In this document: piece by piece, positions 1 to 64,000 of the stretch | How positions within the stretch are numbered: the stretch's first letter is position 1 | Layout of the letters: every line of letters starts with the position of its first letter | NCBI GenBank assembly: GCA_028714695.1 | Contig: JAQTLX010000011.1 | Coordinates: forward strand, 1 to 64,000 | Length of the DNA stretch: 64,000 nucleotides | Direction of reading: 5' to 3' | Source of the DNA: Ignavibacteria bacterium | GTDB lineage: Bacteria > Bacteroidota > Ignavibacteria > Tepidaquicellales > Tepidaquicellaceae | Notes under the pieces: model-generated | What the model saw: the letters and a program-made list of their open reading frames with translations, nothing else | Told to the model about the DNA's origin: nothing | Database searches by the model: none | Position numbers and translations under genes: made by a program

Positions 1-632
1 CCCTGAGAATAAAATCCGATTTGACTATTTGCCATGTATATATTCTGCGGATTATATTGCCCCGCATTATAAATCCTCTGCCAGTTTCCTCCGCCGTCCG
101 TCGAACGGAAGACGCCGCCGACAAGAGGGTCATCATCTGTAACATAGATGGAGTCTTTGCCTAAAATACTCATTACTCTGAATGCCGTTGCCCAACTGTA
201 ATTTGTTTTAGTCCAGTTAGTTCCCCTGTTTGTTGTTTTGCACATTGTTGCTATGCCGCCGCCGCCGCAGGCATAACCAATACTGTCTGTAACAAAAATA
301 ATTTTAAAGAAAAGTTTTCCATAAGTATCAGCATTATAAAAATTCTTAATCCAATTATTACCGCCATTCGTAGTTTTAAATATATAGCCCGTATCTGAAC
401 TATTTACTATATAGTTTACGGCAAAACCAGTCAGTGAATCAAGAAATACCATTTCCTTTATAGTGCTTCCGTTGAGCAACGTCTGCAAATTAGTCTGCAA
501 CTGCCAGCCGCCGTTCACATCATGAGATTGTTTGCTGTCCCGGAAACTAAACGAGATGATGAAAAATCCTGAACAAACGAAAAGAAAAAGTGCTGATAAA
601 ATAATCCGCTTTTTTATAATAAACTTATTCAT
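1..632 (-). CDS. Secreted beta-propeller protein, 5' part (runs off left edge)
   Basis: Reading the minus strand from ATG at 630-632 gives about 210 codons open to the window edge, so the C-terminus is missing. The N-terminus (MNKFIIKKRIILSALFLFVC) is a basic stretch plus hydrophobic core, a likely signal peptide. The body has repeated blades of the type TTNGGNNW, TTNRGTNW and STDGGGNW, preceded by phrases such as DSLTGFAVNY and DSIGYACGG, as in sortilin/Ycf48-like BNR propellers. A purine-rich AAAGAAAGG lies just upstream of the ATG. By analogy with other secreted proteins in the window, a T9SS sorting domain is expected in the missing part. No function beyond an extracellular propeller can be assigned. 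Confidence 0.8.
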   Translation of the reverse strand, partial: MNKFIIKKRIILSALFLFVCSGFFIISFSFRDSKQSHDVNGGWQLQTNLQTLLNGSTIKEMVFLDSLTGFAVNYIVNSSDTGYIFKTTNGGNNWIKNFYNADTYGKLFFKIIFVTDSIGYACGGGGIATMCKTTNRGTNWTKTNYSWATAFRVMSILGKDSIYVTDDDPLVGGVFRSTDGGGNWQRIYNAGQYNPQNIYMANSQIGFYSQ

Positions 633-870
633 ATATGTGCCTTTCTTTTCCAGATAGTTGATAGTGCATTGTTTAGTAATTATTATAATTACCGACAAAT
701 GAAATAAATTTTTGTTCTTTGTCTCTTTACCTCTTCGCAAACTTTGTATATGTTAAATATGATAATTATATTAAGAAATATCAATCGACATTTTTTGACT
801 ATAAATCAGCAAATATTTTGGACCCGGAAAAACATAAAATGCGATTTTTAACTATTTAAGAAGATTCCGT

Positions 871-1101
871 TCCCAAAATAGTACTTTTCTCGAAATAAAT
901 AGTACTATTCACGGAAACATTTTGCACTTTTTCGGAAACATTTTACACTTTTTCGGAATTATTTTGCACTTTTTCGGAATTATTTCGCACTTTTTCGGAA
1001 TTATTTCGCACTTTTTCGGAAGCATTTTGCACTTTTAGAAAACAATTTTGCACATTTAAAAAACGACATTACACTTTCAGAAAACAATTTTACGTTTTTA
1101 A
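871..1101. repeat. 21-bp degenerate tandem repeat, about 11 units
   Basis: Eleven consecutive 21-bp units can be laid out from 871. The central five (913-1017) are closest, for example GGAATTATTTCGCACTTTTT plus C at 976 and again at 997. The flanking units drift to TAGTACTTTTC-type on the left and to AAAACAATTTTGCAC-type on the right. The shared core is roughly TTT-GCACTTTTTC. The period is a multiple of three, but stop codons occur in the frames, so a coding role is unlikely. The two central units are identical, which suggests recent local duplication. Confidence 0.85.
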
Positions 1102-1343
1102 AAATAATATTTGCAATTATAAATTGTATATTGTTTTCAGTCTTAGAGGGACGACAATATTTTAGAAATACATAATTCTTTAATTTGAGTCCCGGACCTG
1201 TCTGCAACAGGCAGAGGGACGACAGTATATTTATTTCTGATTACAACTGCCTGCACCGGAAATCCATGTACCTGTGTCTGAAAGTTTTAACCCTCTTCTA
1301 TTCAGGACAAAAATCTCCGTTTTGACTCATTTTAGCATTTAAA

Positions 1344-1364
1344 GTTACAGTTTGAAACGTTAAC
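1344..1364. promoter_or_regulatory. 21-bp near-palindrome, candidate operator of the purine operon
   Basis: Left arm GTTACAGTTT, centre G, right arm AAACGTTAAC. The reverse complement of the right arm is GTTAACGTTT, so 8 of 10 positions match. It ends 19 bp before the ATG at 1384, a usual place for an operator. There is no regulator gene next to it in the window, so the binding protein is unknown. Confidence 0.35.
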
Positions 1365-1383
1365 TTCTATAAAAATATATAAT

Positions 1384-3876
1384 ATGCGAAGTTTTCTAAC
1401 TGATGCTCAGTTACAGGCTGAGTTTGCCAGGTGTGAATACTGTGAGGAAAAGCCATGCAAAGAGGCTTGCCCCGTTGATTGTTCCCCGGCTGATTTTATT
1501 ATGGCGGCTAAAAGAGGTTTGCCTCAGGACTTCATGCGCTCCGCTGCCATCATTATGAGCAGTAACCCGCTCGGCGGTGTTTGCGGATATGTTTGTCCGG
1601 ACTACCATTGCATGAAAGCCTGCGTCCACAGGACGTTCGATAACGCGGTCTCAATCCCGCCCGTGCAGGCAACCATTATCAAGAAGGCAAAAGAGACAGG
1701 CAAAATGCCTGAATTCATTAAAGCCGAACCTAACGGCAAAAAAATCGCCGTTATAGGCGCGGGACCTGCAGGTCTCGGCGCCACGTCCGTACTTGCACAA
1801 AAAGGTTACGAAGTAGATATCTATGAAAAGAATTCCATTCCCGGCGGCATGTGCAATCTGATTCCCGATGAAAGGCTCGATAAAAGTGTTCTGCATTCAG
1901 ATATAGACTTCATGCGCACGTTCGGCAATATAGAATTATACACCAATGCAGGTTTCATTGACCCCGAAGTTTTATTAAATGAATATGACAGCGTTATTGT
2001 CGCAACGGGTCTCGATAAGGAATACCGGCTTGGCATTAAAGGCGAAGAGTACGCTTATCCGTGGATTGAATTTCTCCGCGGTCAAAGAAAAATAAATTTT
2101 AAAGGTCTGAATGCCGCCGTTATTGGCGGCGGAGCAGTCGCGCTCGATGCGGCAGTAACAGCGAAGTTAATAGGCGCGGTGAACGTTGAAATGATTTGCC
2201 TCGAAAAGTTCAATGAAATGCCGCTCACGAATGCCGAAAGAAATTTGATTCTGAAACACGGAATCGAAATTACGGGACGCACAAAAGTCGATTTAATTAA
2301 CGGAGTTTTCAAGCCTGAAGGCAAAAGAATCAAATCAATTGTTACATCGAAAGTAAGTCTTCCCGCGAAAGAGAAATTTCATCCTTCGAAAATAGTTAAG
2401 GATAAAAAATCGAATCCGCAGACGAGAACCTTCGATGCCGTAATTATTGCAATCGGAAGCAAATCGTCTCTCGAAGTTAAAAAGAAGAAATCAATTTTCT
2501 ATACAGGCGATATGACAAACGGTCCAACGACCGTCGTAGAAGCAGTTGCGTCCGGAAAAAACTGCGCCGCTGAAGTTAATGCATTCCTTACAGGGGAAGC
2601 GAAACCCGTAATCAAGAATAAAGTCAAGAGCCGCGTGGTTCTCGACGGCAAGCCGATGATGCCCGTTTCAATCGAATCCGATTTCTTCGGTAGGAAAATT
2701 ATTTCTCCGTTCCTTCTTTCCGCCGCTCCTCCGAGCGACGGATATGAGCAGATGAAAAAAGCATACGAAGCAGGCTGGGCAGGCGGTGTTATGAAGACGG
2801 CGTTCGATAACGTCGATATTCATATTCCTTCTCAGTACATGTTCGCAGTAACAAAGAATACATACGGCAACTGCGATAACGTTTCAGGTCATCCGCTCGA
2901 CAGAGTCTGCAGCGAAATATCAAAACTCGTCAGCGAGTTCCCCGACAGATTGACTATGGCTTCGACAGGCGGACCTGTTACAGGCAATAACGAAGAAGAT
3001 AAAAAAGTATGGGTTTCAAACACAAAGAAACTTGAGAACTCAGGCGTGATGGGTATCGAATATAGTTTGTCATGCCCGCAAGGCGGCGACGGAACTAAAG
3101 GCGATATAGTTTCTCAGGACGCCGAACTCACCGCTAAGATTATCGACTGGGTTATGGAAGCAGGCAATCCGGATATTCCGAAATTGTTCAAACTTACTGC
3201 CGCTGTAACGGCTATATATCCGATTATAACGGCAATCAAAGAAGTTTTCGCGAAATATCCTAACAAGAAAGCAGGCGTTACGCTTGCAAATACATTCCCC
3301 GCGCTTTCATTCAGACAGGGAAACAAAGAAACGTGGGAAGAAGGAATCGTTGTCGGTTTATCGGGCGAAGGCGTAATCCCTATCAGCAATTTGACTCTTG
3401 CCAACGTTTCGAAACTCGGCATCACGGTTTCGGGCAACGGCGGTCCTATGGACTACAAAACCGCGGCGGATTTTCTCGCGCTCGGCGCGAAGACTGTTCA
3501 GTTCTGTACTATAGTAATGAAACACGGATACGGAATTATTGACGAACTTCATTCGGGTTTAAGTTATCTCCTGAAAGAACGCGGAATAAAATCCGTAGAA
3601 GAATTAATAGCGCGCACTCTTCCGAATCCCGTTACCGGATTTATGGAACTGACAGCAACTAAAAAAATATCATCTGTAAACGATGAACTCTGCGAGCATT
3701 GCGGCAACTGCACAAGATGTCCGTATCTCGCAATCGAACTAAATAACAAATCTATTCCCCAAACCGACGCTTCAAAATGTATCGGATGTTCAATCTGCGT
3801 GCAGAAATGTTTCGCAGGCGCATTATACATGAGAGAAAGAACACCCGAAGAAATGAGCGTTTTAAACGAAGCATAA
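1384..3876 (+). CDS. Dihydropyrimidine dehydrogenase-like reductase (PreT-PreA fusion), purine cluster
   Basis: 830 aa, first gene of the operon. Domains in order: N-terminal Fe4S4 domain with Cys17, 20, 25, 29 and a second Cys set near residues 65-80; FAD-binding Rossmann motif GAGPAG at 125; NAD(P)H-binding motif GGGAVA at 248; FMN-binding dihydroorotate-dehydrogenase-type barrel from about 425; C-terminal ferredoxin domain with Cys sets near 770 and 800. This is the order of mammalian dihydropyrimidine dehydrogenase and fused PreT/PreA, but shorter. SLSCPQGG places a Cys at 564 where dihydropyrimidine dehydrogenases carry their catalytic Cys. Beside ssnA, ygeY, hydA and ygeW it takes the slot of E. 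coli YgfK. I infer that it moves electrons between NAD(P)H and a purine-derived ring. The exact substrate is unknown; a pyrimidine reductase remains possible. Confidence 0.85.
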   Translation: MRSFLTDAQLQAEFARCEYCEEKPCKEACPVDCSPADFIMAAKRGLPQDFMRSAAIIMSSNPLGGVCGYVCPDYHCMKACVHRTFDNAVSIPPVQATIIKKAKETGKMPEFIKAEPNGKKIAVIGAGPAGLGATSVLAQKGYEVDIYEKNSIPGGMCNLIPDERLDKSVLHSDIDFMRTFGNIELYTNAGFIDPEVLLNEYDSVIVATGLDKEYRLGIKGEEYAYPWIEFLRGQRKINFKGLNAAVIGGGAVALDAAVTAKLIGAVNVEMICLEKFNEMPLTNAERNLILKHGIEITGRTKVDLINGVFKPEGKRIKSIVTSKVSLPAKEKFHPSKIVKDKKSNPQTRTFDAVIIAIGSKSSLEVKKKKSIFYTGDMTNGPTTVVEAVASGKNCAAEVNAFLTGEAKPVIKNKVKSRVVLDGKPMMPVSIESDFFGRKIISPFLLSAAPPSDGYEQMKKAYEAGWAGGVMKTAFDNVDIHIPSQYMFAVTKNTYGNCDNVSGHPLDRVCSEISKLVSEFPDRLTMASTGGPVTGNNEEDKKVWVSNTKKLENSGVMGIEYSLSCPQGGDGTKGDIVSQDAELTAKIIDWVMEAGNPDIPKLFKLTAAVTAIYPIITAIKEVFAKYPNKKAGVTLANTFPALSFRQGNKETWEEGIVVGLSGEGVIPISNLTLANVSKLGITVSGNGGPMDYKTAADFLALGAKTVQFCTIVMKHGYGIIDELHSGLSYLLKERGIKSVEELIARTLPNPVTGFMELTATKKISSVNDELCEHCGNCTRCPYLAIELNNKSIPQTDASKCIGCSICVQKCFAGALYMRERTPEEMSVLNEA

Positions 3877-3880
3877 ATAA

Positions 3881-5206
3881 ATGAAAATATTAATAGAAAA
3901 CGGAATAATAATCACGCTCGGCGCGAATCCGAAAGTTTTATACGGTCACTCTGTGTTAATCGAAAATCAGAAAATAAAATCAATTGATAAGTCCGCTTCA
4001 TTCACCGATAAATACGACAAAGTAATAAACGCGAACGGCAAAGTTGTAATGCCGGGTTTTATAAATGCTCACATGCATTTCTACAGCACACTCGTAAGAG
4101 GTCTCGGCAAAGCAAAGCCTGCCGCGAATTTCACCGAAGTGCTTGAAAACCTCTGGTGGAGACTCGACAAGAAACTCAACAACGAAGATAATTATTACAG
4201 CACTCTGATAATGGCAATCAGCGCCGTCAGACACGGAACCACGACGCTCATAGACCACCATGCAAGCCCGTTCTCAATAAAAGGTTCTTTGAACACAATT
4301 GCAAAGGCAGTCAAGGAAACAGGTCTCAGAGCATCGCTTTGCTATGAAGTTTCCGACAGGGACGGCAAAAAGATTTCCGATGAAGGCATCGAAGAAAATA
4401 CTGAGTTCATAAAGCAGTGCAACATGACAAACGGCGAACAGATAAAAGCAATGTTCGGACTTCATGCAGCCTTCACTCTCGAAGACAAAACGCTCGAAAA
4501 AGTTTCAGCAATCGGTAAAGAACTCAATACAGGATTCCATATTCACGTAGCCGAAGCGGAATCGGATGAAGCGCACTCCGAAAAGAATTTCGGAATGAGA
4601 GTTGTGGAACGTCTCGATAAATTCGGAATCCTCGGAGACAAGAGCATAGCCGCCCACTGCGTTCATGTGAATGAGAAAGAAATGGACATACTCGCGAAGA
4701 ACAAAACAATTGTCGTCCATAACCCGCAGTCAAACCTGAACAATGCGGTCGGCATAGCAGATATCATAAAACTGCAGAGCAAAGGAATTCTCGTCGGTCT
4801 CGGCACAGATGCAATGACTGTCAAGATGCCTGAGGAAGTTCGTGTCGCGCTCTGGGCGCAGCATATCAGAAATCAGAATCCTTCATGCGGATTCATGGAA
4901 GCGGCAAACACACTGCTTACGAACAATGCAGTTATAGCAAATAAATTCTGGAATGTAAAACTCGGAAGCATCGAAGAAGGCGCAGCGGCAGATTTGGTTT
5001 TAATAGACTACTATCCGCCGACACCGCTTGACGACAGCACGTATCTTGGTCATGTGATATTCGGTATTTCACAATCGACCGTTGATACTACGATTGTTGA
5101 CGGGAAGATTCTTATGGAAAATAAAATAATTAAACTCGATATTGACGAGGAAGAAGTCTCGCGTAAATCCCTCGAGACTGCAAAAAAACTCTGGGATAGA
5201 TTCTAA
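3881..5206 (+). CDS. ssnA: SsnA-like amidohydrolase, purine ring opening
   Basis: 441 aa, starting 4 bp after the reductase stop. A metal-dependent amidohydrolase of the chlorohydrolase/guanine-deaminase fold: NAHMHF gives His64 and His66; FHIHVAEAE gives His220/222; AHCVHVNE lies near 259; GLGTDAM gives Asp310. These are the usual metal ligands and catalytic Asp of the family. The GTTTLIDHHASP and VVHNPQSNLNNAVG segments and the gene order match SsnA, the putative aminohydrolase of selenium/purine clusters. The role in the operon is probably hydrolytic opening or deamination of a purine-derived ring in the cytoplasm; substrate specificity cannot be read from the sequence. Confidence 0.85.
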   Translation: MKILIENGIIITLGANPKVLYGHSVLIENQKIKSIDKSASFTDKYDKVINANGKVVMPGFINAHMHFYSTLVRGLGKAKPAANFTEVLENLWWRLDKKLNNEDNYYSTLIMAISAVRHGTTTLIDHHASPFSIKGSLNTIAKAVKETGLRASLCYEVSDRDGKKISDEGIEENTEFIKQCNMTNGEQIKAMFGLHAAFTLEDKTLEKVSAIGKELNTGFHIHVAEAESDEAHSEKNFGMRVVERLDKFGILGDKSIAAHCVHVNEKEMDILAKNKTIVVHNPQSNLNNAVGIADIIKLQSKGILVGLGTDAMTVKMPEEVRVALWAQHIRNQNPSCGFMEAANTLLTNNAVIANKFWNVKLGSIEEGAAADLVLIDYYPPTPLDDSTYLGHVIFGISQSTVDTTIVDGKILMENKIIKLDIDEEEVSRKSLETAKKLWDRF

Positions 5207-5235
5207 AACATTTATATAACAAAAATTTTACAACG

Positions 5236-6432
5236 ATGTACGATAAAATATCAAAAAGAGCCGGAGAACTTGAAAACGAAACCGCTGAATTTTTATGCGA
5301 TTTAATCCGCACTCCTTCTTTTTCGGGAAAAGAAAAAGACGTAATTGAATTAATCAAAAATAAAATGCTGTCCGTCGGATTCGACGAAGTAAATATTGAC
5401 GGACTTGGGAACGTAATAGGCAGAATCGGAAACGGCAAAAGAGTTATCGCTTTCGACGCGCACATAGACACTGTCTATCCGGGCGAAATGTCACTGTGGA
5501 GTTTCGGCCCCTTCACTCCGAAAATCGAAGACGGAAGAATATGGGGACGCGGCTCTGTTGACCAGAAAGGCGGAATGGCTTCGATGGTCTATGCCGGGAA
5601 AATGATTAAAGAACTCGGACTTAATAAAGACTTCACAATTTATTTCACCGGCACAGTGATGGAAGAAGACTGCGACGGTCTCTGCTGGCAGTATATTATC
5701 AAAGAAGATAAGATTAAACCCGAAATGGTTGTAATCACAGAACCCACGAACATGAATATTTACAGGGGTCACAGGGGACGCATGGAAATAATGATTAAGG
5801 TCAAAGGTTTTTCGTGCCACGGTTCGGCACCCGAAAGAGGCGATAACGCGATTTATAAGATTTCGAAAATCGCGCTCGAAATCGAAAAACTGAACGAGCG
5901 GCTTATAGACGACGAATTTCTCGGCAAAGGCACTGTCTGCGTTACGCAGGTTTTCTTTTCCTCGCCATCGCAGTGCGCGGTTCCGGATGCCGCAAGTATA
6001 CAACTTGACAGGCGCCTTACGTTCGGCGAAACAAAAGAAAGCGCAGTCGAGGAAGTGAAGAAAGCGGCAAGGCTCGCTGGTTATCCCGACGCCGAAGTTG
6101 AAGTGCTAATGTACGAAGAAAAAGCATTTACGGGACTTGTTTATCCGACTGAAAAATATTATCCGACGTGGAAAATTCCCGAAGACTCGGTTTATCTGAA
6201 AGACGCGTCGTTTGCTTATGAAAAAACTTTAAACCGTGAACCTGAAATCGGAAAGTGGACGTTCAGCACAAACGGTATTGCAATCGCGGGAATGCACGGT
6301 ATCCCGTGCATTGGTCTCGGACCGGGTAACGAAGTGCTCGCGCATATGCCCGACGAAAATTCTCCCGTTAAACATCTCAGCGAATGCGCTGCAGTCTATG
6401 CGGGACTGGTTTATAAAATGAACAACCCATAA
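5236..6432 (+). CDS. ygeY: YgeY family M20 metallohydrolase
   Basis: 398 aa, M20 dinuclear zinc hydrolase. FDAHIDTVYPG supplies His76 and Asp78; RGSVDQKGGM supplies bridging Asp109; VMEEDCDG supplies the Glu143/Glu144 catalytic pair; EPTNMNIYRGHRG and CIGLGPG follow. This is the pattern of YgeY, ArgE and DapE hydrolases. In E. coli ygeY sits in the same cluster as ygeW, ygeX and hyuA. A likely job is cleaving an amide or ureido bond of a ring-opened purine intermediate. It overlaps no gene, and the next start codon is 1 bp after its stop, suggesting translational coupling. Confidence 0.85.
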   Translation: MYDKISKRAGELENETAEFLCDLIRTPSFSGKEKDVIELIKNKMLSVGFDEVNIDGLGNVIGRIGNGKRVIAFDAHIDTVYPGEMSLWSFGPFTPKIEDGRIWGRGSVDQKGGMASMVYAGKMIKELGLNKDFTIYFTGTVMEEDCDGLCWQYIIKEDKIKPEMVVITEPTNMNIYRGHRGRMEIMIKVKGFSCHGSAPERGDNAIYKISKIALEIEKLNERLIDDEFLGKGTVCVTQVFFSSPSQCAVPDAASIQLDRRLTFGETKESAVEEVKKAARLAGYPDAEVEVLMYEEKAFTGLVYPTEKYYPTWKIPEDSVYLKDASFAYEKTLNREPEIGKWTFSTNGIAIAGMHGIPCIGLGPGNEVLAHMPDENSPVKHLSECAAVYAGLVYKMNNP

Positions 6433-6433
6433 T

Positions 6434-7603
6434 ATGTTTACATACAAGTGTACACAGTGCGGGAAAGACTATAAAAGGGATGAAGTAAAATATCTTTGTC
6501 CCGTTTGCTCTAAAGACTACAAACACGGTATGCCGCTTAAAGGCGTGCTGACAGCGGAATTCGATTACGATTTTATAAAGTCGAAATTCACAAAAGATAA
6601 TCCCGACCTTGATTTGTTTTCAGCGGTTGAAAAAGAATTTTATCCCGAATTCGCTCACGGCAATACTCCGTTTGTAAAAACTTCGCGCCTGTCCGATTTG
6701 ACGGGTTTCAATAATATACGGATAAAGAACGACTCGCTTAACCCGAGCGGCTCTTATAAAGACCGCGCTTCTTTCCTCGTTGTAGCGGAAGCGAACAGAA
6801 TCGGCGAATCTAAGATTGTTACGGCTTCTACCGGCAATGCCGCAAGTTCACTCGCCGCCGTCTGCGCTGCCGCGGGAAAAAAAGCAATGATATTTGTACC
6901 TGAATCGGCGCCTAAGGCGAAACTGCTTCAGATGTTTGTTTACGGCGCGGAAGTAATTAAGGTCAAAGGCACGTATGACGACGCGTTTAAATTGTCAATG
7001 GAATACACGGAAAAGAATCCCGGACTGAACAGGAACACCGCTTATCATCCGCTTACTATAGAAGGCAAGAAAACATCCGGACTTGAAATGTATGTTCAGA
7101 ATAATTTTAAAGTGCCCGATGCTGTATTTATTCCCGTCGGCGATGGTGTTATTATTTCCGGAGTATATAAAGCATTCTACGATTTAAAAATGTGCGGACT
7201 GATTGAAAAAATTCCCAAACTTATTTGCGTGCAGTCTGAAAAATCAAATGCAATTTCAAATTTCATCGAAACGGGTAATTACAAAAACGCCGATAATCCG
7301 GCAACCGTAGCGGATTCAATCTCAGTTTCAGTTCCGAGCAACGCATACATGGCAAGGAACGCAGTGATTTCCTCAGGCGGATTTGCAATCACATTGACTG
7401 ATGAAGAAATAATGAGCGCGCAGAAGGAACTCGCCGCGCTAACGGGTATATATACAGAGCCGTCAAGTTCGGCTGTGCTTGCAGGACTTATAAAATCAAA
7501 AAACAAACTCGACACAAACGAACAAATTGTACTGCTCATAACGGGCAGCGGACTCAAAGATACATCCGCTACTGCAAAGTATCTTAACATGAACATCGAA
7601 TAA
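6434..7603 (+). CDS. Threonine-synthase-like PLP-dependent lyase in purine operon
   Basis: 389 aa, fold-type II PLP enzyme. An N-terminal zinc ribbon has Cys6, 9, 22 and 25, as in archaeal/bacterial threonine synthases. The PLP lysine is Lys109 in NPSGSYKDRAS. STGNAASSLAA is the Asn loop near residue 135, and a Gly/Ser-rich phosphate loop (IPVGDGVIISG) follows. Standing alone it would be called threonine synthase. Inside this operon, between YgeY and HydA, it more likely acts on a catabolic amino acid such as 2,3-diaminopropionate, the substrate of YgeX in the E. coli cluster; that is inference. There are no hom or thrB genes beside it. Its stop shares the A of TAATG with the next start. Confidence 0.75.
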   Translation: MFTYKCTQCGKDYKRDEVKYLCPVCSKDYKHGMPLKGVLTAEFDYDFIKSKFTKDNPDLDLFSAVEKEFYPEFAHGNTPFVKTSRLSDLTGFNNIRIKNDSLNPSGSYKDRASFLVVAEANRIGESKIVTASTGNAASSLAAVCAAAGKKAMIFVPESAPKAKLLQMFVYGAEVIKVKGTYDDAFKLSMEYTEKNPGLNRNTAYHPLTIEGKKTSGLEMYVQNNFKVPDAVFIPVGDGVIISGVYKAFYDLKMCGLIEKIPKLICVQSEKSNAISNFIETGNYKNADNPATVADSISVSVPSNAYMARNAVISSGGFAITLTDEEIMSAQKELAALTGIYTEPSSSAVLAGLIKSKNKLDTNEQIVLLITGSGLKDTSATAKYLNMNIE

Positions 7604-8949
7604 TGACTGACTCCAACGAAATACTAATAAAGAATGGAAATGTTGTCTTCGAAAACGACGTACTGAAGACAGATGTGCTCATTAAAAACGGCGTTATCAG
7701 CAAATTCGGGAATATAGAATCCGAAACGGCTAACATAATAGATGCCGAAGGCGATTATGTTTTCCCGGGATTCATCGACATGCATACGCATCTCGATGAC
7801 TTCATCGGCAAATATTATCTCGCTGATACATATTCTACAGCGTCCGAAATAGCGCTCGAAAACGGGATTACAACTCTTTTCAATTTCATAACGCAGAAAA
7901 AAGGCAACACGCTTATACATGAACTTGAACTCGCGCTCGAGAAACTCGAATCGAGAAGAATAGCGCTTGCGGAACAAAATCAGGATTTATGCAACATCGC
8001 ATTTCATCTTACACCGGTTACATTTACGGATGAAGACTGGAACGATATCGAATACCTCATAAGCATCGGCTTTAAGACATTTAAATTTTATACAACTTAT
8101 AAATTCGCGGGTATTTATTCTTCATACGAAAGAATCGAAGAAATACTGACGCGTTTAAAAGAATACGATGTAACAACTCTCATACACTGCGAAGACAATG
8201 ATTTAATAGAATCCATCGATACGGAAAAACACGACCTGACAAAAGCATTCACCCATACGCTTCTCCGCCCTTCCGAAGCGGAAATAACGGCTGTAAAGAA
8301 AATTCTTTCGCTTGCCGAAAAGACAGGCGCGAAAATTCATATAGTGCACGTATCAACAAAAGAGGCTGCTGAATTAATTTATGAGTACAGAAAATCATAC
8401 GACAATGTAACTTGCGAAACATGCCCGCAGTATCTCTTTCTCGATAGCGAAAAACTGAAGACTCCGGGAGGACACCGTTTCATCTGCTCTCCCCCGCTGC
8501 GAAGCCCCGACAACAGAATTGCTATGTCGGAACTCGCTCGTAAAAGTTACTTCAACGTATTCGCAACAGACCATTGCGCTTTTCAACAAAAAGACAAAGA
8601 CTCATTCTCTGCCGACATAAGGGATGTGCCGAACGGTTTGGCGGGATTAGGTGCATTGCCCGGACTGATATTTAATTTATACGGTGATTTGAATAATGAA
8701 ATCATAGTAGATATTTCAAAACGAATATCTACGAATCCCGCATTGATTACGGGACTTTATCCGATGAAAGGCACGATAATGGAAGATTCGGATGCGGATA
8801 TTGTAATTCTGAATTTCAACGGAGAGAAAGATATTGTTTCATCGCATTCGTTTTGTTATGAAACATATATGGGAATGAAAACTAAAATGAATATTAAATA
8901 TACATTGCTCAAAGGAAAAATTGTTTTTGAAGGCAAAAACCGAACTTGA
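7603..8949 (+). CDS. hydA: Dihydropyrimidinase/hydantoinase family hydrolase
   Basis: 448 aa, cyclic amidohydrolase. IDMHTHLDD gives metal ligands His61 and His63. FKTFKFYTTYK includes Lys161, the likely carboxylated bridging lysine. LIHCED, IHIVHVSTKEAAEL and FATDHCAF supply the further His ligands and the Asp. Length and motif order fit D-hydantoinase/dihydropyrimidinase, and E. coli HyuA (YgeZ) occupies the same kind of cluster. It would open a cyclic ureide to an N-carbamoyl acid. The start overlaps the previous stop by one base, so the two genes are probably translationally coupled. Confidence 0.88.
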   Translation: MTDSNEILIKNGNVVFENDVLKTDVLIKNGVISKFGNIESETANIIDAEGDYVFPGFIDMHTHLDDFIGKYYLADTYSTASEIALENGITTLFNFITQKKGNTLIHELELALEKLESRRIALAEQNQDLCNIAFHLTPVTFTDEDWNDIEYLISIGFKTFKFYTTYKFAGIYSSYERIEEILTRLKEYDVTTLIHCEDNDLIESIDTEKHDLTKAFTHTLLRPSEAEITAVKKILSLAEKTGAKIHIVHVSTKEAAELIYEYRKSYDNVTCETCPQYLFLDSEKLKTPGGHRFICSPPLRSPDNRIAMSELARKSYFNVFATDHCAFQQKDKDSFSADIRDVPNGLAGLGALPGLIFNLYGDLNNEIIVDISKRISTNPALITGLYPMKGTIMEDSDADIVILNFNGEKDIVSSHSFCYETYMGMKTKMNIKYTLLKGKIVFEGKNRT

Positions 8950-8994
8950 CTTTTGATTCACTGTCTGTTTAATTTATAAGATTAATATTTTAAA

Positions 8995-11271
8995 ATGGAA
9001 AAGGAAAATCCAAAAGCCTGGCGGAATGACGCATACGCAAAAGTTACGGGACGGGCAAGATATACGGACGACATCAAGTTTCCGTTTATGCTCCATGCAG
9101 TTCCAGTTTACAGCGATTTTGTGCATGCCGAAATTCTGAATATCGATACTTCAGAAGCGTTAAAATCCAAAGGCGTCGTGAAAGTGCTTACCAGCAAAGA
9201 CGTTCCAGGCGTTAACCGCTTCGGGCAGATAATAAAAGATTTCAGGATTTTTGCCGAAGACAGAATATTCTATAACGGCGATGTTGTTGCTCTCGTTGTA
9301 GCCGATACGCGTGCAAATGCGATTAAAGCATCGGAACTCGTCAAACTCGAAGCGAAAGAACTTCCTTCAATACTTGACCCTGAAGATGCATTAAAACCTG
9401 ATTCCGCTTTGATTCATCCAGAACAGGGCAGCAATATAATCAACGAGCATAAAGTAAGGCGAGGCAATACGGATGAAGGCTTTAAGAAATGCGATATTAT
9501 TCTTGAAGAAAAATTCGAAACACAGTTCATCGAACATTCATACATGGAACCCGAAGTCGCTGTCTGCAATCCGCGGCATGACGGCGTAATGGAAGTTTAT
9601 GCAAGCATGCAGCATCCTTTCAGCACAAGGCGTTTTGTAAATGCCCTGCTCGGCGGAAGGCTTGCCGATATTGAAGTTATAAGCACTCCCATGGGCGGCG
9701 GATTCGGCGGCAAGGACGATACAGTCTCAATCGTTGCCGCAAGAACAGCACTCGCGGCTAAACTTACGGGCAAACCTGTTAAATGTTCTTATGCCCGCGA
9801 ATGGTCGATAAGAGAAAGTTACAAGCGCCATCCGTATAAAGTATATTATAAAATGGGACTGACGAAAGACGGAATAATCAAATCCGTCAAATGCAAAATT
9901 ATTGCTGACGGAGGCGCATACTGCTCCGTTACTCCATGGGTCACATGGCGCTCGACCGTACAGTGCTGCGGACCGTATCAGGTTGAAAACGTACACTGCG
10001 ATACTTACGGCGTTTATACTAACAACGTTGTAACGGGTGCGATGCGCGGATTCGGCTCGCCTCAGATGAATTTTGTTGTCGAATCGCTCATGGACATTGC
10101 AGCGCGAAAATGCGGACTTACACCCGTCGAAATCAGAAGACGTAACATGGTGAGACAGGGAAGCATTACCATTACAGGGCAGAAACTCGACAATCACAAG
10201 GTCGCGATGGAAGAAACAATGGACGCGATTCTGAATAAATTCGATTACGAAAACAAATATAAGAAATGCTCATTCGGCAAATCGGATTCCGAAGAACTTT
10301 ACGGCGCCGGTTTTGCAATCAGTTACAGAGGTATGAGTCTCGGCGCAGAAGGTACTGATTTCAATTCAGCGATTATAAACGTTCAGCCCGACGGCTCTAT
10401 ACTCCTTGAAACGGGAATTCATGAAAACGGTCAGGGCTCCGAAAGCGCGATGTGTCTCATTCTTGCAAGAGACCTCGGTGTAAGCCTTGATAGAATCAGA
10501 TACAGAAGACCTTCCACTTCGACAATCCCGGACGGCGGCACGACAGTCGCTTCCCGCGGAACAGTGATGGGCGGAGGCGCTGTTACAAATGCGGCAAAAG
10601 AACTTAAACATAAAATTGCGAATTTCCTCAATGCAAAGTGCGGATGCAATATTGAAGATATAGACATATCAAACGATATTGTTACCTGCGGCAAAGAAAA
10701 ATATAATTTCGAAGAAGTGATTAAGATGATGTATAATGCACAGGAATACCCTCATGTTTTCGGTGTCTTTAAAGCGCCGAAGGTTTCGTGGAACGAAGAG
10801 AACGGTCAGGGTGATGCATATTTTTCATGGACGTACTCGTGTCAGGCAATAGAACTTACCGTCAATAAAAAAACAGGCAAAGTGAAACTTCTGAATGCAA
10901 TTGCAGCGCATGACGTGGGCAGGGCTGCAAACGAGCAAATGACAAAAGGACAGTTCTTCGGGGGCATGGCGATGGGTATCGGTTACGGACTTCTCGAAGA
11001 AGTTAAAACCGACAAAGGAATAATTCTTAACACGAATTTCAATTCATACAGGCTGCCGAGAACAACCGACCTGCCTGAGATGAGCGCGATTATAATCGAA
11101 AACTCCGACCCGAATTCGCCTTCGGGCGCAAAAGGAATCGGCGAACCGACTAACGAGTTAATGGCGCCTGTAATCGCGAATGCTATTTACAACGAAACGG
11201 GAAAAAGATTCTTCAAACTTCCTATTAAAGTCAGCACAAAAGTACAGGAGGATTTGAAAATATGCGAATGA
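8995..11271 (+). CDS. Molybdenum hydroxylase large subunit (xanthine dehydrogenase / XdhD-like)
   Basis: 758 aa, the molybdopterin-binding subunit of the xanthine dehydrogenase family. It starts with the small a/b hammerhead domain (VTGRARYTDDI). GGGFGGKDD at 234 is the molybdopterin motif, TGAMRGFGSPQ a substrate/cofactor loop, ETGIHENGQGSES a cofactor loop, and GAKGIGEP contains Glu717, equivalent to the catalytic base of the family. In E. coli XdhD this domain is fused behind a 2Fe-2S domain; here it is a separate chain, and the 2Fe-2S gene follows with a 10-bp overlap. No FAD subunit gene is present. The substrate is likely urate, xanthine or a related oxopurine. I see no evidence for or against a selenium-containing cofactor. 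Confidence 0.88.
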   Translation: MEKENPKAWRNDAYAKVTGRARYTDDIKFPFMLHAVPVYSDFVHAEILNIDTSEALKSKGVVKVLTSKDVPGVNRFGQIIKDFRIFAEDRIFYNGDVVALVVADTRANAIKASELVKLEAKELPSILDPEDALKPDSALIHPEQGSNIINEHKVRRGNTDEGFKKCDIILEEKFETQFIEHSYMEPEVAVCNPRHDGVMEVYASMQHPFSTRRFVNALLGGRLADIEVISTPMGGGFGGKDDTVSIVAARTALAAKLTGKPVKCSYAREWSIRESYKRHPYKVYYKMGLTKDGIIKSVKCKIIADGGAYCSVTPWVTWRSTVQCCGPYQVENVHCDTYGVYTNNVVTGAMRGFGSPQMNFVVESLMDIAARKCGLTPVEIRRRNMVRQGSITITGQKLDNHKVAMEETMDAILNKFDYENKYKKCSFGKSDSEELYGAGFAISYRGMSLGAEGTDFNSAIINVQPDGSILLETGIHENGQGSESAMCLILARDLGVSLDRIRYRRPSTSTIPDGGTTVASRGTVMGGGAVTNAAKELKHKIANFLNAKCGCNIEDIDISNDIVTCGKEKYNFEEVIKMMYNAQEYPHVFGVFKAPKVSWNEENGQGDAYFSWTYSCQAIELTVNKKTGKVKLLNAIAAHDVGRAANEQMTKGQFFGGMAMGIGYGLLEEVKTDKGIILNTNFNSYRLPRTTDLPEMSAIIIENSDPNSPSGAKGIGEPTNELMAPVIANAIYNETGKRFFKLPIKVSTKVQEDLKICE

Positions 11272-11726
11272 CAATAAACAAAAAACCGGTCGAAGTGCCG
11301 GATTCGATGAAAGAAAGAAAACTCGTCGAATTCCTGCGCGAGGAACTCGACCTCACGGGCGTGAAGAACGCCTGCGAAATGAAATCGTGCGGAGCGTGCG
11401 CGGTGCTCGTAAACAATAAGTCAATAAGAATTTGCAACTCCGTCTTAAAAGACGTCGAGAACTGCGATGTGCTTACTATCGAAGGGATGGAAAATGAAGA
11501 CGGTACGCTGCACCCGCTTCAGAAAGCGTTCATCGATTACGGCGCGATACAATGCGGGTTCTGCACTCCGGGAATGGTGCTTACAGCGCATGCTTTCCTG
11601 ATGGAGAATCCAAAACCAACAAGAGAACAAATAAGAAAGGCATTGCAGAGCAATCTCTGCAGATGCACGGGATATCAGCAAATAATTGATGCCGTTGAAG
11701 CGGCATCTGAATTTTACAGAAAATAA
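11262..11726 (+). CDS. Molybdenum hydroxylase 2Fe-2S subunit
   Basis: 154 aa, two [2Fe-2S] domains. The plant-type N-terminal cluster uses Cys38, 43, 46 and 58 (NACEMKSCGACAV). The C-terminal helical domain has CGFC at 98-101 and CRC at 133-135 (SNLCRCTGYQQI). This is the usual small subunit of xanthine dehydrogenases, carbon monoxide dehydrogenases and aldehyde oxidoreductases. It overlaps the large subunit by 10 bp, as expected for a stoichiometric complex. The electron acceptor after it is unclear, because no FAD subunit (XdhB/YgfM type) is encoded nearby. Confidence 0.92.
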   Translation: MRMTINKKPVEVPDSMKERKLVEFLREELDLTGVKNACEMKSCGACAVLVNNKSIRICNSVLKDVENCDVLTIEGMENEDGTLHPLQKAFIDYGAIQCGFCTPGMVLTAHAFLMENPKPTREQIRKALQSNLCRCTGYQQIIDAVEAASEFYRK

Positions 11727-11735
11727 AAACACACA

Positions 11736-12884
11736 ATGAATTTAAAAGAAAAACTAACTGCACTCGGTAAATTTAAATCGGATAACTACGGAAAAGATTT
11801 TCTTCTTACTACCGAAAAAACTCTTGACGAAATAAAATATATCGGCGAACTCGCCGAAGTTCTTAAGGAATTTCACAGGCAGTCGAAATCATTTAAACTT
11901 TTCGATACGGGTCTTGGTATTTCAATATTCAGGGATAACTCAACAAGAACTCGTTTCAGTTTTGCATCCGCTGCAAACGCAGTAGGACTCGGACTTGCCG
12001 ACCTTGATGAAGTAAAGAGCCAGATTGCTCACGGCGAAACAGTCAGAGAAACAGCAAACATGATTTCATTTCTCGCCGAAATAATCGGAATAAGAGACGA
12101 TATGTATCTCGGCGAAGGAAATAAATACATGCGTGAAGTTTCCGATGCGGTTGCCGAAGGTCATGAAAAGGGCGTGCTCCACAGAAAACCCGCCGTTATC
12201 AATCTTCAATGCGATATCGACCATCCGACGCAGTCAGTTGCCGACCTGCTTAAACTGAAAGATTACTTCGGCTCTTTTGAAAATCTTAAAGGCAAGAAAC
12301 TCGCGATAACGTGGGCTTACTCCCCCAGTTACGGCAAACCGCTTTCGGTGCCGCAGGGAATAATTACCTTGATGACAAGATTCGGCATGGAAGTGTCGCT
12401 TGCGTATCCCGAAGGCTACAATCTCATTCCTGAAATCGAAGCGGATGTCAAAAAACAAAACAGCAATTTCAAGATAGTCAACAGCATGGAAGAAGCGTTC
12501 AAAGACGCCGATGTTGCCTACCCGAAATCATGGGCGCCGTTTGAAGTAATGAAAAAAAGAACCGAACTCCTTAAAAACAGCGATAAAGCGGGACTCGGCG
12601 AACTCGAAAAAGCATGCCTCGCGAACAATGCAAAGCATAAAGACTGGGAATGCGATGAGGAAAAAATGAAACTTACTAAAAAAGGCGAAGCGTTGTATAT
12701 GCACTGCCTGCCCGCCGATATTACAGACATCAGTTGCAAGGCAGGCGAAGTTTCAAAAGATGTATTTGAGAAATACAGAATTCATACATACCATGAAGCA
12801 AGTTTCAAACCGTTCGTGATTGCTTCGATGATGCTTGCATCGAAATTCAAAAATCCCGAAGAAGAATTACTGAAAAGATTATAA
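11736..12884 (+). CDS. ygeW: YgeW family carbamoyltransferase
   Basis: 382 aa, aspartate/ornithine carbamoyltransferase superfamily. Carbamoyl-phosphate loop: NSTRTRFSF, with Ser69-Thr70-Arg71-Thr72-Arg73. HPTQSVADL gives His163 and Gln166; MHCLPADI lies near residue 323. Length and sequence style (long insert after HGETVRET, EYNL-type motifs absent) match knotted YgeW proteins rather than anabolic OTCase or ATCase. In purine fermentation such an enzyme is expected to run catabolically, phosphorolysing an N-carbamoyl group to carbamoyl phosphate for ATP formation by a carbamate kinase. No carbamate kinase gene (E. coli yqeA) is in the window. Confidence 0.88.
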   Translation: MNLKEKLTALGKFKSDNYGKDFLLTTEKTLDEIKYIGELAEVLKEFHRQSKSFKLFDTGLGISIFRDNSTRTRFSFASAANAVGLGLADLDEVKSQIAHGETVRETANMISFLAEIIGIRDDMYLGEGNKYMREVSDAVAEGHEKGVLHRKPAVINLQCDIDHPTQSVADLLKLKDYFGSFENLKGKKLAITWAYSPSYGKPLSVPQGIITLMTRFGMEVSLAYPEGYNLIPEIEADVKKQNSNFKIVNSMEEAFKDADVAYPKSWAPFEVMKKRTELLKNSDKAGLGELEKACLANNAKHKDWECDEEKMKLTKKGEALYMHCLPADITDISCKAGEVSKDVFEKYRIHTYHEASFKPFVIASMMLASKFKNPEEELLKRL

Positions 12885-12906
12885 AATTTTAAAACGAAGG
12901 AATAAA

Positions 12907-14352
12907 ATGTCCAGAATAATCAAAAGTATAGATAAGAAAGTAAGAAAACAATCTGCCGACAGATGCAAAGAAAGAGGAATCACTATCCCGACTTTCAAAC
13001 AACTTCGCAATCCGGAATTGATAAGCGATGATATTAAAAAGAAACTTCCCGGAATAGGTCTTTGGGACGTCAATCCGCTAAACCTGTACAGAATAACATG
13101 GAAGAACGACATTAAATCAGGTCTCTACGGAAAAGTAAATTACCTTGAAGTGCCTAAAGAAATTACAGGCATCAAGGCAAGAGTTATCGGCATTATGGGA
13201 AAATATTTCCCGACTGGCGCGCATAAGGTCGGCGCGGCATACGGCTGCCTCGTGCCAAGACTGGTAAGCGGTGAATTCAATCCCCTCAAACACAAGGCTG
13301 TATGGCCTTCAACGGGCAACTACTGCAGGGGCGGCGCATTCGACTGCGCGCTGCTCGGCTGCACTCCGATTGCTATTCTTCCTCAGGAAATGTCGAAAGA
13401 AAGATTTGAATGGCTGAAAGAAATCGGCGCGGAAGTGATTGCGACGCCCGGATGCGAATCGAACGTAAAAGAAATTTACGATAAATGCTGGGAATTAAAA
13501 AACGACCCGAATAATATAATATTCAACCAGTTCGAGGAATTCGGAAATCCTATTTTCCACTATAATGTTACAGGTCCGGCAATAGAAGAAGTATTTTCGT
13601 ATGTAAAGAATGACAGATCAAGGATGTCCGCATTCATTTCCGCAACAGGTTCTGCAGGAACAATAGCGTCCGGAGATTATCTTAAAAAACTTCATCCGAA
13701 TCTTAAAATCACTGCGTCTGAAGCGCTTCAGTGCCCTACTCTGCTTTTAAACGGTTTCGGCGGACACAGAATTGAAGGTATCGGAGATAAACACGTTCCG
13801 TGGGTGCATAACGTCAGAAACACCGACATGGTCAGCGCCGTTGACGATGAAGACTGCATCAGAATAATGCGTCTCTTCAACGAAAAAAACGGGAAAGATT
13901 ATTTGATGAAACTCGGAATTCAAAAAGATAAAGTAGATGCTCTCGTTGATATCGGTATCTCGGGTATTTCAAACATGCTTTCCGCGATTCAGACTGCAAA
14001 ATATTTTGAAATGGATGAGAATGATATTATTTTCACTGTCTTCACCGATTCCATGACAATGTATAATTCAAGACTGGAAGAAACCAAAGCGGAAAGAGGC
14101 GAATATACCGAAATTGACGCTGCAAAGGACCACGCTGCATGTCTCATGAAACAGACTATTGACTATCTGAAAGAATTATCTTACTATGACAGGAAGGCGA
14201 TACACAATCTGAAGTACTTTACCTGGGTCGAACAACAGGGAAAGACTACGGAAGAATTGAACGAACTGTGGCATCCTGAGTTCTGGAATGAAATACTCGA
14301 AAATGAGGTTGTATATTTTGATAAGATGATTGACGAATTTAATAATTTGTAA
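12907..14352 (+). CDS. Fold-type II PLP-dependent lyase, YgeX-like position
   Basis: 481 aa, tryptophan synthase beta/cysteine synthase superfamily. The Schiff-base lysine is probably Lys107 in PTGAHKVGAAYG, a TrpB-like HK context. PSTGNYCRGGAFD matches the substrate-binding Asn loop; ISATGSAGTIASGDYL is the phosphate-binding loop. It is longer than E. coli YgeX (about 400 aa), and its HK motif differs from the usual SFK context of diaminopropionate ammonia-lyases, so it is not a simple YgeX orthologue. The operon position between ygeW and mocA argues for elimination of ammonia from a diamino acid made by the pathway. An alternative is a cysteine-synthase-like activity. Confidence 0.75.
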   Translation: MSRIIKSIDKKVRKQSADRCKERGITIPTFKQLRNPELISDDIKKKLPGIGLWDVNPLNLYRITWKNDIKSGLYGKVNYLEVPKEITGIKARVIGIMGKYFPTGAHKVGAAYGCLVPRLVSGEFNPLKHKAVWPSTGNYCRGGAFDCALLGCTPIAILPQEMSKERFEWLKEIGAEVIATPGCESNVKEIYDKCWELKNDPNNIIFNQFEEFGNPIFHYNVTGPAIEEVFSYVKNDRSRMSAFISATGSAGTIASGDYLKKLHPNLKITASEALQCPTLLLNGFGGHRIEGIGDKHVPWVHNVRNTDMVSAVDDEDCIRIMRLFNEKNGKDYLMKLGIQKDKVDALVDIGISGISNMLSAIQTAKYFEMDENDIIFTVFTDSMTMYNSRLEETKAERGEYTEIDAAKDHAACLMKQTIDYLKELSYYDRKAIHNLKYFTWVEQQGKTTEELNELWHPEFWNEILENEVVYFDKMIDEFNNL

Positions 14353-14919
14353 ATGCCTGAAGTCGCCGCTATAATACTTGCCGCGGGACGCGGGAACAGA
14401 ATCGGAACACCGAAACTGAAACTTGTATCGGGCAATGAGTTTTTTGTAAACATTATAGTTAAAAAATTATTATCATCGGGCGTAAAGCGTATTATATGCG
14501 TCATACATCCCGATGATTATGACTGGGCGCTTGAAAACGTCAGCAGCGTTGAACTTGTACTCAACAGGGAAACCGAAAAGGGTATGCTCTTCTCTGTAGT
14601 TCTTGGAATTAAAAAACTTGCTGATGAAGAAGGAGTGATTTTGTTTCCGGTTGACCATCCGAGGGTAGAGGAAGAGACCATCAAGTTGATTCTCGAAACA
14701 TTCGGAAGATACCCGCATAAAATCATTAAGCCTTCATACGAAAATAGAACGGGACACCCCGTAATAATCCCGCGGGATGCAGCCGGAAAAATAAAGTTTG
14801 CAAGTGAGGTAAAGGGATTAAGCGAAACTCTACGCGGTATCTGCAATGATATCGAAACAGTAAAGGTTAGTGACGGGGGAATTTTAAAAAATATTAATAC
14901 AGCGGAAGATTTAAATTAG
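14353..14919 (+). CDS. mocA: MocA-like molybdenum cofactor nucleotidyltransferase
   Basis: 188 aa, starting on the base after the previous stop. The N-terminal ILAAGRGNRIGTPK is the nucleotide-binding signature of the MobA/MocA family; LFPVDHPRVEEETI holds the metal-binding Asp region; NRTGHPVIIPRD is also typical of MocA. MocA adds CMP to molybdopterin to make the cofactor used by xanthine-dehydrogenase-type enzymes. This fits its position as the last gene of an operon encoding such an enzyme; E. coli mocA (ygfJ) lies in the equivalent cluster. A general sugar-nucleotide transferase is less likely. Confidence 0.85.
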   Translation: MPEVAAIILAAGRGNRIGTPKLKLVSGNEFFVNIIVKKLLSSGVKRIICVIHPDDYDWALENVSSVELVLNRETEKGMLFSVVLGIKKLADEEGVILFPVDHPRVEEETIKLILETFGRYPHKIIKPSYENRTGHPVIIPRDAAGKIKFASEVKGLSETLRGICNDIETVKVSDGGILKNINTAEDLN

Positions 14920-14949
14920 TCCGCTTTAATTGATTTAATAATATTTTGT

Positions 14950-16842
14950 ATGAAAAAAATTGTACCCGTACATATTTATTTGTCATTCATAACCCTGATA
15001 TTTGCATTCTTCATTTTTACGAATTCATATTCCCAGAACATTCCATTTACAATTCTTCATTTTAACGATTCGCATTCTAATCTGACAGGCATGGGACCAA
15101 AAAACGAATTTGGAGATTACTTAAAAGGCGGATTCGACAGGGCTGCATCTTTAATTAAATCCGTCAGAAGCACAGACTCAAACGTAATGGTTTTTCATAT
15201 AGGTGATTATTCAACAGGTTCGTTTTTCTTTAATAGATATTTCGGCGTTCCCGAACTAATGCTCTTCAAAAAATATAATTTCGATGCAATTGCGCTCGGC
15301 AATCATGAATTTGATTTGGGACCTGCAGTACTTTTCGCGGCTTTGTCTCAGTCTTTTCTTCCGGGCTCGCTGCCTGTACTCTCTGCAAACCTTAATATGA
15401 GCGGTTTTCCGGCGTTGAGCAGTTACGTAACGCCGTATAACATTAAAACAATCGACGGGGTCAAAATCGGTCTGTTCGGACTTACAATTCCCGACCCTTC
15501 AAGCAATCCTTACCCTGTCGTTATAAGCGACAGCATTCTGCAGATTGCTCAAAGCACAGTTTCAGTGCTTCAGTCAAGCGGGTGCAATGTCATAATCTGC
15601 CTGTCGCATCTCGGCTATGGCTATGACAGTCAGATTGCATCGCTCGTTTCGGGAATACATATCATACTCGGAGCGCACGATCACAGTACATTTTTGCAGC
15701 CCGTGCCAATTCCCAATCCCGCAGGTTTCAACACACTCGTATGTCAGGCAGGCTCTTACTATGAACATGCCGGAAAAATGAATTTAGTTTATAACAAAGG
15801 CACACTCAGTATGACAGGCTATCAGTTAATAGACATTGATTCGAACATACCGCGAGATGATTCCGTAAGAGCATTTCTGGATTCGCTTAAACCGGGAATC
15901 GTTTCGAAATATGGAGACGTGTTTACGAACACAGTCAGTTACGTAATAAGGGATATTGCGCCTTCATTTAATGAACTTATGCCGGAACGCGATACTCCTC
16001 TCGGTAATTTCATTAATGATGCGCACAAAAGAACGACAGGCAGTCAAATCTCCCTTACCGCAATAGGTCTGATGTCGCAGCCATTGTACAGGGGTCCGTT
16101 AACAGGCGAGGATATACTTCGCTCTGTACCGTACGGATATGATACATCGAACGGTCTTGATCTGAAACTCGTGAAATTCAACATCACAGGGAGCGAACTT
16201 AAGAGAGGACTTGAACTGGTACTTTATGCAGCGACAAGCGATATCAGTTACCTGCCGCAAACATCGGGACTGACATTCGATTATAACTCGACTCTGGCGC
16301 TTGGATACAAAATTCTTCTGCCCACTATGAAAGTAAACGACACTTTGATAAGCCTTACCGGCATTTATTCCGTTACGGCAAACGAAGGGTTGTTCAAAGC
16401 CCTGAATCTGCTTGGCATAACAGTTTCGAACGTTGAAGTTACAGGCATAAACGAATACACGTCAATTGCAAATTACGCAAACCAATTTCGTAAGATAAGT
16501 TCAGGAACTAAAGGCAGATTAAAAGACGTCAGCGTTACATCCGTGAAAAATCCCGTTGCCCTTGCAAAAGAATTTGAATTATTCCAGAATTATCCAAACC
16601 CGTTCAATCAAACTACAATTATTAATTATCAAACTTCAATTACAGGAAACATTAGGATTAAAGTTTTTGATATAGCAGGAAGAGAATTAACCACGCTCGT
16701 AAATGAGAGAAAAAACCCCGGAAAGTATTCCGTATTATTCGATGCCGGCAGTTTATCCAGCGGTATTTATTTCTATCAGTTATCAATTAACTCGCCAGGG
16801 CGAGAACGATTAGAAGCGAAGAAAATGCTATTAATAAAATAG
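14950..16842 (+). CDS. Secreted 5'-nucleotidase/metallophosphoesterase with T9SS sorting domain
   Basis: 630 aa. The signal peptide covers roughly residues 1-29 (ending near FTNSYSQ). Metallophosphoesterase domain: LHFNDSHSNL (Asp/His ligands), HIGDYSTGS, ALGNHEFDLGP (the GNHE box), ICLSHLGYG and GAHDHS. A 5'-nucleotidase C-terminal domain spans about 320-520 (RDTPLGNFINDA). The last 80 residues form a type A T9SS sorting domain with QNYPNPFNQ, GIYFYQL and KKMLLIK. It is expected to be exported by T9SS and anchored or released outside, dephosphorylating nucleotides or other phosphoesters. It begins 30 bp after mocA on the same strand, so it may be co-transcribed with the purine operon, supplying nucleosides (inference). 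Confidence 0.88.
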   Translation: MKKIVPVHIYLSFITLIFAFFIFTNSYSQNIPFTILHFNDSHSNLTGMGPKNEFGDYLKGGFDRAASLIKSVRSTDSNVMVFHIGDYSTGSFFFNRYFGVPELMLFKKYNFDAIALGNHEFDLGPAVLFAALSQSFLPGSLPVLSANLNMSGFPALSSYVTPYNIKTIDGVKIGLFGLTIPDPSSNPYPVVISDSILQIAQSTVSVLQSSGCNVIICLSHLGYGYDSQIASLVSGIHIILGAHDHSTFLQPVPIPNPAGFNTLVCQAGSYYEHAGKMNLVYNKGTLSMTGYQLIDIDSNIPRDDSVRAFLDSLKPGIVSKYGDVFTNTVSYVIRDIAPSFNELMPERDTPLGNFINDAHKRTTGSQISLTAIGLMSQPLYRGPLTGEDILRSVPYGYDTSNGLDLKLVKFNITGSELKRGLELVLYAATSDISYLPQTSGLTFDYNSTLALGYKILLPTMKVNDTLISLTGIYSVTANEGLFKALNLLGITVSNVEVTGINEYTSIANYANQFRKISSGTKGRLKDVSVTSVKNPVALAKEFELFQNYPNPFNQTTIINYQTSITGNIRIKVFDIAGRELTTLVNERKNPGKYSVLFDAGSLSSGIYFYQLSINSPGRERLEAKKMLLIK

Positions 16843-16889
16843 TTCTTTTCAATTAGTAATTATTAATTAGTAATTAGTAATTAAAAACT

Positions 16890-16917
16890 TTAGCAATTAA
16901 TTGTGATTAATTGCTAA
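16890..16917 (+). terminator. Perfect 12-bp stem-loop behind the nucleotidase gene
   Basis: TTAGCAATTAAT, loop TGTG, ATTAATTGCTAA: 12 paired bases with no mismatch. It starts 48 bp after the stop. The stem is AT-rich and no clear T-run follows, so intrinsic termination is uncertain. The same hairpin with one mismatch lies at 19417-19444 behind the next cargo gene. Confidence 0.45.
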
Positions 16918-16948
16918 TTGTTAATTGTTAATTGCTTATCTTTTATTG

Positions 16949-17123
16949 CTAATCACTAATCACTAATTGCTAATCACTAATTGCTAATCACTAATTGCTA
17001 ATCACTAATTGCTAATCACTAATTGCTAATCACTAATTGCTAATCACTAATTGCTAATCACTAATTGCTAATCACTAATTGCTAATCACTAATTGCTAAT
17101 CGCTAATTGCTAATTGCTAATAG
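16949..17123. repeat. Heptanucleotide tandem array (CTAATCA/CTAATTG), 25 units
   Basis: Twenty-five contiguous 7-bp units beginning CTAAT. Units alternate between CTAATCA and CTAATTG, so the perfect period is 14 bp: CTAATCACTAATTG is repeated ten times without change at 16956-17095. The right end decays to CTAATCG, CTAATTG, CTAATAG and ATAATTG. The period is not a multiple of three, which fits non-coding DNA. Confidence 0.95.
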
Positions 17124-17267
17124 ATAATTGATAATTATTAATTATTAATTACTAATTACTAATTGAAAAAGTGCTTTCAATTTCGTATTGACAATATCAC
17201 AAGAATTTCGCACGTTAATTAAAATCCCATAATTGATTATAATCGAATAATTTTCATTAAAAATAAT

Positions 17268-19376
17268 ATGAAAAATCTCATACTTATTCTTTTCTTATCA
17301 GCAGCAATAAATTGCACCGCTCAATGGACACAAACAGATGGAATTTACGGCGGACAGGTTAACTCATTAACTGTTTCCGGAACAAATATTTTTGCAGGTA
17401 CCGACCGCGGCGGTGTATATTTATCTACAAATAATGGTGCAAACTGGATTGCAAGGAAAAACGGGTTGACGAATCTTGTAGTTTACTCAGTTGTTTTTTC
17501 AGGAGCGAATATATTTTGCGGAACAGAAGGCGGTGTGTTTTTGTCAACAAATTCCGGTTTAAATTGGACATCAGCCGGATTATCGGGGCATTATATCCCC
17601 GCTCTTTTGGTGTTTGGCTCTAAACTTTTTGCCGGCTCTGCTGATAGCGGTGTATATGTATCTACAAATAACGGAACAAACTGGTCTGCTTCAAATAATG
17701 GAATTGGTTTACGATTGATTAATACTTTTGCGGTTTCAGGTACAACAATATTTGCGGGTGCAGGAAGTTGTGGGGTTTATCGGTCAACAAATAGCGGTAA
17801 TAACTGGAGTTGGGTAAATAACGGATTTCCAAACACAATCGTTAGAGCATTTGCTGTTTCAGGAAGTAATCTGTTCGCAGGAACCTATGAAGGAGTTTAT
17901 GTATCGTCAAATAATGGAACAAATTGGACATTAGCGGGCTTAGGTCAACGTGATGTTCGTGCTCTCGCAGTTTCAGGAAATAATCTATTTGCGGGTACGG
18001 ATAGCGGAGTGTATTTATCAACAAATAACGGATCTTTCTGGTCCCGTATGAACACCGGTTTAACGAATCTTAATATTTTTGCACTTACATTTTCTGAATC
18101 TGTTTTAATTACGGGAACCTGGGGCGGTATTTTCTTATCTACAAATAATGGCACACTCTGGACGGCTGCCAATAACGGACTATCGAATCATTGTATTAAC
18201 GCATTAACATCTTTGGGTACAAATATTTTTGCAGGTACCAACTGGGGTGTATTTATGTCGTCCGATAACGGTATAAACTGGGCAGGTGTAAATAACGGAT
18301 TTATTAAGGACGGATTGAGAGAAAAAAATATTCTGGCTATGGCTGTTTCAGGAAATAACCTGTTTGCCGGAACTGACGGTGCCGGTATATTTAAGTCAAC
18401 CAATAACGGTGCAAACTGGTTTGACGCCAGCAGCGGATTAACTAATATACATGTTTCTTCTTTTTGCGTTTCCGGTACAAACCTTTTTGCCGGAACGTGG
18501 TTCAACGGCGGTATATTTAAATCAACAAATAATGGTATAAATTGGACTGCTGCAAATAACGGAATAAACGTTGAACATATTACATGCTTTACAACCATAG
18601 GAACTAATATTTTTGCAGGTACAAGCGAAGGGGTTTTCCTGACTTCTAATAATGGAATCAACTGGGTGCAGGTTAATAATGGTTTGCCCGGTCCAGAAGG
18701 CCTGTATGTCGTTTCTATTACTGCACTCGGTGCAAAACTATTCGCAGGATTGGTTTCAAACGGCATTTATTTATCCACAAATAATGGAACCAGTTGGACT
18801 GCTTTCAATAATGGATTACCGAGTATTTATGTTGATGCTCTTGAATCTTATGGAACAAACTTGTTTACCGGAACAAGCGATTTTGAATCTAATACTGCCG
18901 GCATATTTTTATCTTCTAACTCAGGAGTTAATTGGATAAATAGAAATCAGGGGTTTTCTAATGTTCCGATTGTTTTTTCAATATTAATAGCAAACAATTA
19001 CATATTCGCAGGAACATGCGGTCAGTCTGTCTGGCGCCGCGCTTATTCCGATATTATAGGCGTTCAAACCATCGGCACTGAGATACCGGAAAATTATTCT
19101 CTGTCTCAGAACTACCCCAATCCCTTTAACCCGGTTACAAAAATAAAATTCTCCATACCCGAAAACGGAAACCGGAATAAAGGAAATGGTATTGTCACAT
19201 TAAAAGTTTATGACATACTCGGAAAAGAAATTGAGACACTCGTGAATGAATCGCTTCAGTCCGGAACGTATGAAACAACTTTCGACGGCTCCGCGCTGAA
19301 CAGCGGAGTGTATTTCTATAAATTATCGATTGACAATCAGCAGTTGGCAGCGAGGAAAATGCTATTAATAAAATAG
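17268..19376 (+). CDS. Secreted repeat beta-propeller protein with T9SS sorting domain
   Basis: 702 aa. Signal peptide at residues 1-18 (ending INCTAQ). Thirteen repeats of about 40-45 residues carry a [S/T]xNxGxNW motif (for example STNNGANW, STNSGLNW, SSNNGTNW) preceded by V-x-N-LFAGT, the blade signature of Ycf48/sortilin-like propellers. The last 90 residues are a type A sorting domain: SQNYPNPFNPVTKIKF, GVYFYKL, ARKMLLIK. It should be a cell-surface or secreted protein; ligand unknown. Its downstream DNA is nearly the same as that behind the preceding nucleotidase gene, suggesting local duplication of the 3' region. Confidence 0.88.
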   Translation: MKNLILILFLSAAINCTAQWTQTDGIYGGQVNSLTVSGTNIFAGTDRGGVYLSTNNGANWIARKNGLTNLVVYSVVFSGANIFCGTEGGVFLSTNSGLNWTSAGLSGHYIPALLVFGSKLFAGSADSGVYVSTNNGTNWSASNNGIGLRLINTFAVSGTTIFAGAGSCGVYRSTNSGNNWSWVNNGFPNTIVRAFAVSGSNLFAGTYEGVYVSSNNGTNWTLAGLGQRDVRALAVSGNNLFAGTDSGVYLSTNNGSFWSRMNTGLTNLNIFALTFSESVLITGTWGGIFLSTNNGTLWTAANNGLSNHCINALTSLGTNIFAGTNWGVFMSSDNGINWAGVNNGFIKDGLREKNILAMAVSGNNLFAGTDGAGIFKSTNNGANWFDASSGLTNIHVSSFCVSGTNLFAGTWFNGGIFKSTNNGINWTAANNGINVEHITCFTTIGTNIFAGTSEGVFLTSNNGINWVQVNNGLPGPEGLYVVSITALGAKLFAGLVSNGIYLSTNNGTSWTAFNNGLPSIYVDALESYGTNLFTGTSDFESNTAGIFLSSNSGVNWINRNQGFSNVPIVFSILIANNYIFAGTCGQSVWRRAYSDIIGVQTIGTEIPENYSLSQNYPNPFNPVTKIKFSIPENGNRNKGNGIVTLKVYDILGKEIETLVNESLQSGTYETTFDGSALNSGVYFYKLSIDNQQLAARKMLLIK

Positions 19377-19823
19377 TTCTTTTCAATTAGTAATTAGTAA
19401 TTAGTAATTAAAAACTTTAGCAATTAATTGTGATTAATTGCCAATTGTTAATTGCTTATCTTTTATCGCTAATCGCTAATCGCTAATTGCTAATTGCCAA
19501 TTGCCAATCGTTTATCGCTAATTGCTAATCGCTAATTGCTAATCGCTAATTGCTAATCGCTAATTGCTAATTGCCAATCGTTAATTGCTAATTGCCAATT
19601 GCTAACGGATATTTATTAATTATAAATTTAAAAAGTGCTATTAAATTCGGATTGACAATATCATAAAAATTTAGCACGTTAATTAAAATATCATTTAGTG
19701 CAGCATTCTCGCCAAGCATGTTCTTTAAAAAATCGAATGATTATTTGGCATCAAAAGTAATTCAAGTGTTCCCAAAAAAGTTGAAACAAAATAATTCCGC
19801 AAAGCAAACATAGGAGATATGAA
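19377..19823. other. Second repeat-filled spacer between T9SS cargo genes
   Basis: No gene is seen. It repeats the plan of 16843-17267: TAATTAGTAATTA motifs, a near-perfect TTAGCAATTAAT hairpin (19417-19444, one A-C mismatch), a heptad array (19469-19608), then the AAAAGTGC...TTGACAATATCATAA...AGCACGTTAATTAAAAT block (19630-19692). From about 19700 to 19823 the sequence is unique and probably holds the promoter of the following gene; AGGAGA at 19811-19816 is a good ribosome binding site for the ATG at 19824. Confidence 0.7.
19469..19608. repeat. Second heptanucleotide array (CTAATCG/CTAATTG), 20 units
   Basis: Twenty contiguous 7-bp units, mainly CTAATCG and CTAATTG, with drifted copies CCAATTG, CCAATCG, TTTATCG, TTAATTG and CTAACGG. 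It is related to the 16949-17123 array but uses CG where the first uses CA, and it is less homogeneous. It lies 92 bp after the stop codon of the propeller gene. Confidence 0.93.
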
Positions 19824-22541
19824 ATGTTTAAAAAATTATTCTTGTTAGTCTGCATCACTTTGTTCGGCATTAATTTAATTTATGCTCAAAAAACAAAATC
19901 GAAAATCCCAAGAGTACCATACAAAATTGTAATGAACGGCGATGCCTTAGTCGGAACGCGTGTTGACGGCAAACCAAACTCGTTCGGACTGCCTTCACTC
20001 ATTGATTTTGTCAGGAAATTTAAAAGTGAAGACAAAGCATATCCGCAATATCCAGTTACATTTGTGAATACCGGCTGCACTACTCTTTACGATATATGCT
20101 CGAATGGAAGCGCAGTTGAAATATGGCAGGACCCGGCAGAACCGGATAATATTCATGCGGTATTTATGACAGCGCCTCTTAACGATGGTTTATCGTTCCC
20201 TAATAGAAGGTCAAAATATTATTTCTCATCTGACAGAGGAACCTCATGGACATATCTTGCTGATATCCCGACAGGTACAAGAAGCGGGTACCCAACAATA
20301 AGCGGCCTTTCAGACGGCACTGCTTTAGTTGCCAACCACAGTCTTGACGGCGGCGGAGTATTAAGATGTCAGGCCTATAAAGATGCTTTCCCGGGAGTTG
20401 GAAGTTTCATAAGACTTGACGCTCCGGGTAATAATGGTTACGAATGGCCGAGAGTCATGCCTACAAGCAGTCTTTCCCTTACAAATAAATTCGTTATGAT
20501 AGGCTCGCTTAAAGATCAGGATACGACCCGATATAATGTATGTACAAATTTTTATTCCACTCCCAGCACATGGTTAGGCTGGAATACAATTCCCGCAGAG
20601 CAGTCTGAAGCATATGCCATCGGAAGAGGATCTGACGGAAGAATCGGAATAGCCTATATAAATGATTACAATAATGCTCCTAATTATTATGGTGACGTAT
20701 GGTTTATTGAATCTACAAATAACGGCACTTCATTTTCAACTCCGCTCAGAATATTTGATGCTAATTTTGATACAGGAGGAGATAGTCTGGGTGCATTTAA
20801 AGGCATAAGTATATCTTATAAAGGAAATGTACCTGCTGTTGTATTTGAAACAGTATTACAAACACCGAATGCAGGATATTTCCCTTTTGCACCTTCAAAT
20901 ATTAGATTCTGGTCGCCCTCACTTCCCGGCTCGGACCCTAACAGAAGTATTATTATTGTCGATACATCGAACGTACCTTTCCATCCGTTTGTAGGTGTCA
21001 ATGACTTAATGGCTCCTATATGCAGACCAAGTTTAGGCATTTCTTCGGATGGACGCGTTTTATTTATGGCGTTTTGCGCCGCATCCGGCAATATCGGGGG
21101 TTCTGTTGATTCTACAACTTTTATGGATATTTGGTTTTCTTATTCTTTAAACGGGGGCAGTACCTGGTCAATGCCTTCAAAAATTAATCCCGCATCGCCG
21201 ATAAAAGACTGGAGATATGTAAGTGTATCGCCTGTTAATGATATAGGCTCAAATTATTATTGCAATATGGTTGCTTTAAAGGGCAGTATTCCCGGCTCTT
21301 ATATTAACGGTTCCGATAATGGTCAGTCTATGGAAGAGTTCTGGTCGATAAGAGTTTCAGAATATTTCGAACCGCAGGTACCTAATCCCCCCGTGTTAAT
21401 AAGTCCTACGAATGCTGCGACAGGTGTTTCATTAACTCCTATCTTCGACTGGTCTGATGTATCAGGTGCGACATATTATAATTTTCAGATGGCGTCAGAT
21501 AATAATTTCACTAATATCATACTGAACATTAACAATTTATCAACCTCAGGTTATCAGGCTGCTTCCGCGCTTTCACCGAATACAACGTATTATTGGAGAG
21601 CCATGGCCGGTATGCCTGGAATTACAAGCGGTTGGTCAAACCAATGGAGTTTCACAACTCTCGGCGGACCTGCCGCTCCGACTTTGTTAAGCCCTGCTAA
21701 CGGCTCAAATATTTTAACAACAACTCCTACTCTCGACTGGAACGATGTCTCAGGCGCGGTTTCTTATGAAGTACAAATAGCAACTGACGTAAATTTTGTT
21801 AATCTGATTGTCAATATAGGCACAGTAAATTCTCAATATATTACACCCTCTGGGACTTTAGCAGGCAATATGACATATTACTGGCGGGCAAGAGCAGAAA
21901 ACAGTACCGGAACAGGACCATGGTCATCAGTCTGGAACTTCAGAGTGGCCGCTCTGCCTACCGCTCCTACGCTTGTTTCACCGCCGAATTATTCATCGAA
22001 CCAGCCTCCGACTATATTATTAGATTGGGATAGTCTGGCATCTGCATCGACTTACAGGCTCCAGATAGCATCAGATTCACTTTTCATTTCAACGGTATTC
22101 GATACAAGCGGAGTGACGCGTTCTTATGTGCGAATGCGTTCGGGAATCCTTTTGCCTAACGGAAAATATTATTGGAGAGTTAACGCAACGAATATCGCAG
22201 GTACCGGTCCATGGTCCGTTATGTGGAATTTCAGAGTAAACCCTTCAGGCATTTATCAGTATTCCTCCGAGACGCCGAATGAATTTAAATTATATAATAA
22301 TTACCCGAATCCGTTTAATCCGTCTACAAACATTAAGTTTGCAATACCGAAATCAGCGTCCGTAAAAATTTCAGTATTCGACGTTTCGGGAAAAGAAATT
22401 GAAGCGCTCGTAAATGATAAATTGCAAGCAGGCATATATGAAACACGGTGGAACGCTTCAAAATGTTCCAGCGGTATTTATTTCTATAAAATTATTGCAG
22501 GAGATTTTTCAGAAACAAAGAAAATGTTATTAATAAAATAG
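19824..22541 (+). CDS. Secreted multidomain protein: sialidase-like region, three Fn3-like repeats, T9SS sorting domain
   Basis: 905 aa. Signal peptide at about residues 1-21 (ending NLIYAQ). Residues of roughly 70-510 resemble sialidase/BNR propellers (STNNGTSFS, SSDRGTSW, YSLNGGSTW). Three tandem fibronectin type III-like modules follow at about 520-810, each with P-x-L-[ILV]-SP near its start, a DW-[SDN]-x-[VL] core (FDWSDVSGATYY, LDWNDVSGAVSY, LDWDSLASASTY) and YYWR[AV]. The C-terminal 80 residues are the sorting domain (NNYPNPFNPSTNIKF, GIYFYKI, KKMLLIK). It is likely a surface protein exported by T9SS. Enzymatic activity cannot be assigned because sialidase catalytic residues are not evident. 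Confidence 0.87.
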   Translation: MFKKLFLLVCITLFGINLIYAQKTKSKIPRVPYKIVMNGDALVGTRVDGKPNSFGLPSLIDFVRKFKSEDKAYPQYPVTFVNTGCTTLYDICSNGSAVEIWQDPAEPDNIHAVFMTAPLNDGLSFPNRRSKYYFSSDRGTSWTYLADIPTGTRSGYPTISGLSDGTALVANHSLDGGGVLRCQAYKDAFPGVGSFIRLDAPGNNGYEWPRVMPTSSLSLTNKFVMIGSLKDQDTTRYNVCTNFYSTPSTWLGWNTIPAEQSEAYAIGRGSDGRIGIAYINDYNNAPNYYGDVWFIESTNNGTSFSTPLRIFDANFDTGGDSLGAFKGISISYKGNVPAVVFETVLQTPNAGYFPFAPSNIRFWSPSLPGSDPNRSIIIVDTSNVPFHPFVGVNDLMAPICRPSLGISSDGRVLFMAFCAASGNIGGSVDSTTFMDIWFSYSLNGGSTWSMPSKINPASPIKDWRYVSVSPVNDIGSNYYCNMVALKGSIPGSYINGSDNGQSMEEFWSIRVSEYFEPQVPNPPVLISPTNAATGVSLTPIFDWSDVSGATYYNFQMASDNNFTNIILNINNLSTSGYQAASALSPNTTYYWRAMAGMPGITSGWSNQWSFTTLGGPAAPTLLSPANGSNILTTTPTLDWNDVSGAVSYEVQIATDVNFVNLIVNIGTVNSQYITPSGTLAGNMTYYWRARAENSTGTGPWSSVWNFRVAALPTAPTLVSPPNYSSNQPPTILLDWDSLASASTYRLQIASDSLFISTVFDTSGVTRSYVRMRSGILLPNGKYYWRVNATNIAGTGPWSVMWNFRVNPSGIYQYSSETPNEFKLYNNYPNPFNPSTNIKFAIPKSASVKISVFDVSGKEIEALVNDKLQAGIYETRWNASKCSSGIYFYKIIAGDFSETKKMLLIK

Positions 22542-22647
22542 CATTAAATTCAATTAGTAATTAGTAATTAGTAATTAATAATTAATAATTAGAAAACAGT
22601 AATTTTGATAATAAGTAATTATTACTGTTTTTGATTCTGAATTCTTG

Positions 22648-22661
22648 TTCGCCACGGCGAA
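22648..22661. repeat. 14-bp GC-core palindrome in AT-rich convergent spacer
   Basis: TTCGCC-AC-GGCGAA, a 6-bp inverted repeat, in the spacer between two convergent genes (22542-22729). The rest of that spacer is TAATTAGTAATTA motifs on both sides in opposite orientation, which could fold as a bidirectional terminator. Related palindromes occur at 26543-26556 and 55476-55489. Confidence 0.6.
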
Positions 22662-22729
22662 TCTTCGAATTCTTGATTCTTGATTCTGAATTAGTAATTA
22701 TTAATTACTAATTACTAATTACTGATTGA

Positions 22730-24178
22730 TTAAACTATTTTGTCCTTTAAAAACTTAACAAGATTATCTTTCGCCACCCTCACCTGCTCCATTGAATCAC
22801 GCTCTCTGACCGTTACTGTGTCATTCGTCAGAGTCTCTGAATCAACCGTCACGCAGAACGGTGTTCCGCACTCGTCCTGACGCCTGTATCTTCTTCCGAC
22901 AGCGCCCGAATCGTCATAAAATACTCTGAAGTATTTCCTCAGGTCTTCCGTAATGTTGTGCGCTATGTCCTGCATGCCGTCCCTGTTTACAAGCGGAAAT
23001 ACTGCCGCCTTAACCGGCGCGAATGAAGGATGTATATGAAGCACTGTTCTCACTTCGGACGATTTCGTTCCGTCCGAATTTTCCTTCACAACTTCTTCTT
23101 CATCGTAAGCGTTTATAAGAAATGCCATGAAACTTCTCGACGCTCCCGCCGATGTTTCAATTACGTATGGTATAAATCTTTCCTTTGTCTGGTCGTCAAA
23201 ATACTCGAGTTTCTTTCCCGAATATTCCGAGTGACGCTTTAAATCGAAATCAGTTCTGTTATGTATTCCTTCTATCTCACCCCATCCGAACGGGAATTTA
23301 AATTCAATATCAACCGCTGCTTTTGCATAATGCGCAAGTTTGTCGTGCTCGTGTATATTTAAATTTTCTCTTTTAATTCCGTGCTTCACGAACCAGTTTA
23401 TTCTCTGCTCTTTCCAGTAATCGAACCACTTCGCGTCTTCATCGGGTCTAATAAAGAACTGCATTTCCATCTGCTCGAATTCACGCGTCCTGAATAAAAA
23501 GTTCTTTGTGTTGATTTCATTTCTGAAAGCCTTCCCAATCTGCGCGATACCGAAAGGTAATTTCATTCTTCCTGATTCCTTAACGTTCAGAAAATTCACA
23601 TAAATTCCCTGTGCCGTTTCAGGTCGGAGAAATATAATGTTCGACGAATCCTCTACAGGTCCTATGAAAGTCTTGAACATAAGATTGAAACTTCTCGCCT
23701 TTGTGAACGTGCCGTTCCTTCCGCAGTTAGGACAGTTTACGGTCGAAAGAACTTTCTCTGAATTATCGGGGTCGTCTATGAAACTCATTAACTTGTTGTC
23801 GTCAAGCCCCAGTTCCTTCTTTAAGTCATCAACCATTTTCTTCCGCGCTTTTTCACTCATTCCCTCAAGCAGTATATCATACCTGAACCTCGCTTTGCAT
23901 TCTCTGCAGTCAACCATAGGGTCGGTGAAATTCTCGACGTGTCCAGACGCTTCCCATACTTTCGGATGCATCAATATTGCGGCGTCTATTCCTTCAATAT
24001 TTTCGCGGTATGTCATCTCTTTCCACCATGACTGCTTAATATTGTTAAGCATCTCGACGCCTAAGGGACCGTAATCCCAGCACCCGTTTAATCCGCCGTA
24101 TATTTCCGACGACTGAAACACAAATCCCCTGCGCTTTGAAAGGGATACAACTTTTTCCGTAATGTCTGTTTTTGCCAT
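22730..24178 (-). CDS. glyQS: Glycyl-tRNA synthetase (single-chain, class II)
   Basis: 482 aa. Charges tRNA-Gly in the cytoplasm. This is the alpha2 homodimeric form found in Bacteroidota, Thermus and eukaryotes, not the alpha/beta form of E. coli. The N-terminus has SKRRGFVFQSSEIYGG and WDYGPLGVEM; a Cys4 region (DCRECKARF and VNCPNCGRNGTF) lies near residues 90 and 150; motif 2 is FRNEINTKNFLFRTREFEQMEMQ; motif 3 is in ETSAGASRSF. The C-terminal anticodon-binding domain begins near 375 (HPSFAPVKAAVFPL). Length is normal for the family. Confidence 0.97.
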   Translation of the reverse strand: MAKTDITEKVVSLSKRRGFVFQSSEIYGGLNGCWDYGPLGVEMLNNIKQSWWKEMTYRENIEGIDAAILMHPKVWEASGHVENFTDPMVDCRECKARFRYDILLEGMSEKARKKMVDDLKKELGLDDNKLMSFIDDPDNSEKVLSTVNCPNCGRNGTFTKARSFNLMFKTFIGPVEDSSNIIFLRPETAQGIYVNFLNVKESGRMKLPFGIAQIGKAFRNEINTKNFLFRTREFEQMEMQFFIRPDEDAKWFDYWKEQRINWFVKHGIKRENLNIHEHDKLAHYAKAAVDIEFKFPFGWGEIEGIHNRTDFDLKRHSEYSGKKLEYFDDQTKERFIPYVIETSAGASRSFMAFLINAYDEEEVVKENSDGTKSSEVRTVLHIHPSFAPVKAAVFPLVNRDGMQDIAHNITEDLRKYFRVFYDDSGAVGRRYRRQDECGTPFCVTVDSETLTNDTVTVRERDSMEQVRVAKDNLVKFLKDKIV

Positions 24179-24324
24179 AAATTAATTATAATCATGTAAT
24201 TTAACGATTTTCAACTTTAGTTTTTATGTAATTTGAATTCTCATTCATCATTTGATACTCCCCCGGCAGATTAGATTTTTCATAAATTTTACTTTGATTA
24301 TTTTACATTAAACAAAAACAAATT

Positions 24325-25035
24325 ATGAACGAAGTCGAAGAAATTTTATCCGTATTCGAGAAGAACGGAAAGGAAGAAAATCTCAAAGGGATGGCGAGAT
24401 ACGGCATTCGGTTCGAGAAAGCATTCGGATGCAACATCCCCCTTCTGAGAAATCTCGCCAAATCCTACAAGAACAATCACGAACTCGCGCTAAAACTATG
24501 GAAAACAAGAATTCATGAAGCAAGGATTATGGCGTTCCTCATTGACGATTACGAAAAGGTCACAATCGCTCAGGCTGAGAATTGGCTTAAAGACGTTAAG
24601 TCATGGGATATCTGCGACGGACTCTGCAATAACCTGCTATATAAAACCCCGTTCGCTTACAAAAAAGCAGTCGAATGGACTAAAAGAAAAGATGAATTCC
24701 GGAAGCGCGCCGGTTTCGTTATGATGGCTGTGCTTTCAGTTCATGATAAGAAGCAAAAAGACGAAACGTTTACCGGATTCCTGGAGATTATTTCGAAGCA
24801 TTGCGATGACGACAGAAACTTCGTGAAGAAAGCCGTCAACTGGGCGCTTCGTTCAATCGGAAAAAGAAACTTCGTGCTGAATCATCTTGCTATTGAAACA
24901 GCGGAACAAATACGGAAAAATGAGAGTAAAACTTCTAAGTGGATAGCGAACGATGCATTAAGGGAATTGAAAAATGAAAAGACTATGAGCGTAATTTTGA
25001 GAAGAGAAAACAAGTTAAACGTGATTAAACTATAG
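24325..25035 (+). CDS. AlkD-like DNA alkylation repair protein
   Basis: 236 aa, all-helical HEAT-like repeat glycosylase. The family excises N3- and N7-alkylated purines from DNA. SWDICDGLCNN contains the Trp and catalytic Asp of the AlkD active site; VNWALRSIGKRN contains the second conserved Trp and the Arg region; RMGIRF-like RYGIRF lies near the N-terminus. It starts with ATG at 24325, divergent from glycyl-tRNA synthetase with a 146-bp spacer holding both promoters. It ends 44 bp before the next gene. Confidence 0.85.
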   Translation: MNEVEEILSVFEKNGKEENLKGMARYGIRFEKAFGCNIPLLRNLAKSYKNNHELALKLWKTRIHEARIMAFLIDDYEKVTIAQAENWLKDVKSWDICDGLCNNLLYKTPFAYKKAVEWTKRKDEFRKRAGFVMMAVLSVHDKKQKDETFTGFLEIISKHCDDDRNFVKKAVNWALRSIGKRNFVLNHLAIETAEQIRKNESKTSKWIANDALRELKNEKTMSVILRRENKLNVIKL

Positions 25036-25079
25036 CCGCCGGAGTTTTGTCTAATTATTAAGTAAACAAGAGTAAAAAA

Positions 25080-26441
25080 ATGAAAACACGAATACAAATA
25101 AAGAGATTGTTGACGGTCATGTTCCTGTCCGCAGCACTGCTTTTTTCAGTGAGCATCTCTTTATACTCCCAGCAGAAAAATGATATTGATGATGACGAGG
25201 ATTTATTCGACCAGTCAACCGATTATAAGGAAACTTATAAAGACCTCTCCAATGACGGAGAATGGATTCAGATGACGAAGGGAGACCTGATGGAACAATC
25301 TACAGATGACGGCACAGGAAGCGGCTATAACAGCAAGGACGAGGCCGGTATGATGACTATCGTTATGGTTTGGAGGCCATGGGGTTATCATACAGGATGG
25401 ACGCCCTATTCGAACGGAAGATGGATATATACGGATTGCAACTGGTACTGGTCATCTTATTATTCATGGGGATGGGCGCCATATCACTACGGCAGATGGG
25501 TATATAATCCTATCTATGGATGGGTGTGGATTCCCGGAAGACACTGGGCGCCTGCGTGGGTCGACTGGTGCTGGTCTGACTCATACGTCGGCTGGTATCC
25601 GAGATATCCGAGATTTCACAGGACATTTGATTTCAACAGATATTATGAAAGAGAACATAACAGATGGGTATTCGTCGAAAGGAATAAAATGCTCGATCCG
25701 AAAATAAGCAAACATAATATTGTAAGTTCGGAACTTAACAAAGACATTATTTCTAAATCAAAGATAAATTCCGAAACGAATAAATATCTTAACGGAAAAA
25801 TTGTCAGCGCGGGTCCTAACGTGAAAGATATTGAAAAAACAATGGGCAGGAAAATCGACGAAAAGAAAATCAACTATACCGACGTAAAAGATAAATCCAA
25901 AGTGGCGGATAAAAATGTGTATGCCTATAAACCGAATACAGAGACAGGCAGCAAAACAAAATCCGACAATACAAATACGGGCTCGGTCAAAGATAAAAAC
26001 GTGAAGGCAAAGAATGACAATACAAGCATAAAGACGAACAATAATAACGTCACAAAGAAAAAAGATAATACAAGCGTAAAAACGAACAATACTTATACTA
26101 AAACGGATAATACATCTTTAAAGAAAGACAAATACATAACTAAGAACGAAAACTCCGTAAAAACGGTCAATACGAAGAAACAGCCTAAAGTTAATGTGAG
26201 CACAAATGAGAACAAGAACAGTTACAACAAAACGATAAATACAGGTTCTCGCAATACGGAAAAAATAAACAAGAGAAATAACGGAAATAAGAACACAACT
26301 ATTTCCAGAAACACCGGCAATCGTAACAGTTCGAATATATCGAAAAGACAATACAGCGGAAACAGAAACTATAACGGCAGCAGAGGAAATAGCAGCACCA
26401 GAAGCAATAACGGCAATCCGGGAAAAAACAGAAGTAAATAA
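25080..26441 (+). CDS. Secreted YXWGXW-type protein with Asn/Lys/Thr-rich tail
   Basis: 453 aa. Signal peptide at about residues 1-31 (ending SISLYSQ). An acidic stretch (NDIDDDEDLFDQ) is followed by a Trp/Tyr-rich domain at about 95-190 with repeated W-x-P-x-x-x-G-[RV]-W units (WTPYSNGRWIY, WAPYHYGRWVY, WGWAPYHYG), as in YXWGXW/DUF6600 proteins. From about 240 to the end the sequence is low complexity: Asn, Lys, Thr, Ser and Arg, with repeats such as DNTSVKTNN and GNRN. The domain is often seen in envelope proteins of this phylum; function is unknown. A strong terminator follows. Confidence 0.75.
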   Translation: MKTRIQIKRLLTVMFLSAALLFSVSISLYSQQKNDIDDDEDLFDQSTDYKETYKDLSNDGEWIQMTKGDLMEQSTDDGTGSGYNSKDEAGMMTIVMVWRPWGYHTGWTPYSNGRWIYTDCNWYWSSYYSWGWAPYHYGRWVYNPIYGWVWIPGRHWAPAWVDWCWSDSYVGWYPRYPRFHRTFDFNRYYEREHNRWVFVERNKMLDPKISKHNIVSSELNKDIISKSKINSETNKYLNGKIVSAGPNVKDIEKTMGRKIDEKKINYTDVKDKSKVADKNVYAYKPNTETGSKTKSDNTNTGSVKDKNVKAKNDNTSIKTNNNNVTKKKDNTSVKTNNTYTKTDNTSLKKDKYITKNENSVKTVNTKKQPKVNVSTNENKNSYNKTINTGSRNTEKINKRNNGNKNTTISRNTGNRNSSNISKRQYSGNRNYNGSRGNSSTRSNNGNPGKNRSK

Positions 26442-26462
26442 ATAGGATAAGCAACGCGATAC

Positions 26463-26492
26463 AAAAAAGGCATCCAACAGGATGCCTTTTTT
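26463..26492. terminator. Intrinsic terminator, bidirectional
   Basis: GGCATCC (26469-26475), loop AACA, GGATGCC (26480-26486), flanked by six A on the left and six T on the right. The A/T flanks make it usable from both strands. It separates the convergent YXWGXW gene and the efflux operon. Confidence 0.9.
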
Positions 26493-26542
26493 GTTATGTT
26501 TATTTTTCACTCACTTCTTTGTCTTCCCCATTTAGTCATCTC

Positions 26543-26556
26543 TCCGCCGAGGCGGA
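26543..26556. repeat. 14-bp GC-core palindrome
   Basis: TCCGCC-GA-GGCGGA, between the terminator at 26463-26492 and the end of the RND gene. It has the same design as the palindromes at 22648 and 55476 (6-bp GC-rich arms around a 2-bp centre). Confidence 0.55.
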
Positions 26557-26594
26557 TTCATGACGGGGATCAAGACGCAAACAATTTATTAATA

Positions 26595-29500
26595 CTAAAC
26601 CGCGTCATCGCTTTTGACTGTTTTAGTTTCTTCGTTCGTCTCAACCTTCATCTTAAATAATCTTCTCATAAAAGCCGATGTTTTTGTTTTCCATGTGTCC
26701 AGTTTTAAATATACAACCGGTATGAGCACAAGCGTCAGGAACATCGAACTAAGCAAACCGCCGATTAACACAACACCAAGCGCGGATTTCATTTCGGAAC
26801 CCGCCGATGACGCTATCGCTATCGGAAGCATTCCCATCACCATCGCGAACGTTGTCATAAGTATCGGACGCAGCCTCGTCTCTCCGGCTTCCACTATAGC
26901 ATCAAATGTCTTCATGCCCTTTTCTTCACGCATCTGGTTCGTTCTGTCAACAAGCAGAATACCGTTCTTTGCAACAAGCCCCACAAGCATGATTAATCCG
27001 AATATGGAGAAAATGCTTATCGATTTCATTGACAGTGCAAGCGCTATAAATGCGCCTATCATCGCAACAGGTATTGAGAACAATACCACAAACGGATAGA
27101 AGTATGAATTATACAGCGCGACAAGTATCATATATACGAATAATATTCCCGCAAAGAGCGCAACAAATAAATTTATAAACGATTCTTTCATGAACTTCTG
27201 CTGACCGGTAAACGCGAAGTTAACACCGTTAGGGAGTTTTACGCTTTCCATCCTCTGTCTTATTTCAGCCGCAACGTCACCCGATGCTCTTCCGTATATC
27301 TGCGAAAACAAATTTATAGATGTTATTCTGCCCTGACGTTCAAGTTTTGTCGGACCTGTCGTCAATTCGAAATCCGCAAACTGTTTCAGTTTTATCAACT
27401 GCCCTTTGTTGTTTACAAAAGTATATTCGCCCAGTTCTCCGGTCTTGGTCCTGTCATCCTTATCCATAATAATCCTGATGTCATATTCATTTATTCCTTC
27501 TCTGAACCTCGAATCGTTATCACCCGTCAATGCAACACGCAAATTCTGTCCGATATCATTTATTGTTAATCCGAGCAAAGACATTTTCTTTCTGTCGATG
27601 TTAATCCTGAGTTCCGGCTTTCCTTCTTCTGCCGACAGTCTTACGTCTGTAGTTCCCGGGATTTTTTTAACAACATCAAGCATTGTCGAGGCGCCTTTAT
27701 ATACGTCTTCAAATGTCGGACCTGTTATTACTACCTGCACCGGCGCCTGATTTGAAGTACCGAATAATCCTATCGGATTTACTCTCACTTTGACACCGGG
27801 TATTTCAACGACTTTTTTCTTTATCTCCATCCCGATTTCATCAGTCGATTTAGTCCTTTGATTCTTATCAGACAACTGGACATCGATTTCGGATGTATTA
27901 TTTGAATAAACACCTATTATTCCTTCGCTCGACGCACCGACTCCGGTAATTATTCTTTTAACTTCGGGAATATCAGCAATTATTTTTTCAACTTTCTGTG
28001 TGAGAAGGTTTGTATTCTCTATGCTTGTTCCGGGGTCATACTCAAGGACTACTGAAAATTCGCCTCTGTCCGTGTTCGGCATAAATTCCGTTCCGACAAA
28101 ACCGTACTTTAGAAGCAGGAATGAAGCAAAGAATAATACGGCAGCCATTCCTATGACTTTCCAGCCGTGGTTAAGACTCCATGTAACAATGGAAGCATAA
28201 AATTTTGTGATTTTGTTGAATTTCGATTCGAACCAAAGCCCGAACCTTCCCATCAGCGTTCCTTTTGTAAGGTGTTCGAGTTTTGTAAATTTTGACGCGA
28301 GCATCGGAGTCACCGTAAACGAAACCAAAAGACTCATCAATGTCGAAAATACAACGACAAGCGAATACTGCCTTACAAGGTTTCCTATAATACCGGTAAT
28401 CAATGCCATCGGTACGAATACTACTACGTCGACAAATGTTATTGAAAGCGCGGCAAAACCGATTTCATTTCTTCCCTTTATCGCCGCATCTTTCGGCTTT
28501 TCACCCATCTCAAGATGCCTGTAAATATTCTCAAGAACAACAATTGAGTCGTCTACCAGAATACCGATAACCAGCGACATTGCAAGCAGCGTCATAAGGT
28601 TAAGCGTAAAATCAAATATATACATGAGGAAGAATACCGATACAAGAGATGTCGGTATTGCCACCATTACTATCAGCGAATTTCTTATACTGTGAAGGAA
28701 CAAAAGCATCACGATTGCAACAAGCACAATTGCTATCAAAATGTCCTTCTCTACGGCATTTGCAGACTCAGTCGTAAATTCCGACGCATCCTGCGCTATC
28801 TCAAATTTCATTCCCACATATCCGTAGTCCTTTTCCATCGCGGCAATTTCCTGTCTCACCTTTTTGCTTACGGAAACGGAGTTTGCATCACTGGATTTCT
28901 GAACAAGTATGCCGATTGACGGAATGCCGTTCAAACGGTTAATGTTTGTCATATCCTTCGACCCGTCCTGTATATCGGCGACATCTTTCAGCCTGATCTC
29001 CCCGCCGGCTTTCGATTTGCCAACAAGTATTTCCTTCATGTCTTCCGTGTTTATAAACTTACCGGCAAGACGCACTACGTATTGATTGTCTTCGTCTTTC
29101 ATGTTACCCGTAGGGAAATCCATGTTGGACGCTTTGATGGAATTCGTTACCTGCGCAACGGAAAGTCCGTACGCGTATATCTTTTGTACATCAAGATTTA
29201 CTTTTACTTCTCTTTCTTCTCCGCCCAGAAGCGCTACCTGTCCCACACCCTCAAGTTTTGAAAGCCTCGGCTGCACCCTGTCGGTTATGAACTGGTAAAA
29301 TTCCCTCGACTTAAGATTGCTCTTTACCGACATTCTAATAACAGGAATTTCATCCAGCGCAATTTTCGATATAATCGGTTTTCTTGCTGTAGTCGGGAAC
29401 TTATCCATTATTTCATTCACTTTTCTCGTTGCATCCTGAAGCGCAAGGTCAACGTTCACGTTTTGTTCAAACTCAACAATTACCATTGACCTTCCTTCGT

Positions 29501-29753
29501 ACGATGTTGCTCTTATATCCGATACCTTGTCAAGCCCTGAAACCGCGTCTTCCACGTATTTCGTTATGGAAGTTTCAACTTCGTTAGGCGAACCTCCGGG
29601 ATAAACCGTCGTGATTGTGATAATCGGCGGAGTCATCTTCGGAAGTAGTTCGAACTTCAGTTGATTATATCCGAAAATCCCGAGCACAGCCAGAAACGAG
29701 AAAAATACAACGACGAGCGTCGGACGTTTAATTGATAATTCGGTTATTGTCAT
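26595..29753 (-). CDS. RND multidrug efflux transporter, inner-membrane pump
   Basis: 1052 aa, hydrophobe/amphiphile efflux (AcrB-type) RND pump driven by the proton gradient. One TM segment at the N-terminus (TLVVVFFSFLAVLGIFGYN) and two six-helix blocks near 340-540 and 870-1030, with two large periplasmic loops. The proton-relay Asp pair is in GILVDDSIVVLEN near residue 400, and the relay Lys is in MLVGLVAKNGILLVD. These distinguish it from an inactive homologue and suggest drug rather than metal export. It is the last gene of a TetR-OMF-MFP-RND operon; the MFP gene lies 38 bp upstream. Confidence 0.93.
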   Translation of the reverse strand: MTITELSIKRPTLVVVFFSFLAVLGIFGYNQLKFELLPKMTPPIITITTVYPGGSPNEVETSITKYVEDAVSGLDKVSDIRATSYEGRSMVIVEFEQNVNVDLALQDATRKVNEIMDKFPTTARKPIISKIALDEIPVIRMSVKSNLKSREFYQFITDRVQPRLSKLEGVGQVALLGGEEREVKVNLDVQKIYAYGLSVAQVTNSIKASNMDFPTGNMKDEDNQYVVRLAGKFINTEDMKEILVGKSKAGGEIRLKDVADIQDGSKDMTNINRLNGIPSIGILVQKSSDANSVSVSKKVRQEIAAMEKDYGYVGMKFEIAQDASEFTTESANAVEKDILIAIVLVAIVMLLFLHSIRNSLIVMVAIPTSLVSVFFLMYIFDFTLNLMTLLAMSLVIGILVDDSIVVLENIYRHLEMGEKPKDAAIKGRNEIGFAALSITFVDVVVFVPMALITGIIGNLVRQYSLVVVFSTLMSLLVSFTVTPMLASKFTKLEHLTKGTLMGRFGLWFESKFNKITKFYASIVTWSLNHGWKVIGMAAVLFFASFLLLKYGFVGTEFMPNTDRGEFSVVLEYDPGTSIENTNLLTQKVEKIIADIPEVKRIITGVGASSEGIIGVYSNNTSEIDVQLSDKNQRTKSTDEIGMEIKKKVVEIPGVKVRVNPIGLFGTSNQAPVQVVITGPTFEDVYKGASTMLDVVKKIPGTTDVRLSAEEGKPELRINIDRKKMSLLGLTINDIGQNLRVALTGDNDSRFREGINEYDIRIIMDKDDRTKTGELGEYTFVNNKGQLIKLKQFADFELTTGPTKLERQGRITSINLFSQIYGRASGDVAAEIRQRMESVKLPNGVNFAFTGQQKFMKESFINLFVALFAGILFVYMILVALYNSYFYPFVVLFSIPVAMIGAFIALALSMKSISIFSIFGLIMLVGLVAKNGILLVDRTNQMREEKGMKTFDAIVEAGETRLRPILMTTFAMVMGMLPIAIASSAGSEMKSALGVVLIGGLLSSMFLTLVLIPVVYLKLDTWKTKTSAFMRRLFKMKVETNEETKTVKSDDAV

Positions 29754-29791
29754 AATTGTAATTCAATTTCTAATTTTTAAAAATTCAGCAC

Positions 29792-30850
29792 TCAATTGCC
29801 CTGTTTCACTATGTTCACTTTGTCGTTATCTTTCAAATTCACCTGTCCGTCAAGCACTAACACATCTTTATCGTTTAATCCGCTTAAAACTTCAAGTTTA
29901 TCGCCTACCTGAATGCCGAGCGTAATTGTTTTTAATTTTGCAATTCCGTCTTCCACCACGTATACCTGAGGACTCTTCGAACTGCCAACCAGCGTCGCTC
30001 TCGGAATAACAAGCGATTCCGATTTTTCCGCTGCTTTAAAACTAACTTTGACGAACATTCCCGCTTTCAACGGATGAGCACCCGTGTTCTTTATAAGAAC
30101 CTCTATCGGAAATGTATGCGCTTCGTCTCCCTTCGCGTTTATGTTGATAATCTTGCCCGTAAATACTTCGCCCGGATATACATCCGTCGTTACGTCAGCG
30201 TAATCACCTATCTTAAGTTTGAAAGCATCGTTCTCGGGAACATATACCCTCGCCTTTACGGAGGAAATATCAACTATAGTTGCAACAGGTGTTCCAGCCG
30301 ATACAATCGAGCCTTTCTCGATTTTTTTGTCTGTAACCACACCTGAAATCGATGTCTTAATCCACGTGTCTCTTAATTGTTTATCAGCAGACGAATAAGC
30401 AGATTCCATCGTTTTGTATGTAAGCCTTATTGCGTCCAACTGTGCTTCCGTAACAGAATTCTGCTTGAATAATTCTTCATACCTTTCAAGGTCCTTCTTC
30501 GCTTTTTCATAATTCGCCGCTGCATTATCAAGCGTGTATTTTCTTAGTTCGTCGTCTATCTTTGCCAGCGTCTTGCCTGCTCCTACCTTGTCCCCTATTT
30601 CGAAATAGACTCCGACAAGTTTTCCGGCAATCTCTGAACCCACAATCACTTCCCTGTTAGGAATCAAAGTGCCAACCGATGATACGTAATCATCGAGTTT
30701 CTCGCTTGTTACCTGCGTTACTGTTACTGGAATGGAAGTCGCGAAATCGACTTTCGACATTTTTTCCATTTTGGCTTTGTTGTAGAATAATAATGCGATT
30801 ATCAACGCAAGGATTATTACTACTGCCGATACTGTTATAATCTTTTTCAT
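29792..30850 (-). CDS. RND efflux periplasmic adaptor (MFP/HlyD family)
   Basis: 352 aa. An N-terminal hydrophobic segment (residues 3-23) is a membrane anchor or signal; there is no lipobox Cys. The lipoyl half-domains (EIAGKLVGVYFEIGDKVGAGK and TWIKTSISGVVTDKKIEKGS) flank an alpha-helical hairpin of about 70 residues, followed by the beta-barrel and membrane-proximal domains (LKAGMFVKVSFKA). It bridges the RND pump and the outer-membrane channel. It sits between those two genes with 26-bp and 38-bp spacers. Confidence 0.92.
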   Translation of the reverse strand: MKKIITVSAVVIILALIIALLFYNKAKMEKMSKVDFATSIPVTVTQVTSEKLDDYVSSVGTLIPNREVIVGSEIAGKLVGVYFEIGDKVGAGKTLAKIDDELRKYTLDNAAANYEKAKKDLERYEELFKQNSVTEAQLDAIRLTYKTMESAYSSADKQLRDTWIKTSISGVVTDKKIEKGSIVSAGTPVATIVDISSVKARVYVPENDAFKLKIGDYADVTTDVYPGEVFTGKIININAKGDEAHTFPIEVLIKNTGAHPLKAGMFVKVSFKAAEKSESLVIPRATLVGSSKSPQVYVVEDGIAKLKTITLGIQVGDKLEVLSGLNDKDVLVLDGQVNLKDNDKVNIVKQGN

Positions 30851-30876
30851 ATTATATTATTTGTCTGATAAAATTT

Positions 30877-32172
30877 TTATTTACTTATTGCTTTTTCGAG
30901 CCTTGCACGCATCAGTTCGTAATCAACGACCGATGTCGTATAATTAATTTTTGCCTGCAAAAGCAGTGTTTCCGAATCTATTACATCCGAATTCAGAACA
31001 AGCCCCTGCTTATATTTCTCCGATGTTACTCTGAAGTTTTCATCTGCCTGCTTCACAGTTTCGTCCGCAACGGGAATTTTTTCCTTTGCCTTAATAAGCC
31101 CGAGATAAACCTGATTAACTTCAAGCGCTATCGCATCCTTAATCTGCCCGAGCGATAATTTTGACTGCTCAAGATTCAATTCGTTCTGCGCAGTCTGGTG
31201 CGATGTCAGTCTCCAGTTCCAGATATCGTATGTTACGGTAAGACCTACATCCCATGTCCCTTTGAATTCATTTACTGAAGGAAAAATTCTCGAATTCGGA
31301 TTTGCGTAAGTGTAATTTGCTCCTGCCGATATCTGAGGGAACCAGGATGCCTTCGTTACCGTTATAGCAGATTCGTTCATCCTTATTCTGTATTCCATTG
31401 CCCTTATTTCAGGTCTGTTGTCAGTCGCTTCTTTTATAAGTTTATCGAGTTTATATTCGGGCATCGAACTTACATCGGGTTTTGCGTCTATGTATGTTTC
31501 CCTGTTCACAGGCAGCCCGATTGCATTATTTAAGCCTATCATCGAAATCTCAACATTGTTCACCGCATCCAGCAGCGCGAGACGCGCATTCGACAGTTGC
31601 ACTTTGACACGCAGCACATCGTTGTTCGTTGCAAGCCCGAGCGTCATCATATTCTCAATATCCTTCAGATGCGCTTCGACCTGTTTTATATTTTCATCGA
31701 TAGACTTTTTTGTTTCAATTGCTTTATAATAATTCCAGAACGCCGTTTTGACGTCATATATCAACTGGCTCTTTTCTTTGTTGTAATCGGCTTTAGATGC
31801 CTGCAAACTTGCCTCCATCATTTCGGAATTTCCGGATATTCTGCCGCCGGTGAATATAGGCTGCGACAGACTTAACTTCGTCGTGTAATTGTCAAGTATG
31901 TTCGGGGCTATCGTGATTCCCATCACAGTAAACGGATCGATGGGGCTCAGGCGCGTGTAATTGCCCATGAATTTAAGAGTGGGCAGATAAGCCGTATTCA
32001 CTTCCCTGAGTTTCTCTTCTGCAGACTCCATTTTGTATTTCGCAATCTTCAGCGATTTGCTGTTGTCCATACCCGTTTTTATGCATTCGTCCAGCGTCAA
32101 TGCTTTGTTCTCCTGCGGGTATGCCCGGATTGCAAAAAATAAAAGCAGGATTAATACTGTTACTCTTTTCAT
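30877..32172 (-). CDS. TolC-like outer membrane efflux protein
   Basis: 431 aa. Signal peptide at residues 1-19 (ending IRAYPQ). Two internally homologous outer-membrane efflux halves: LTLDECIKTGMDNSKSLKIA opens the first, and a RPEIRAMEYRIRMNESAI segment the second. The LSQPIFTGGRISG motif is typical of the strand-helix junction in OMF channels. Its start overlaps the stop of the TetR regulator by 4 bp, so it is translationally coupled to the regulator. Confidence 0.92.
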   Translation of the reverse strand: MKRVTVLILLLFFAIRAYPQENKALTLDECIKTGMDNSKSLKIAKYKMESAEEKLREVNTAYLPTLKFMGNYTRLSPIDPFTVMGITIAPNILDNYTTKLSLSQPIFTGGRISGNSEMMEASLQASKADYNKEKSQLIYDVKTAFWNYYKAIETKKSIDENIKQVEAHLKDIENMMTLGLATNNDVLRVKVQLSNARLALLDAVNNVEISMIGLNNAIGLPVNRETYIDAKPDVSSMPEYKLDKLIKEATDNRPEIRAMEYRIRMNESAITVTKASWFPQISAGANYTYANPNSRIFPSVNEFKGTWDVGLTVTYDIWNWRLTSHQTAQNELNLEQSKLSLGQIKDAIALEVNQVYLGLIKAKEKIPVADETVKQADENFRVTSEKYKQGLVLNSDVIDSETLLLQAKINYTTSVVDYELMRARLEKAISK

Positions 32173-32801
32173 TTTTTATTTTTATTGTTTTTTTTATAAC
32201 CTATGAGACCGTATAGCATTACATTTGAAATTGTCTCGGCATATTTGTCGTAAAATTTATCATCAAGTTTTATATCTATAAAATCTTTTGAAGGCGTAAT
32301 GAAAAGGAAATTCGAAAAAACCATACTCATAAACAAAGGCCCCATTATAAGTCCTTCCGTTTTGTCGAATATTTTGAAATACTTCCTTAAAGAACCCTTC
32401 ATAATTTTGTGGTTCTCTTTTTTCAACTTCAATTTGTGCTCTGAGATCTCCGGAACATCCAGAGGTATTTCAAGCATCGCGACTTTACAAATGTTCTCTT
32501 TTCTCTTTATAAGTTCAACCATCTGCTTAACGAAATACTTTGTTCCGTTCTCCAAACCCAAATCTTTGTTTCGCAACTCGAAAAATATCGCAAACACTTC
32601 CTTGTTATAATCTTCCATTATGGATTTAAGTATTCCTATCTTACTTCCGAAGTAATAAGATATCATAGATATGTTAACTCCGGCTTTTTCCGCTATCTTT
32701 CTTATTCCTACGGCGGCATAACCGTTTACCGCAATTAATTCGGCCGATGCTTCAAGAATTCTTTGTTTTGAAGATAGAGAGTGTTTCTTCTTTTTTTGCA
32801 T
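32169..32801 (-). CDS. TetR family regulator of the efflux operon
   Basis: 210 aa. The N-terminal HTH of about 50 residues (RILEASAELIAVNGYAAVGI, then RKIAEKAGVNISMISYYFGS) is a classic TetR DNA-binding domain. The C-terminal ligand-binding half is variable, and residues 150-175 are hydrophobic. As the first gene of the operon that carries the pump, it is probably an autorepressor released by a pump substrate (inference). Upstream, TTCAATTGAA (32859-32868) is a short palindrome that might be an operator, but the surrounding DNA is very AT-rich. Confidence 0.92.
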   Translation of the reverse strand: MQKKKKHSLSSKQRILEASAELIAVNGYAAVGIRKIAEKAGVNISMISYYFGSKIGILKSIMEDYNKEVFAIFFELRNKDLGLENGTKYFVKQMVELIKRKENICKVAMLEIPLDVPEISEHKLKLKKENHKIMKGSLRKYFKIFDKTEGLIMGPLFMSMVFSNFLFITPSKDFIDIKLDDKFYDKYAETISNVMLYGLIGYKKNNKNKK

Positions 32802-32938
32802 GTTTTAGATGTAAAATCAATCAATCGTTTGAATAAATTAAATAACAATATATTAATATTCAATTGAAAAATTTAATACTCCCCGAATTTTATAAAAAAT
32901 TAACATTGCGCGGCTCTAATGTAATAATATTAGCCTTA

Positions 32939-33025
32939 AGCAATAGGTAGATTTATCGCTCGCTTTGAGCAATACGTAGATTTGTTGTTTACTTTGAGCA
33001 ATAGGTAGATTTATTGTTCGCTTTG
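32939..33025. repeat. 29-bp tandem repeat, three copies
   Basis: Copies at 32939-32967, 32968-32996 and 32997-33025. Each begins AGCAATA-GTAGATTT and ends in CTTTG. First and third copies differ at about three positions; the middle copy differs more. There is no spacer between copies, so this is not a CRISPR. Confidence 0.9.
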
Positions 33026-33125
33026 AAGATTGATAAATCATTTTCTGCGATGAGAATTAATGAATCGAAATGAAGGGAGGAGAATTCTTTCTCTTCTTTA
33101 TATGTCGAATTCCAATCGCTATTCG

Positions 33126-33214
33126 TTAATCGTTAATTGCTAATCATTAATCTCTAACCTTTAATCGCTATTCGCACCACTAATTGCTAATTATTAATTA
33201 CTAATTGCCAATAG
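33126..33214. repeat. Degenerate heptad array at the end of the DUF4835 gene
   Basis: Units TTAATCG, TTAATTG, CTAATCA, TTAATCT, CTAACCT, TTAATCG and CTATTCG, a 5-bp break, then CTAATTG, CTAATTA, TTAATTA, CTAATTG and CCAATAG. It is the same 7-bp family as the arrays at 16949 and 19469 but more decayed. It ends at the base before the minus-strand stop codon (33215). Confidence 0.75.
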
Positions 33215-34171
33215 TTATCTCGCCTTCTTCTTTGCTTCCTCATATATCCTCTGATGCGCGGCGTCCATCTGCATAAGTCTGTCATACACTCCCCTGTCGC
33301 CGTAATTCAGAAATGTGTCTGCAATTTCCTGTGCCTTGTTTTCAAAGAATAGGTCTATATTGAATGCTTTCATTTCTTTCTTCTTTAAATTGCTTATCTT
33401 TTCGACGGCATTAAGTATGTACGCGTAAGCATTTCTTGTCAGCCCCAGTGAATCCAGTCCCATATAGTGATATTCATAAAAAGAATTTCTGTATTCGTCA
33501 AATCTCGAGTTCATCAGTTCCTGCATCATCACAAGTCTCGACGGCTTTGAACCGCCGCCTGTTTCAGTCCATCCGTTTCTGTTATCCGGCAATATCGGCT
33601 TGTTACAAATATCAATCGCTTTCTGGAAGTACACACTTCTGTTTTTAGGGTGGTCTTTCGGGAAAAACGAATCCTGATCATAGCCGAGCATCAGATACGC
33701 ATAATAATCGAAGAAACTCAGAAATGAGTCGAACCTCACATCGTTCTTTGTAAACTGAAGGGCGCGGTTATAAGCAAATGTAAATCTCTCGTCAATGTAT
33801 TTGAATAAAACCGAATATTTAGGATTTATCTTTTTGTCGCTTTTATCAATAATTCTCTGGCTTACTATAAGCACTTTCGCGTCATAGGAATCAGTTCCGA
33901 TAGCGGCGTTAAACGTAATCTGTATCTGCGCTTTTATCTTGTACGCATCGGCGCCGGATTTGTTGTTTTCATTAAATAATGCATTATCGTAAAACTTATT
34001 CTTATTGAAGTAATCCTCTAACTGCTGTTTCATATCCTTAACGCGGTCTTTCGCTTCGGCATTCAGGTTGTCCGTATTCAACTGTACTGTCATATCGAAA
34101 TCCTGACCATGCGATTTTACTGCAAAAACCACAGTAAATAAAAAGATATATATTATGAACCTTTTTAACAT
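33215..34171 (-). CDS. DUF4835 family secreted protein
   Basis: 318 aa. Signal peptide at about residues 1-22 (ending KSHGQDF). The body begins DFDMTVQLNTDNLN and includes FDSFLSFFDYYAYLMLGYDQDSF and SRLVMMQELMNSRFDEYRNSFYEYHYMGLD, features of the DUF4835 family that is common in Bacteroidota. Function is unknown. It is divergent from the PorV-like gene with a 59-bp spacer, which hints at shared control. Confidence 0.8.
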   Translation of the reverse strand: MLKRFIIYIFLFTVVFAVKSHGQDFDMTVQLNTDNLNAEAKDRVKDMKQQLEDYFNKNKFYDNALFNENNKSGADAYKIKAQIQITFNAAIGTDSYDAKVLIVSQRIIDKSDKKINPKYSVLFKYIDERFTFAYNRALQFTKNDVRFDSFLSFFDYYAYLMLGYDQDSFFPKDHPKNRSVYFQKAIDICNKPILPDNRNGWTETGGGSKPSRLVMMQELMNSRFDEYRNSFYEYHYMGLDSLGLTRNAYAYILNAVEKISNLKKKEMKAFNIDLFFENKAQEIADTFLNYGDRGVYDRLMQMDAAHQRIYEEAKKKAR

Positions 34172-34230
34172 TTTTATTTTTCTTAATTTCTAATTTAATT
34201 TTGAATTCTTATTTTAAATAATCAATACAA

Positions 34231-35094
34231 TTGAAAAGACTATTTTTAATATTATTAATCCTGTCCGGCAGCCCGATTTTCGCCCAGTTTGTGAATACTG
34301 ACGTCGGAGCGCGCCAGACCGCACTTAACGGCGCTTTTACGTCGCTGTCCGACAATTCACTTGCCGTGTTCTATAATCCGGCAGGACTTGGACAAATGAA
34401 AGACAGGGAATTCTCGACTTTTTTCAGTCCGGCTCCGCTCGGAATGACCGACATGTCAACAGCCGCGCTTACTTACGCCGAACCCACCAAGTTCGGTACT
34501 TTCGGCGCTGCTTTTAAAACTTACGGTTTTGATCTGTACAGAGAAAACAACTTCATTGTTTCATACGGAAATAATTATAAAAACAGAATTTTCTATGGCG
34601 CCAATCTGAACCTTTTCAATTTGAAAATTCAAAATTACGGCTCCGCTACATCATTCGGCGTCGATATCGGCGCTATGGCATATCTTGCAAAATTCATTCA
34701 GTGGGGATTTTTCGGGAAGAATATTACGGGAAGCACTATCGGAGAAGCAAAAGAAAAAATCGCTCAGGTTTACAGAACCGGCATTACTTATCAGCCGCTT
34801 GACTATCTCAGAATCATCGCAGAAATAGAAAAAGACATAAAATTCCCGGTTTCAGTAAGAGGAGGCATTGAATATAACGTAATTGATTTCCTTGACCTCA
34901 GAGCAGGCGTCGGAAGTCAGCCGTCTAATTTTACTGCGGGTATAGGAATTAATTACAATATCTTCACTTTCGATTATGCACTCAATCATCATGAAGATCT
35001 CGGCTATTCGCATATGGGATCAATTACAGTTAACTTCGGCGGTATCAGAGGAAAAAAATCATCCAGAGAACAATTAAGAAAATCATTCGAATAA
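34231..35094 (+). CDS. PorV/PorQ-like outer-membrane beta-barrel protein (TTG start)
   Basis: 287 aa from a TTG start; no in-frame ATG lies near the signal peptide (KRLFLILLILSGSPIFAQF), so TTG is the best choice. After cleavage, VNTDVGARQTALNGAFTSLSDNSLAVFYNPAGLGQ is the hallmark of the PorV/PorQ/FadL-like barrel family. The rest alternates short amphipathic strands ending in aromatic residues. PorV-type proteins act as shuttle components of the T9SS, and the window encodes several T9SS cargos. A general FadL-like transporter is the alternative. Confidence 0.78.
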   Translation: MKRLFLILLILSGSPIFAQFVNTDVGARQTALNGAFTSLSDNSLAVFYNPAGLGQMKDREFSTFFSPAPLGMTDMSTAALTYAEPTKFGTFGAAFKTYGFDLYRENNFIVSYGNNYKNRIFYGANLNLFNLKIQNYGSATSFGVDIGAMAYLAKFIQWGFFGKNITGSTIGEAKEKIAQVYRTGITYQPLDYLRIIAEIEKDIKFPVSVRGGIEYNVIDFLDLRAGVGSQPSNFTAGIGINYNIFTFDYALNHHEDLGYSHMGSITVNFGGIRGKKSSREQLRKSFE

Positions 35095-35107
35095 TATAAA
35101 AGATAAA

Positions 35108-36043
35108 ATGAACTATTTAGTATTTGGCGAACCCTGTGTTGACATCATACATACAACCAACAACGAAAGACTGCATAGTTACGGCGGTATACTCTATTCG
35201 GTTATCGCCATGTCCGTACTTGCCGGACCGCGTGACACAGTCTGCCCCGTTATGAACCTTGGCGCGGATGAATTTGATAACATCACGGGTATATTGAAAA
35301 AGTATTCCAACATTAACCTCGAAGGCGTTAAAAAAGTCGACCACCCTACACGGAGAGTCAATCTATATTATACGAATTACAATTCAGGCAAAACCGCCAG
35401 AATGGAAAATTCGGCGGACACAACTTATACAACACCGTTTGAAAATGCCGCCGGTCTTATAAAATCTGCTGACGCAGTGCTTATTAATATGATTTCGGGA
35501 GTCGACATTTCTCTCGATACTTTGAAAAAAATCAGATCGGAATTTAAAGGATTCATTCATATGGATCTTCATAACCTTGTAATGAAAACAAATCCTGACG
35601 GCTCGAGAGAACACACGCATCTCGAAAACTGGAAAGAATGGTGCACGAATACGGATACAATTCAGATGAATGAATTCGAGGCTGGAATTGTAGCAAAAGA
35701 AACAAAAAACGATTACGAAATAGCGGAAGAAATTCTTATAAATTCCGGAAAAAATATGACGGGAATGATAGTTACCCGCGGTAAAGTGGGCGTAAGCGGA
35801 TTCGTTAAAAAAGAAAAGAGTTTCGGTAACGAGAAATTTTTCGATATAGACCGTATTGACGTAAATGCAGTCGAGAACCCCCGCTACAAGGACAGCACCG
35901 GCTGCGGAGACGTATTTGCTGCATCGTTTACTCTGGATTTTTCCCATACGCACGATTTAAGCAAAAGCCTCCACTACGCCACAAGGATTGCTTCCTTTAA
36001 ATCATCACTCTCCGGTATAGATGAATTATTTAAACTGAAGTAA
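35108..36043 (+). CDS. PfkB family carbohydrate/nucleoside kinase
   Basis: 311 aa, ribokinase fold. The N-terminal half holds the substrate-binding region (YGGILYSVIAMSVLAG); the C-terminal DSTGCGDVFAASF matches the PfkB signature 2 (DTxGAGD) with a Cys in place of Ala, and the catalytic Asp is in GCGD. MIVTRGKVGVSGF is the preceding beta strand and ATP region. Substrate cannot be read: adenosine, ribose or another sugar are all possible. It starts 13 bp after the PorV-like gene and ends 2 bp before the SDR gene. Confidence 0.82.
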   Translation: MNYLVFGEPCVDIIHTTNNERLHSYGGILYSVIAMSVLAGPRDTVCPVMNLGADEFDNITGILKKYSNINLEGVKKVDHPTRRVNLYYTNYNSGKTARMENSADTTYTTPFENAAGLIKSADAVLINMISGVDISLDTLKKIRSEFKGFIHMDLHNLVMKTNPDGSREHTHLENWKEWCTNTDTIQMNEFEAGIVAKETKNDYEIAEEILINSGKNMTGMIVTRGKVGVSGFVKKEKSFGNEKFFDIDRIDVNAVENPRYKDSTGCGDVFAASFTLDFSHTHDLSKSLHYATRIASFKSSLSGIDELFKLK

Positions 36044-36045
36044 TA

Positions 36046-36948
36046 ATGAAAAAGGGAAAGATATTAATTACAGGTTCTAACGGACTTCTGGGTCAGGCAA
36101 TTGTTTCAATATTTACAAGAGAATCGGATTTCGAACTTACTCTTACATCCGTCGAGGAACAATCAAATATAAATCTCAATTTCAATTATATTCAACTCGA
36201 CATTACCAATAAGGAAAAAACCAAGAAAGCAATTTCCGAAGTTTCCCCCGATGTTGTAATAAACTGCGCGGCGTTCACGGACGTTGACGCCTGCGAAACC
36301 GAAAGAGAACTATGCTGGAAACTCAACGTAGACGCCGTTAAGAATCTTATCATTGCGACACGACCGCATAATATTAAACTCGTGCATTTCTCTACGGATT
36401 ACGTTTTCGACGGAAAGAACGGACCCTATGACGAATCATCCGTTCCGAATCCGCTCTCTTTTTACGGACGCTCGAAACTTGCCGCGGAAAATGCCATAAC
36501 CATCAGCGGTACAAAACATGCAATCATAAGAACGATGGTTCTTTTCGGTATCGGGAATAAAGTTAAAGCCAATTTCGCAACCTGGCTTATTAATAAACTC
36601 TCCGCAGGCGAAATGATAAATATCGTCGATGACCAGATAGGCAACAGCACTATCGTCGATGACCTCGCCTACGGCACGCTGAAACTAATAGAATCCGAAA
36701 GAGAAGGGCTTTATAATATAGCCGGAAAAGATATCGAATCGCGGCTCGACTTTACATATAAACTGTGCGAAGTATTCGGTTACAAAAAAAGTCTTATATC
36801 CGTTATTAAAACCAAAGACCTGAACCAGCCCGCGCCAAGACCGCTGAACTCGGGTTTGATTACTCTGAAAGCACAGACCGAACTGGGTTTCGAACCAATG
36901 GATTCGGTCGAATCTCTGCAATTACTTAAATATCAAATGGGTTTTTAA
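36046..36948 (+). CDS. RmlD-like SDR (dTDP-4-dehydrorhamnose reductase family)
   Basis: 300 aa, extended short-chain dehydrogenase. NAD(P) motif: [15 protein letters not shown] (GxxGxxG). [15 protein letters not shown] and the catalytic triad region [15 protein letters not shown]...YGRSKLAAE (YxxxK) are typical of RmlD. In cells this reductase makes dTDP-L-rhamnose for surface polysaccharide, but no rmlABC genes are nearby, so the substrate is uncertain. It is co-directional with the kinase before and serS after. Confidence 0.85.
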
Positions 36949-36962
36949 AATATTATTATAAT

Positions 36963-38237
36963 ATGTTAGACATCAAATTAATCAGGGATAATCCCGCACT
37001 CGTACTCGAAAAACTGAAACTCAGAAACGAAGATACTGCGGTCATTGGAAAAATTCAGGAAATCGATTCCAAAAGACTGGATGTTATAAAAAAAGCAGAT
37101 GCACTGAAAGAACTCAGGAATAAAGTATCGGATGAAATCGCCGTTATGAAAAAAGATAAACAGGACGCTTCCGAAAGAATCGCAGAGATGAAAAAAGTAT
37201 CCGACGAAGTGAAACAACTCGACGTTGAACTGCGGGACATCGAAACAGAGGTCGAAAAACTTCTTTATTATATTCCCGCCCTACCTGCCGACGGCATTCC
37301 TTACGGTAAATCTGCAGACGAAAATGTCGAACGCATTGTATGGGGAGAAAAAAAGAACTTCGACTTCAAAGTTAAAGACCATATTGAACTTTCCAAGAAA
37401 CTGGATATTCTCGATTTCGAACGCGGCGCTAAAATATCAGGCAGCGGTTTCCCGCTCTATAAAGGAAAAGGCGCGGGCATTGAACGCGCGTTAATAAATT
37501 TTATGCTCGATACTCATATCACTAAAGGATACCGCGAAGTGATGCCGCCTATTCTCGTTAATCGCGCCTCAATGGAAGCCGCCGAGAAGGTGCCTAAATT
37601 CGAAGATGATATGTACAGGATAAATGAAGATGACCTTTTCGCTATTCCCACAGCCGAAGTTCCCATAATAAATATACACCGCGACGAGATACTTAAGGAA
37701 GAAGAACTTCCCATGAAATACTGCGGATTCACAAACTGCTTCAGACGCGAAGCCGGCAGTTACGGTAAAGATACGAAAGGATTCCTCCGGGTGCACCAAT
37801 TCAATAAAGTGGAACTTGTAAACTTCTGCACACCCGAAACATCTTACGATGAAATGGAAAAAATGCTCGTTGATGCCTGCGCCATTCTTCAGGCATTAAA
37901 AATTCACTACAGGGTCATTGAACTGTGTACCGGCGATATCGGCTTCTCTGCGAGCAAATGCTATGATATTGAAGTTTGGTCGTATGCGGAAAACAAATGG
38001 CTTGAGGCGTCTTCTGTGAGCAACTGCACCGACTTCCAGAGCAGAAGGGCGAAAATAAGATATAAGAAAACTCTCGAAAACGGAAAAACAAAAACCGAAC
38101 TCGTTCATATTCTTAACGGCTCGGGACTCGCTACATCAAGACTAATGGTCGCGATGCTTGAAGCAAATCAGACTAAAGAAGGAAATATCATTGTTCCAGA
38201 AGTGCTGAGAAAATATACGGGATTTGACATCATTTGA
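36963..38237 (+). CDS. serS: Seryl-tRNA synthetase
   Basis: 424 aa, class II synthetase charging tRNA-Ser. The N-terminal 110 residues are the long antiparallel coiled coil that binds the tRNA extra arm ([20 protein letters not shown], rich in Lys/Glu heptads). Motif 2: [22 protein letters not shown]; motif 3: [20 protein letters not shown]. Length is normal. It is the last gene before a good terminator at 38266. Confidence 0.97.
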
Positions 38238-38265
38238 GATTAAGAAATGAAATAAAAATAAAGAT

Positions 38266-38292
38266 AAAGCCGGAAAATACATTCCGGCTTTT
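38266..38292 (+). terminator. Intrinsic terminator after serS
   Basis: AAAGCCGGAA (38266-38275), loop AATACA, TTCCGGCTTTT: a stem of 10 bp with a T-tail. The A-rich left flank may also stop minus-strand transcription of the lipoprotein gene that ends at 38301. Confidence 0.88.
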
Positions 38293-38300
38293 CGTTAGCA

Positions 38301-38963
38301 CTATTTAATTAAAACCTTATCCTCCAGAAGTGTCTTTACCAGAGTCGTCGAAAATGAATTCGCTATGTCCTTTAAAGAAGTCGGATTAACCGTTTCTGAA
38401 ATCACCGAATAAATCAACTCTTCTTTGTTCAGGTCGAAAAGACCGCTTTCAAAATAAACAAGCGATGAAGTTGTGTAATATCCCGGTCCGTAAACTCTGT
38501 CGTAAGTCGAAATATAATAACGCCTGAACGGCATTGAATAATATCTCGGAGTCCAGTATGAATAACCCGGCTCGTAGTAACTGTCCTTCTTTATATCCTT
38601 TACGGAAATAACAAGTGCACCGTCGACTCCCATGTCTTTGACTGCCTTCATTAATATCTCTTCGCCTTCTTCTTCATTTTCTATTTTTCCCGTTTTGTTC
38701 GGGTCGAGCAGGTCGTTTGAGAACTTGTCGTATGAAGGAACCGCGTTAACTCCCTGGAGTTTGAGTTCGCTTACTATCTTGTCCTCCAGAACTCTTCTTG
38801 CAAACAAATTATCCTTGAAGACAGCCCACACAACAATTTTATTGTATTTTCTTGCGGCATAGCCGGGCTTCTGCCACGTATCATTAATGTATGTCAATGC
38901 CCCGCATGAATAAATAACGGACGAGATTATTAGTGCTGTTATGAACAATATTGCCTTTTTCAT
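38301..38963 (-). CDS. Putative lipoprotein (DUF4136-like)
   Basis: 220 aa. N-terminal signal with a lipobox-like VIYSC at Cys20, so probably a lipid-anchored envelope protein. The body resembles periplasmic proteins in which a family of short stress-related lipoproteins is predicted: GVDGALVISVKDIKKDSYYEPG, a Tyr/Pro-rich segment (YSYWTPRYYSMPFRRYYIST) and SSLVYFESGLFDLNKEELIYS. Function is unknown; the DUF4136 assignment is by appearance only. It lies 14 bp downstream of nuoJ on the same strand. Confidence 0.68.
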   Translation of the reverse strand: MKKAILFITALIISSVIYSCGALTYINDTWQKPGYAARKYNKIVVWAVFKDNLFARRVLEDKIVSELKLQGVNAVPSYDKFSNDLLDPNKTGKIENEEEGEEILMKAVKDMGVDGALVISVKDIKKDSYYEPGYSYWTPRYYSMPFRRYYISTYDRVYGPGYYTTSSLVYFESGLFDLNKEELIYSVISETVNPTSLKDIANSFSTTLVKTLLEDKVLIK

Positions 38964-38977
38964 ATTTTTGAAATTTT

Positions 38978-39484
38978 TTATTCGAACTTTTTCTTCGCAA
39001 GCATGATTGCCCCTACTACAGCAGCCAGAAGCATCATGCCCGCTGCAATTACCAGAAACGAATAGCCTGTAAATAAGAGTCTTCCCAGCGGCTCTGCCTG
39101 ACCGATTTTTTCCGCTCCGAAGTGCATTACCTTTGAAGTAAATCCGAAATAAACCGTCAGCCCGAGAAGCGCCATTAACAGTATTGCAAGAAGCGATGAA
39201 GTGATTTTTTTGTATGAATATTCTTCAGGATTGTTTCTATCTTCTCGTACGTTTAAAAGCATAATCACAAAAAGGAATAATACCATTATTGCTCCCATGT
39301 AAACGAGAATCTGTATGATTGCAATGAACTGCGCTTTCAGCAGCAGATATATTACCGCTACCATGAAGAAGTTCAGTATCAGAAATATTGCGCTGATAAT
39401 CGGATTCTTCCTTGTTATCATTATTACAGCAGTTACTATCGCTGCTATTCCGGCAATTAAAAAAATAATCGTTTCTGTGTTCAT
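38978..39484 (-). CDS. nuoJ: NADH-quinone oxidoreductase subunit J
   Basis: 168 aa, five predicted transmembrane helices, a membrane subunit of respiratory complex I. The segment AQFIAIIQILVYMGAIMVLF is the conserved NuoJ helix that lines the quinone/proton path. C-terminal residues are Lys-rich and cytosolic. Normally nuoJ lies between nuoI and nuoK; here it stands alone, upstream of a lipoprotein gene, with a TPR protein gene divergent from it. Other complex I subunits must be elsewhere, or this is a spare copy. Confidence 0.88.
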   Translation of the reverse strand: MNTETIIFLIAGIAAIVTAVIMITRKNPIISAIFLILNFFMVAVIYLLLKAQFIAIIQILVYMGAIMVLFLFVIMLLNVREDRNNPEEYSYKKITSSLLAILLMALLGLTVYFGFTSKVMHFGAEKIGQAEPLGRLLFTGYSFLVIAAGMMLLAAVVGAIMLAKKKFE

Positions 39485-39583
39485 TTTGTAATTATATTAT
39501 TTAAATATAAGTTATATAATACAAAATTTTAACTCAAATTTTTACCTTTTGAGTTAGACAACATAAATATATTTTTGGTTTAT

Positions 39584-41266
39584 ATGAATCGTAATATTTG
39601 TACAATATGGCTTTTGATTTTGTTCCTGTGCCCCATGAACATTTTTCCCCAGGACAGTACAGAGTATTCCGCTAATCAGGATGCTTTGAAATTCTTCGTT
39701 TCGGGAAAATCAGCCGAATTACGCGAAGACTTTAAGTCCGCTCTGGAAAATTATCGGACAGCGCTTAAATACGACAAGGCGCCCGGCATTTATTTTGCCA
39801 TCGCCAACGTTAACCTGAAAAACGGGAAATTGCAGGATGCGCTTCTGGAAATAAACAATGCGCTTAAAATCAGTCCTGATAACATCGATTATAAGACTCT
39901 TAAAGCAAATATTTATTACGGTACGGGCAAAATTGATATGGCGGTAGAACTGTATGAAAATATACTTGCTTCCGAACCAGAAAATGTTTTTATCTTGTAT
40001 TCGCTCGCGAGGTCATATCAGGAACTGAAGTCGCCTGACAAAGCAATCGTCATTTATGAGAAATTGACGGATGTTTACGGATTCGATTATGACGTTCTTA
40101 AACGAATGTTCGACATCTATCTGTCAAAGCAAAATTATCCGAAATGCGCCGAGACCCTTACGTATCTTATTAAACTCGATCCGTATAACACTTCCCTTAT
40201 GCTCGACCTTGCTTCAATGTACACAAGGCTCGACAGGGAAGACGACGCTAAAGTCATTTTTGAAAATCTCTCCGCCCTAAATCCGTCCGATAAACAGATT
40301 CAGGCGGAAATTGTCAAAATATATTTCAGAAAAAACCAGATTGAAAAAGGGTTCTCAGAATTTGCGAAAATAATCGGCAAAGAATCGCTCACTTTTCTCG
40401 AAAAAGTGCAATTGGGCGAAATGTATTTTAATATGGTTGCGCAGGACCCGAAAACAGCGGACGTCGTCGAATATATTTTTAGATATCTGAACGAAACAAA
40501 CCCGGATAACTGGCTGCCGTATTACTACCTCGGTCAGGTTGATCTGCTTAACAAAAAGAATGATGAGGCCGCCCTGAAATTTGTAAAAGGAATCGCTTAT
40601 GCCGATACTTCTCAGGAAGCGTACCTTCAGATAGGCTATGCTCTTTTCACTCTCGAAAAATACGAACAGGCAAAACCGATTATTGAAAAAGGTCTCGAAC
40701 TTTCTCCTAACGATTTCAGGATGAACTATTCTTACGCGCTCGTCCTACAGCGGCTCGGGAATCTTCCGAATGCAATTAAGTACTATGAAAACGCCCATAA
40801 GATAAATCCCGAAGACATCAGCGTCCTCTCTTCTCTGGCTCTTGCTTATAACAGCAACAAACAATACAGGGAATCGGATGCCGCCTACGATGAAGCGCTG
40901 AAACTCGATCCGGATAACGCGCTCATTCTCAACAATTACGCTTATAATCTGTCGACACGCGGTCAGGACCTTAACAAAGCGCTTGAAATGTCTAAAAGAG
41001 CAGTAAGGAAAGAACCAGGGAATCCATCATATCTCGATACGATGGGATGGATTTATTTCATGCTTAAAGATTATAAGGCGGCAAGAGATTATATAGAAAG
41101 AGCCGTGGCTGTAAACGGTTCGAATTCAGTGCTCCTTGAACACCTCGGTGATGCGCATAATGCACTGAAAGATTCACAGAAAGCCGTTTACTTCTGGAAA
41201 AAAGCGCTTGAACTCAATAAAGGCAATAAACAACTTGAAGATAAAATTAATTCTTTAAATCAATAA
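39584..41266 (+). CDS. Tetratricopeptide repeat protein
   Basis: 560 aa from ATG at 39584. A TTG three codons upstream is in frame but would put a non-typical MVYM before the signal peptide, so the ATG is preferred. Signal peptide: MNRNICTIWLLILFLCPMNI. The mature chain is at least 11 TPR units of 34 residues (for example AKSAELREDFKSALENYRTAL, with the A-x-G-x-Y and P-x-x spacing). Such periplasmic TPR proteins scaffold envelope complexes; a specific partner is unknown. It is followed by trxB 24 bp later. Confidence 0.85.
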   Translation: MNRNICTIWLLILFLCPMNIFPQDSTEYSANQDALKFFVSGKSAELREDFKSALENYRTALKYDKAPGIYFAIANVNLKNGKLQDALLEINNALKISPDNIDYKTLKANIYYGTGKIDMAVELYENILASEPENVFILYSLARSYQELKSPDKAIVIYEKLTDVYGFDYDVLKRMFDIYLSKQNYPKCAETLTYLIKLDPYNTSLMLDLASMYTRLDREDDAKVIFENLSALNPSDKQIQAEIVKIYFRKNQIEKGFSEFAKIIGKESLTFLEKVQLGEMYFNMVAQDPKTADVVEYIFRYLNETNPDNWLPYYYLGQVDLLNKKNDEAALKFVKGIAYADTSQEAYLQIGYALFTLEKYEQAKPIIEKGLELSPNDFRMNYSYALVLQRLGNLPNAIKYYENAHKINPEDISVLSSLALAYNSNKQYRESDAAYDEALKLDPDNALILNNYAYNLSTRGQDLNKALEMSKRAVRKEPGNPSYLDTMGWIYFMLKDYKAARDYIERAVAVNGSNSVLLEHLGDAHNALKDSQKAVYFWKKALELNKGNKQLEDKINSLNQ

Positions 41267-41290
41267 ACATATTAGAAAGGAAATTTTGAA

Positions 41291-42241
41291 ATGTCTCAGA
41301 GAGGACAACATAAAGTAATTATTATCGGTACCGGACCTGCAGGTCTTACAGCCGCTATTTATACTGCCAGAGCAAACCTTGAACCTATTATTTTCGAAGG
41401 TTCACAGCCCGGCGGACAACTTATGATTACTACGGATATTGAAAACTATCCCGGATTCGAAAAAGGAATTGCAGGACCCGAATTGATGGATGTAATGAGA
41501 AAACAGGCACAGAGATTCGGAGCACAGAGTTTCTTTAAAACAATTAATAAAGTTGACTTCACGTCAAAGCCTCTTAAAGTCTGGGCTGACGATAATACTG
41601 AATATACTGCGGATACCGTCATTATTGCCACAGGCGCATCTGCCAAATATCTCGGACTTGAATCCGAAAAAACATATATGGGTGCCGGCGTTTCGGCTTG
41701 CGCGACCTGCGACGGATTTTTCTTTAAAAATCAAAAAGTCGTTGTAGTAGGCGGCGGAGATACCGCTATGGAAGAAGCCAACTATCTGACACATCATGCT
41801 TCGGAAGTGCTGCTCATTCACAGAAGAGAAGGATTCAGAGCATCGAAAATCATGCTCGAAAGAGTTCAGAAAAATCCGAAAATTAAATTTGCTCTCAATA
41901 GCGTAATAGAAGAAATTGTAGGAAAGGTTGAAGGCACAAGAAAAATCGTTACAGGAATAAATCTGAAGAATGTAAAAACAGGCGAAGTGGTGTTCCATCC
42001 CTGCGAAGGCGTGTTCATTGCCATCGGACACGAACCTAATACGAAATTCCTCAAAGGTATTCTCGATATGGACGAAGTCGGATATCTGAAAACAGCAAAA
42101 TCATCCATGAAAACTAATATCGAAGGCGTTTTTGCTTGCGGCGACGCGCAGGATTCAACTTACCGACAGGCAATTTCAGCAGCCGGTACAGGATGTATGG
42201 CTGCCATCGATGCCGAAAGATTCCTCGAAGCAATGGAATAA
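41291..42241 (+). CDS. trxB: Thioredoxin-disulfide reductase
   Basis: 316 aa, FAD/NADPH enzyme that reduces thioredoxin. FAD motif GTGPAGLTAA near residue 13; the redox disulfide in SACATCDGFFF (CxxC near 135-139); NADPH motif GGGDTAMEEANYL; C-terminal FAD motif GVFACGDAQD. Length matches low-molecular-weight TrxB. AGAAAGGA just upstream of the ATG is a good ribosome binding site. It supports the thiol-redox system together with the BshA gene further right. Confidence 0.96.
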   Translation: MSQRGQHKVIIIGTGPAGLTAAIYTARANLEPIIFEGSQPGGQLMITTDIENYPGFEKGIAGPELMDVMRKQAQRFGAQSFFKTINKVDFTSKPLKVWADDNTEYTADTVIIATGASAKYLGLESEKTYMGAGVSACATCDGFFFKNQKVVVVGGGDTAMEEANYLTHHASEVLLIHRREGFRASKIMLERVQKNPKIKFALNSVIEEIVGKVEGTRKIVTGINLKNVKTGEVVFHPCEGVFIAIGHEPNTKFLKGILDMDEVGYLKTAKSSMKTNIEGVFACGDAQDSTYRQAISAAGTGCMAAIDAERFLEAME

Positions 42242-42265
42242 TATTTTCTTTTCAAGTATAAATTG

Positions 42266-42293
42266 AAGCCGTTCTTCCCGAACGGCTTTTTTT
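42266..42293 (+). terminator. Intrinsic terminator after trxB
   Basis: AAGCCGTTC (42266-42274), loop TTCCC, GAACGGCTT followed by a run of T (42287-42293). Confidence 0.92.
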
Positions 42294-42353
42294 ATGCCGT
42301 TATATAAATTTTATCTCGGCTTTTTTTGTTACAATTCTAACAAATAAAATCAT

Positions 42354-43505
42354 ATGGCATTTTATCATAAACTCGGCAAAATACCGCAAAAAAGGCACAC
42401 ACAGTTCAAACAGCCTGACGGAAGTTTGTATTACGAAGAACTGTTTTCAACTATTGGTTTCGACAGCATACTTTCAAATGCTTACCATATAAACCCGCCC
42501 GCTAAAATCGACAGCATCGAAAAAATAATTATTGATGCATCGCCCGAAGAATGGGAAGTCGGACTGCGCCCTTATCATTTCAGAACAAACGATCTGAAAG
42601 TGGAATCCGATTTTCTGTCGGGAAGAAAGCCGCTGCTCTTTAACAGCGATGTCGTTATGAGCGTATGCAGACCGAAAGCACAAGCGGATTATTTTTATAA
42701 AAACGCGGCATGCGATGAACTGATTTTTGTACACGAAGGCGAAGGAACTCTTGAATCGAATTTCGGTTTTCTGAACTATAAAAAAGGCGATTATATCGTT
42801 ATCCCCAGAAGCATCACTTACAGACTTGTTCACAAAACTTCTTCACGCCTTCTGATTTTCGAAGCCGCAGGTCATATCAAAACTCCTAAACGTTACAGAA
42901 ATGAATTCGGACAACTGCTCGAACATTCGCCGTACTGCGAAAGAGATATAAGAGTGCCAGAAGAACTTTTCACTTCTTCCGAAAAAGGCGATTATAAAGT
43001 GATGATAAAGAAAGAAAGAAAAATATATTCCGTTCATTATGATTTTCATCCTTTCGATGTTGCAGGATATGACGGTTATTATTATCCGTGGATTTTTAAT
43101 ATTGACGATTTCATGCCGATAACAGGAATGATTCATATGCCGCCGCCGGTTCACCAGACATTTGAAGCGCCAGGTTTTGTAATATGTTCATTTGTTTCGC
43201 GCCTGCTTGACTATCATCCGCTGTCCATACCCGTGCCGTACAGCCACAGCAATGTTGACAGCGATGAAGTTCTTTATTATGCCGATGGAAATTTCTTCAG
43301 CAGAAAAGGAATTGAATACGCGTCAATAAGTCTCCATCCGGGCGGACTTACTCACGGACCTCATCCCGGAACGGTTGAAACAGCACTCGGTAAACTTGAA
43401 ACCGCAGAAACCGCGGTTATGATGGATACTTTCAAACCGTTGAAACTCACAAACTTTGCCCGTGAGTTGAATGACGAAGATTATTATCTCAGTTGGAAGG
43501 AGTAA
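42354..43505 (+). CDS. hmgA: Homogentisate 1,2-dioxygenase
   Basis: 383 aa. Cleaves homogentisate with O2 to maleylacetoacetate, in tyrosine/phenylalanine breakdown. The N-terminal YHKLGKIPQKRHTQF and PDGSLYYEELF segments are highly characteristic; cupin-fold iron ligands are expected around DEVLYYADGNF and LHPGGLTHGPHPG. Slightly shorter than the roughly 430-residue human enzyme but typical of bacterial ones. There are no neighbouring maleylacetoacetate isomerase or fumarylacetoacetase genes. It indicates that oxygen is available at least sometimes. Confidence 0.93.
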   Translation: MAFYHKLGKIPQKRHTQFKQPDGSLYYEELFSTIGFDSILSNAYHINPPAKIDSIEKIIIDASPEEWEVGLRPYHFRTNDLKVESDFLSGRKPLLFNSDVVMSVCRPKAQADYFYKNAACDELIFVHEGEGTLESNFGFLNYKKGDYIVIPRSITYRLVHKTSSRLLIFEAAGHIKTPKRYRNEFGQLLEHSPYCERDIRVPEELFTSSEKGDYKVMIKKERKIYSVHYDFHPFDVAGYDGYYYPWIFNIDDFMPITGMIHMPPPVHQTFEAPGFVICSFVSRLLDYHPLSIPVPYSHSNVDSDEVLYYADGNFFSRKGIEYASISLHPGGLTHGPHPGTVETALGKLETAETAVMMDTFKPLKLTNFARELNDEDYYLSWKE

Positions 43506-43512
43506 TGTGTGT

Positions 43513-43857
43513 TTATATTATCAGTATGTTGCTCGCGGCTGACCTGAATTCGCTTTTTTTCATTATGCTGTCGCAGCCTGCTCTGAAAACCTTTTCGCGC
43601 ACGTCATCCGTTATTTCGGATTTTACCGCTATGATTTTTTTGTTCGGCTGCATTCCTTCGCCTCTGAATTTTTTAATCAATTCAAGTTTCCCTTCAAAAT
43701 CATCGTCAAGGTCTATCAAAATGAAATCAGTATAAATGTCGTTCACATCGTCCGTGAACGTAATCTGATGGTTTAGTTTTGTTATAGTCAGTGTAACTAT
43801 GTTTAAATAATCTCTGAATTCCCTGTCGGAGGAAATCATTAAAATTTTTCTCGTCAT
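43513..43857 (-). CDS. Degenerate CheY-like receiver protein
   Basis: 114 aa, one receiver-like domain. The N-terminal strand reads ILMISSDREF where active receivers have two acidic residues (usually VDDD), so only one of the pair remains. FILIDLDDDF has an Asp where the phosphorylated residue lies, and MKKSEF aligns with the conserved Lys loop. Probably a poorly phosphorylated or phosphorylation-independent receiver. It ends 8 bp from the convergent hmgA stop and starts 3 bp downstream of the CBS gene. Confidence 0.72.
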   Translation of the reverse strand: MTRKILMISSDREFRDYLNIVTLTITKLNHQITFTDDVNDIYTDFILIDLDDDFEGKLELIKKFRGEGMQPNKKIIAVKSEITDDVREKVFRAGCDSIMKKSEFRSAASNILII

Positions 43858-43860
43858 GTG

Positions 43861-44292
43861 TTAACCGTTATACTGTATATACGTATTTAATAAATCGATT
43901 TTTTCGTCTTTGAGTTTAACGTCATGAAGCATCAGGTCGCGCATAGAAACAAGCCCCATAAGTTTGTTATCTTCAACAACCGGCATATGTCTTATCTTCT
44001 GCTGCTTCATAATGTGCAGACAGTATTCCGGCGTATCGCTTGCCTCGACTATAATCACATCTTTAGTCATAACGTCATCAATTATTGTTTTGTTAAGGTC
44101 GAGGTTTTTCACTATGCACCGCCTTAGCAAATCCCTCTCCGAAAACAGCCCGAGAAGTCCCAGCGCATTATCGAGAATCGGCACCGCGCCGATATTGTGC
44201 AAATCCATGAACTTTGTTACATCGAATACGCTCATTCCCGAACGTACGAACAGCAGCCTTTTGTCTGCTAAAAATTCTTTTAAATTTTTCAT
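43861..44292 (-). CDS. CBS-domain pair protein
   Basis: 143 aa, two CBS domains and nothing else. First pair element: MSVFDVTKFMDLHNIGAVPILD...LLGLFSERDLLRR; second: VMTKDVIIVEASDTPEYCLHIMKQQKIRHMPVVED...GLVSMRDLM. Stand-alone CBS pairs usually bind adenine nucleotides (AMP, ATP, SAM) and sense energy state. It is directly upstream of the degenerate receiver in the same orientation, so the two may act together. Confidence 0.88.
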   Translation of the reverse strand: MKNLKEFLADKRLLFVRSGMSVFDVTKFMDLHNIGAVPILDNALGLLGLFSERDLLRRCIVKNLDLNKTIIDDVMTKDVIIVEASDTPEYCLHIMKQQKIRHMPVVEDNKLMGLVSMRDLMLHDVKLKDEKIDLLNTYIQYNG

Positions 44293-44527
44293 TCCGTGTT
44301 CCTTTCAACTATCAATCAAGATAAATAAATAGATTTATTATTGCAAGATTACCCGGATAATTTGTTTAACCACTCCGGATACAAAAAGGTTGAAATATCA
44401 AAAATTAAAAATAAAATATCAAAAATACATTTGAAAAATCAAATATCCTTTTATTCAATGATACGATAACCATTCTTAATTTTTAATTGTAATTTTGCAC
44501 CTGCACTCTTCAATGAAAACAGCCTAT

Positions 44528-44555
44528 AAAAAAAGCCGTGTCTTTACACGGCTTT
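44528..44555 (-). terminator. Intrinsic terminator after panD
   Basis: On the minus strand: AAAGCCGTGT, loop AAAG, ACACGGCTTT followed by T-run (44528-44534 reads as T on that strand). It lies 23 bp past the panD stop and closes the panD-panC-accD unit. Confidence 0.9.
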
Positions 44556-44577
44556 ATAGTTCTGTTTAAAATGATTT

Positions 44578-44931
44578 CTACGCTTTTTTTATCTTGTTGT
44601 TCTTATCCACAAACACTTTCACGGGTTTGAATTTCTTTAATTCCGCTTCGTCATATAATCCATAACTTATGATTATTACCTGGTCGCCTACCGCTCCCAG
44701 TCTTGCTGCCGCACCGTTCAGACACACAACTCCGCTGTTTCGCTTTCCCGGAATCAGATAAGTCTCGAACCTCGAACCGTTGTTTACGTTTACAATCTGT
44801 ACCCTCTCATACGGAATCATCCCCGCCGCATCCATCAACACAGTGTCAAGCGTCAGACTTCCTTCATAATATAATTCAGCCTGTGTTATGTGTGCCCGGT
44901 GTATTTTGGATTTGCACATTATCCTTTGCAT
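44578..44931 (-). CDS. panD: Aspartate 1-decarboxylase precursor
   Basis: 117 aa. Makes beta-alanine from aspartate for pantothenate. The proenzyme self-cleaves at Gly24-Ser25 (YYEGSLTLD), leaving a pyruvoyl group. KSKIHRA and [21 protein letters not shown] are conserved. Length is normal for the family. Fifteen bp downstream of panC. Confidence 0.96.
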
Positions 44932-44946
44932 TGCCTTGTTTATCCT

Positions 44947-45813
44947 TTAAATTTTCTTTGTAAATAAAATGTTGTCAATTAATCTTGTCTTGCCGAAAAA
45001 TGCTGCCAGCGATATCAACACTTCTCCTTCGTAATCGCTGAGGTCATCAATCTTTTTCAGCAGATAATTATCCGTTATTGCAATATACTGTAACGAACAA
45101 TCGGGCGTTTTCGTTTCAATATATTCCTTCATTTCCCTCTTCAAAGTCTTCGCATCTTCGTAATCACCCGTTAAAATCTTGTTTTTTGCCACATTTAGAA
45201 CTTCATTCAAGATTGTTGCTTCGTTTCTGTGCTTATCGCTTAAATAAACATTTCTCGAACTCATCGCCAGTCCGCTTTCTTCTCTTAATGTTTCGCAGAC
45301 CTTTATTTCTACATCGACATTTAAATCGGAAACCATCTTGCTCAGTATTGCTACCTGCTGCGCATCCTTCTGACCGAAATATGCAAAATGAGGTTTTGTG
45401 ATATTGAAAAACTTCATCACTACAGTCGCTACTCCCGTAAAATGTCCGGGTCTGTATTTACCTTCAAGCCTCTCGGATAAATCATTTACGTTCACAAATG
45501 TCTTATAATTTTCTCCGTAAACTTCATCGGGTTCGGGATTAAAAATATAATCCACACCCGCCTGCTTGCATACGTAATAATCCCTCATGAAATCGCGCGG
45601 ATATTTTTCGAAGTCCTCTCCGGGAAGAAATTGTACAGGATTAACGAATATACTTGTTATAAGAATATCGCATTCGTCTTTTGCGGCAATCATCAGATTA
45701 ACATGCCCTTCATGCAGATATCCCATTGTCGGAACAAAACCTATATTCCTGCCTGTCCTGCGAAGGAATTCGGCAATCTCCTGCATTGCCTTTATGTTTT
45801 TTATAACTTTCAA
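44947..45813 (-). CDS. panC: Pantothenate synthetase
   Basis: 288 aa. Joins pantoate and beta-alanine with ATP. Signature: FVPTMGYLHEGHVNLM (HxGH nucleotide motif); SSRNVYLS and FGQKDAQQVAIL are further conserved parts of the active site. Its start overlaps the accD stop by 4 bp, so it is translationally coupled to accD; panB is not in the window. Confidence 0.96.
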   Translation of the reverse strand: MKVIKNIKAMQEIAEFLRRTGRNIGFVPTMGYLHEGHVNLMIAAKDECDILITSIFVNPVQFLPGEDFEKYPRDFMRDYYVCKQAGVDYIFNPEPDEVYGENYKTFVNVNDLSERLEGKYRPGHFTGVATVVMKFFNITKPHFAYFGQKDAQQVAILSKMVSDLNVDVEIKVCETLREESGLAMSSRNVYLSDKHRNEATILNEVLNVAKNKILTGDYEDAKTLKREMKEYIETKTPDCSLQYIAITDNYLLKKIDDLSDYEGEVLISLAAFFGKTRLIDNILFTKKI

Positions 45814-46652
45814 TCAGCCAGTAATTTTAATAACTGTGCAAGTTTTTCTTTCATGTTTTTTCTGTCAACTATCAAATCCAGAAATCCGTGCTCAAGAACG
45901 AAATCCGAACGCTGAAATCCTTTCGGCAGGTCCTTGCCCGTTGCCTGTTTTATTACACGCGGTCCTGCAAAACCGATAAGTGCATTCGGTTCGGCAATGT
46001 TCAAATCGCCCTGCATCGCGTATGATGCGCTGGCTCCGCCTGTAGTCGGATTTGTAATCAATGAGATATAAGGAATCTTTTCTTCTGAAAGTTTTGCAAG
46101 CCTCGATGATATCTTTGCTAACTGCATAAGCGATACTGCGCCTTCCATCATTCTTGCGCCGCCGCTCGAAGATATAATAATAAGCGGTGTCTTGTTCTTT
46201 ATACATTTATCCACTGCCCTGCACATCTTTTCTCCTACTACGCTTCCCATGCTTCCGCCGATGAAACTGAAGTCCATGCAGGAAATAACGCATGGCAATT
46301 TATTTATTTCACCCGTACCCCATCTCAGCGCATCCTGGAGATTGGTCTTCTTTATCGTTTCTTCGATTCTTTTATCGTATGGCTTTGTATCCGTAAACTT
46401 TAACGGGTCAACGGATTTCATTTTCTTGTCATATTCCTTGAATGTACCTTCGTCGAATAACAGGCTGAAATATTCATTGCTTCCAATCCTGAAATGGTAA
46501 CCGCATTTAATACAGGTGTAAGAATTTCCTTCCCACTGTTTCTTATGCATCATTTCGCCGCATTCGTCGCACTTTACCCACATTCCGTCGGGTACATCCT
46601 GTTTAGGTGTATCGGTTGTAATATTTTTTTCAGATCTTTTAAACCAGGCCAT
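45810..46652 (-). CDS. accD: Acetyl-CoA carboxylase carboxyltransferase subunit beta
   Basis: 280 aa. Transfers carboxyl from biotin to acetyl-CoA for fatty acid synthesis. A Cys4 zinc ribbon (CDECGEMMHKKQWEGNSYTC...C) is followed by the crotonase-like carboxyltransferase fold with ISSSGGARMMEGAVSLMQ and PTTGGASASYAM oxyanion loops. It starts 78 bp downstream of tsaB, and panC overlaps its end. Confidence 0.96.
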   Translation of the reverse strand: MAWFKRSEKNITTDTPKQDVPDGMWVKCDECGEMMHKKQWEGNSYTCIKCGYHFRIGSNEYFSLLFDEGTFKEYDKKMKSVDPLKFTDTKPYDKRIEETIKKTNLQDALRWGTGEINKLPCVISCMDFSFIGGSMGSVVGEKMCRAVDKCIKNKTPLIIISSSGGARMMEGAVSLMQLAKISSRLAKLSEEKIPYISLITNPTTGGASASYAMQGDLNIAEPNALIGFAGPRVIKQATGKDLPKGFQRSDFVLEHGFLDLIVDRKNMKEKLAQLLKLLAD

Positions 46653-46730
46653 TTTAAGTAATTTTAATTTTTTTAAAATTTGTCATATCTGAGAAAGCAT
46701 TTTCTCTGCGCTCTAAGATATGCCAGTATT

Positions 46731-47372
46731 TTAACCGGTTATTGTCTTCATGTAAAAAGGTTCGCTTGAAACATAATCTGCAATCCGGTTCTCGTTTATT
46801 GCCCGCATCGTTAATTCGTACATCGATTCGGCACCTGAAATATCCGATAAATCCTTTACCGTGTAACCTTCGGAAAATTGTGTTTCCGTTTTTTCGTTGA
46901 TTAAGTAAATTCTGTCTTTCTTAAGTTCGGAGAGGCTTATAACCCTGTAGTCCGATATTCTCTTTGTTACCCTCTCTGAAAGCCTGTATTCGGCTGTATA
47001 AAAATCCTTGCTCTTGGAATATGAAAATATTAAAGGCATCAAAACCATGCCTTCTGTAACTTCCTTGTACTTGTTTGCCAGTATATCGAGCGATACTAAT
47101 TCAACCAGTTTTGCCCTCCCCGCGAAGCAAATTCCCTTCGCTATTGCCGAGCCTATCCTGACTCCCGTAAACGAACCGGGACCGTTCGATAAACCTATGT
47201 AATCTACATCGTTTAGACTGAACCCATGGCTGTCGAATGCTTTCTTTATTTCATATATTAACCCGTCAGCATTTTTCTCTGAATTCAGGACATCTAATAT
47301 AACAAAATTGCCATTCTTGTTATAGGCAAATTCGATTTTTTTAAACGTACTGTCGATTAGTAGAATATTCAA
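46731..47372 (-). CDS. tsaB: tRNA threonylcarbamoyladenosine biosynthesis protein TsaB
   Basis: 213 aa. An ASKHA-fold partner of TsaD in making t6A37 in ANN-decoding tRNAs. ILLIDSTFKKIEFA at the N-terminus and IGLSNGPGSFTGVRIGSAIAKG at about 58-80 are the conserved TsaB motifs. The C-terminal half is more variable, as usual. Three bp downstream of tsaE in the same operon. Confidence 0.92.
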   Translation of the reverse strand: MNILLIDSTFKKIEFAYNKNGNFVILDVLNSEKNADGLIYEIKKAFDSHGFSLNDVDYIGLSNGPGSFTGVRIGSAIAKGICFAGRAKLVELVSLDILANKYKEVTEGMVLMPLIFSYSKSKDFYTAEYRLSERVTKRISDYRVISLSELKKDRIYLINEKTETQFSEGYTVKDLSDISGAESMYELTMRAINENRIADYVSSEPFYMKTITG

Positions 47373-47375
47373 AAT

Positions 47376-47804
47376 TCAATCAATAATTTCAATAATCCGG
47401 TCATTTTCGCCTGTTCCGTATGAAAATTTGACCTTTTTAAACGATTTTCCCAAATATTTTTCAGCCAGTTCCGGCCACTCTATCAGGCATATAGAACCGG
47501 ATTCGATGTATTCATCGAATCCGATTGTGCCTAACTCTTCCGGCATGTTCAATCTGTAAAGATCGAAATGATATATCTTCAAAGCCTCGCTCCCGGACTC
47601 CCCGCTGTATTCATTTACTATGATAAATGTAGGACTGTTCACAACTTCGCTAACACTGAAGCCGTTGCAGATTCCCTTTACAAACTGCGTCTTGCCGGTC
47701 CCTAAATCACCCTCAAGCCCTATTACATCCCCGGCTTTAAGGTTTTTCGAAAATATTTCGCCCTGCTTTATCGTCTCATTTGCAGAACCCGATACTATCC
47801 TCAT
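47376..47804 (-). CDS. tsaE: tRNA threonylcarbamoyladenosine biosynthesis ATPase TsaE
   Basis: 142 aa, P-loop ATPase working with TsaB and TsaD. Walker A: LEGDLGTGKTQFVKG; SPTFIIVNEYSG is switch I-like; IYHFDLYRL and LIEWPE are conserved. Its start overlaps the porX stop by 4 bp. Confidence 0.95.
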   Translation of the reverse strand: MRIVSGSANETIKQGEIFSKNLKAGDVIGLEGDLGTGKTQFVKGICNGFSVSEVVNSPTFIIVNEYSGESGSEALKIYHFDLYRLNMPEELGTIGFDEYIESGSICLIEWPELAEKYLGKSFKKVKFSYGTGENDRIIEIID

Positions 47805-49363
47805 CCCTTGCTCTCCAGAAATGCAACGGGAAGTATCATTTCTTCCATTGATATTCCCCCGTGTTGGAATGTGTCGTTGTAGTAATTCAGGAATTTGTGA
47901 TAATCCGTTGGATATACAAAATAAAAATCTTCCTTTGCAATTATGTAATTTACCATTCCGTTCCTTAACGGCAATTTGTAGTCAAGAGGATTCTTTACGA
48001 ATATCGCATTTCTCGATTCCGCCTTTACGTTCCTTCCGTATTTGTATCTCAGGTTAGTTGCGGATTCCTTGTCGCCCATTGCCTTCACGCCGTGCAGACA
48101 CCTTATGCTTCCGTGATCCGTTGTAATTATTATTTTTACATCTGATTTCGTAGACAACTGTCTCAGCATTCCGAAGAAAGAAGAATGCTCGAACCATGAT
48201 TCCGTCAGCGACCTGTACGCCGATTCATCGGGAGCGATTTCTTTAAGTATCGCATTGTCGCTCCTTGAATGCGCTATCATGTCAACGAAGTTTATGACAA
48301 TCGCATTTACATGATTGTTGCAGAATGAAAGAATCTTGTTTTCGATTCCTCTGCTGAATTCGGAATCCATTATTTTTGTGTAACGTAATTCGTTTCTTAA
48401 TTTTATTTTTCTTCTGTCAAATAACTTCTGCAAAAATTCCTTTTCGTAATTGTTCTTTGAGTTTTCGTCATCACCCGTTTTCCATAATTCCGGATAATGC
48501 TTTTCTATTTCCGAAGGATATAATCCGGCGAATATTGCGTTCCTGCAGTAAGGCGTGGCAGTAGGAAGCAGCGAATAATAATAATCCTTGCTGATTCTGA
48601 AGTAATTTTCGAGATACCTTTCCATCACGTTCCACTGGTCGAGCCTCATGCAGTCAACAACTATCAGGAATACCGATTTGTACTTATCAATATCCGGAAT
48701 CATGTATTTATCAACTACCTGATTGGATAATACCGGCGAACCTTCAGGGCTTTCTACCCAATCTCTGTAATTTTTTTCCACAAACTTCGAGAACTCTACA
48801 TTGCATTCGCGCCTCTGATCCAGCGCTGTCTGCTTTAAACCAAGTTCAGGATGCTCATCAAGTTCTATTTCCCAGTTCGTCATCTTAACGTGTATGTTAA
48901 TCCATTCATCCCATGTGAGGTCGTTCATAAGTGATGAAGATATCTGATTGAATTCCTGTATGTAATCCCTCGATACCTGATCGCTTTTTAATTTCCTGCC
49001 TTCAAGAAATTTCTTCACAACAAGAAGTACCTGTTTCGGATTAACGGGCTTTAAAAGATAATCGGATATCTTCTTGCCGATTGCGTCCTCCATCAGGCTC
49101 TCTTCTTCGTTCTTCGTTACCATTACAACGGGAAGCGTAGGCTTTATGTCCTTTACTTCAACAAGCGTTTCAAGCCCGCCTTTACCCGGCATCATTTCGT
49201 CCATGAAAACAAGGTCAACGTCGTTATTGCGTATAAACTCAATCGCGTCATCGCCGTTTGTAGCCTGATAAACCTCGTAGCCCTTTTGTTTGAGAAATAG
49301 TATGTTCGACTTCAGTAAGTCTATTTCGTCATCAACCCAGAGAATTATTGCTTTGTTATCCAT
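47801..49363 (-). CDS. porX: PorX-type response regulator with PglZ domain
   Basis: 520 aa. The N-terminal receiver has Asp11, Asp12, the phospho-acceptor Asp55 (FMDEMMP), Thr83 and Lys105 (LLKPVN), all intact. After a linker of about 80 residues comes an alkaline-phosphatase-like PglZ domain from about 200 (VDCMRLDQW, TTDHGSIRCLHG). This is the architecture of PorX, which controls T9SS genes in Bacteroidota and hydrolyses oligonucleotides in some members. No partner kinase PorY is adjacent. The window holds T9SS cargos that it may regulate. It lies directly upstream of tsaE, an unusual neighbour for a secretion regulator. Confidence 0.92.
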   Translation of the reverse strand: MDNKAIILWVDDEIDLLKSNILFLKQKGYEVYQATNGDDAIEFIRNNDVDLVFMDEMMPGKGGLETLVEVKDIKPTLPVVMVTKNEEESLMEDAIGKKISDYLLKPVNPKQVLLVVKKFLEGRKLKSDQVSRDYIQEFNQISSSLMNDLTWDEWINIHVKMTNWEIELDEHPELGLKQTALDQRRECNVEFSKFVEKNYRDWVESPEGSPVLSNQVVDKYMIPDIDKYKSVFLIVVDCMRLDQWNVMERYLENYFRISKDYYYSLLPTATPYCRNAIFAGLYPSEIEKHYPELWKTGDDENSKNNYEKEFLQKLFDRRKIKLRNELRYTKIMDSEFSRGIENKILSFCNNHVNAIVINFVDMIAHSRSDNAILKEIAPDESAYRSLTESWFEHSSFFGMLRQLSTKSDVKIIITTDHGSIRCLHGVKAMGDKESATNLRYKYGRNVKAESRNAIFVKNPLDYKLPLRNGMVNYIIAKEDFYFVYPTDYHKFLNYYNDTFQHGGISMEEMILPVAFLESKG

Positions 49364-49435
49364 GTATTTTCGCTTTGATTAAAGAAATAGTATCAATGCA
49401 TCATATAAGTTTTTGTTTTATAAGATTATAACAAT

Positions 49436-50857
49436 TTATATACGTTTAAGATTTAGTTCAACTACATTTTCTATGTGATACGTCTGGGGAAACATATCAA
49501 CCGGTTGAATTCTTCCTATCTCATACCTGCCCCCGCTCATGATTATTTTCAAATCCCTCGCCTGTGTCGAAGGGTTACAACTGACGTATACAATCTTTTC
49601 GAAATCTTTTCCGCTCAACACTTCGCATATATCCGGATGTAACCCCGAACGCGGAGGGTCAAGAATTATTTTATTATATCCGTGCATTACTCCCTCTTCA
49701 TTCAGAAAATCCTTTATGTCGGTCGTTATAAATTGAACGTTTTCTATTCCGTTTAGTTTCGCATTTTCTTCCGCGCTTAATATTGATTCTTCTATTAGTT
49801 CCGCGCCTTTTACGCTTTCGACTAAATCCGAAATGAAAATCGAAATTGAACCTGTCCCGCAGTAAAGGTCAAGGACCCTGTCGGTCTTTTTAAAATCACC
49901 GAACTCTACTACTTTCGAATAAAGTTTCTCCGCCTGCTTTGTGTTTGTCTGGAAAAATGCGTTGGGTGAGATATTAAAATTATATTCAATGCCGTCCCTT
50001 TTCAACTTTTCTTCTATGAATCCTTTGCCGTATAATATAATTATATCCTCTGCAAACGCTACCTGCGCCTTCTTCTGCGTCAGTGAATTCAATAGCGTCG
50101 TAACTTCGGGAAATTTTTCTTTCATAAGCCCTGCGTATTCCGTCATGAGTTCCTTGTCAAAATCGTGAGTGATAAGATTTACCATGAAATCTTTTGTATT
50201 ACTGCATTGCCTTATAATAAGAAATCTCAGGTACCCTTCATGCGTACGTGTGCTATATATAGAGAGTCCCTTCGTCTTGAAAAAGTCTCTTGAAAAATTC
50301 ACTATGCGCGCCGATACCTCAGACTGAAGAAAACACTCTTCTATATCGAGTATCTTCGAATGGAATTTCGGTATGTGAAGTCCGAGCGCAAATCTTTCTC
50401 TTTCCTTTGATAAATCGACTTCTGTCATCCATTTTTCATCCGAGAATGAGAACTCCATCTTGTTCCTGTAAAAATATTCATTGTCCGTTTTCAGTGCCAA
50501 TGGTATATCCAAATTTTCGAAACCACCTATTTTTTCAAATGCGCTCTTTACGCTTTCAGTCTTGAACTCGAGTTGCTTTCCATATGCATAATTCTGAATT
50601 TTGCATCCGCCGCATGTTCCGAAATGTCGGCACTTAGCGTCAACTCTGTCAGGCGATTTCTCCATTATCTCAATCGTCTCCGCTTCGGCATAATTGTTCT
50701 TGCGTTTTTTTATGACCGCTTTAACCCTGTCGCCGGGCAGTGCATCCGATACGAAAATTACAAACCCCTCAGCCGACTTGGAAATGCCCTTTCCTTCGGA
50801 CGAAATACCTGTTATGCTTAGAACAACCTCATTACCCTTTTTAAACTCTTCTGTCAT
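49436..50857 (-). CDS. rlmD: 23S rRNA (uracil-5-)-methyltransferase RlmD-like
   Basis: 473 aa. An N-terminal TRAM domain (residues 1-60, GKGISKSAEGFVIFVSDALPGD) is followed by a Fe4S4 motif, CRHFGTCGGCKIQ plus a fourth Cys. The SAM-binding fold has LDLYCGTGSISIFI; ILDPPRSGLHP and VYVSCNPSTQARDL, with the catalytic Cys in the latter, close the methyltransferase. This is the RumA family; the specific uridine (U1939 by E. coli numbering) is inferred from homology. Genes 5' of it are on the other strand. Confidence 0.92.
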   Translation of the reverse strand: MTEEFKKGNEVVLSITGISSEGKGISKSAEGFVIFVSDALPGDRVKAVIKKRKNNYAEAETIEIMEKSPDRVDAKCRHFGTCGGCKIQNYAYGKQLEFKTESVKSAFEKIGGFENLDIPLALKTDNEYFYRNKMEFSFSDEKWMTEVDLSKERERFALGLHIPKFHSKILDIEECFLQSEVSARIVNFSRDFFKTKGLSIYSTRTHEGYLRFLIIRQCSNTKDFMVNLITHDFDKELMTEYAGLMKEKFPEVTTLLNSLTQKKAQVAFAEDIIILYGKGFIEEKLKRDGIEYNFNISPNAFFQTNTKQAEKLYSKVVEFGDFKKTDRVLDLYCGTGSISIFISDLVESVKGAELIEESILSAEENAKLNGIENVQFITTDIKDFLNEEGVMHGYNKIILDPPRSGLHPDICEVLSGKDFEKIVYVSCNPSTQARDLKIIMSGGRYEIGRIQPVDMFPQTYHIENVVELNLKRI

Positions 50858-51219
50858 TTATATGTTTTTTACTATTTTCTGTTTATTTTGATATTTAAAT
50901 CTAACCCCTAAATTCTTACTACTAGAATCTAACTTTTGTTCTTCAACAAATTTCGCTTTTCTGCAATTCGATTACAATCCAACAATGAATCTATGAAAAT
51001 CAGATACTAATCCATTCATATCTCGTTTTTCTCCGTGGCTCTCTGTGAGATCTCCGTGGCTCTCTGTGAAACTGCTCTTTATCAGAAAACCAAATCACAA
51101 TTTAATTACAATCCGACAATGAATACAACAATATCAAATTTTGCAATTTCAATTTTAAACATTTAATTATTAATTACTAATTATCTTGAATCTTACTTAT
51201 TATCGAAATATTTTAAACT
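50858..51219. other. Spacer with short direct repeats upstream of kdsD
   Basis: It holds a 21-bp tandem pair (51030-51050 and 51051-51071, TCTCCGTGGCTCTCTGTGA) and two dispersed copies of ATTACAATCC-ACAATGAAT (50971-50990 and 51105-51124) differing at one base. The last 40 bp carry TAATTATTAATTACTAATTA. No gene is seen. Confidence 0.7.
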
Positions 51220-52191
51220 ATGGAAAAAGACCTTTTTAACGCAAAAACCGTTATATCTAAAGAGAAAAGAGCCGTATCGGAACTCGAGAAACGCTTCAAC
51301 GATAATAAATTCAGGAAAATTTTCCTCAAAGCAATAAACACAATTTATAACTGCAAAGGAAAAGTCGTTATTTCCGGCATCGGTAAATCCGGAATCGTAG
51401 CACAAAAAATTGTCGCTACATTTAATTCCACAGGCACTCACTCCGTGTTCCTTCACTCTGCCGACAGCATCCACGGCGACCTCGGTATTATCGAGGAGTC
51501 GGATATAATTATTCTGATTTCAAAAAGCGGTGAATCCGAAGAAGTGAATACTCTTGTACCCTATTTGAATAGTCTTAAGACGAAAATTATAGTTATCACA
51601 GGCAATACATCTTCCACACTCGCGAAAAGTTCCGATATCGTTATTGATGCTTCCGTTAAAGAAGAAGCATGCCCGCATAACCTTGCTCCGACTTCGTCAT
51701 CAACCGTGACGCTCGTAATCGGCGATGCGCTTGCCGTTACCCTGCTTCAGAAACGCGGATTCACGAAAGAGGATTTTGCTTTCCTGCACCCGGGAGGAAT
51801 ACTCGGAAGAAAACTTCTTCTGAAAGTAGAAGATATAATGGTCAAAGGAACAGATATTCCAATTGTAAAAAAAGATACACGAGTTAAAGACCTTATTTAT
51901 TCAATATCCTCAAAACGACTCGGCTGCGCTGTAGTGGTTAACAACGGCAGAATAGAAGGATTTGTAACTGATGGAGATATAAGACGGCTGCTTGAAAAAG
52001 ATGTTGACGTAAGGAATATCAAGACATCCGATTTCATGAATAAAACTCCGAAAACCGTCCGCAAAGATATCCTCGCAAAAACCGCTCTCGAAATTATGGA
52101 AAAAAATAAAATTACTCAACTGATTATTGCCGATAAGAAAAAACTCGAAGGCTTGCTGCATATGCATACTTTAGTCGAACTCGGACTCTGA
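51220..52191 (+). CDS. kdsD: Arabinose-5-phosphate isomerase (KpsF/GutQ/KdsD)
   Basis: 323 aa. SIS domain (residues 40-180): GKVVISGIGKSGIVAQKIVATF, ISKSGESEEV and the LAPTSSSTVTLVIGDALAV segment. Two CBS domains follow (VKDLIYSISSKRLGCAVVVN and TALEIMEKNKITQLIIAD). It interconverts ribulose-5-phosphate and arabinose-5-phosphate, the first step to Kdo for lipopolysaccharide. Its stop overlaps the lptC start by one base. Confidence 0.94.
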   Translation: MEKDLFNAKTVISKEKRAVSELEKRFNDNKFRKIFLKAINTIYNCKGKVVISGIGKSGIVAQKIVATFNSTGTHSVFLHSADSIHGDLGIIEESDIIILISKSGESEEVNTLVPYLNSLKTKIIVITGNTSSTLAKSSDIVIDASVKEEACPHNLAPTSSSTVTLVIGDALAVTLLQKRGFTKEDFAFLHPGGILGRKLLLKVEDIMVKGTDIPIVKKDTRVKDLIYSISSKRLGCAVVVNNGRIEGFVTDGDIRRLLEKDVDVRNIKTSDFMNKTPKTVRKDILAKTALEIMEKNKITQLIIADKKKLEGLLHMHTLVELGL

Positions 52192-52715
52192 TGAAATTTA
52201 ATCTACTCTACATATTATTAATATCGCTCGCGCTGTTCTCATGCGAAAATAAATTCGGTCCTCCGAAAATCAATCTTAAAGCCGAAGATATTCCCGAACA
52301 GGAAAGTTGGAACTCATCTGTCGTCTTCTCAGATTCCGGTAACGTTAAAGCAGTCCTCAAAGCGGGACATATCTCCGTTTATAACAAAAGAGGCTATACG
52401 CTTATAGACAGCGGCGCGGTAGTCGATTTTTTTAAGAACGGCGAAAAGGTATCAACCCTCACAAGCCGCAGAGGGAAAGTTCTCGAACCCTCAAAAAATA
52501 TCGAAATTTATGACAGCGTTACCGTTGTCAATAAAGAAGGCAGCGTTCTCAAAACTCAGAAACTCCTCTGGGATAATAAAACACAAAGGGTCTCCACCGA
52601 TGTTTATGTGAAAATCACTACTCCAAAAGAAGATGTAGAAGGCATCGGATTCGAATCCGACCAGAGTCTTAAAAATTATACTATCTACAAAGTAACGGGA
52701 GTGTTTTCAAAATGA
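52191..52715 (+). CDS. lptC: LptC-like LPS export lipoprotein
   Basis: 174 aa. N-terminal signal with LFSCE lipobox (Cys18), so lipid-anchored. The rest matches LptC-related proteins: SVVFSDSGNVKAVLKAGHISVY, VSTLTSRRGKV and VEGIGFESDQSLKNYTIYKVTG, the repeating beta strands of the OstA/LptC fold. It should carry lipopolysaccharide from the inner-membrane ABC transporter to LptA. It overlaps both kdsD and the next gene. Confidence 0.88.
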   Translation: MKFNLLYILLISLALFSCENKFGPPKINLKAEDIPEQESWNSSVVFSDSGNVKAVLKAGHISVYNKRGYTLIDSGAVVDFFKNGEKVSTLTSRRGKVLEPSKNIEIYDSVTVVNKEGSVLKTQKLLWDNKTQRVSTDVYVKITTPKEDVEGIGFESDQSLKNYTIYKVTGVFSK

Positions 52716-54148
52716 TAAAAATATTCCTGAAAATATTATTCGTATTTGTTTTTCTGTTTTCGTTTTCACACTGTTCCGCTCAGGATAAAATCCAGTTGAA
52801 GAAAAGCGATAAACTGACGGGGAAAACAATTGACGGCAAATCAGTGCGCGAAGCCTCAGGCAACGTCAACCTCATTCAGGGAAACGTAGTTGTGTATTGC
52901 GATAATGCCATTCAGTATATCGACGACAACTGGGTGGAACTGCGGGGCAATGTAAAGATGTATCAGGATACGCTTTCCCTCTTCACTTCGAAAGCAATAT
53001 ATTACGGCAACGAGAAGAAGGCAGTCTGCGACGGCTCCGTTACGCTTAAAGACCCTAATGCAACTCTCCGCGCTAATCACGGCGTTTATTTTTTCAATGA
53101 TGCAAAAGCAATTTTCAACGGCGATGTTATTATCGTAAATCCAACGTATAAAATCACTTCAGATGAACTTACGTATATGCGCAATACCGAAGATTCATAT
53201 CCTCGCGGAAACGTTGTTGTGTATACGGATTCAGCGATTATCAAAGCAGAAAATATCGATTTTCTTAAACGTCTGGGAAAAACTTTCGCCTATGATAAAG
53301 TCAGCATAGAGAAAGACTCTTCAATCATTTTTTCCGATACTCTGACCGATCTTAAATTCGAAAAGAAAAGCATTGCGACAGGTAACGTAAAAATTCTTAA
53401 CCTCCGCAATAATCTTGTCGTTACCGGCAACTATTCGGAAAACTATCAGGAAAATAAGTTTGCATTCGTAAGAGGGAATGCCCGGCTTACACAGATAGAA
53501 AACGAAAAGGACACTTTATACATATACAGCAATATTCTCGAAACATACAGGACTCCGCCCGAAAAATATAAGGCAAAGGAAAATGTGGAAATTATACGCG
53601 GAACATTCCTCGCCAAAAGCGATACGGCAATTTTTTCAAAGACATCGGTTAAAGAACTTGAAATTATTTCTCTGTTTCCGAGACCCGTTGTCTGGCAGGA
53701 TAATCTGCAGTTGACTGCCGATTCTGTTTATGCAGAACTTATAAATCGAAAACTGTCATTTGTTTATGCGAAAAAACTCGAAGGCATGGAAGGCTCTAAG
53801 AACTCTTTCCTGCTCGTCCCTAACACCGATACAACTTTCAGCAACAGATTCGACCAGATAACGGGAAAAGATATAAAGATTATTTTTGAAAACGATTCGC
53901 TAAAATCCGTGGAGGTATATAAAAATTCCACGAGCATATACTTTGCTTACGAAAATCTTAAAGCAAACGGCGTGAATTTCGTCAACGGCGAGAATATGTT
54001 TATCTCTTTCGACAGCGACAAGAAAGTATCGAAAATCAGAATAGATAAATTCCCGAAAGGTCAGTATATACCCGAAGTAAAAATTAGCACCGTGCTTCTT
54101 ACTCTACCCGGCTTCATACTTAGAAACGATAAACCTGTCAGGAAATAA
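52712..54148 (+). CDS. OstA/LptA-like periplasmic protein
   Basis: 478 aa. Signal peptide to about residue 24 (ending HCSAQ). Repeated short strands (GNVVVYCDNAIQYIDDNWVELRGNVKMYQDTLS, GNVVVYTDSAIIKAENID) form an OstA/LptA jelly-roll, the periplasmic LPS bridge. It is much longer than E. coli LptA (about 185 aa) and shorter than LptD, a size common in this phylum. It overlaps lptC by 4 bp. LptB, F and G are elsewhere. Confidence 0.83.
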   Translation: MIKIFLKILFVFVFLFSFSHCSAQDKIQLKKSDKLTGKTIDGKSVREASGNVNLIQGNVVVYCDNAIQYIDDNWVELRGNVKMYQDTLSLFTSKAIYYGNEKKAVCDGSVTLKDPNATLRANHGVYFFNDAKAIFNGDVIIVNPTYKITSDELTYMRNTEDSYPRGNVVVYTDSAIIKAENIDFLKRLGKTFAYDKVSIEKDSSIIFSDTLTDLKFEKKSIATGNVKILNLRNNLVVTGNYSENYQENKFAFVRGNARLTQIENEKDTLYIYSNILETYRTPPEKYKAKENVEIIRGTFLAKSDTAIFSKTSVKELEIISLFPRPVVWQDNLQLTADSVYAELINRKLSFVYAKKLEGMEGSKNSFLLVPNTDTTFSNRFDQITGKDIKIIFENDSLKSVEVYKNSTSIYFAYENLKANGVNFVNGENMFISFDSDKKVSKIRIDKFPKGQYIPEVKISTVLLTLPGFILRNDKPVRK

Positions 54149-54227
54149 CTTCAAATGTTAAATTTCAAATTCTAAATTAGAAAACATTTAGTGCAGTACC
54201 AATTTAAAATTTAACATTGATAATTTA

Positions 54228-55370
54228 TCATTGTTTCAAAATCTTCTCGTAAAATTTCTCATAGACTCCCACAATCTTATCTTCATTAAAGTACTCCGCT
54301 CTCTCTCTAGCGTTCTTCTGAAACAATTTGTATTTCTTCTCGTTAGTAAGCAGGTCAACTGCATACTTCGCCATTCTGTCAACATCTCCTATTTCTGCAA
54401 TATAACCCGTTTCTCCGTGCAGATTTAATTCAGGCAATCCGCCTACACTGCTTGATATGACAGGAACTCCGCAACTCATCGCCTCAAGCGCAGACAGACC
54501 GAAACTCTCAGCCTGAGACGGCATTAAGAATATATCCGCTATCGATAAAATTTCCGGCAGCGAATCCTGCTTGCCCATAAATTTTACGTAATCCGAAAGA
54601 CCCAATTCCCTGCACAACCTTTCACATGCGCTCCTTTCGGGACCGTCGCCGATTAATATCAATGACGATGGTATCTGTTCCCTGACTTTCGCGAATATTT
54701 TAATAACGTCATCCACCCTTTTTACGGGTCGAAAATTTGAAGTGTGTATCAGAATCTTATCACCCTTTTTTGCATAATTCTCTTTGAAACAATGACAACC
54801 TGCTCCGGTTTTCCTCTTGTACTTTTCCGTGTCGATGAAGTTGTATATCACTTCAATATCTTTCTCAATCTGATAATTCGAGATGGTCTTGTCTTTAAGA
54901 TATTTCGAAACCGCCGTTACTCCGTCAGACTGCTCTATACTGAATCTCATAGTCGGCAGAAAACTCGGCTCAAGCCCCACAAGCGTTATATCCGTTCCGT
55001 GAAGCGTCGTTATGATTTTTACATCCTTTGAATTCTTTCTTTCGCTCTTGAGAATTTCCCTCGCCATATATGCACTCGATGCATGAGGAATCGCGTAATG
55101 CGCATGAATAATGTCAAGGTCGTGAAACTTTACAACCTCTACCATCTTGCTTGTCAGCGCGATTGAATAAAGCGGATAATCGAACACGGGATATTTGTAC
55201 ATCTCAACTTCATGATAAAAAATATTCCCAACAAACGAATTCAGCCTCGTCGGCATTGCATATGATATAAAATGCACCTCGTGACCCTTCATCGCAAGCG
55301 TCTTGCCTAACTCAGTCGCCACAACTCCGCTGCCTCCATATGTGGGATAACAGGTAATTCCGATTTTCAT
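54228..55370 (-). CDS. bshA: N-acetylglucosaminyl L-malate synthase BshA
   Basis: 380 aa, GT-B fold glycosyltransferase family 4. The opening MKIGITCYPTYGGSGVVATE and HAHYAIPHASSAYMA are specific to BshA; PSQAESFGLSALEAMSCG is the C-terminal nucleotide-sugar motif. It makes the first precursor of bacillithiol, a low-molecular-weight thiol. bshB and bshC are not in the window. Other GT4 enzymes look broadly similar, but the N-terminal motif supports this call. Confidence 0.9.
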   Translation of the reverse strand: MKIGITCYPTYGGSGVVATELGKTLAMKGHEVHFISYAMPTRLNSFVGNIFYHEVEMYKYPVFDYPLYSIALTSKMVEVVKFHDLDIIHAHYAIPHASSAYMAREILKSERKNSKDVKIITTLHGTDITLVGLEPSFLPTMRFSIEQSDGVTAVSKYLKDKTISNYQIEKDIEVIYNFIDTEKYKRKTGAGCHCFKENYAKKGDKILIHTSNFRPVKRVDDVIKIFAKVREQIPSSLILIGDGPERSACERLCRELGLSDYVKFMGKQDSLPEILSIADIFLMPSQAESFGLSALEAMSCGVPVISSSVGGLPELNLHGETGYIAEIGDVDRMAKYAVDLLTNEKKYKLFQKNARERAEYFNEDKIVGVYEKFYEKILKQ

Positions 55371-55475
55371 AGTCTTCCTTTATCTTTCTAATAAAATACT
55401 TATATAAAACATAAAATTAAAATGAAAATGCATTAACGCATAAATATCCCCGCCGCCTGCCCGCCATGCCGAAGG

Positions 55476-55489
55476 CTCGCCGTGGCGAG
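55476..55489. repeat. 14-bp GC-core palindrome in a GC-rich element
   Basis: CTCGCC-GT-GGCGAG within CCGCCTGCCCGCCATGCC...GGCTCGCC. The GC-rich stretch (55449-55490) stands out from the AT-rich surroundings and resembles REP-like intergenic elements. Same design as 22648 and 26543. Confidence 0.6.
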
Positions 55490-55561
55490 GTAGAATTACT
55501 CCCTGACAGCACTGCCGGGGTATCACCTGACGGTCAATTAAATGTTTTTTCATTTTCCCGG

Positions 55562-55728
55562 ATGATACCAGAAATGATACCAAATGTATCATACGTAACT
55601 TCAGTAAAATCAGATTATTAAGTTAACTTAACACTGTTAATGATACCAATATGATACCTTTTTCCGTTTTCTTTTTAAAGTAATGTTTTTTCAATTTTAA
55701 TAAAAATCTGTTACCCTGAAGGTATCAT
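55562..55728. promoter_or_regulatory. Cluster of ATGATACC/GGTATCAT octamers
   Basis: Exact ATGATACC at 55562-55569, 55574-55581, 55640-55647 and 55651-55658; exact GGTATCAT at 55721-55728; partial sites at 55519 (GGTATCAC) and 55586 (GTATCATAC). Neighbouring sites are 11-12 bp apart, about one helical turn. It lies 37 to 203 bp past the stop codon of ppx/gppA and upstream of bshA on the minus strand. Confidence 0.5.
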
Positions 55729-55764
55729 TTCATTTGATATGCAAATTAGATATGATTCTTAACT

Positions 55765-57309
55765 CTATACTATCTCAACGCTGTATCCGAATGCTTCTTC
55801 GAAAAGTCCTTTTCTCAAGTCAGCGCCCCAGATTTCAAGCGTCGGGTCTGTGTTCTCGTGAGGTGTGGTTTTGATTTTATATTTATCGCCTTGAATGGAT
55901 ATTTCAATTTTTTCTATGACTGCATTGTGCCCGCGGTCAAGACCGTCCGCTATGCGAAGTATCCCCGAAAGCAGTCTTATCTTTCTTTTGTTAATCGCGG
56001 ATAGTTTGTAATATTCAGTGTGCTTCTGCTTCGGGTGCGACTTCCTGTGATATCTTGCTACGTTCGCTATTATTTCTATCTCCTCATTGTTATATCCCAG
56101 CAGTTCGGAATTCTTTATCAGATAATATGAATGCCTGTGATGCTGCGCCTGCGATATGCTGTGACCGATGTCATGAAGTATTGCCGCCGCTTCAAGAAAT
56201 TCCTTGTCGCATTCGTCAAGTTCGAATTTGTCCTTTACGCTGTTGAATATCTGCTCTGCAAATTTCAGAACTTTCTCCACGTGCTTAATGTCGTAATTAC
56301 TGTGCTTTGCAAGATTTATAATGCTCCTGTACCTTATGTTCTTCAAATCCGCTGACTCAAGCGCATTGTGCGTCTTGTCAATCGTATCAAAAATAATTCC
56401 TTCGCGCAAAGCATAACTCGCAAGCGTTATTTGCTTTATATCGAGTTCGGTAAATATCTGCTCCAGAATTATCGCACCCGCGGTTATAATGTCCGCACGG
56501 TCCGAATCGACGCCCTCTATCTTTTTTACTGCCGAAACATTTTCACATTTCAGAATTTTCTTCGCTGCCTGATGAAGTTCTTCGCCGGTATAACTAAAAT
56601 TATTGAAATTGAAATCCGATGTGTCCGTTTCCTGTGCTGCATTTAAAATAACCGAGCCTAAATTTGTGATTGTTCCCGATGTGCCGATTACAACTTCGTA
56701 GTTTTCTTCCTTCAACTGCCTTATGACGGGATTGAGTATCAGTCTCGTGTATAGTTTCGCTTCTTCTATTTTATCTTTGTCAAAATTTCCGCTGCTGAAA
56801 AATTTCTCCGTCAGCCTCACCGCGCCCAGTTTAACGCTGTTCGCGTATTTCACCTGACCCTTCTGCCCTACTAAGAATTCAGTGCTTCCTCCGCCTATAT
56901 CCATCATCAGTATCCTTTTGTCATAAACACTGAGCGACTGTAGTACGCCGAGATAAATCAAACGCGCTTCTTCGAATCCCGATACTACTTCAATCTGTAT
57001 TCCGGTCTTATCCGAAACCATGTAAATGAATTCGTCCCTGTTTAGCGCCTCTCTGACCGCGCTCGTCGCCACCGCCCTTATCTGAGCTCCGTATGAATCG
57101 CATATAATCTTGAATCTCTTCAGCGTAGAAACCGCCCTTTCCATTGCATCGGGCGAAAGATATTTCATGTCCGTCGAACTCTTGCCAAGACGAACAACTT
57201 CCTTTTCTTTGGTGAGTATCTTCACGATTCCGCTGTCATTGACCTTTGCCGTCACTAAATGGAAAGAATTTGTTCCTATGTCTATTGCTGAAAGAATCTT
57301 TTCGGGCAT
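55765..57309 (-). CDS. Ppx/GppA phosphatase (exopolyphosphatase / pppGpp phosphohydrolase)
   Basis: 514 aa. N-terminal ASKHA fold: SAIDIGTNSFHLV (phosphate 1 loop), VATSAVREALNRDEF, MMDIGGGSTEFLV and VIGTSGTITNLG. From about 310 an HD-like domain follows, with AAAILHDIGHSISQAQHHRHSYYL. It degrades inorganic polyphosphate or pppGpp; sequence alone does not separate the two. It starts 1 bp after the glycosyltransferase gene stop. Confidence 0.9.
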   Translation of the reverse strand: MPEKILSAIDIGTNSFHLVTAKVNDSGIVKILTKEKEVVRLGKSSTDMKYLSPDAMERAVSTLKRFKIICDSYGAQIRAVATSAVREALNRDEFIYMVSDKTGIQIEVVSGFEEARLIYLGVLQSLSVYDKRILMMDIGGGSTEFLVGQKGQVKYANSVKLGAVRLTEKFFSSGNFDKDKIEEAKLYTRLILNPVIRQLKEENYEVVIGTSGTITNLGSVILNAAQETDTSDFNFNNFSYTGEELHQAAKKILKCENVSAVKKIEGVDSDRADIITAGAIILEQIFTELDIKQITLASYALREGIIFDTIDKTHNALESADLKNIRYRSIINLAKHSNYDIKHVEKVLKFAEQIFNSVKDKFELDECDKEFLEAAAILHDIGHSISQAQHHRHSYYLIKNSELLGYNNEEIEIIANVARYHRKSHPKQKHTEYYKLSAINKRKIRLLSGILRIADGLDRGHNAVIEKIEISIQGDKYKIKTTPHENTDPTLEIWGADLRKGLFEEAFGYSVEIV

Positions 57310-57310
57310 C

Positions 57311-58363
57311 TTAATCTCTTTTTAATTCAATTAGTTTTTTCGATTCCTCGAAAACCTTTTCAATTGTTATTCCGTCTATGTTTCCCGTCGGCGACTGAAT
57401 GCTTCTTCCGAATTCGTTTATCGGTCCCCATTCGTAACTGTTAGTCGGACCGAATAATCCTATTACCTTTGAATTTACGAAAGAAGCCGTGTGCATCATT
57501 CCCGTGTCATTTGTCACGTACAAATCAACACCGGCAAGCACTGCGGCTATTTTCCTTATATGCGGCTTGTCAAGTATTATAGCATGTATATTCTTTCGGT
57601 ACAGTTCCGAATAAATAAAATCCGTTACTTCTATGTCCATGTATCCCGATGTCAGTACTATATAACAATCGTAATTCCTGTATAGTTTTTCAATCAGTCC
57701 GATGAAATTCTCCCTGCTCCATCTGTTCTGCACTTTTCCTGCGCCGCAATGGAATGCAAAAACTTTTTTCTTCCTGTCCCTGAAATGTTCATGCGCATAA
57801 TCAACAGCGAATTTAATTTCTTCGGAATTTAATTTTATTTGTATTTTTCTGCGTTCCGAATCGGTCAATACCGCCCCCGTTATTTTTGCGTACTCGAGAT
57901 TCCTCCCGGTCTGATGCATCTTTGTATCCGCCCATTTGAAATCTTTCTTTGCAGTCAGCAGGCTTGCGGTCTTGTTCTTCTTTCCGTCGATGCTTGCGGC
58001 GCCTATCCTGATTTTTGCACCCGAAAGAAAATTTATGTAATGCGACGTGCCTGACATCGATACTGTCGACGGAACAATACCTATATCGTACTTCCTTTTC
58101 CTCAGAGTCTTTATAAGTTTTATAAAACTTCCGACCTTGCCTTTATCGAATATTACAAGTTTGTCGATGTACTCGCTGCCGCCGCCCTCGAACATCCTGC
58201 AGTTGAAAGGCGAAGCAACAAGCGTTATCGATGCTTTTGTGAATTCTTTTTTAAGCGCGGCGAGAAACGGCGTGCAGCACAGCATATCGCCTAACTGGTT
58301 GTGCTGACGCACTACGAGTATGTTCTTTATCTTCGCGCGGTCAAAGGTCTTTGTATTCGGCAT
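57311..58363 (-). CDS. Glycosyltransferase family 9 (heptosyltransferase-like)
   Basis: 350 aa. NILVVRQHNQLGDMLCCTPF is the N-terminal GT9 acceptor-domain motif, and the second half has the ADP-heptose-type segment DLYVTNDTGMMHTASFV and IGLFGPTNSYEWGP. It most likely adds heptose to the lipopolysaccharide core. The start lies inside the end of the small membrane-protein gene (23-bp overlap). Confidence 0.87.
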   Translation of the reverse strand: MPNTKTFDRAKIKNILVVRQHNQLGDMLCCTPFLAALKKEFTKASITLVASPFNCRMFEGGGSEYIDKLVIFDKGKVGSFIKLIKTLRKRKYDIGIVPSTVSMSGTSHYINFLSGAKIRIGAASIDGKKNKTASLLTAKKDFKWADTKMHQTGRNLEYAKITGAVLTDSERRKIQIKLNSEEIKFAVDYAHEHFRDRKKKVFAFHCGAGKVQNRWSRENFIGLIEKLYRNYDCYIVLTSGYMDIEVTDFIYSELYRKNIHAIILDKPHIRKIAAVLAGVDLYVTNDTGMMHTASFVNSKVIGLFGPTNSYEWGPINEFGRSIQSPTGNIDGITIEKVFEESKKLIELKRD

Positions 58364-58523
58364 CGACGATTTTATCTTTATCTATTTGAGATTTTTTCTC
58401 CTGCGGTTTTGTATCTTTAACTTCCGTGCCGGGTGTCTTTATGCGTACAAAATAACGGAGAATGGATTTCAGTATATAATATAGTACAATGAAAAGTATT
58501 AGATATGATAAGAACTTAACCAT
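58341..58523 (-). CDS. Small membrane protein (DUF4834-like)
   Basis: 60 aa. One transmembrane helix at residues 4-24 (LSYLILFIVLYYILKSILRYF), then a charged cytosolic tail (ETKPQEKKSQIDKDKIVDAEYKDL-type). Small proteins of this plan, a single helix followed by a Lys/Asp tail ending in D-A-[ED]-Y/F, are common in Bacteroidota. It sits 2 bp downstream of the kinase gene and overlaps the glycosyltransferase, so it is probably expressed. Function is unknown. Confidence 0.65.
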   Translation of the reverse strand: MVKFLSYLILFIVLYYILKSILRYFVRIKTPGTEVKDTKPQEKKSQIDKDKIVDAEYKDL

Positions 58524-58525
58524 TT

Positions 58526-59188
58526 TTATTTATTTGCTATTTTCCTCGCGGTCGGATCAAAATATTCCATGTTGCCGTGGTCAGGCTTCATTATCTCGTT
58601 CACAAGGTCGTCAAAATCTTTCGGGTTGTTTACAAAATCTATTGCTGCCGCATTCACTATTAAAACTCTCGATGCTTTGTATCTGAAAAAGAAATAATTG
58701 TATCCTTCATTCAAGTCTTTTATGTAAACTTCGGAAATCGGCTTCTCCGCCGGTCTGCCGCGCTTGTTTATGTTTGTCATAAGCCGCTCCACCGTCGATT
58801 GAAGATAAATCACCAGATCCGGAACAACGATATTTCTTTCAATGAACGATACCATCTTTTCGTAAAGTTCAAGTTCGTCGTCGGCAAGATTAAGATACGC
58901 AAATATCTTGTCCTTTTCGAATATATAATCCGAAATTATATAATTATGAAACAAATCTTCCTGCCTTAACTGCAATAATTGCTTGTATCTTGTCAGCAGA
59001 AAATATATCTGCGTATGAAAAGCATACCGCGCGGGATTCTTATAGAATTTTTCAAGAAAAGGATTGTCTTCAAAATTTTCAAGAACGAGTTTGGCGTTCA
59101 GTTTCTCCGCGAGTTTTTTCGCCAGCGAAGTCTTTCCCGCTCCGATAACCCCCTCTATCGCTATGTATTTAATCGTGTCTCCGGGCAA
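58526..59188 (-). CDS. Deoxynucleoside kinase
   Basis: 220 aa, dNK family (deoxyadenosine/deoxyguanosine or related). P-loop IEGVIGAGKTSLAKKLAE at residue 10; VLENFEDNPFLEKFYKNP and the LID-type RGRPAE segment follow. It salvages deoxynucleosides into the dNTP pool. Its start is 1 bp from the folK stop, in a run of folate and nucleotide genes. Confidence 0.9.
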   Translation of the reverse strand: MPGDTIKYIAIEGVIGAGKTSLAKKLAEKLNAKLVLENFEDNPFLEKFYKNPARYAFHTQIYFLLTRYKQLLQLRQEDLFHNYIISDYIFEKDKIFAYLNLADDELELYEKMVSFIERNIVVPDLVIYLQSTVERLMTNINKRGRPAEKPISEVYIKDLNEGYNYFFFRYKASRVLIVNAAAIDFVNNPKDFDDLVNEIMKPDHGNMEYFDPTARKIANK

Positions 59189-59686
59189 TTATTTTTTTGT
59201 TTTATATATTTTAACATCCGATTTGTCCCTCGTATCGGCATACAATTTTTTCATTGTCTTAAATAAAACAGGATGAGTAAAATCAGGCGCCAGTTCCAGC
59301 ATCGGCTTGAGAACGAATTTCCGGTTCTGAATTTCACCGTGAGGAATTTTAAGACCTCCTCCGTCATAAATAAGGTCTCCGTAAAATAATATATCGATAT
59401 CAATTTCCCTCTCGAGCCATTTGCCCCTTTTCTTCCTGCCGACCTTTTCTTCCGTGTCTTTTATGAATTTCAAAAGTTCTGAAGGTGTCAGGTCCGTTTC
59501 TATTTTTACCGCGCAGTTAAGAAATTTATTCTGATCCTTTATACCCCATGGTTCCGTTTCATATATTAACGAACTTTTTAAGAACTTTATGCTCTTATTT
59601 TTCCTTATATAATCGATGGTAAGTTCAATAAATTCGAGCCTGTCGCCGACATTAGAACCTAATCCTAAAAATACATTCTCTTTCAC
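59189..59686 (-). CDS. folK: HPPK, folate pyrophosphokinase
   Basis: 165 aa. FLGLGSNVGDRLEFIELTI (GSNxGDR) and EREIDIDILFYGDLIY with the Asp pair that binds magnesium are the hallmarks. Transfers pyrophosphate from ATP to 6-hydroxymethyl-dihydropterin. The folB gene lies upstream on the same strand, overlapping by 4 bp, matching the pathway order. Confidence 0.95.
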   Translation of the reverse strand: MKENVFLGLGSNVGDRLEFIELTIDYIRKNKSIKFLKSSLIYETEPWGIKDQNKFLNCAVKIETDLTPSELLKFIKDTEEKVGRKKRGKWLEREIDIDILFYGDLIYDGGGLKIPHGEIQNRKFVLKPMLELAPDFTHPVLFKTMKKLYADTRDKSDVKIYKTKK

Positions 59687-60048
59687 ATTCGCTCCAATTC
59701 GTTTATAATTTCAACCGAGTCAATAATACCAAGCGGAGCATTCGGCTTCCTCACCTTAACTATCACTCTCATTACTAACGGAAAATGTTCAATAATTGCC
59801 TCGCATACCTTAACATTCGCGGTTTCTATAAGATTGAATTTCTCTTTGCTGAATATTTCCTTTACAAGATTATATACTGCAAGATAATTCACTGTTTTAC
59901 TAAGTTTATCAGTGTGATTTAGTTCTCTCAAATTGCAATGCATCTCTATATCAACCTCAAACTGATTCCCGAAAACCTTTTCGTGTTCGAGATCACCGTG
60001 ATATGCAAAGAACTTGGCGTTATTTATTTTTATAATTGTCAGTTCCAA
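59683..60048 (-). CDS. folB: Dihydroneopterin aldolase
   Basis: 121 aa. Converts dihydroneopterin to hydroxymethyl-dihydropterin, one step before FolK. FFAYHGDLEHEKVFGNQFEVDIEM and the TVNYLAVYNLVKEIFSKEKF segment are typical; the active-site Lys is in VIVKVRKPNAPLG. Starts directly after the sucD stop with no gap. Confidence 0.92.
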   Translation of the reverse strand: MELTIIKINNAKFFAYHGDLEHEKVFGNQFEVDIEMHCNLRELNHTDKLSKTVNYLAVYNLVKEIFSKEKFNLIETANVKVCEAIIEHFPLVMRVIVKVRKPNAPLGIIDSVEIINELERM

Positions 60049-61071
60049 TTATCTCTTCTTCTTTGATGCTTTTTTAACCGCTTTCTTTATTGCCTTCTTA
60101 ACTTTTTTATTTTCTTTCTTCACGGCTTTCTTTGTGCTCTTTACCGCTTTCTTCACATCCTTGACTTTAGTCTTCGCTTTTATTTTATCAAGAGCCATTT
60201 TTACTGTCTTGCCGATGTCGGCGGGTGATTCAACAACGTGAATTCCGCATTCCTTCATTATAGACATTTTCTCGACCGCTGTACCTTTGCCGCCCGCAAT
60301 GATTGCTCCCGCATGGCCCATCCTTCTTCCCGGAGGAGCAGTTCGTCCGGCAATGAATCCGATAACGGGTTTCTTTACGTGCTTCTTAATGAAATAAGCC
60401 GCTTCCTCTTCTGCGTTGCCGCCTATCTCGCCTATTAAAACGATTGCTTCTGTATCTTTATCTTCGTTGAATAATTTTATGGCATCCAAAAATCTTGTAC
60501 CGATAACAGGGTCTCCGCCGATACCTATACCCGTCGATTGCCCGATACCGAGTTTCGTCAACTGGTCAACTGCTTCATAAGTTAAAGTTCCGCTGCGCGA
60601 TACAACGCCGACTTTGCCTTTCTTGTGAATGAATCCAGGCATGATTCCGATTTTGCATTCGCCCGGAGTTATTATTCCGGGACAATTGGGTCCTATAAAC
60701 CTTACGCTTCTTCCGTTCTTGTTAAGATTCTGAACGTAATCGTAAACCTTGACCATATCCCTCGCCGGTATTCCTTCCGTTATGCAGACAGCCAAATCTA
60801 TTCCGGCATCAACGGCTTCAATAATAGCGTCCGCCGCAAAACCCGCCGGTACAAATATAACGGATACGTTTGCCTTTGTTGCTTTGACCGCTTCTTTTGC
60901 AGTATTGAAAATCGGAATTTTGTCGTTGAATAAAGTACCGCCTTTTCCGGGCGTCACTCCCCCAACTACGTTTGTACCGTATTCAACCATCTGTGTTGTA
61001 TGAAACGCCCCCTCGGAACCCGTTATTCCCTGTACCAGAATACGTGATTTTTTATTTACTAAGATGCTCAT
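60049..61071 (-). CDS. sucD: Succinyl-CoA ligase alpha subunit with Lys-rich C-terminal tail
   Basis: 340 aa. Residues 1-290 are normal Suc[45 protein letters not shown] and [16 protein letters not shown] (phosphorylated His). It catalyses succinyl-CoA + NDP + Pi to succinate + NTP in the TCA cycle. The last ~48 residues (from about 292) are an extra tail, more than half Lys, with KKAVK/KKAIKKA-type repeats like histone H1 or bacterial AlgP tails, absent from usual SucD (about 290 aa). sucC is not next to it. Confidence 0.93.
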
Positions 61072-61092
61072 ATTTAATTTATTTTATTGCAA

Positions 61093-61797
61093 TTATTTTA
61101 CTATGTTGCTTTTAATTCTCCATTTCCCTGACTTGTCCGCTACCAGGTTATATGTAATAGTGCTTTCCTTTTCGACTTCTTTGCCGTCGGCTCCGACTGT
61201 CGTTTGCTTTACTTTTACTTTCACTGAAGAATTGTCGCCCTTCTTCGAAACAACCGAAGGCGGCTCTGTAATAATGAACTTTTTAACGTTCTTGTAATTT
61301 TTCTTGAAACTGTCAGCAGAGCGGCCTTCCCAGACCTCGCTTGCTTTCTTCATGTTGGCATCGAATGTCTTGGAATCGCTGATTCCCCTCTGCAGAAATT
61401 CCAGATAATCACCGACTGCCGTGCTCGGATTATCGAACCTTTTGTTTAGTTCCTTTTCTTTCTGCTCGAGTTTCTGTTTCTTTGTTTTTGTTTTAACCGT
61501 ATCTTTTACAGTCTTCACTGTATCCGTTTTCTGCGTTTCCTTTCCCTGAGAAATCATCGTGGAATCAATTTTTTTCAGACGCTCTTCCCACTGTCTTAAC
61601 TGCTCTTCCTTGATCTTCAGAAAATCTTCCTTGTCTTTCAATTCCTTTTCCTTATCGGAAAATTGTTCTTTCTGTTGTGGAACATTCTGCTGTTCCTCTT
61701 TCTTGTTGCAAGATGTGATGGTAAAGATAAAAGATATAAGAATTACTCCGGCAAGTAAGAATTTTATCCGTTTCATTAGTTTGTATTTTTTTATCAA
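61093..61797 (-). CDS. Coiled-coil lipoprotein of unknown function
   Basis: 234 aa from ATG at 61797; a second ATG at 61776 (MKRIKFLLAGVILISF) gives a better-placed signal sequence and is equally likely. Lipobox ITSC follows, so the protein is probably lipid-anchored. Residues 40-130 are a Lys/Glu/Gln-rich coiled coil. The C-terminal domain (TAVGDYLEFLQRGISDSKTF...VKVKQTTVGADGKEVEK) resembles small DUF4878-like lipoprotein domains, but I do not recognise it with confidence. Promoter region shared with the divergent flavoprotein gene. Confidence 0.72.
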   Translation of the reverse strand: MIKKYKLMKRIKFLLAGVILISFIFTITSCNKKEEQQNVPQQKEQFSDKEKELKDKEDFLKIKEEQLRQWEERLKKIDSTMISQGKETQKTDTVKTVKDTVKTKTKKQKLEQKEKELNKRFDNPSTAVGDYLEFLQRGISDSKTFDANMKKASEVWEGRSADSFKKNYKNVKKFIITEPPSVVSKKGDNSSVKVKVKQTTVGADGKEVEKESTITYNLVADKSGKWRIKSNIVK

Positions 61798-61864
61798 AAT
61801 AAATTATTTCGTTTATATATTCAATTGATTATTTGTAAATTACAACTAAATTAAAATCTTTACT

Positions 61865-62527
61865 ATGAACATATTAATCGTACATGCGCACCCGGAATCT
61901 AAATCGTTCAGCGGCGCTTTAAGAGATACAGCAGCGGATTTCTTTAAATCCTCAAACTGTAATGTTGCAATATCCGACCTATACAGCATGAATTTCAATC
62001 CGGTCGGAAGTCCCCGTGACTTAAAAGAAACAAGCACTGTCGAATATTTCGACTACCAGAAAGAACAACTCTATGGCATTAAGAATAATCTTCTTACGGA
62101 TGAAATTAAGAATGAAATGGCGAAGTTCTTAAAAGCGGATTTGATTATTTACAATTTCCCTCTCTGGTGGTTCTCTGTACCCGCTATTATGAAAGGCTGG
62201 TTCGACAGAGTTTTCGCTATGGGATTTGCCTATGGACCCGGAAAAGGCGTCTATAGTACGGGAACGTTCAGAAATAAAACATCTTTTCTATGCATTACAA
62301 CAGGCGGTGCGGAATTTTCGTATAAAGAAAGCGGCGTAAACGGGGATATAAATAAAATATTATTCCATGTGAACCACGGAATGCTGAATTTTGTCGGTAT
62401 GAAAGTTTTACCCCCGTTTGTTGTTTACGGACCGTCAACATTTACGGAAGAAGAAAAGAAGTCAAAACTGATAGAATACAGGAATTATTTGTCGAAATTA
62501 AATAATATAAAACCGCTTTTTTACTGA
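61865..62527 (+). CDS. NAD(P)H dehydrogenase (quinone), flavodoxin-like fold
   Basis: 220 aa. Opening ILIVHAHPESKSFSGAL is the flavin-phosphate-binding motif of the NQO1/MdaB family; YNFPLWWFSVPAIMKGWFDRVFAMGFAY is the family core with FMN/FAD contacts. It reduces quinones with NAD(P)H, usually for detoxification. No partner transporter gene (KefB/C) is adjacent. Confidence 0.9.
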   Translation: MNILIVHAHPESKSFSGALRDTAADFFKSSNCNVAISDLYSMNFNPVGSPRDLKETSTVEYFDYQKEQLYGIKNNLLTDEIKNEMAKFLKADLIIYNFPLWWFSVPAIMKGWFDRVFAMGFAYGPGKGVYSTGTFRNKTSFLCITTGGAEFSYKESGVNGDINKILFHVNHGMLNFVGMKVLPPFVVYGPSTFTEEEKKSKLIEYRNYLSKLNNIKPLFY

Positions 62528-62596
62528 TTTTTCTGTTATTTCTTATAATCTTGATAATACTGAAGCATTCTGTTAATTTGATTGTCAAATATTTTT

Positions 62597-63883
62597 ATGA
62601 CTGAAGATACATATAAAGAACCGGCTCCGTACTGGAAAGGTAATGCAAATCCTTTCGAATCAATGATGCTGCGTTTCGATAAAGCGGCGGAATTGTGTAA
62701 ACTCGAACAGGGATTATATAATTACCTCAAACAACCCGTTAAACAGGTTATTATTTCTATTCCTGTTTTAATGGATAACGGAAAACTGGAAGTCTTTGAA
62801 GGATACAGAGTTATTCATGATAATATTCTCGGTCCTTCAAAAGGCGGAATAAGATATGCTCCCGATGTTGACCTTGATGAAATGAAAGCCCTCGCCTCAT
62901 GGATGTCATGGAAATGTGCTATTGCAAACATTCCGTTCGGCGGCGCAAAAGGAGGCGTTAAATGCGACCCTTCTAAACTGTCGCAAAGCGAACTTGAGAA
63001 AATTACAAGAAGATATACTTCTGCCCTGCTTGAAATATTCGGACCGGATACGGATATCCCCGCGCCCGATATGAATACTAACGAACAGATGATGGCATGG
63101 ATTATGGATACTTACAGTATGCATTCAAGAAAAACCGTTACTGGAGTCGTTACAGGCAAACCTCTTATTATTGGAGGTTCAAAAGGACGCCCTGAAGCCA
63201 CAGGCAGAGGTGTGATGATTGCAACAATGTGCGCTCTTGAGAAAAAAGGAGTTGACCCGAGAGATATTACATGCGCGGTTCAGGGATTCGGTAATGTCGG
63301 CTCCGTAAGCGCTAAACTTCTTTCCGAAAAAGGAATTAAAATCGTAGCGATTAGCGACGTGACAGGCGGATATTATAATAAAGATGGAATTGATATTCCG
63401 AAAGCAATAGAATATGTGAAAAAGAACGGCTCTCTGAAGGACAGCAAATTCGGTTCCAAAATAACTAATGAAGAATTACTGGAATGCGATGCATATATAC
63501 TCGTACCTGCTGCAAAAGAAGACCAGATTACGGAAAAAAATGCAAATAATATTAAAGCAAGATTGATTGTTGAAGGTGCTAACGGTCCGACTGCCGCTAA
63601 TGCTGACAGTATAATTGAAAGAAAAGGAATTATGGTAATCCCCGATATTCTTGCAAATTCAGGCGGCGTGATAGTCTCGTACTTCGAATGGGTTCAGGAT
63701 AGGCTCGGCTATTTCTGGGACGAAGATGATGTAAATAACAGGCTCAATAGAATGATGCGTGAGGCATTTGAAACCGTTTATAAGACTGCTATGAACTACA
63801 ATACAACCATGAGACTCGGCGCATATATATATGCAATTGATAAGGTTTCGAAAGTTCTTAAATTACGCGGAATATACGGATAA
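62597..63883 (+). CDS. gdhA: Glutamate dehydrogenase (Glu/Leu/Phe/Val family)
   Basis: 428 aa from ATG at 62597; an in-frame TTG 15 bp upstream (62582) would add five residues, so the ATG is preferred. GGAKGGVKCDP contains the catalytic Lys; GGSKGRPEATGRGVM and AVQGFGNVGS give the substrate and NAD(P) sites; ILANSGGVIVSYFEWVQD is the C-terminal hallmark. It interconverts glutamate with 2-oxoglutarate and ammonia. It is clearly a glutamate dehydrogenase-type enzyme, although a leucine/valine dehydrogenase cannot be fully excluded. The next gene overlaps its stop as TAATG. Confidence 0.93.
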   Translation: MTEDTYKEPAPYWKGNANPFESMMLRFDKAAELCKLEQGLYNYLKQPVKQVIISIPVLMDNGKLEVFEGYRVIHDNILGPSKGGIRYAPDVDLDEMKALASWMSWKCAIANIPFGGAKGGVKCDPSKLSQSELEKITRRYTSALLEIFGPDTDIPAPDMNTNEQMMAWIMDTYSMHSRKTVTGVVTGKPLIIGGSKGRPEATGRGVMIATMCALEKKGVDPRDITCAVQGFGNVGSVSAKLLSEKGIKIVAISDVTGGYYNKDGIDIPKAIEYVKKNGSLKDSKFGSKITNEELLECDAYILVPAAKEDQITEKNANNIKARLIVEGANGPTAANADSIIERKGIMVIPDILANSGGVIVSYFEWVQDRLGYFWDEDDVNNRLNRMMREAFETVYKTAMNYNTTMRLGAYIYAIDKVSKVLKLRGIYG

Positions 63884-64000
63884 TGAGATTAGCAATAATA
63901 ACATTATTGATATTGTTCTTTTTTAAGTCAGGTGCGGCGCAGCAGAATATAACGGAACTTCCGAAAACAAATTTTGCGGTGTTTGCAGAATTGTTAAACG
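63883..64000 (+). CDS. Secreted protein, 5' end only (runs off right edge)
   Basis: ATG shares one base with the gdhA stop. The first 39 residues begin MRLAIITLLILFFFKSGAAQ, a signal peptide ending at a likely AQ|Q cleavage, followed by NITELPKTNFAVFAELLN. The rest is outside the window, so no function can be given. Confidence 0.7.
   Translation, partial: MRLAIITLLILFFFKSGAAQQNITELPKTNFAVFAELLN

Follow-up and report, generated by a model that had tools for sequence, protein, structure and literature searches.

Two homologous heptad-array spacers flank a T9SS cargo gene that is absent from the corresponding junction of a sister species

Intergenic DNA of heterocystous cyanobacteria is known for scattered arrays with units of seven bases, called heptanucleotide STRR repeats. 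Another heptad, TAACTGA, forms direct repeats in Beggiatoaceae, Cyanobacteria and some Bacteroidetes, with many intergenic sets and, in some Bacteroidetes, long arrays (MacGregor 2015, PMC4679880). Elizabethkingia anophelis has two nearly identical intergenic regions containing heptamer assemblages, whose flanking ORFs share stretches of high identity, and a role of TAACTGA-type heptads in gene rearrangement has been suggested (PMC4679880). BrickBuilt of Porphyromonas gingivalis is a minisatellite within a MITE, with a 23-nt unit and a conserved leader and tail, found 49 to 591 nt from genes (Klein 2015, PMC4596501). Borg elements, which are archaeal and extrachromosomal, carry intergenic tandem repeats of fast turnover, some of which start within or at gene ends (PMC9879509).

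The locus described here lies in a window (the whole stretch of DNA analyzed) of 64,000 nucleotides, from contig JAQTLX010000011.1 of an Ignavibacteria bacterium. The draft genome (G000) spans 3.85 Mb and has at least 150 matches to T9SS sorting domains. Three genes in succession, A, B and C, encode T9SS-sorted proteins, and heptad arrays stand behind each of them. The features are as follows, in window coordinates.

14950-16842, + strand: gene A, a secreted 5'-nucleotidase/metallophosphoesterase with a T9SS C-terminal sorting domain (Pfam Metallophos, 5_nucleotid_C, Por_Secre_tail)
16815-16945, + strand: left block, copy 1 (last codons of A, TTCTTTT, AATTAGT heptads, hairpin, TTATCTTTTA), from alignment with 19349-19465
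16851-17165, no strand assigned: heptad array 1, AATTAGT passing into TAATCACTAATTGC and then ACTAATT (TRF period 7/14)
17161-17225, + strand: right block, copy 1, with about 43 bp between it and the gene B start; identity to copy 2, 88%
17268-19376, + strand: gene B, a BNR/Sortilin-type propeller protein with a T9SS sorting domain (Pfam), without counterpart at the sister junction
19349-19465, + strand: left block, copy 2, from alignment with copy 1
19385-19605, no strand assigned: heptad array 2, AATTAGT passing into TAATTGC/TAATCGC/CAATTGC (TRF)
19625-19690, + strand: right block, copy 2, from genome search and spacer alignment
19824-22541, + strand: gene C, a T9SS-sorted protein whose ortholog adjoins A in the sister species (66% identity to L121 2-2578)
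22520-22729, no strand assigned: a third, more distant left-block copy (85% over 72 bp) with an inverted heptad array, between C and the glycyl-tRNA synthetase gene; long foldback, z = -12
33114-33206, - strand: a further heptad array (TRF), directly past the stop of a DUF4835 gene (33215-34171, - strand)

The spacer behind A (16815-17225) aligns with the spacer behind B (19349-19690) end to end, and the two are homologous. In the one, homology sets in at the last codons of A and stops about 43 bp short of B; in the other, it runs between the last codons of B and a point about 133 bp short of C. Across the left blocks there were 115 matches and 2 substitutions in 117 aligned bases, along with two 7-base indels, each amounting to one heptad unit; in the right blocks, 53 of 60 aligned bases matched and 7 were substituted. 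Edges are abrupt, identity falling to 26% upstream and 36% downstream of the block limits. This agrees with the preliminary description, which had reported a near-identical pair of blocks forming direct repeats around 17268-19376: identity collapses only beyond the blocks. The arrays enclosed by the blocks do differ, as it had also reported, with a TAATCACTAATTGC 14-mer array at 16956-17165 and a TAATTGC/TAATCGC array at 19435-19605, of unequal lengths. Both spacer copies contain the hairpin TTAGCAATTAATTGTGATTAATTGC, which was found at no other locus in the part of the genome that was scanned. Spacer 1 has inverted arms (16846-16883 and 17132-17169, 38 bp, 92% complementary); spacer 2 lacks the right inverted arm.

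The left block begins inside coding sequence, such that A and B are identical at 26 of their final 27 bases, as compared with a mean of 17.6/27 for the coding ends of T9SS genes of this genome, where only 0.7% of pairs reach 25. Together with the block identities and the drop at the edges, this excludes chance, shared composition or a shared protein motif as a full explanation of the likeness. A genome search with the right block returned two places only at any significant level (88% over 65 bases, E = 4.8e-17), the next-best place having E = 0.04. When the whole spacer was the query, left and right blocks occurred together only in the A/B pair, and the remaining matches were to heptads. A weaker third copy of the left block lies behind gene C (22520-22591, 85%).

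In the sister species (G001), the nearest genome compared, the neighborhood is syntenic: the upstream gene order is the same and C then follows A directly (L121). Only 95 bp separate the two genes there, with no B, no heptads and no right block, and the right block showed no homology beyond chance to this spacer. At this one junction, the B-less state being known from one genome only, there is no repeat element and no recognizable short target duplication. Gene B has thus been gained or lost exactly between the repeats, in keeping with the earlier proposal that these could mediate deletion, duplication or exchange of a T9SS cargo gene. The sister spacer, however, retains no repeat copy, and so is not a simple product of deletion by recombination.

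Cargo differs elsewhere as well. Another member of the genus, the third species compared, has next to glycyl-tRNA synthetase a relative of C accompanied by genes for a different propeller protein and one more T9SS protein, and another T9SS gene lies between glycyl-tRNA synthetase and the next genes; these differing cargo genes indicate that the locus turns over T9SS cargo. Three T9SS genes that a third species has beside glycyl-tRNA synthetase (L400 1755-7928, G002:C121) have no counterpart at the corresponding places of the window. In G003, a stretch related to the right block (44 bp, 84% identity) lies some 83 bp in front of another T9SS-type propeller gene, which suggests that the right block probably belongs to the 5' side of propeller-type genes and that the copy before C is out of place. 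The propeller family of B is strongly expanded in G009, a genome of the same family of bacteria, with 74 matching stretches vs 5 to 30 in the other genomes. Base composition does not clearly set B apart (GC3 of 0.32, vs 0.41 for A and 0.35 for C).

The duplicated unit holds non-heptad DNA on both sides of its array and a relative has a B-less A|C junction, two facts that favor gain of B by recombination; B was probably gained between A and C along with the second spacer copy. Pointing the same way are the end-to-end homology of the spacers, the right block unique to the pair, the cargo differences in the third species, the G003 relative of the right block, and the lower divergence of the left block relative to the right (2/117 vs 7/60 substitutions, p = 0.008). 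The last of these speaks for gene conversion at a later stage, or for exchange tracts that end within the arrays, while the seven-base indels within an otherwise near-identical left block indicate that unit-wise length change is ongoing.

The account that we consider reasonably probable is that the spacer behind A, comprising a T9SS coding-sequence end, a heptad array and the right block, was duplicated as one block whose copies now flank B. Homologous recombination through a spacer common to donor and recipient would most likely have brought B in between A and C, either on a circle or fragment bearing B and one spacer or by unequal exchange with another cargo gene that was later lost. Gene conversion may then have kept the left parts alike, and slippage would have altered the arrays by seven-base increments. 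What we infer from these comparisons is the route by recombination, the direction (gain over loss) and the gene conversion; no donor locus carrying B with one spacer was found.

The main rival would have B ancestral between A and C and lost in the sister, with gene conversion making the two spacers here alike. The closer likeness of the left blocks, the third related copy behind neighboring gene C and the turnover of T9SS cargo at the locus would all suit it. However, the right block before C has no counterpart in the sister A|C spacer, and conversion would need to have carried it there. We consider such a loss unlikely, and prefer gain of B through a shared spacer.

The remaining explanations depend on the nature of the arrays themselves, which are not confined to this locus. 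Three consecutive TAATNNN units gave 601 matches in this genome, and spacer 2 used as a genome query led to 75 places. Units vary widely (AATTAGT, AATTAAC, TAATTGC, GAATCTA, AGTTAGA, TAACTCC and others), and yet a genome-wide rule holds: the period is exactly 7, the array is next to a stop codon, and its orientation is fixed. In a 797-kb sample of this genome, taken at fixed intervals regardless of arrays, only period 7 and its double, 14, were enriched in spacers past stops, lags 4-6 and 8-13 not. At a moderate threshold, runs were present in 17 of 423 spacers after stops vs 1 of 479 before starts (G000, G001 and G002 pooled; p = 3e-5). Where the nearest upstream gene edge was within 60 bp, AATTAGT-type arrays stood after a same-strand stop at 40 of 45 sites, from loci mostly chosen for their arrays, unlike the sampled counts for periods, for stops vs starts and for T9SS genes. 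All such array-position counts use simple ORF calls rather than curated annotation. The possibility that the stop codon serves as the first unit of the array was suggestive in many cases, where the next TAR falls 7 or 14 bases on, but it is not general and we do not claim it.

Arrays mostly lie behind housekeeping genes, and a few per cent of gene ends carry one. The preliminary description had proposed a 3' cassette shared by T9SS genes; the 797-kb sample contradicts this, with arrays behind 2 of 69 T9SS genes vs 8 of 515 other genes (Fisher p = 0.33). Nor is the left-end sequence peculiar to such genes: TAG-TTCTTTTCAATTAGTAATTA is found behind A and B and also behind a UbiA gene and one further gene. 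Lacking T9SS enrichment and having an identical start behind these four genes, the 3' cassette is general, and not a T9SS feature.

Twelve array-bearing gene ends of G000 were compared across species (GlyRS, UbiA, FTCD, transketolase-like, peptidase C69, FAD oxidoreductase, epimerase, DNA polymerase I, Ham1, aminotransferase, FBPase and DUF4835). About eight also have arrays right past the stop in G001, G002 or both, with units and lengths that differ from those of G000; in G003 and G004 the same ends mostly have none. Arrays thus persist at orthologous gene ends, the figures describing persistence at these sites rather than a rate, since the genes were picked for their arrays in G000. Four-unit matches within the genus numbered 403 (G000), 248 (G001), 21 (G003) and 1 (G004).

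Several repeats of other kinds were noted. The window has a 21-bp unit (three times seven) in tandem at 912-1115, CGGAAACATTTTGCACTTTTT; another 21-bp unit, TCTCCGTGGCTCTCTGTGAGA, in nearly two perfect copies at 51030-51069; and three copies of a 29-bp unit at 32939-33026, just beside the heptad array at 33114-33206. At L174 1240-1719 (G000:C2:290739-291218) is a 480-bp array, mostly of TAATGAG, whose orientation is opposite to the rule; it ends in a short stretch of the usual array type. A MITE-like repeat in G001, behind FTCD and DNA polymerase I (L320 and L325), has ends resembling AATTAGAGACTTCTGAAAAACGA and an interior CCGAGAGTCTCCC palindrome, and adjoins heptad arrays at several gene ends.

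Could the two spacers be separate insertions of a MITE-like element comparable to BrickBuilt, with heptad arrays as its inverted ends (CAATTAGTAATTA...TAATTACTAATTG)? Such an element would account for the inverted arms of spacer 1, for a common array start, TTCTTTTCAATTAG, found at five array sites and directly past a TAG stop in four of them, and for a 33-nt core of similar sequence that follows several G002 genes. Yet we saw no constant interior, no constant length and no target duplication, inverted arms resemble each other no more within a locus than between loci, and array sequences at orthologous gene ends differ between species. The right block, moreover, is unique to the A/B pair. With its interior not constant and the right inverted arm missing from spacer 2, a classic MITE is unlikely, and we rate the two-insertion explanation as improbable.

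A shade less probable again is that the arrays are functional 3'-end elements under selection, such as AU-rich foldback terminators or 3'-UTR binding sites, and that the likeness of the pair reflects a need of both genes for one such element. Their place directly past stops, fixed orientation and recurrence in G000, G001 and G002 at matching gene ends would be expected of such elements, as would RNA foldback z values from -2.6 to -12. Against this, few gene ends have an array, arrays are nearly absent from same-genus G003 and G004, and neither the unique right block nor the shared coding end would be explained. We considered the hairpin as a selected terminator in view of its extreme foldback energies and rejected it: arms do not appear co-adapted, those of the same locus being no more alike than those of different loci (8 loci, permutation p = 0.99). 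Foldback therefore follows from shared orientation, and we do not call the arrays selected terminators, although a foldback terminator role is possible for some of them. No known RNA families were found in the window, and neither sigma-70 promoters nor GC-rich terminators were enriched above shuffles in the region.

Misassembly, in which a repeat array wrongly joined A to B or B to C, is very improbable: several arrays do sit at contig ends of this draft genome, showing that they break assembly, but substitutions, 7-bp indels and the composition of the whole array set the spacers apart, so that they are not one sequence used twice, and each runs without a break from left block through array to right block.

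Gain of B by recombination through a shared spacer is thus the reading that we retain. More tentatively, gene ends of this lineage might carry a renewable feature: 7-base arrays seeded at or next to stops in one orientation, which sister species would retain behind the same genes as the units are replaced. Position and period, and not sequence, would then be what some process or selection acts on, and the arrays would be standing recombination sites for the exchange of cargo genes. In a genome rich in related repeat spacers, a cargo gene that two spacer copies flank, and that a relative lacks there, offers a concrete route for T9SS cargo shuffling, and spacer-type repeats may help bacteria to insert, swap or lose surface-protein genes.

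As a regularity, stop-adjacent arrays of period 7 and labile sequence had no description in the open-access literature that we searched, and a literature text search with AATTAGTAATTA returned an unrelated paper only. Among described systems, BrickBuilt is the closest case of a repeat within a MITE. It too has tandem units in varying number between genes, bounded by inverted ends, and several of its copies adjoin T9SS (PorSS CTD) genes; here, by contrast, units are of 7 nt, there is no conserved leader or tail, and most arrays lie a few bases from a stop. The STRR repeats, likened by description, are also seven-base intergenic arrays, differing in unit sequence and lineage. Borg repeats are a looser parallel, since their units are perfect and of varied length and occur also within ORFs. 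TAACTGA-type repeats share the tandem seven-base unit. They use mainly one unit and in Beggiatoaceae lie upstream of start codons, whereas the arrays here directly follow stops, with the strong excess over starts given above, and use units such as AATTAGT, AATTAAC, GAATCTA and AGTTAGA, TAACTGA not being among those seen. The closest precedent for the A/B spacer pair is the pair of heptad spacers in Elizabethkingia.
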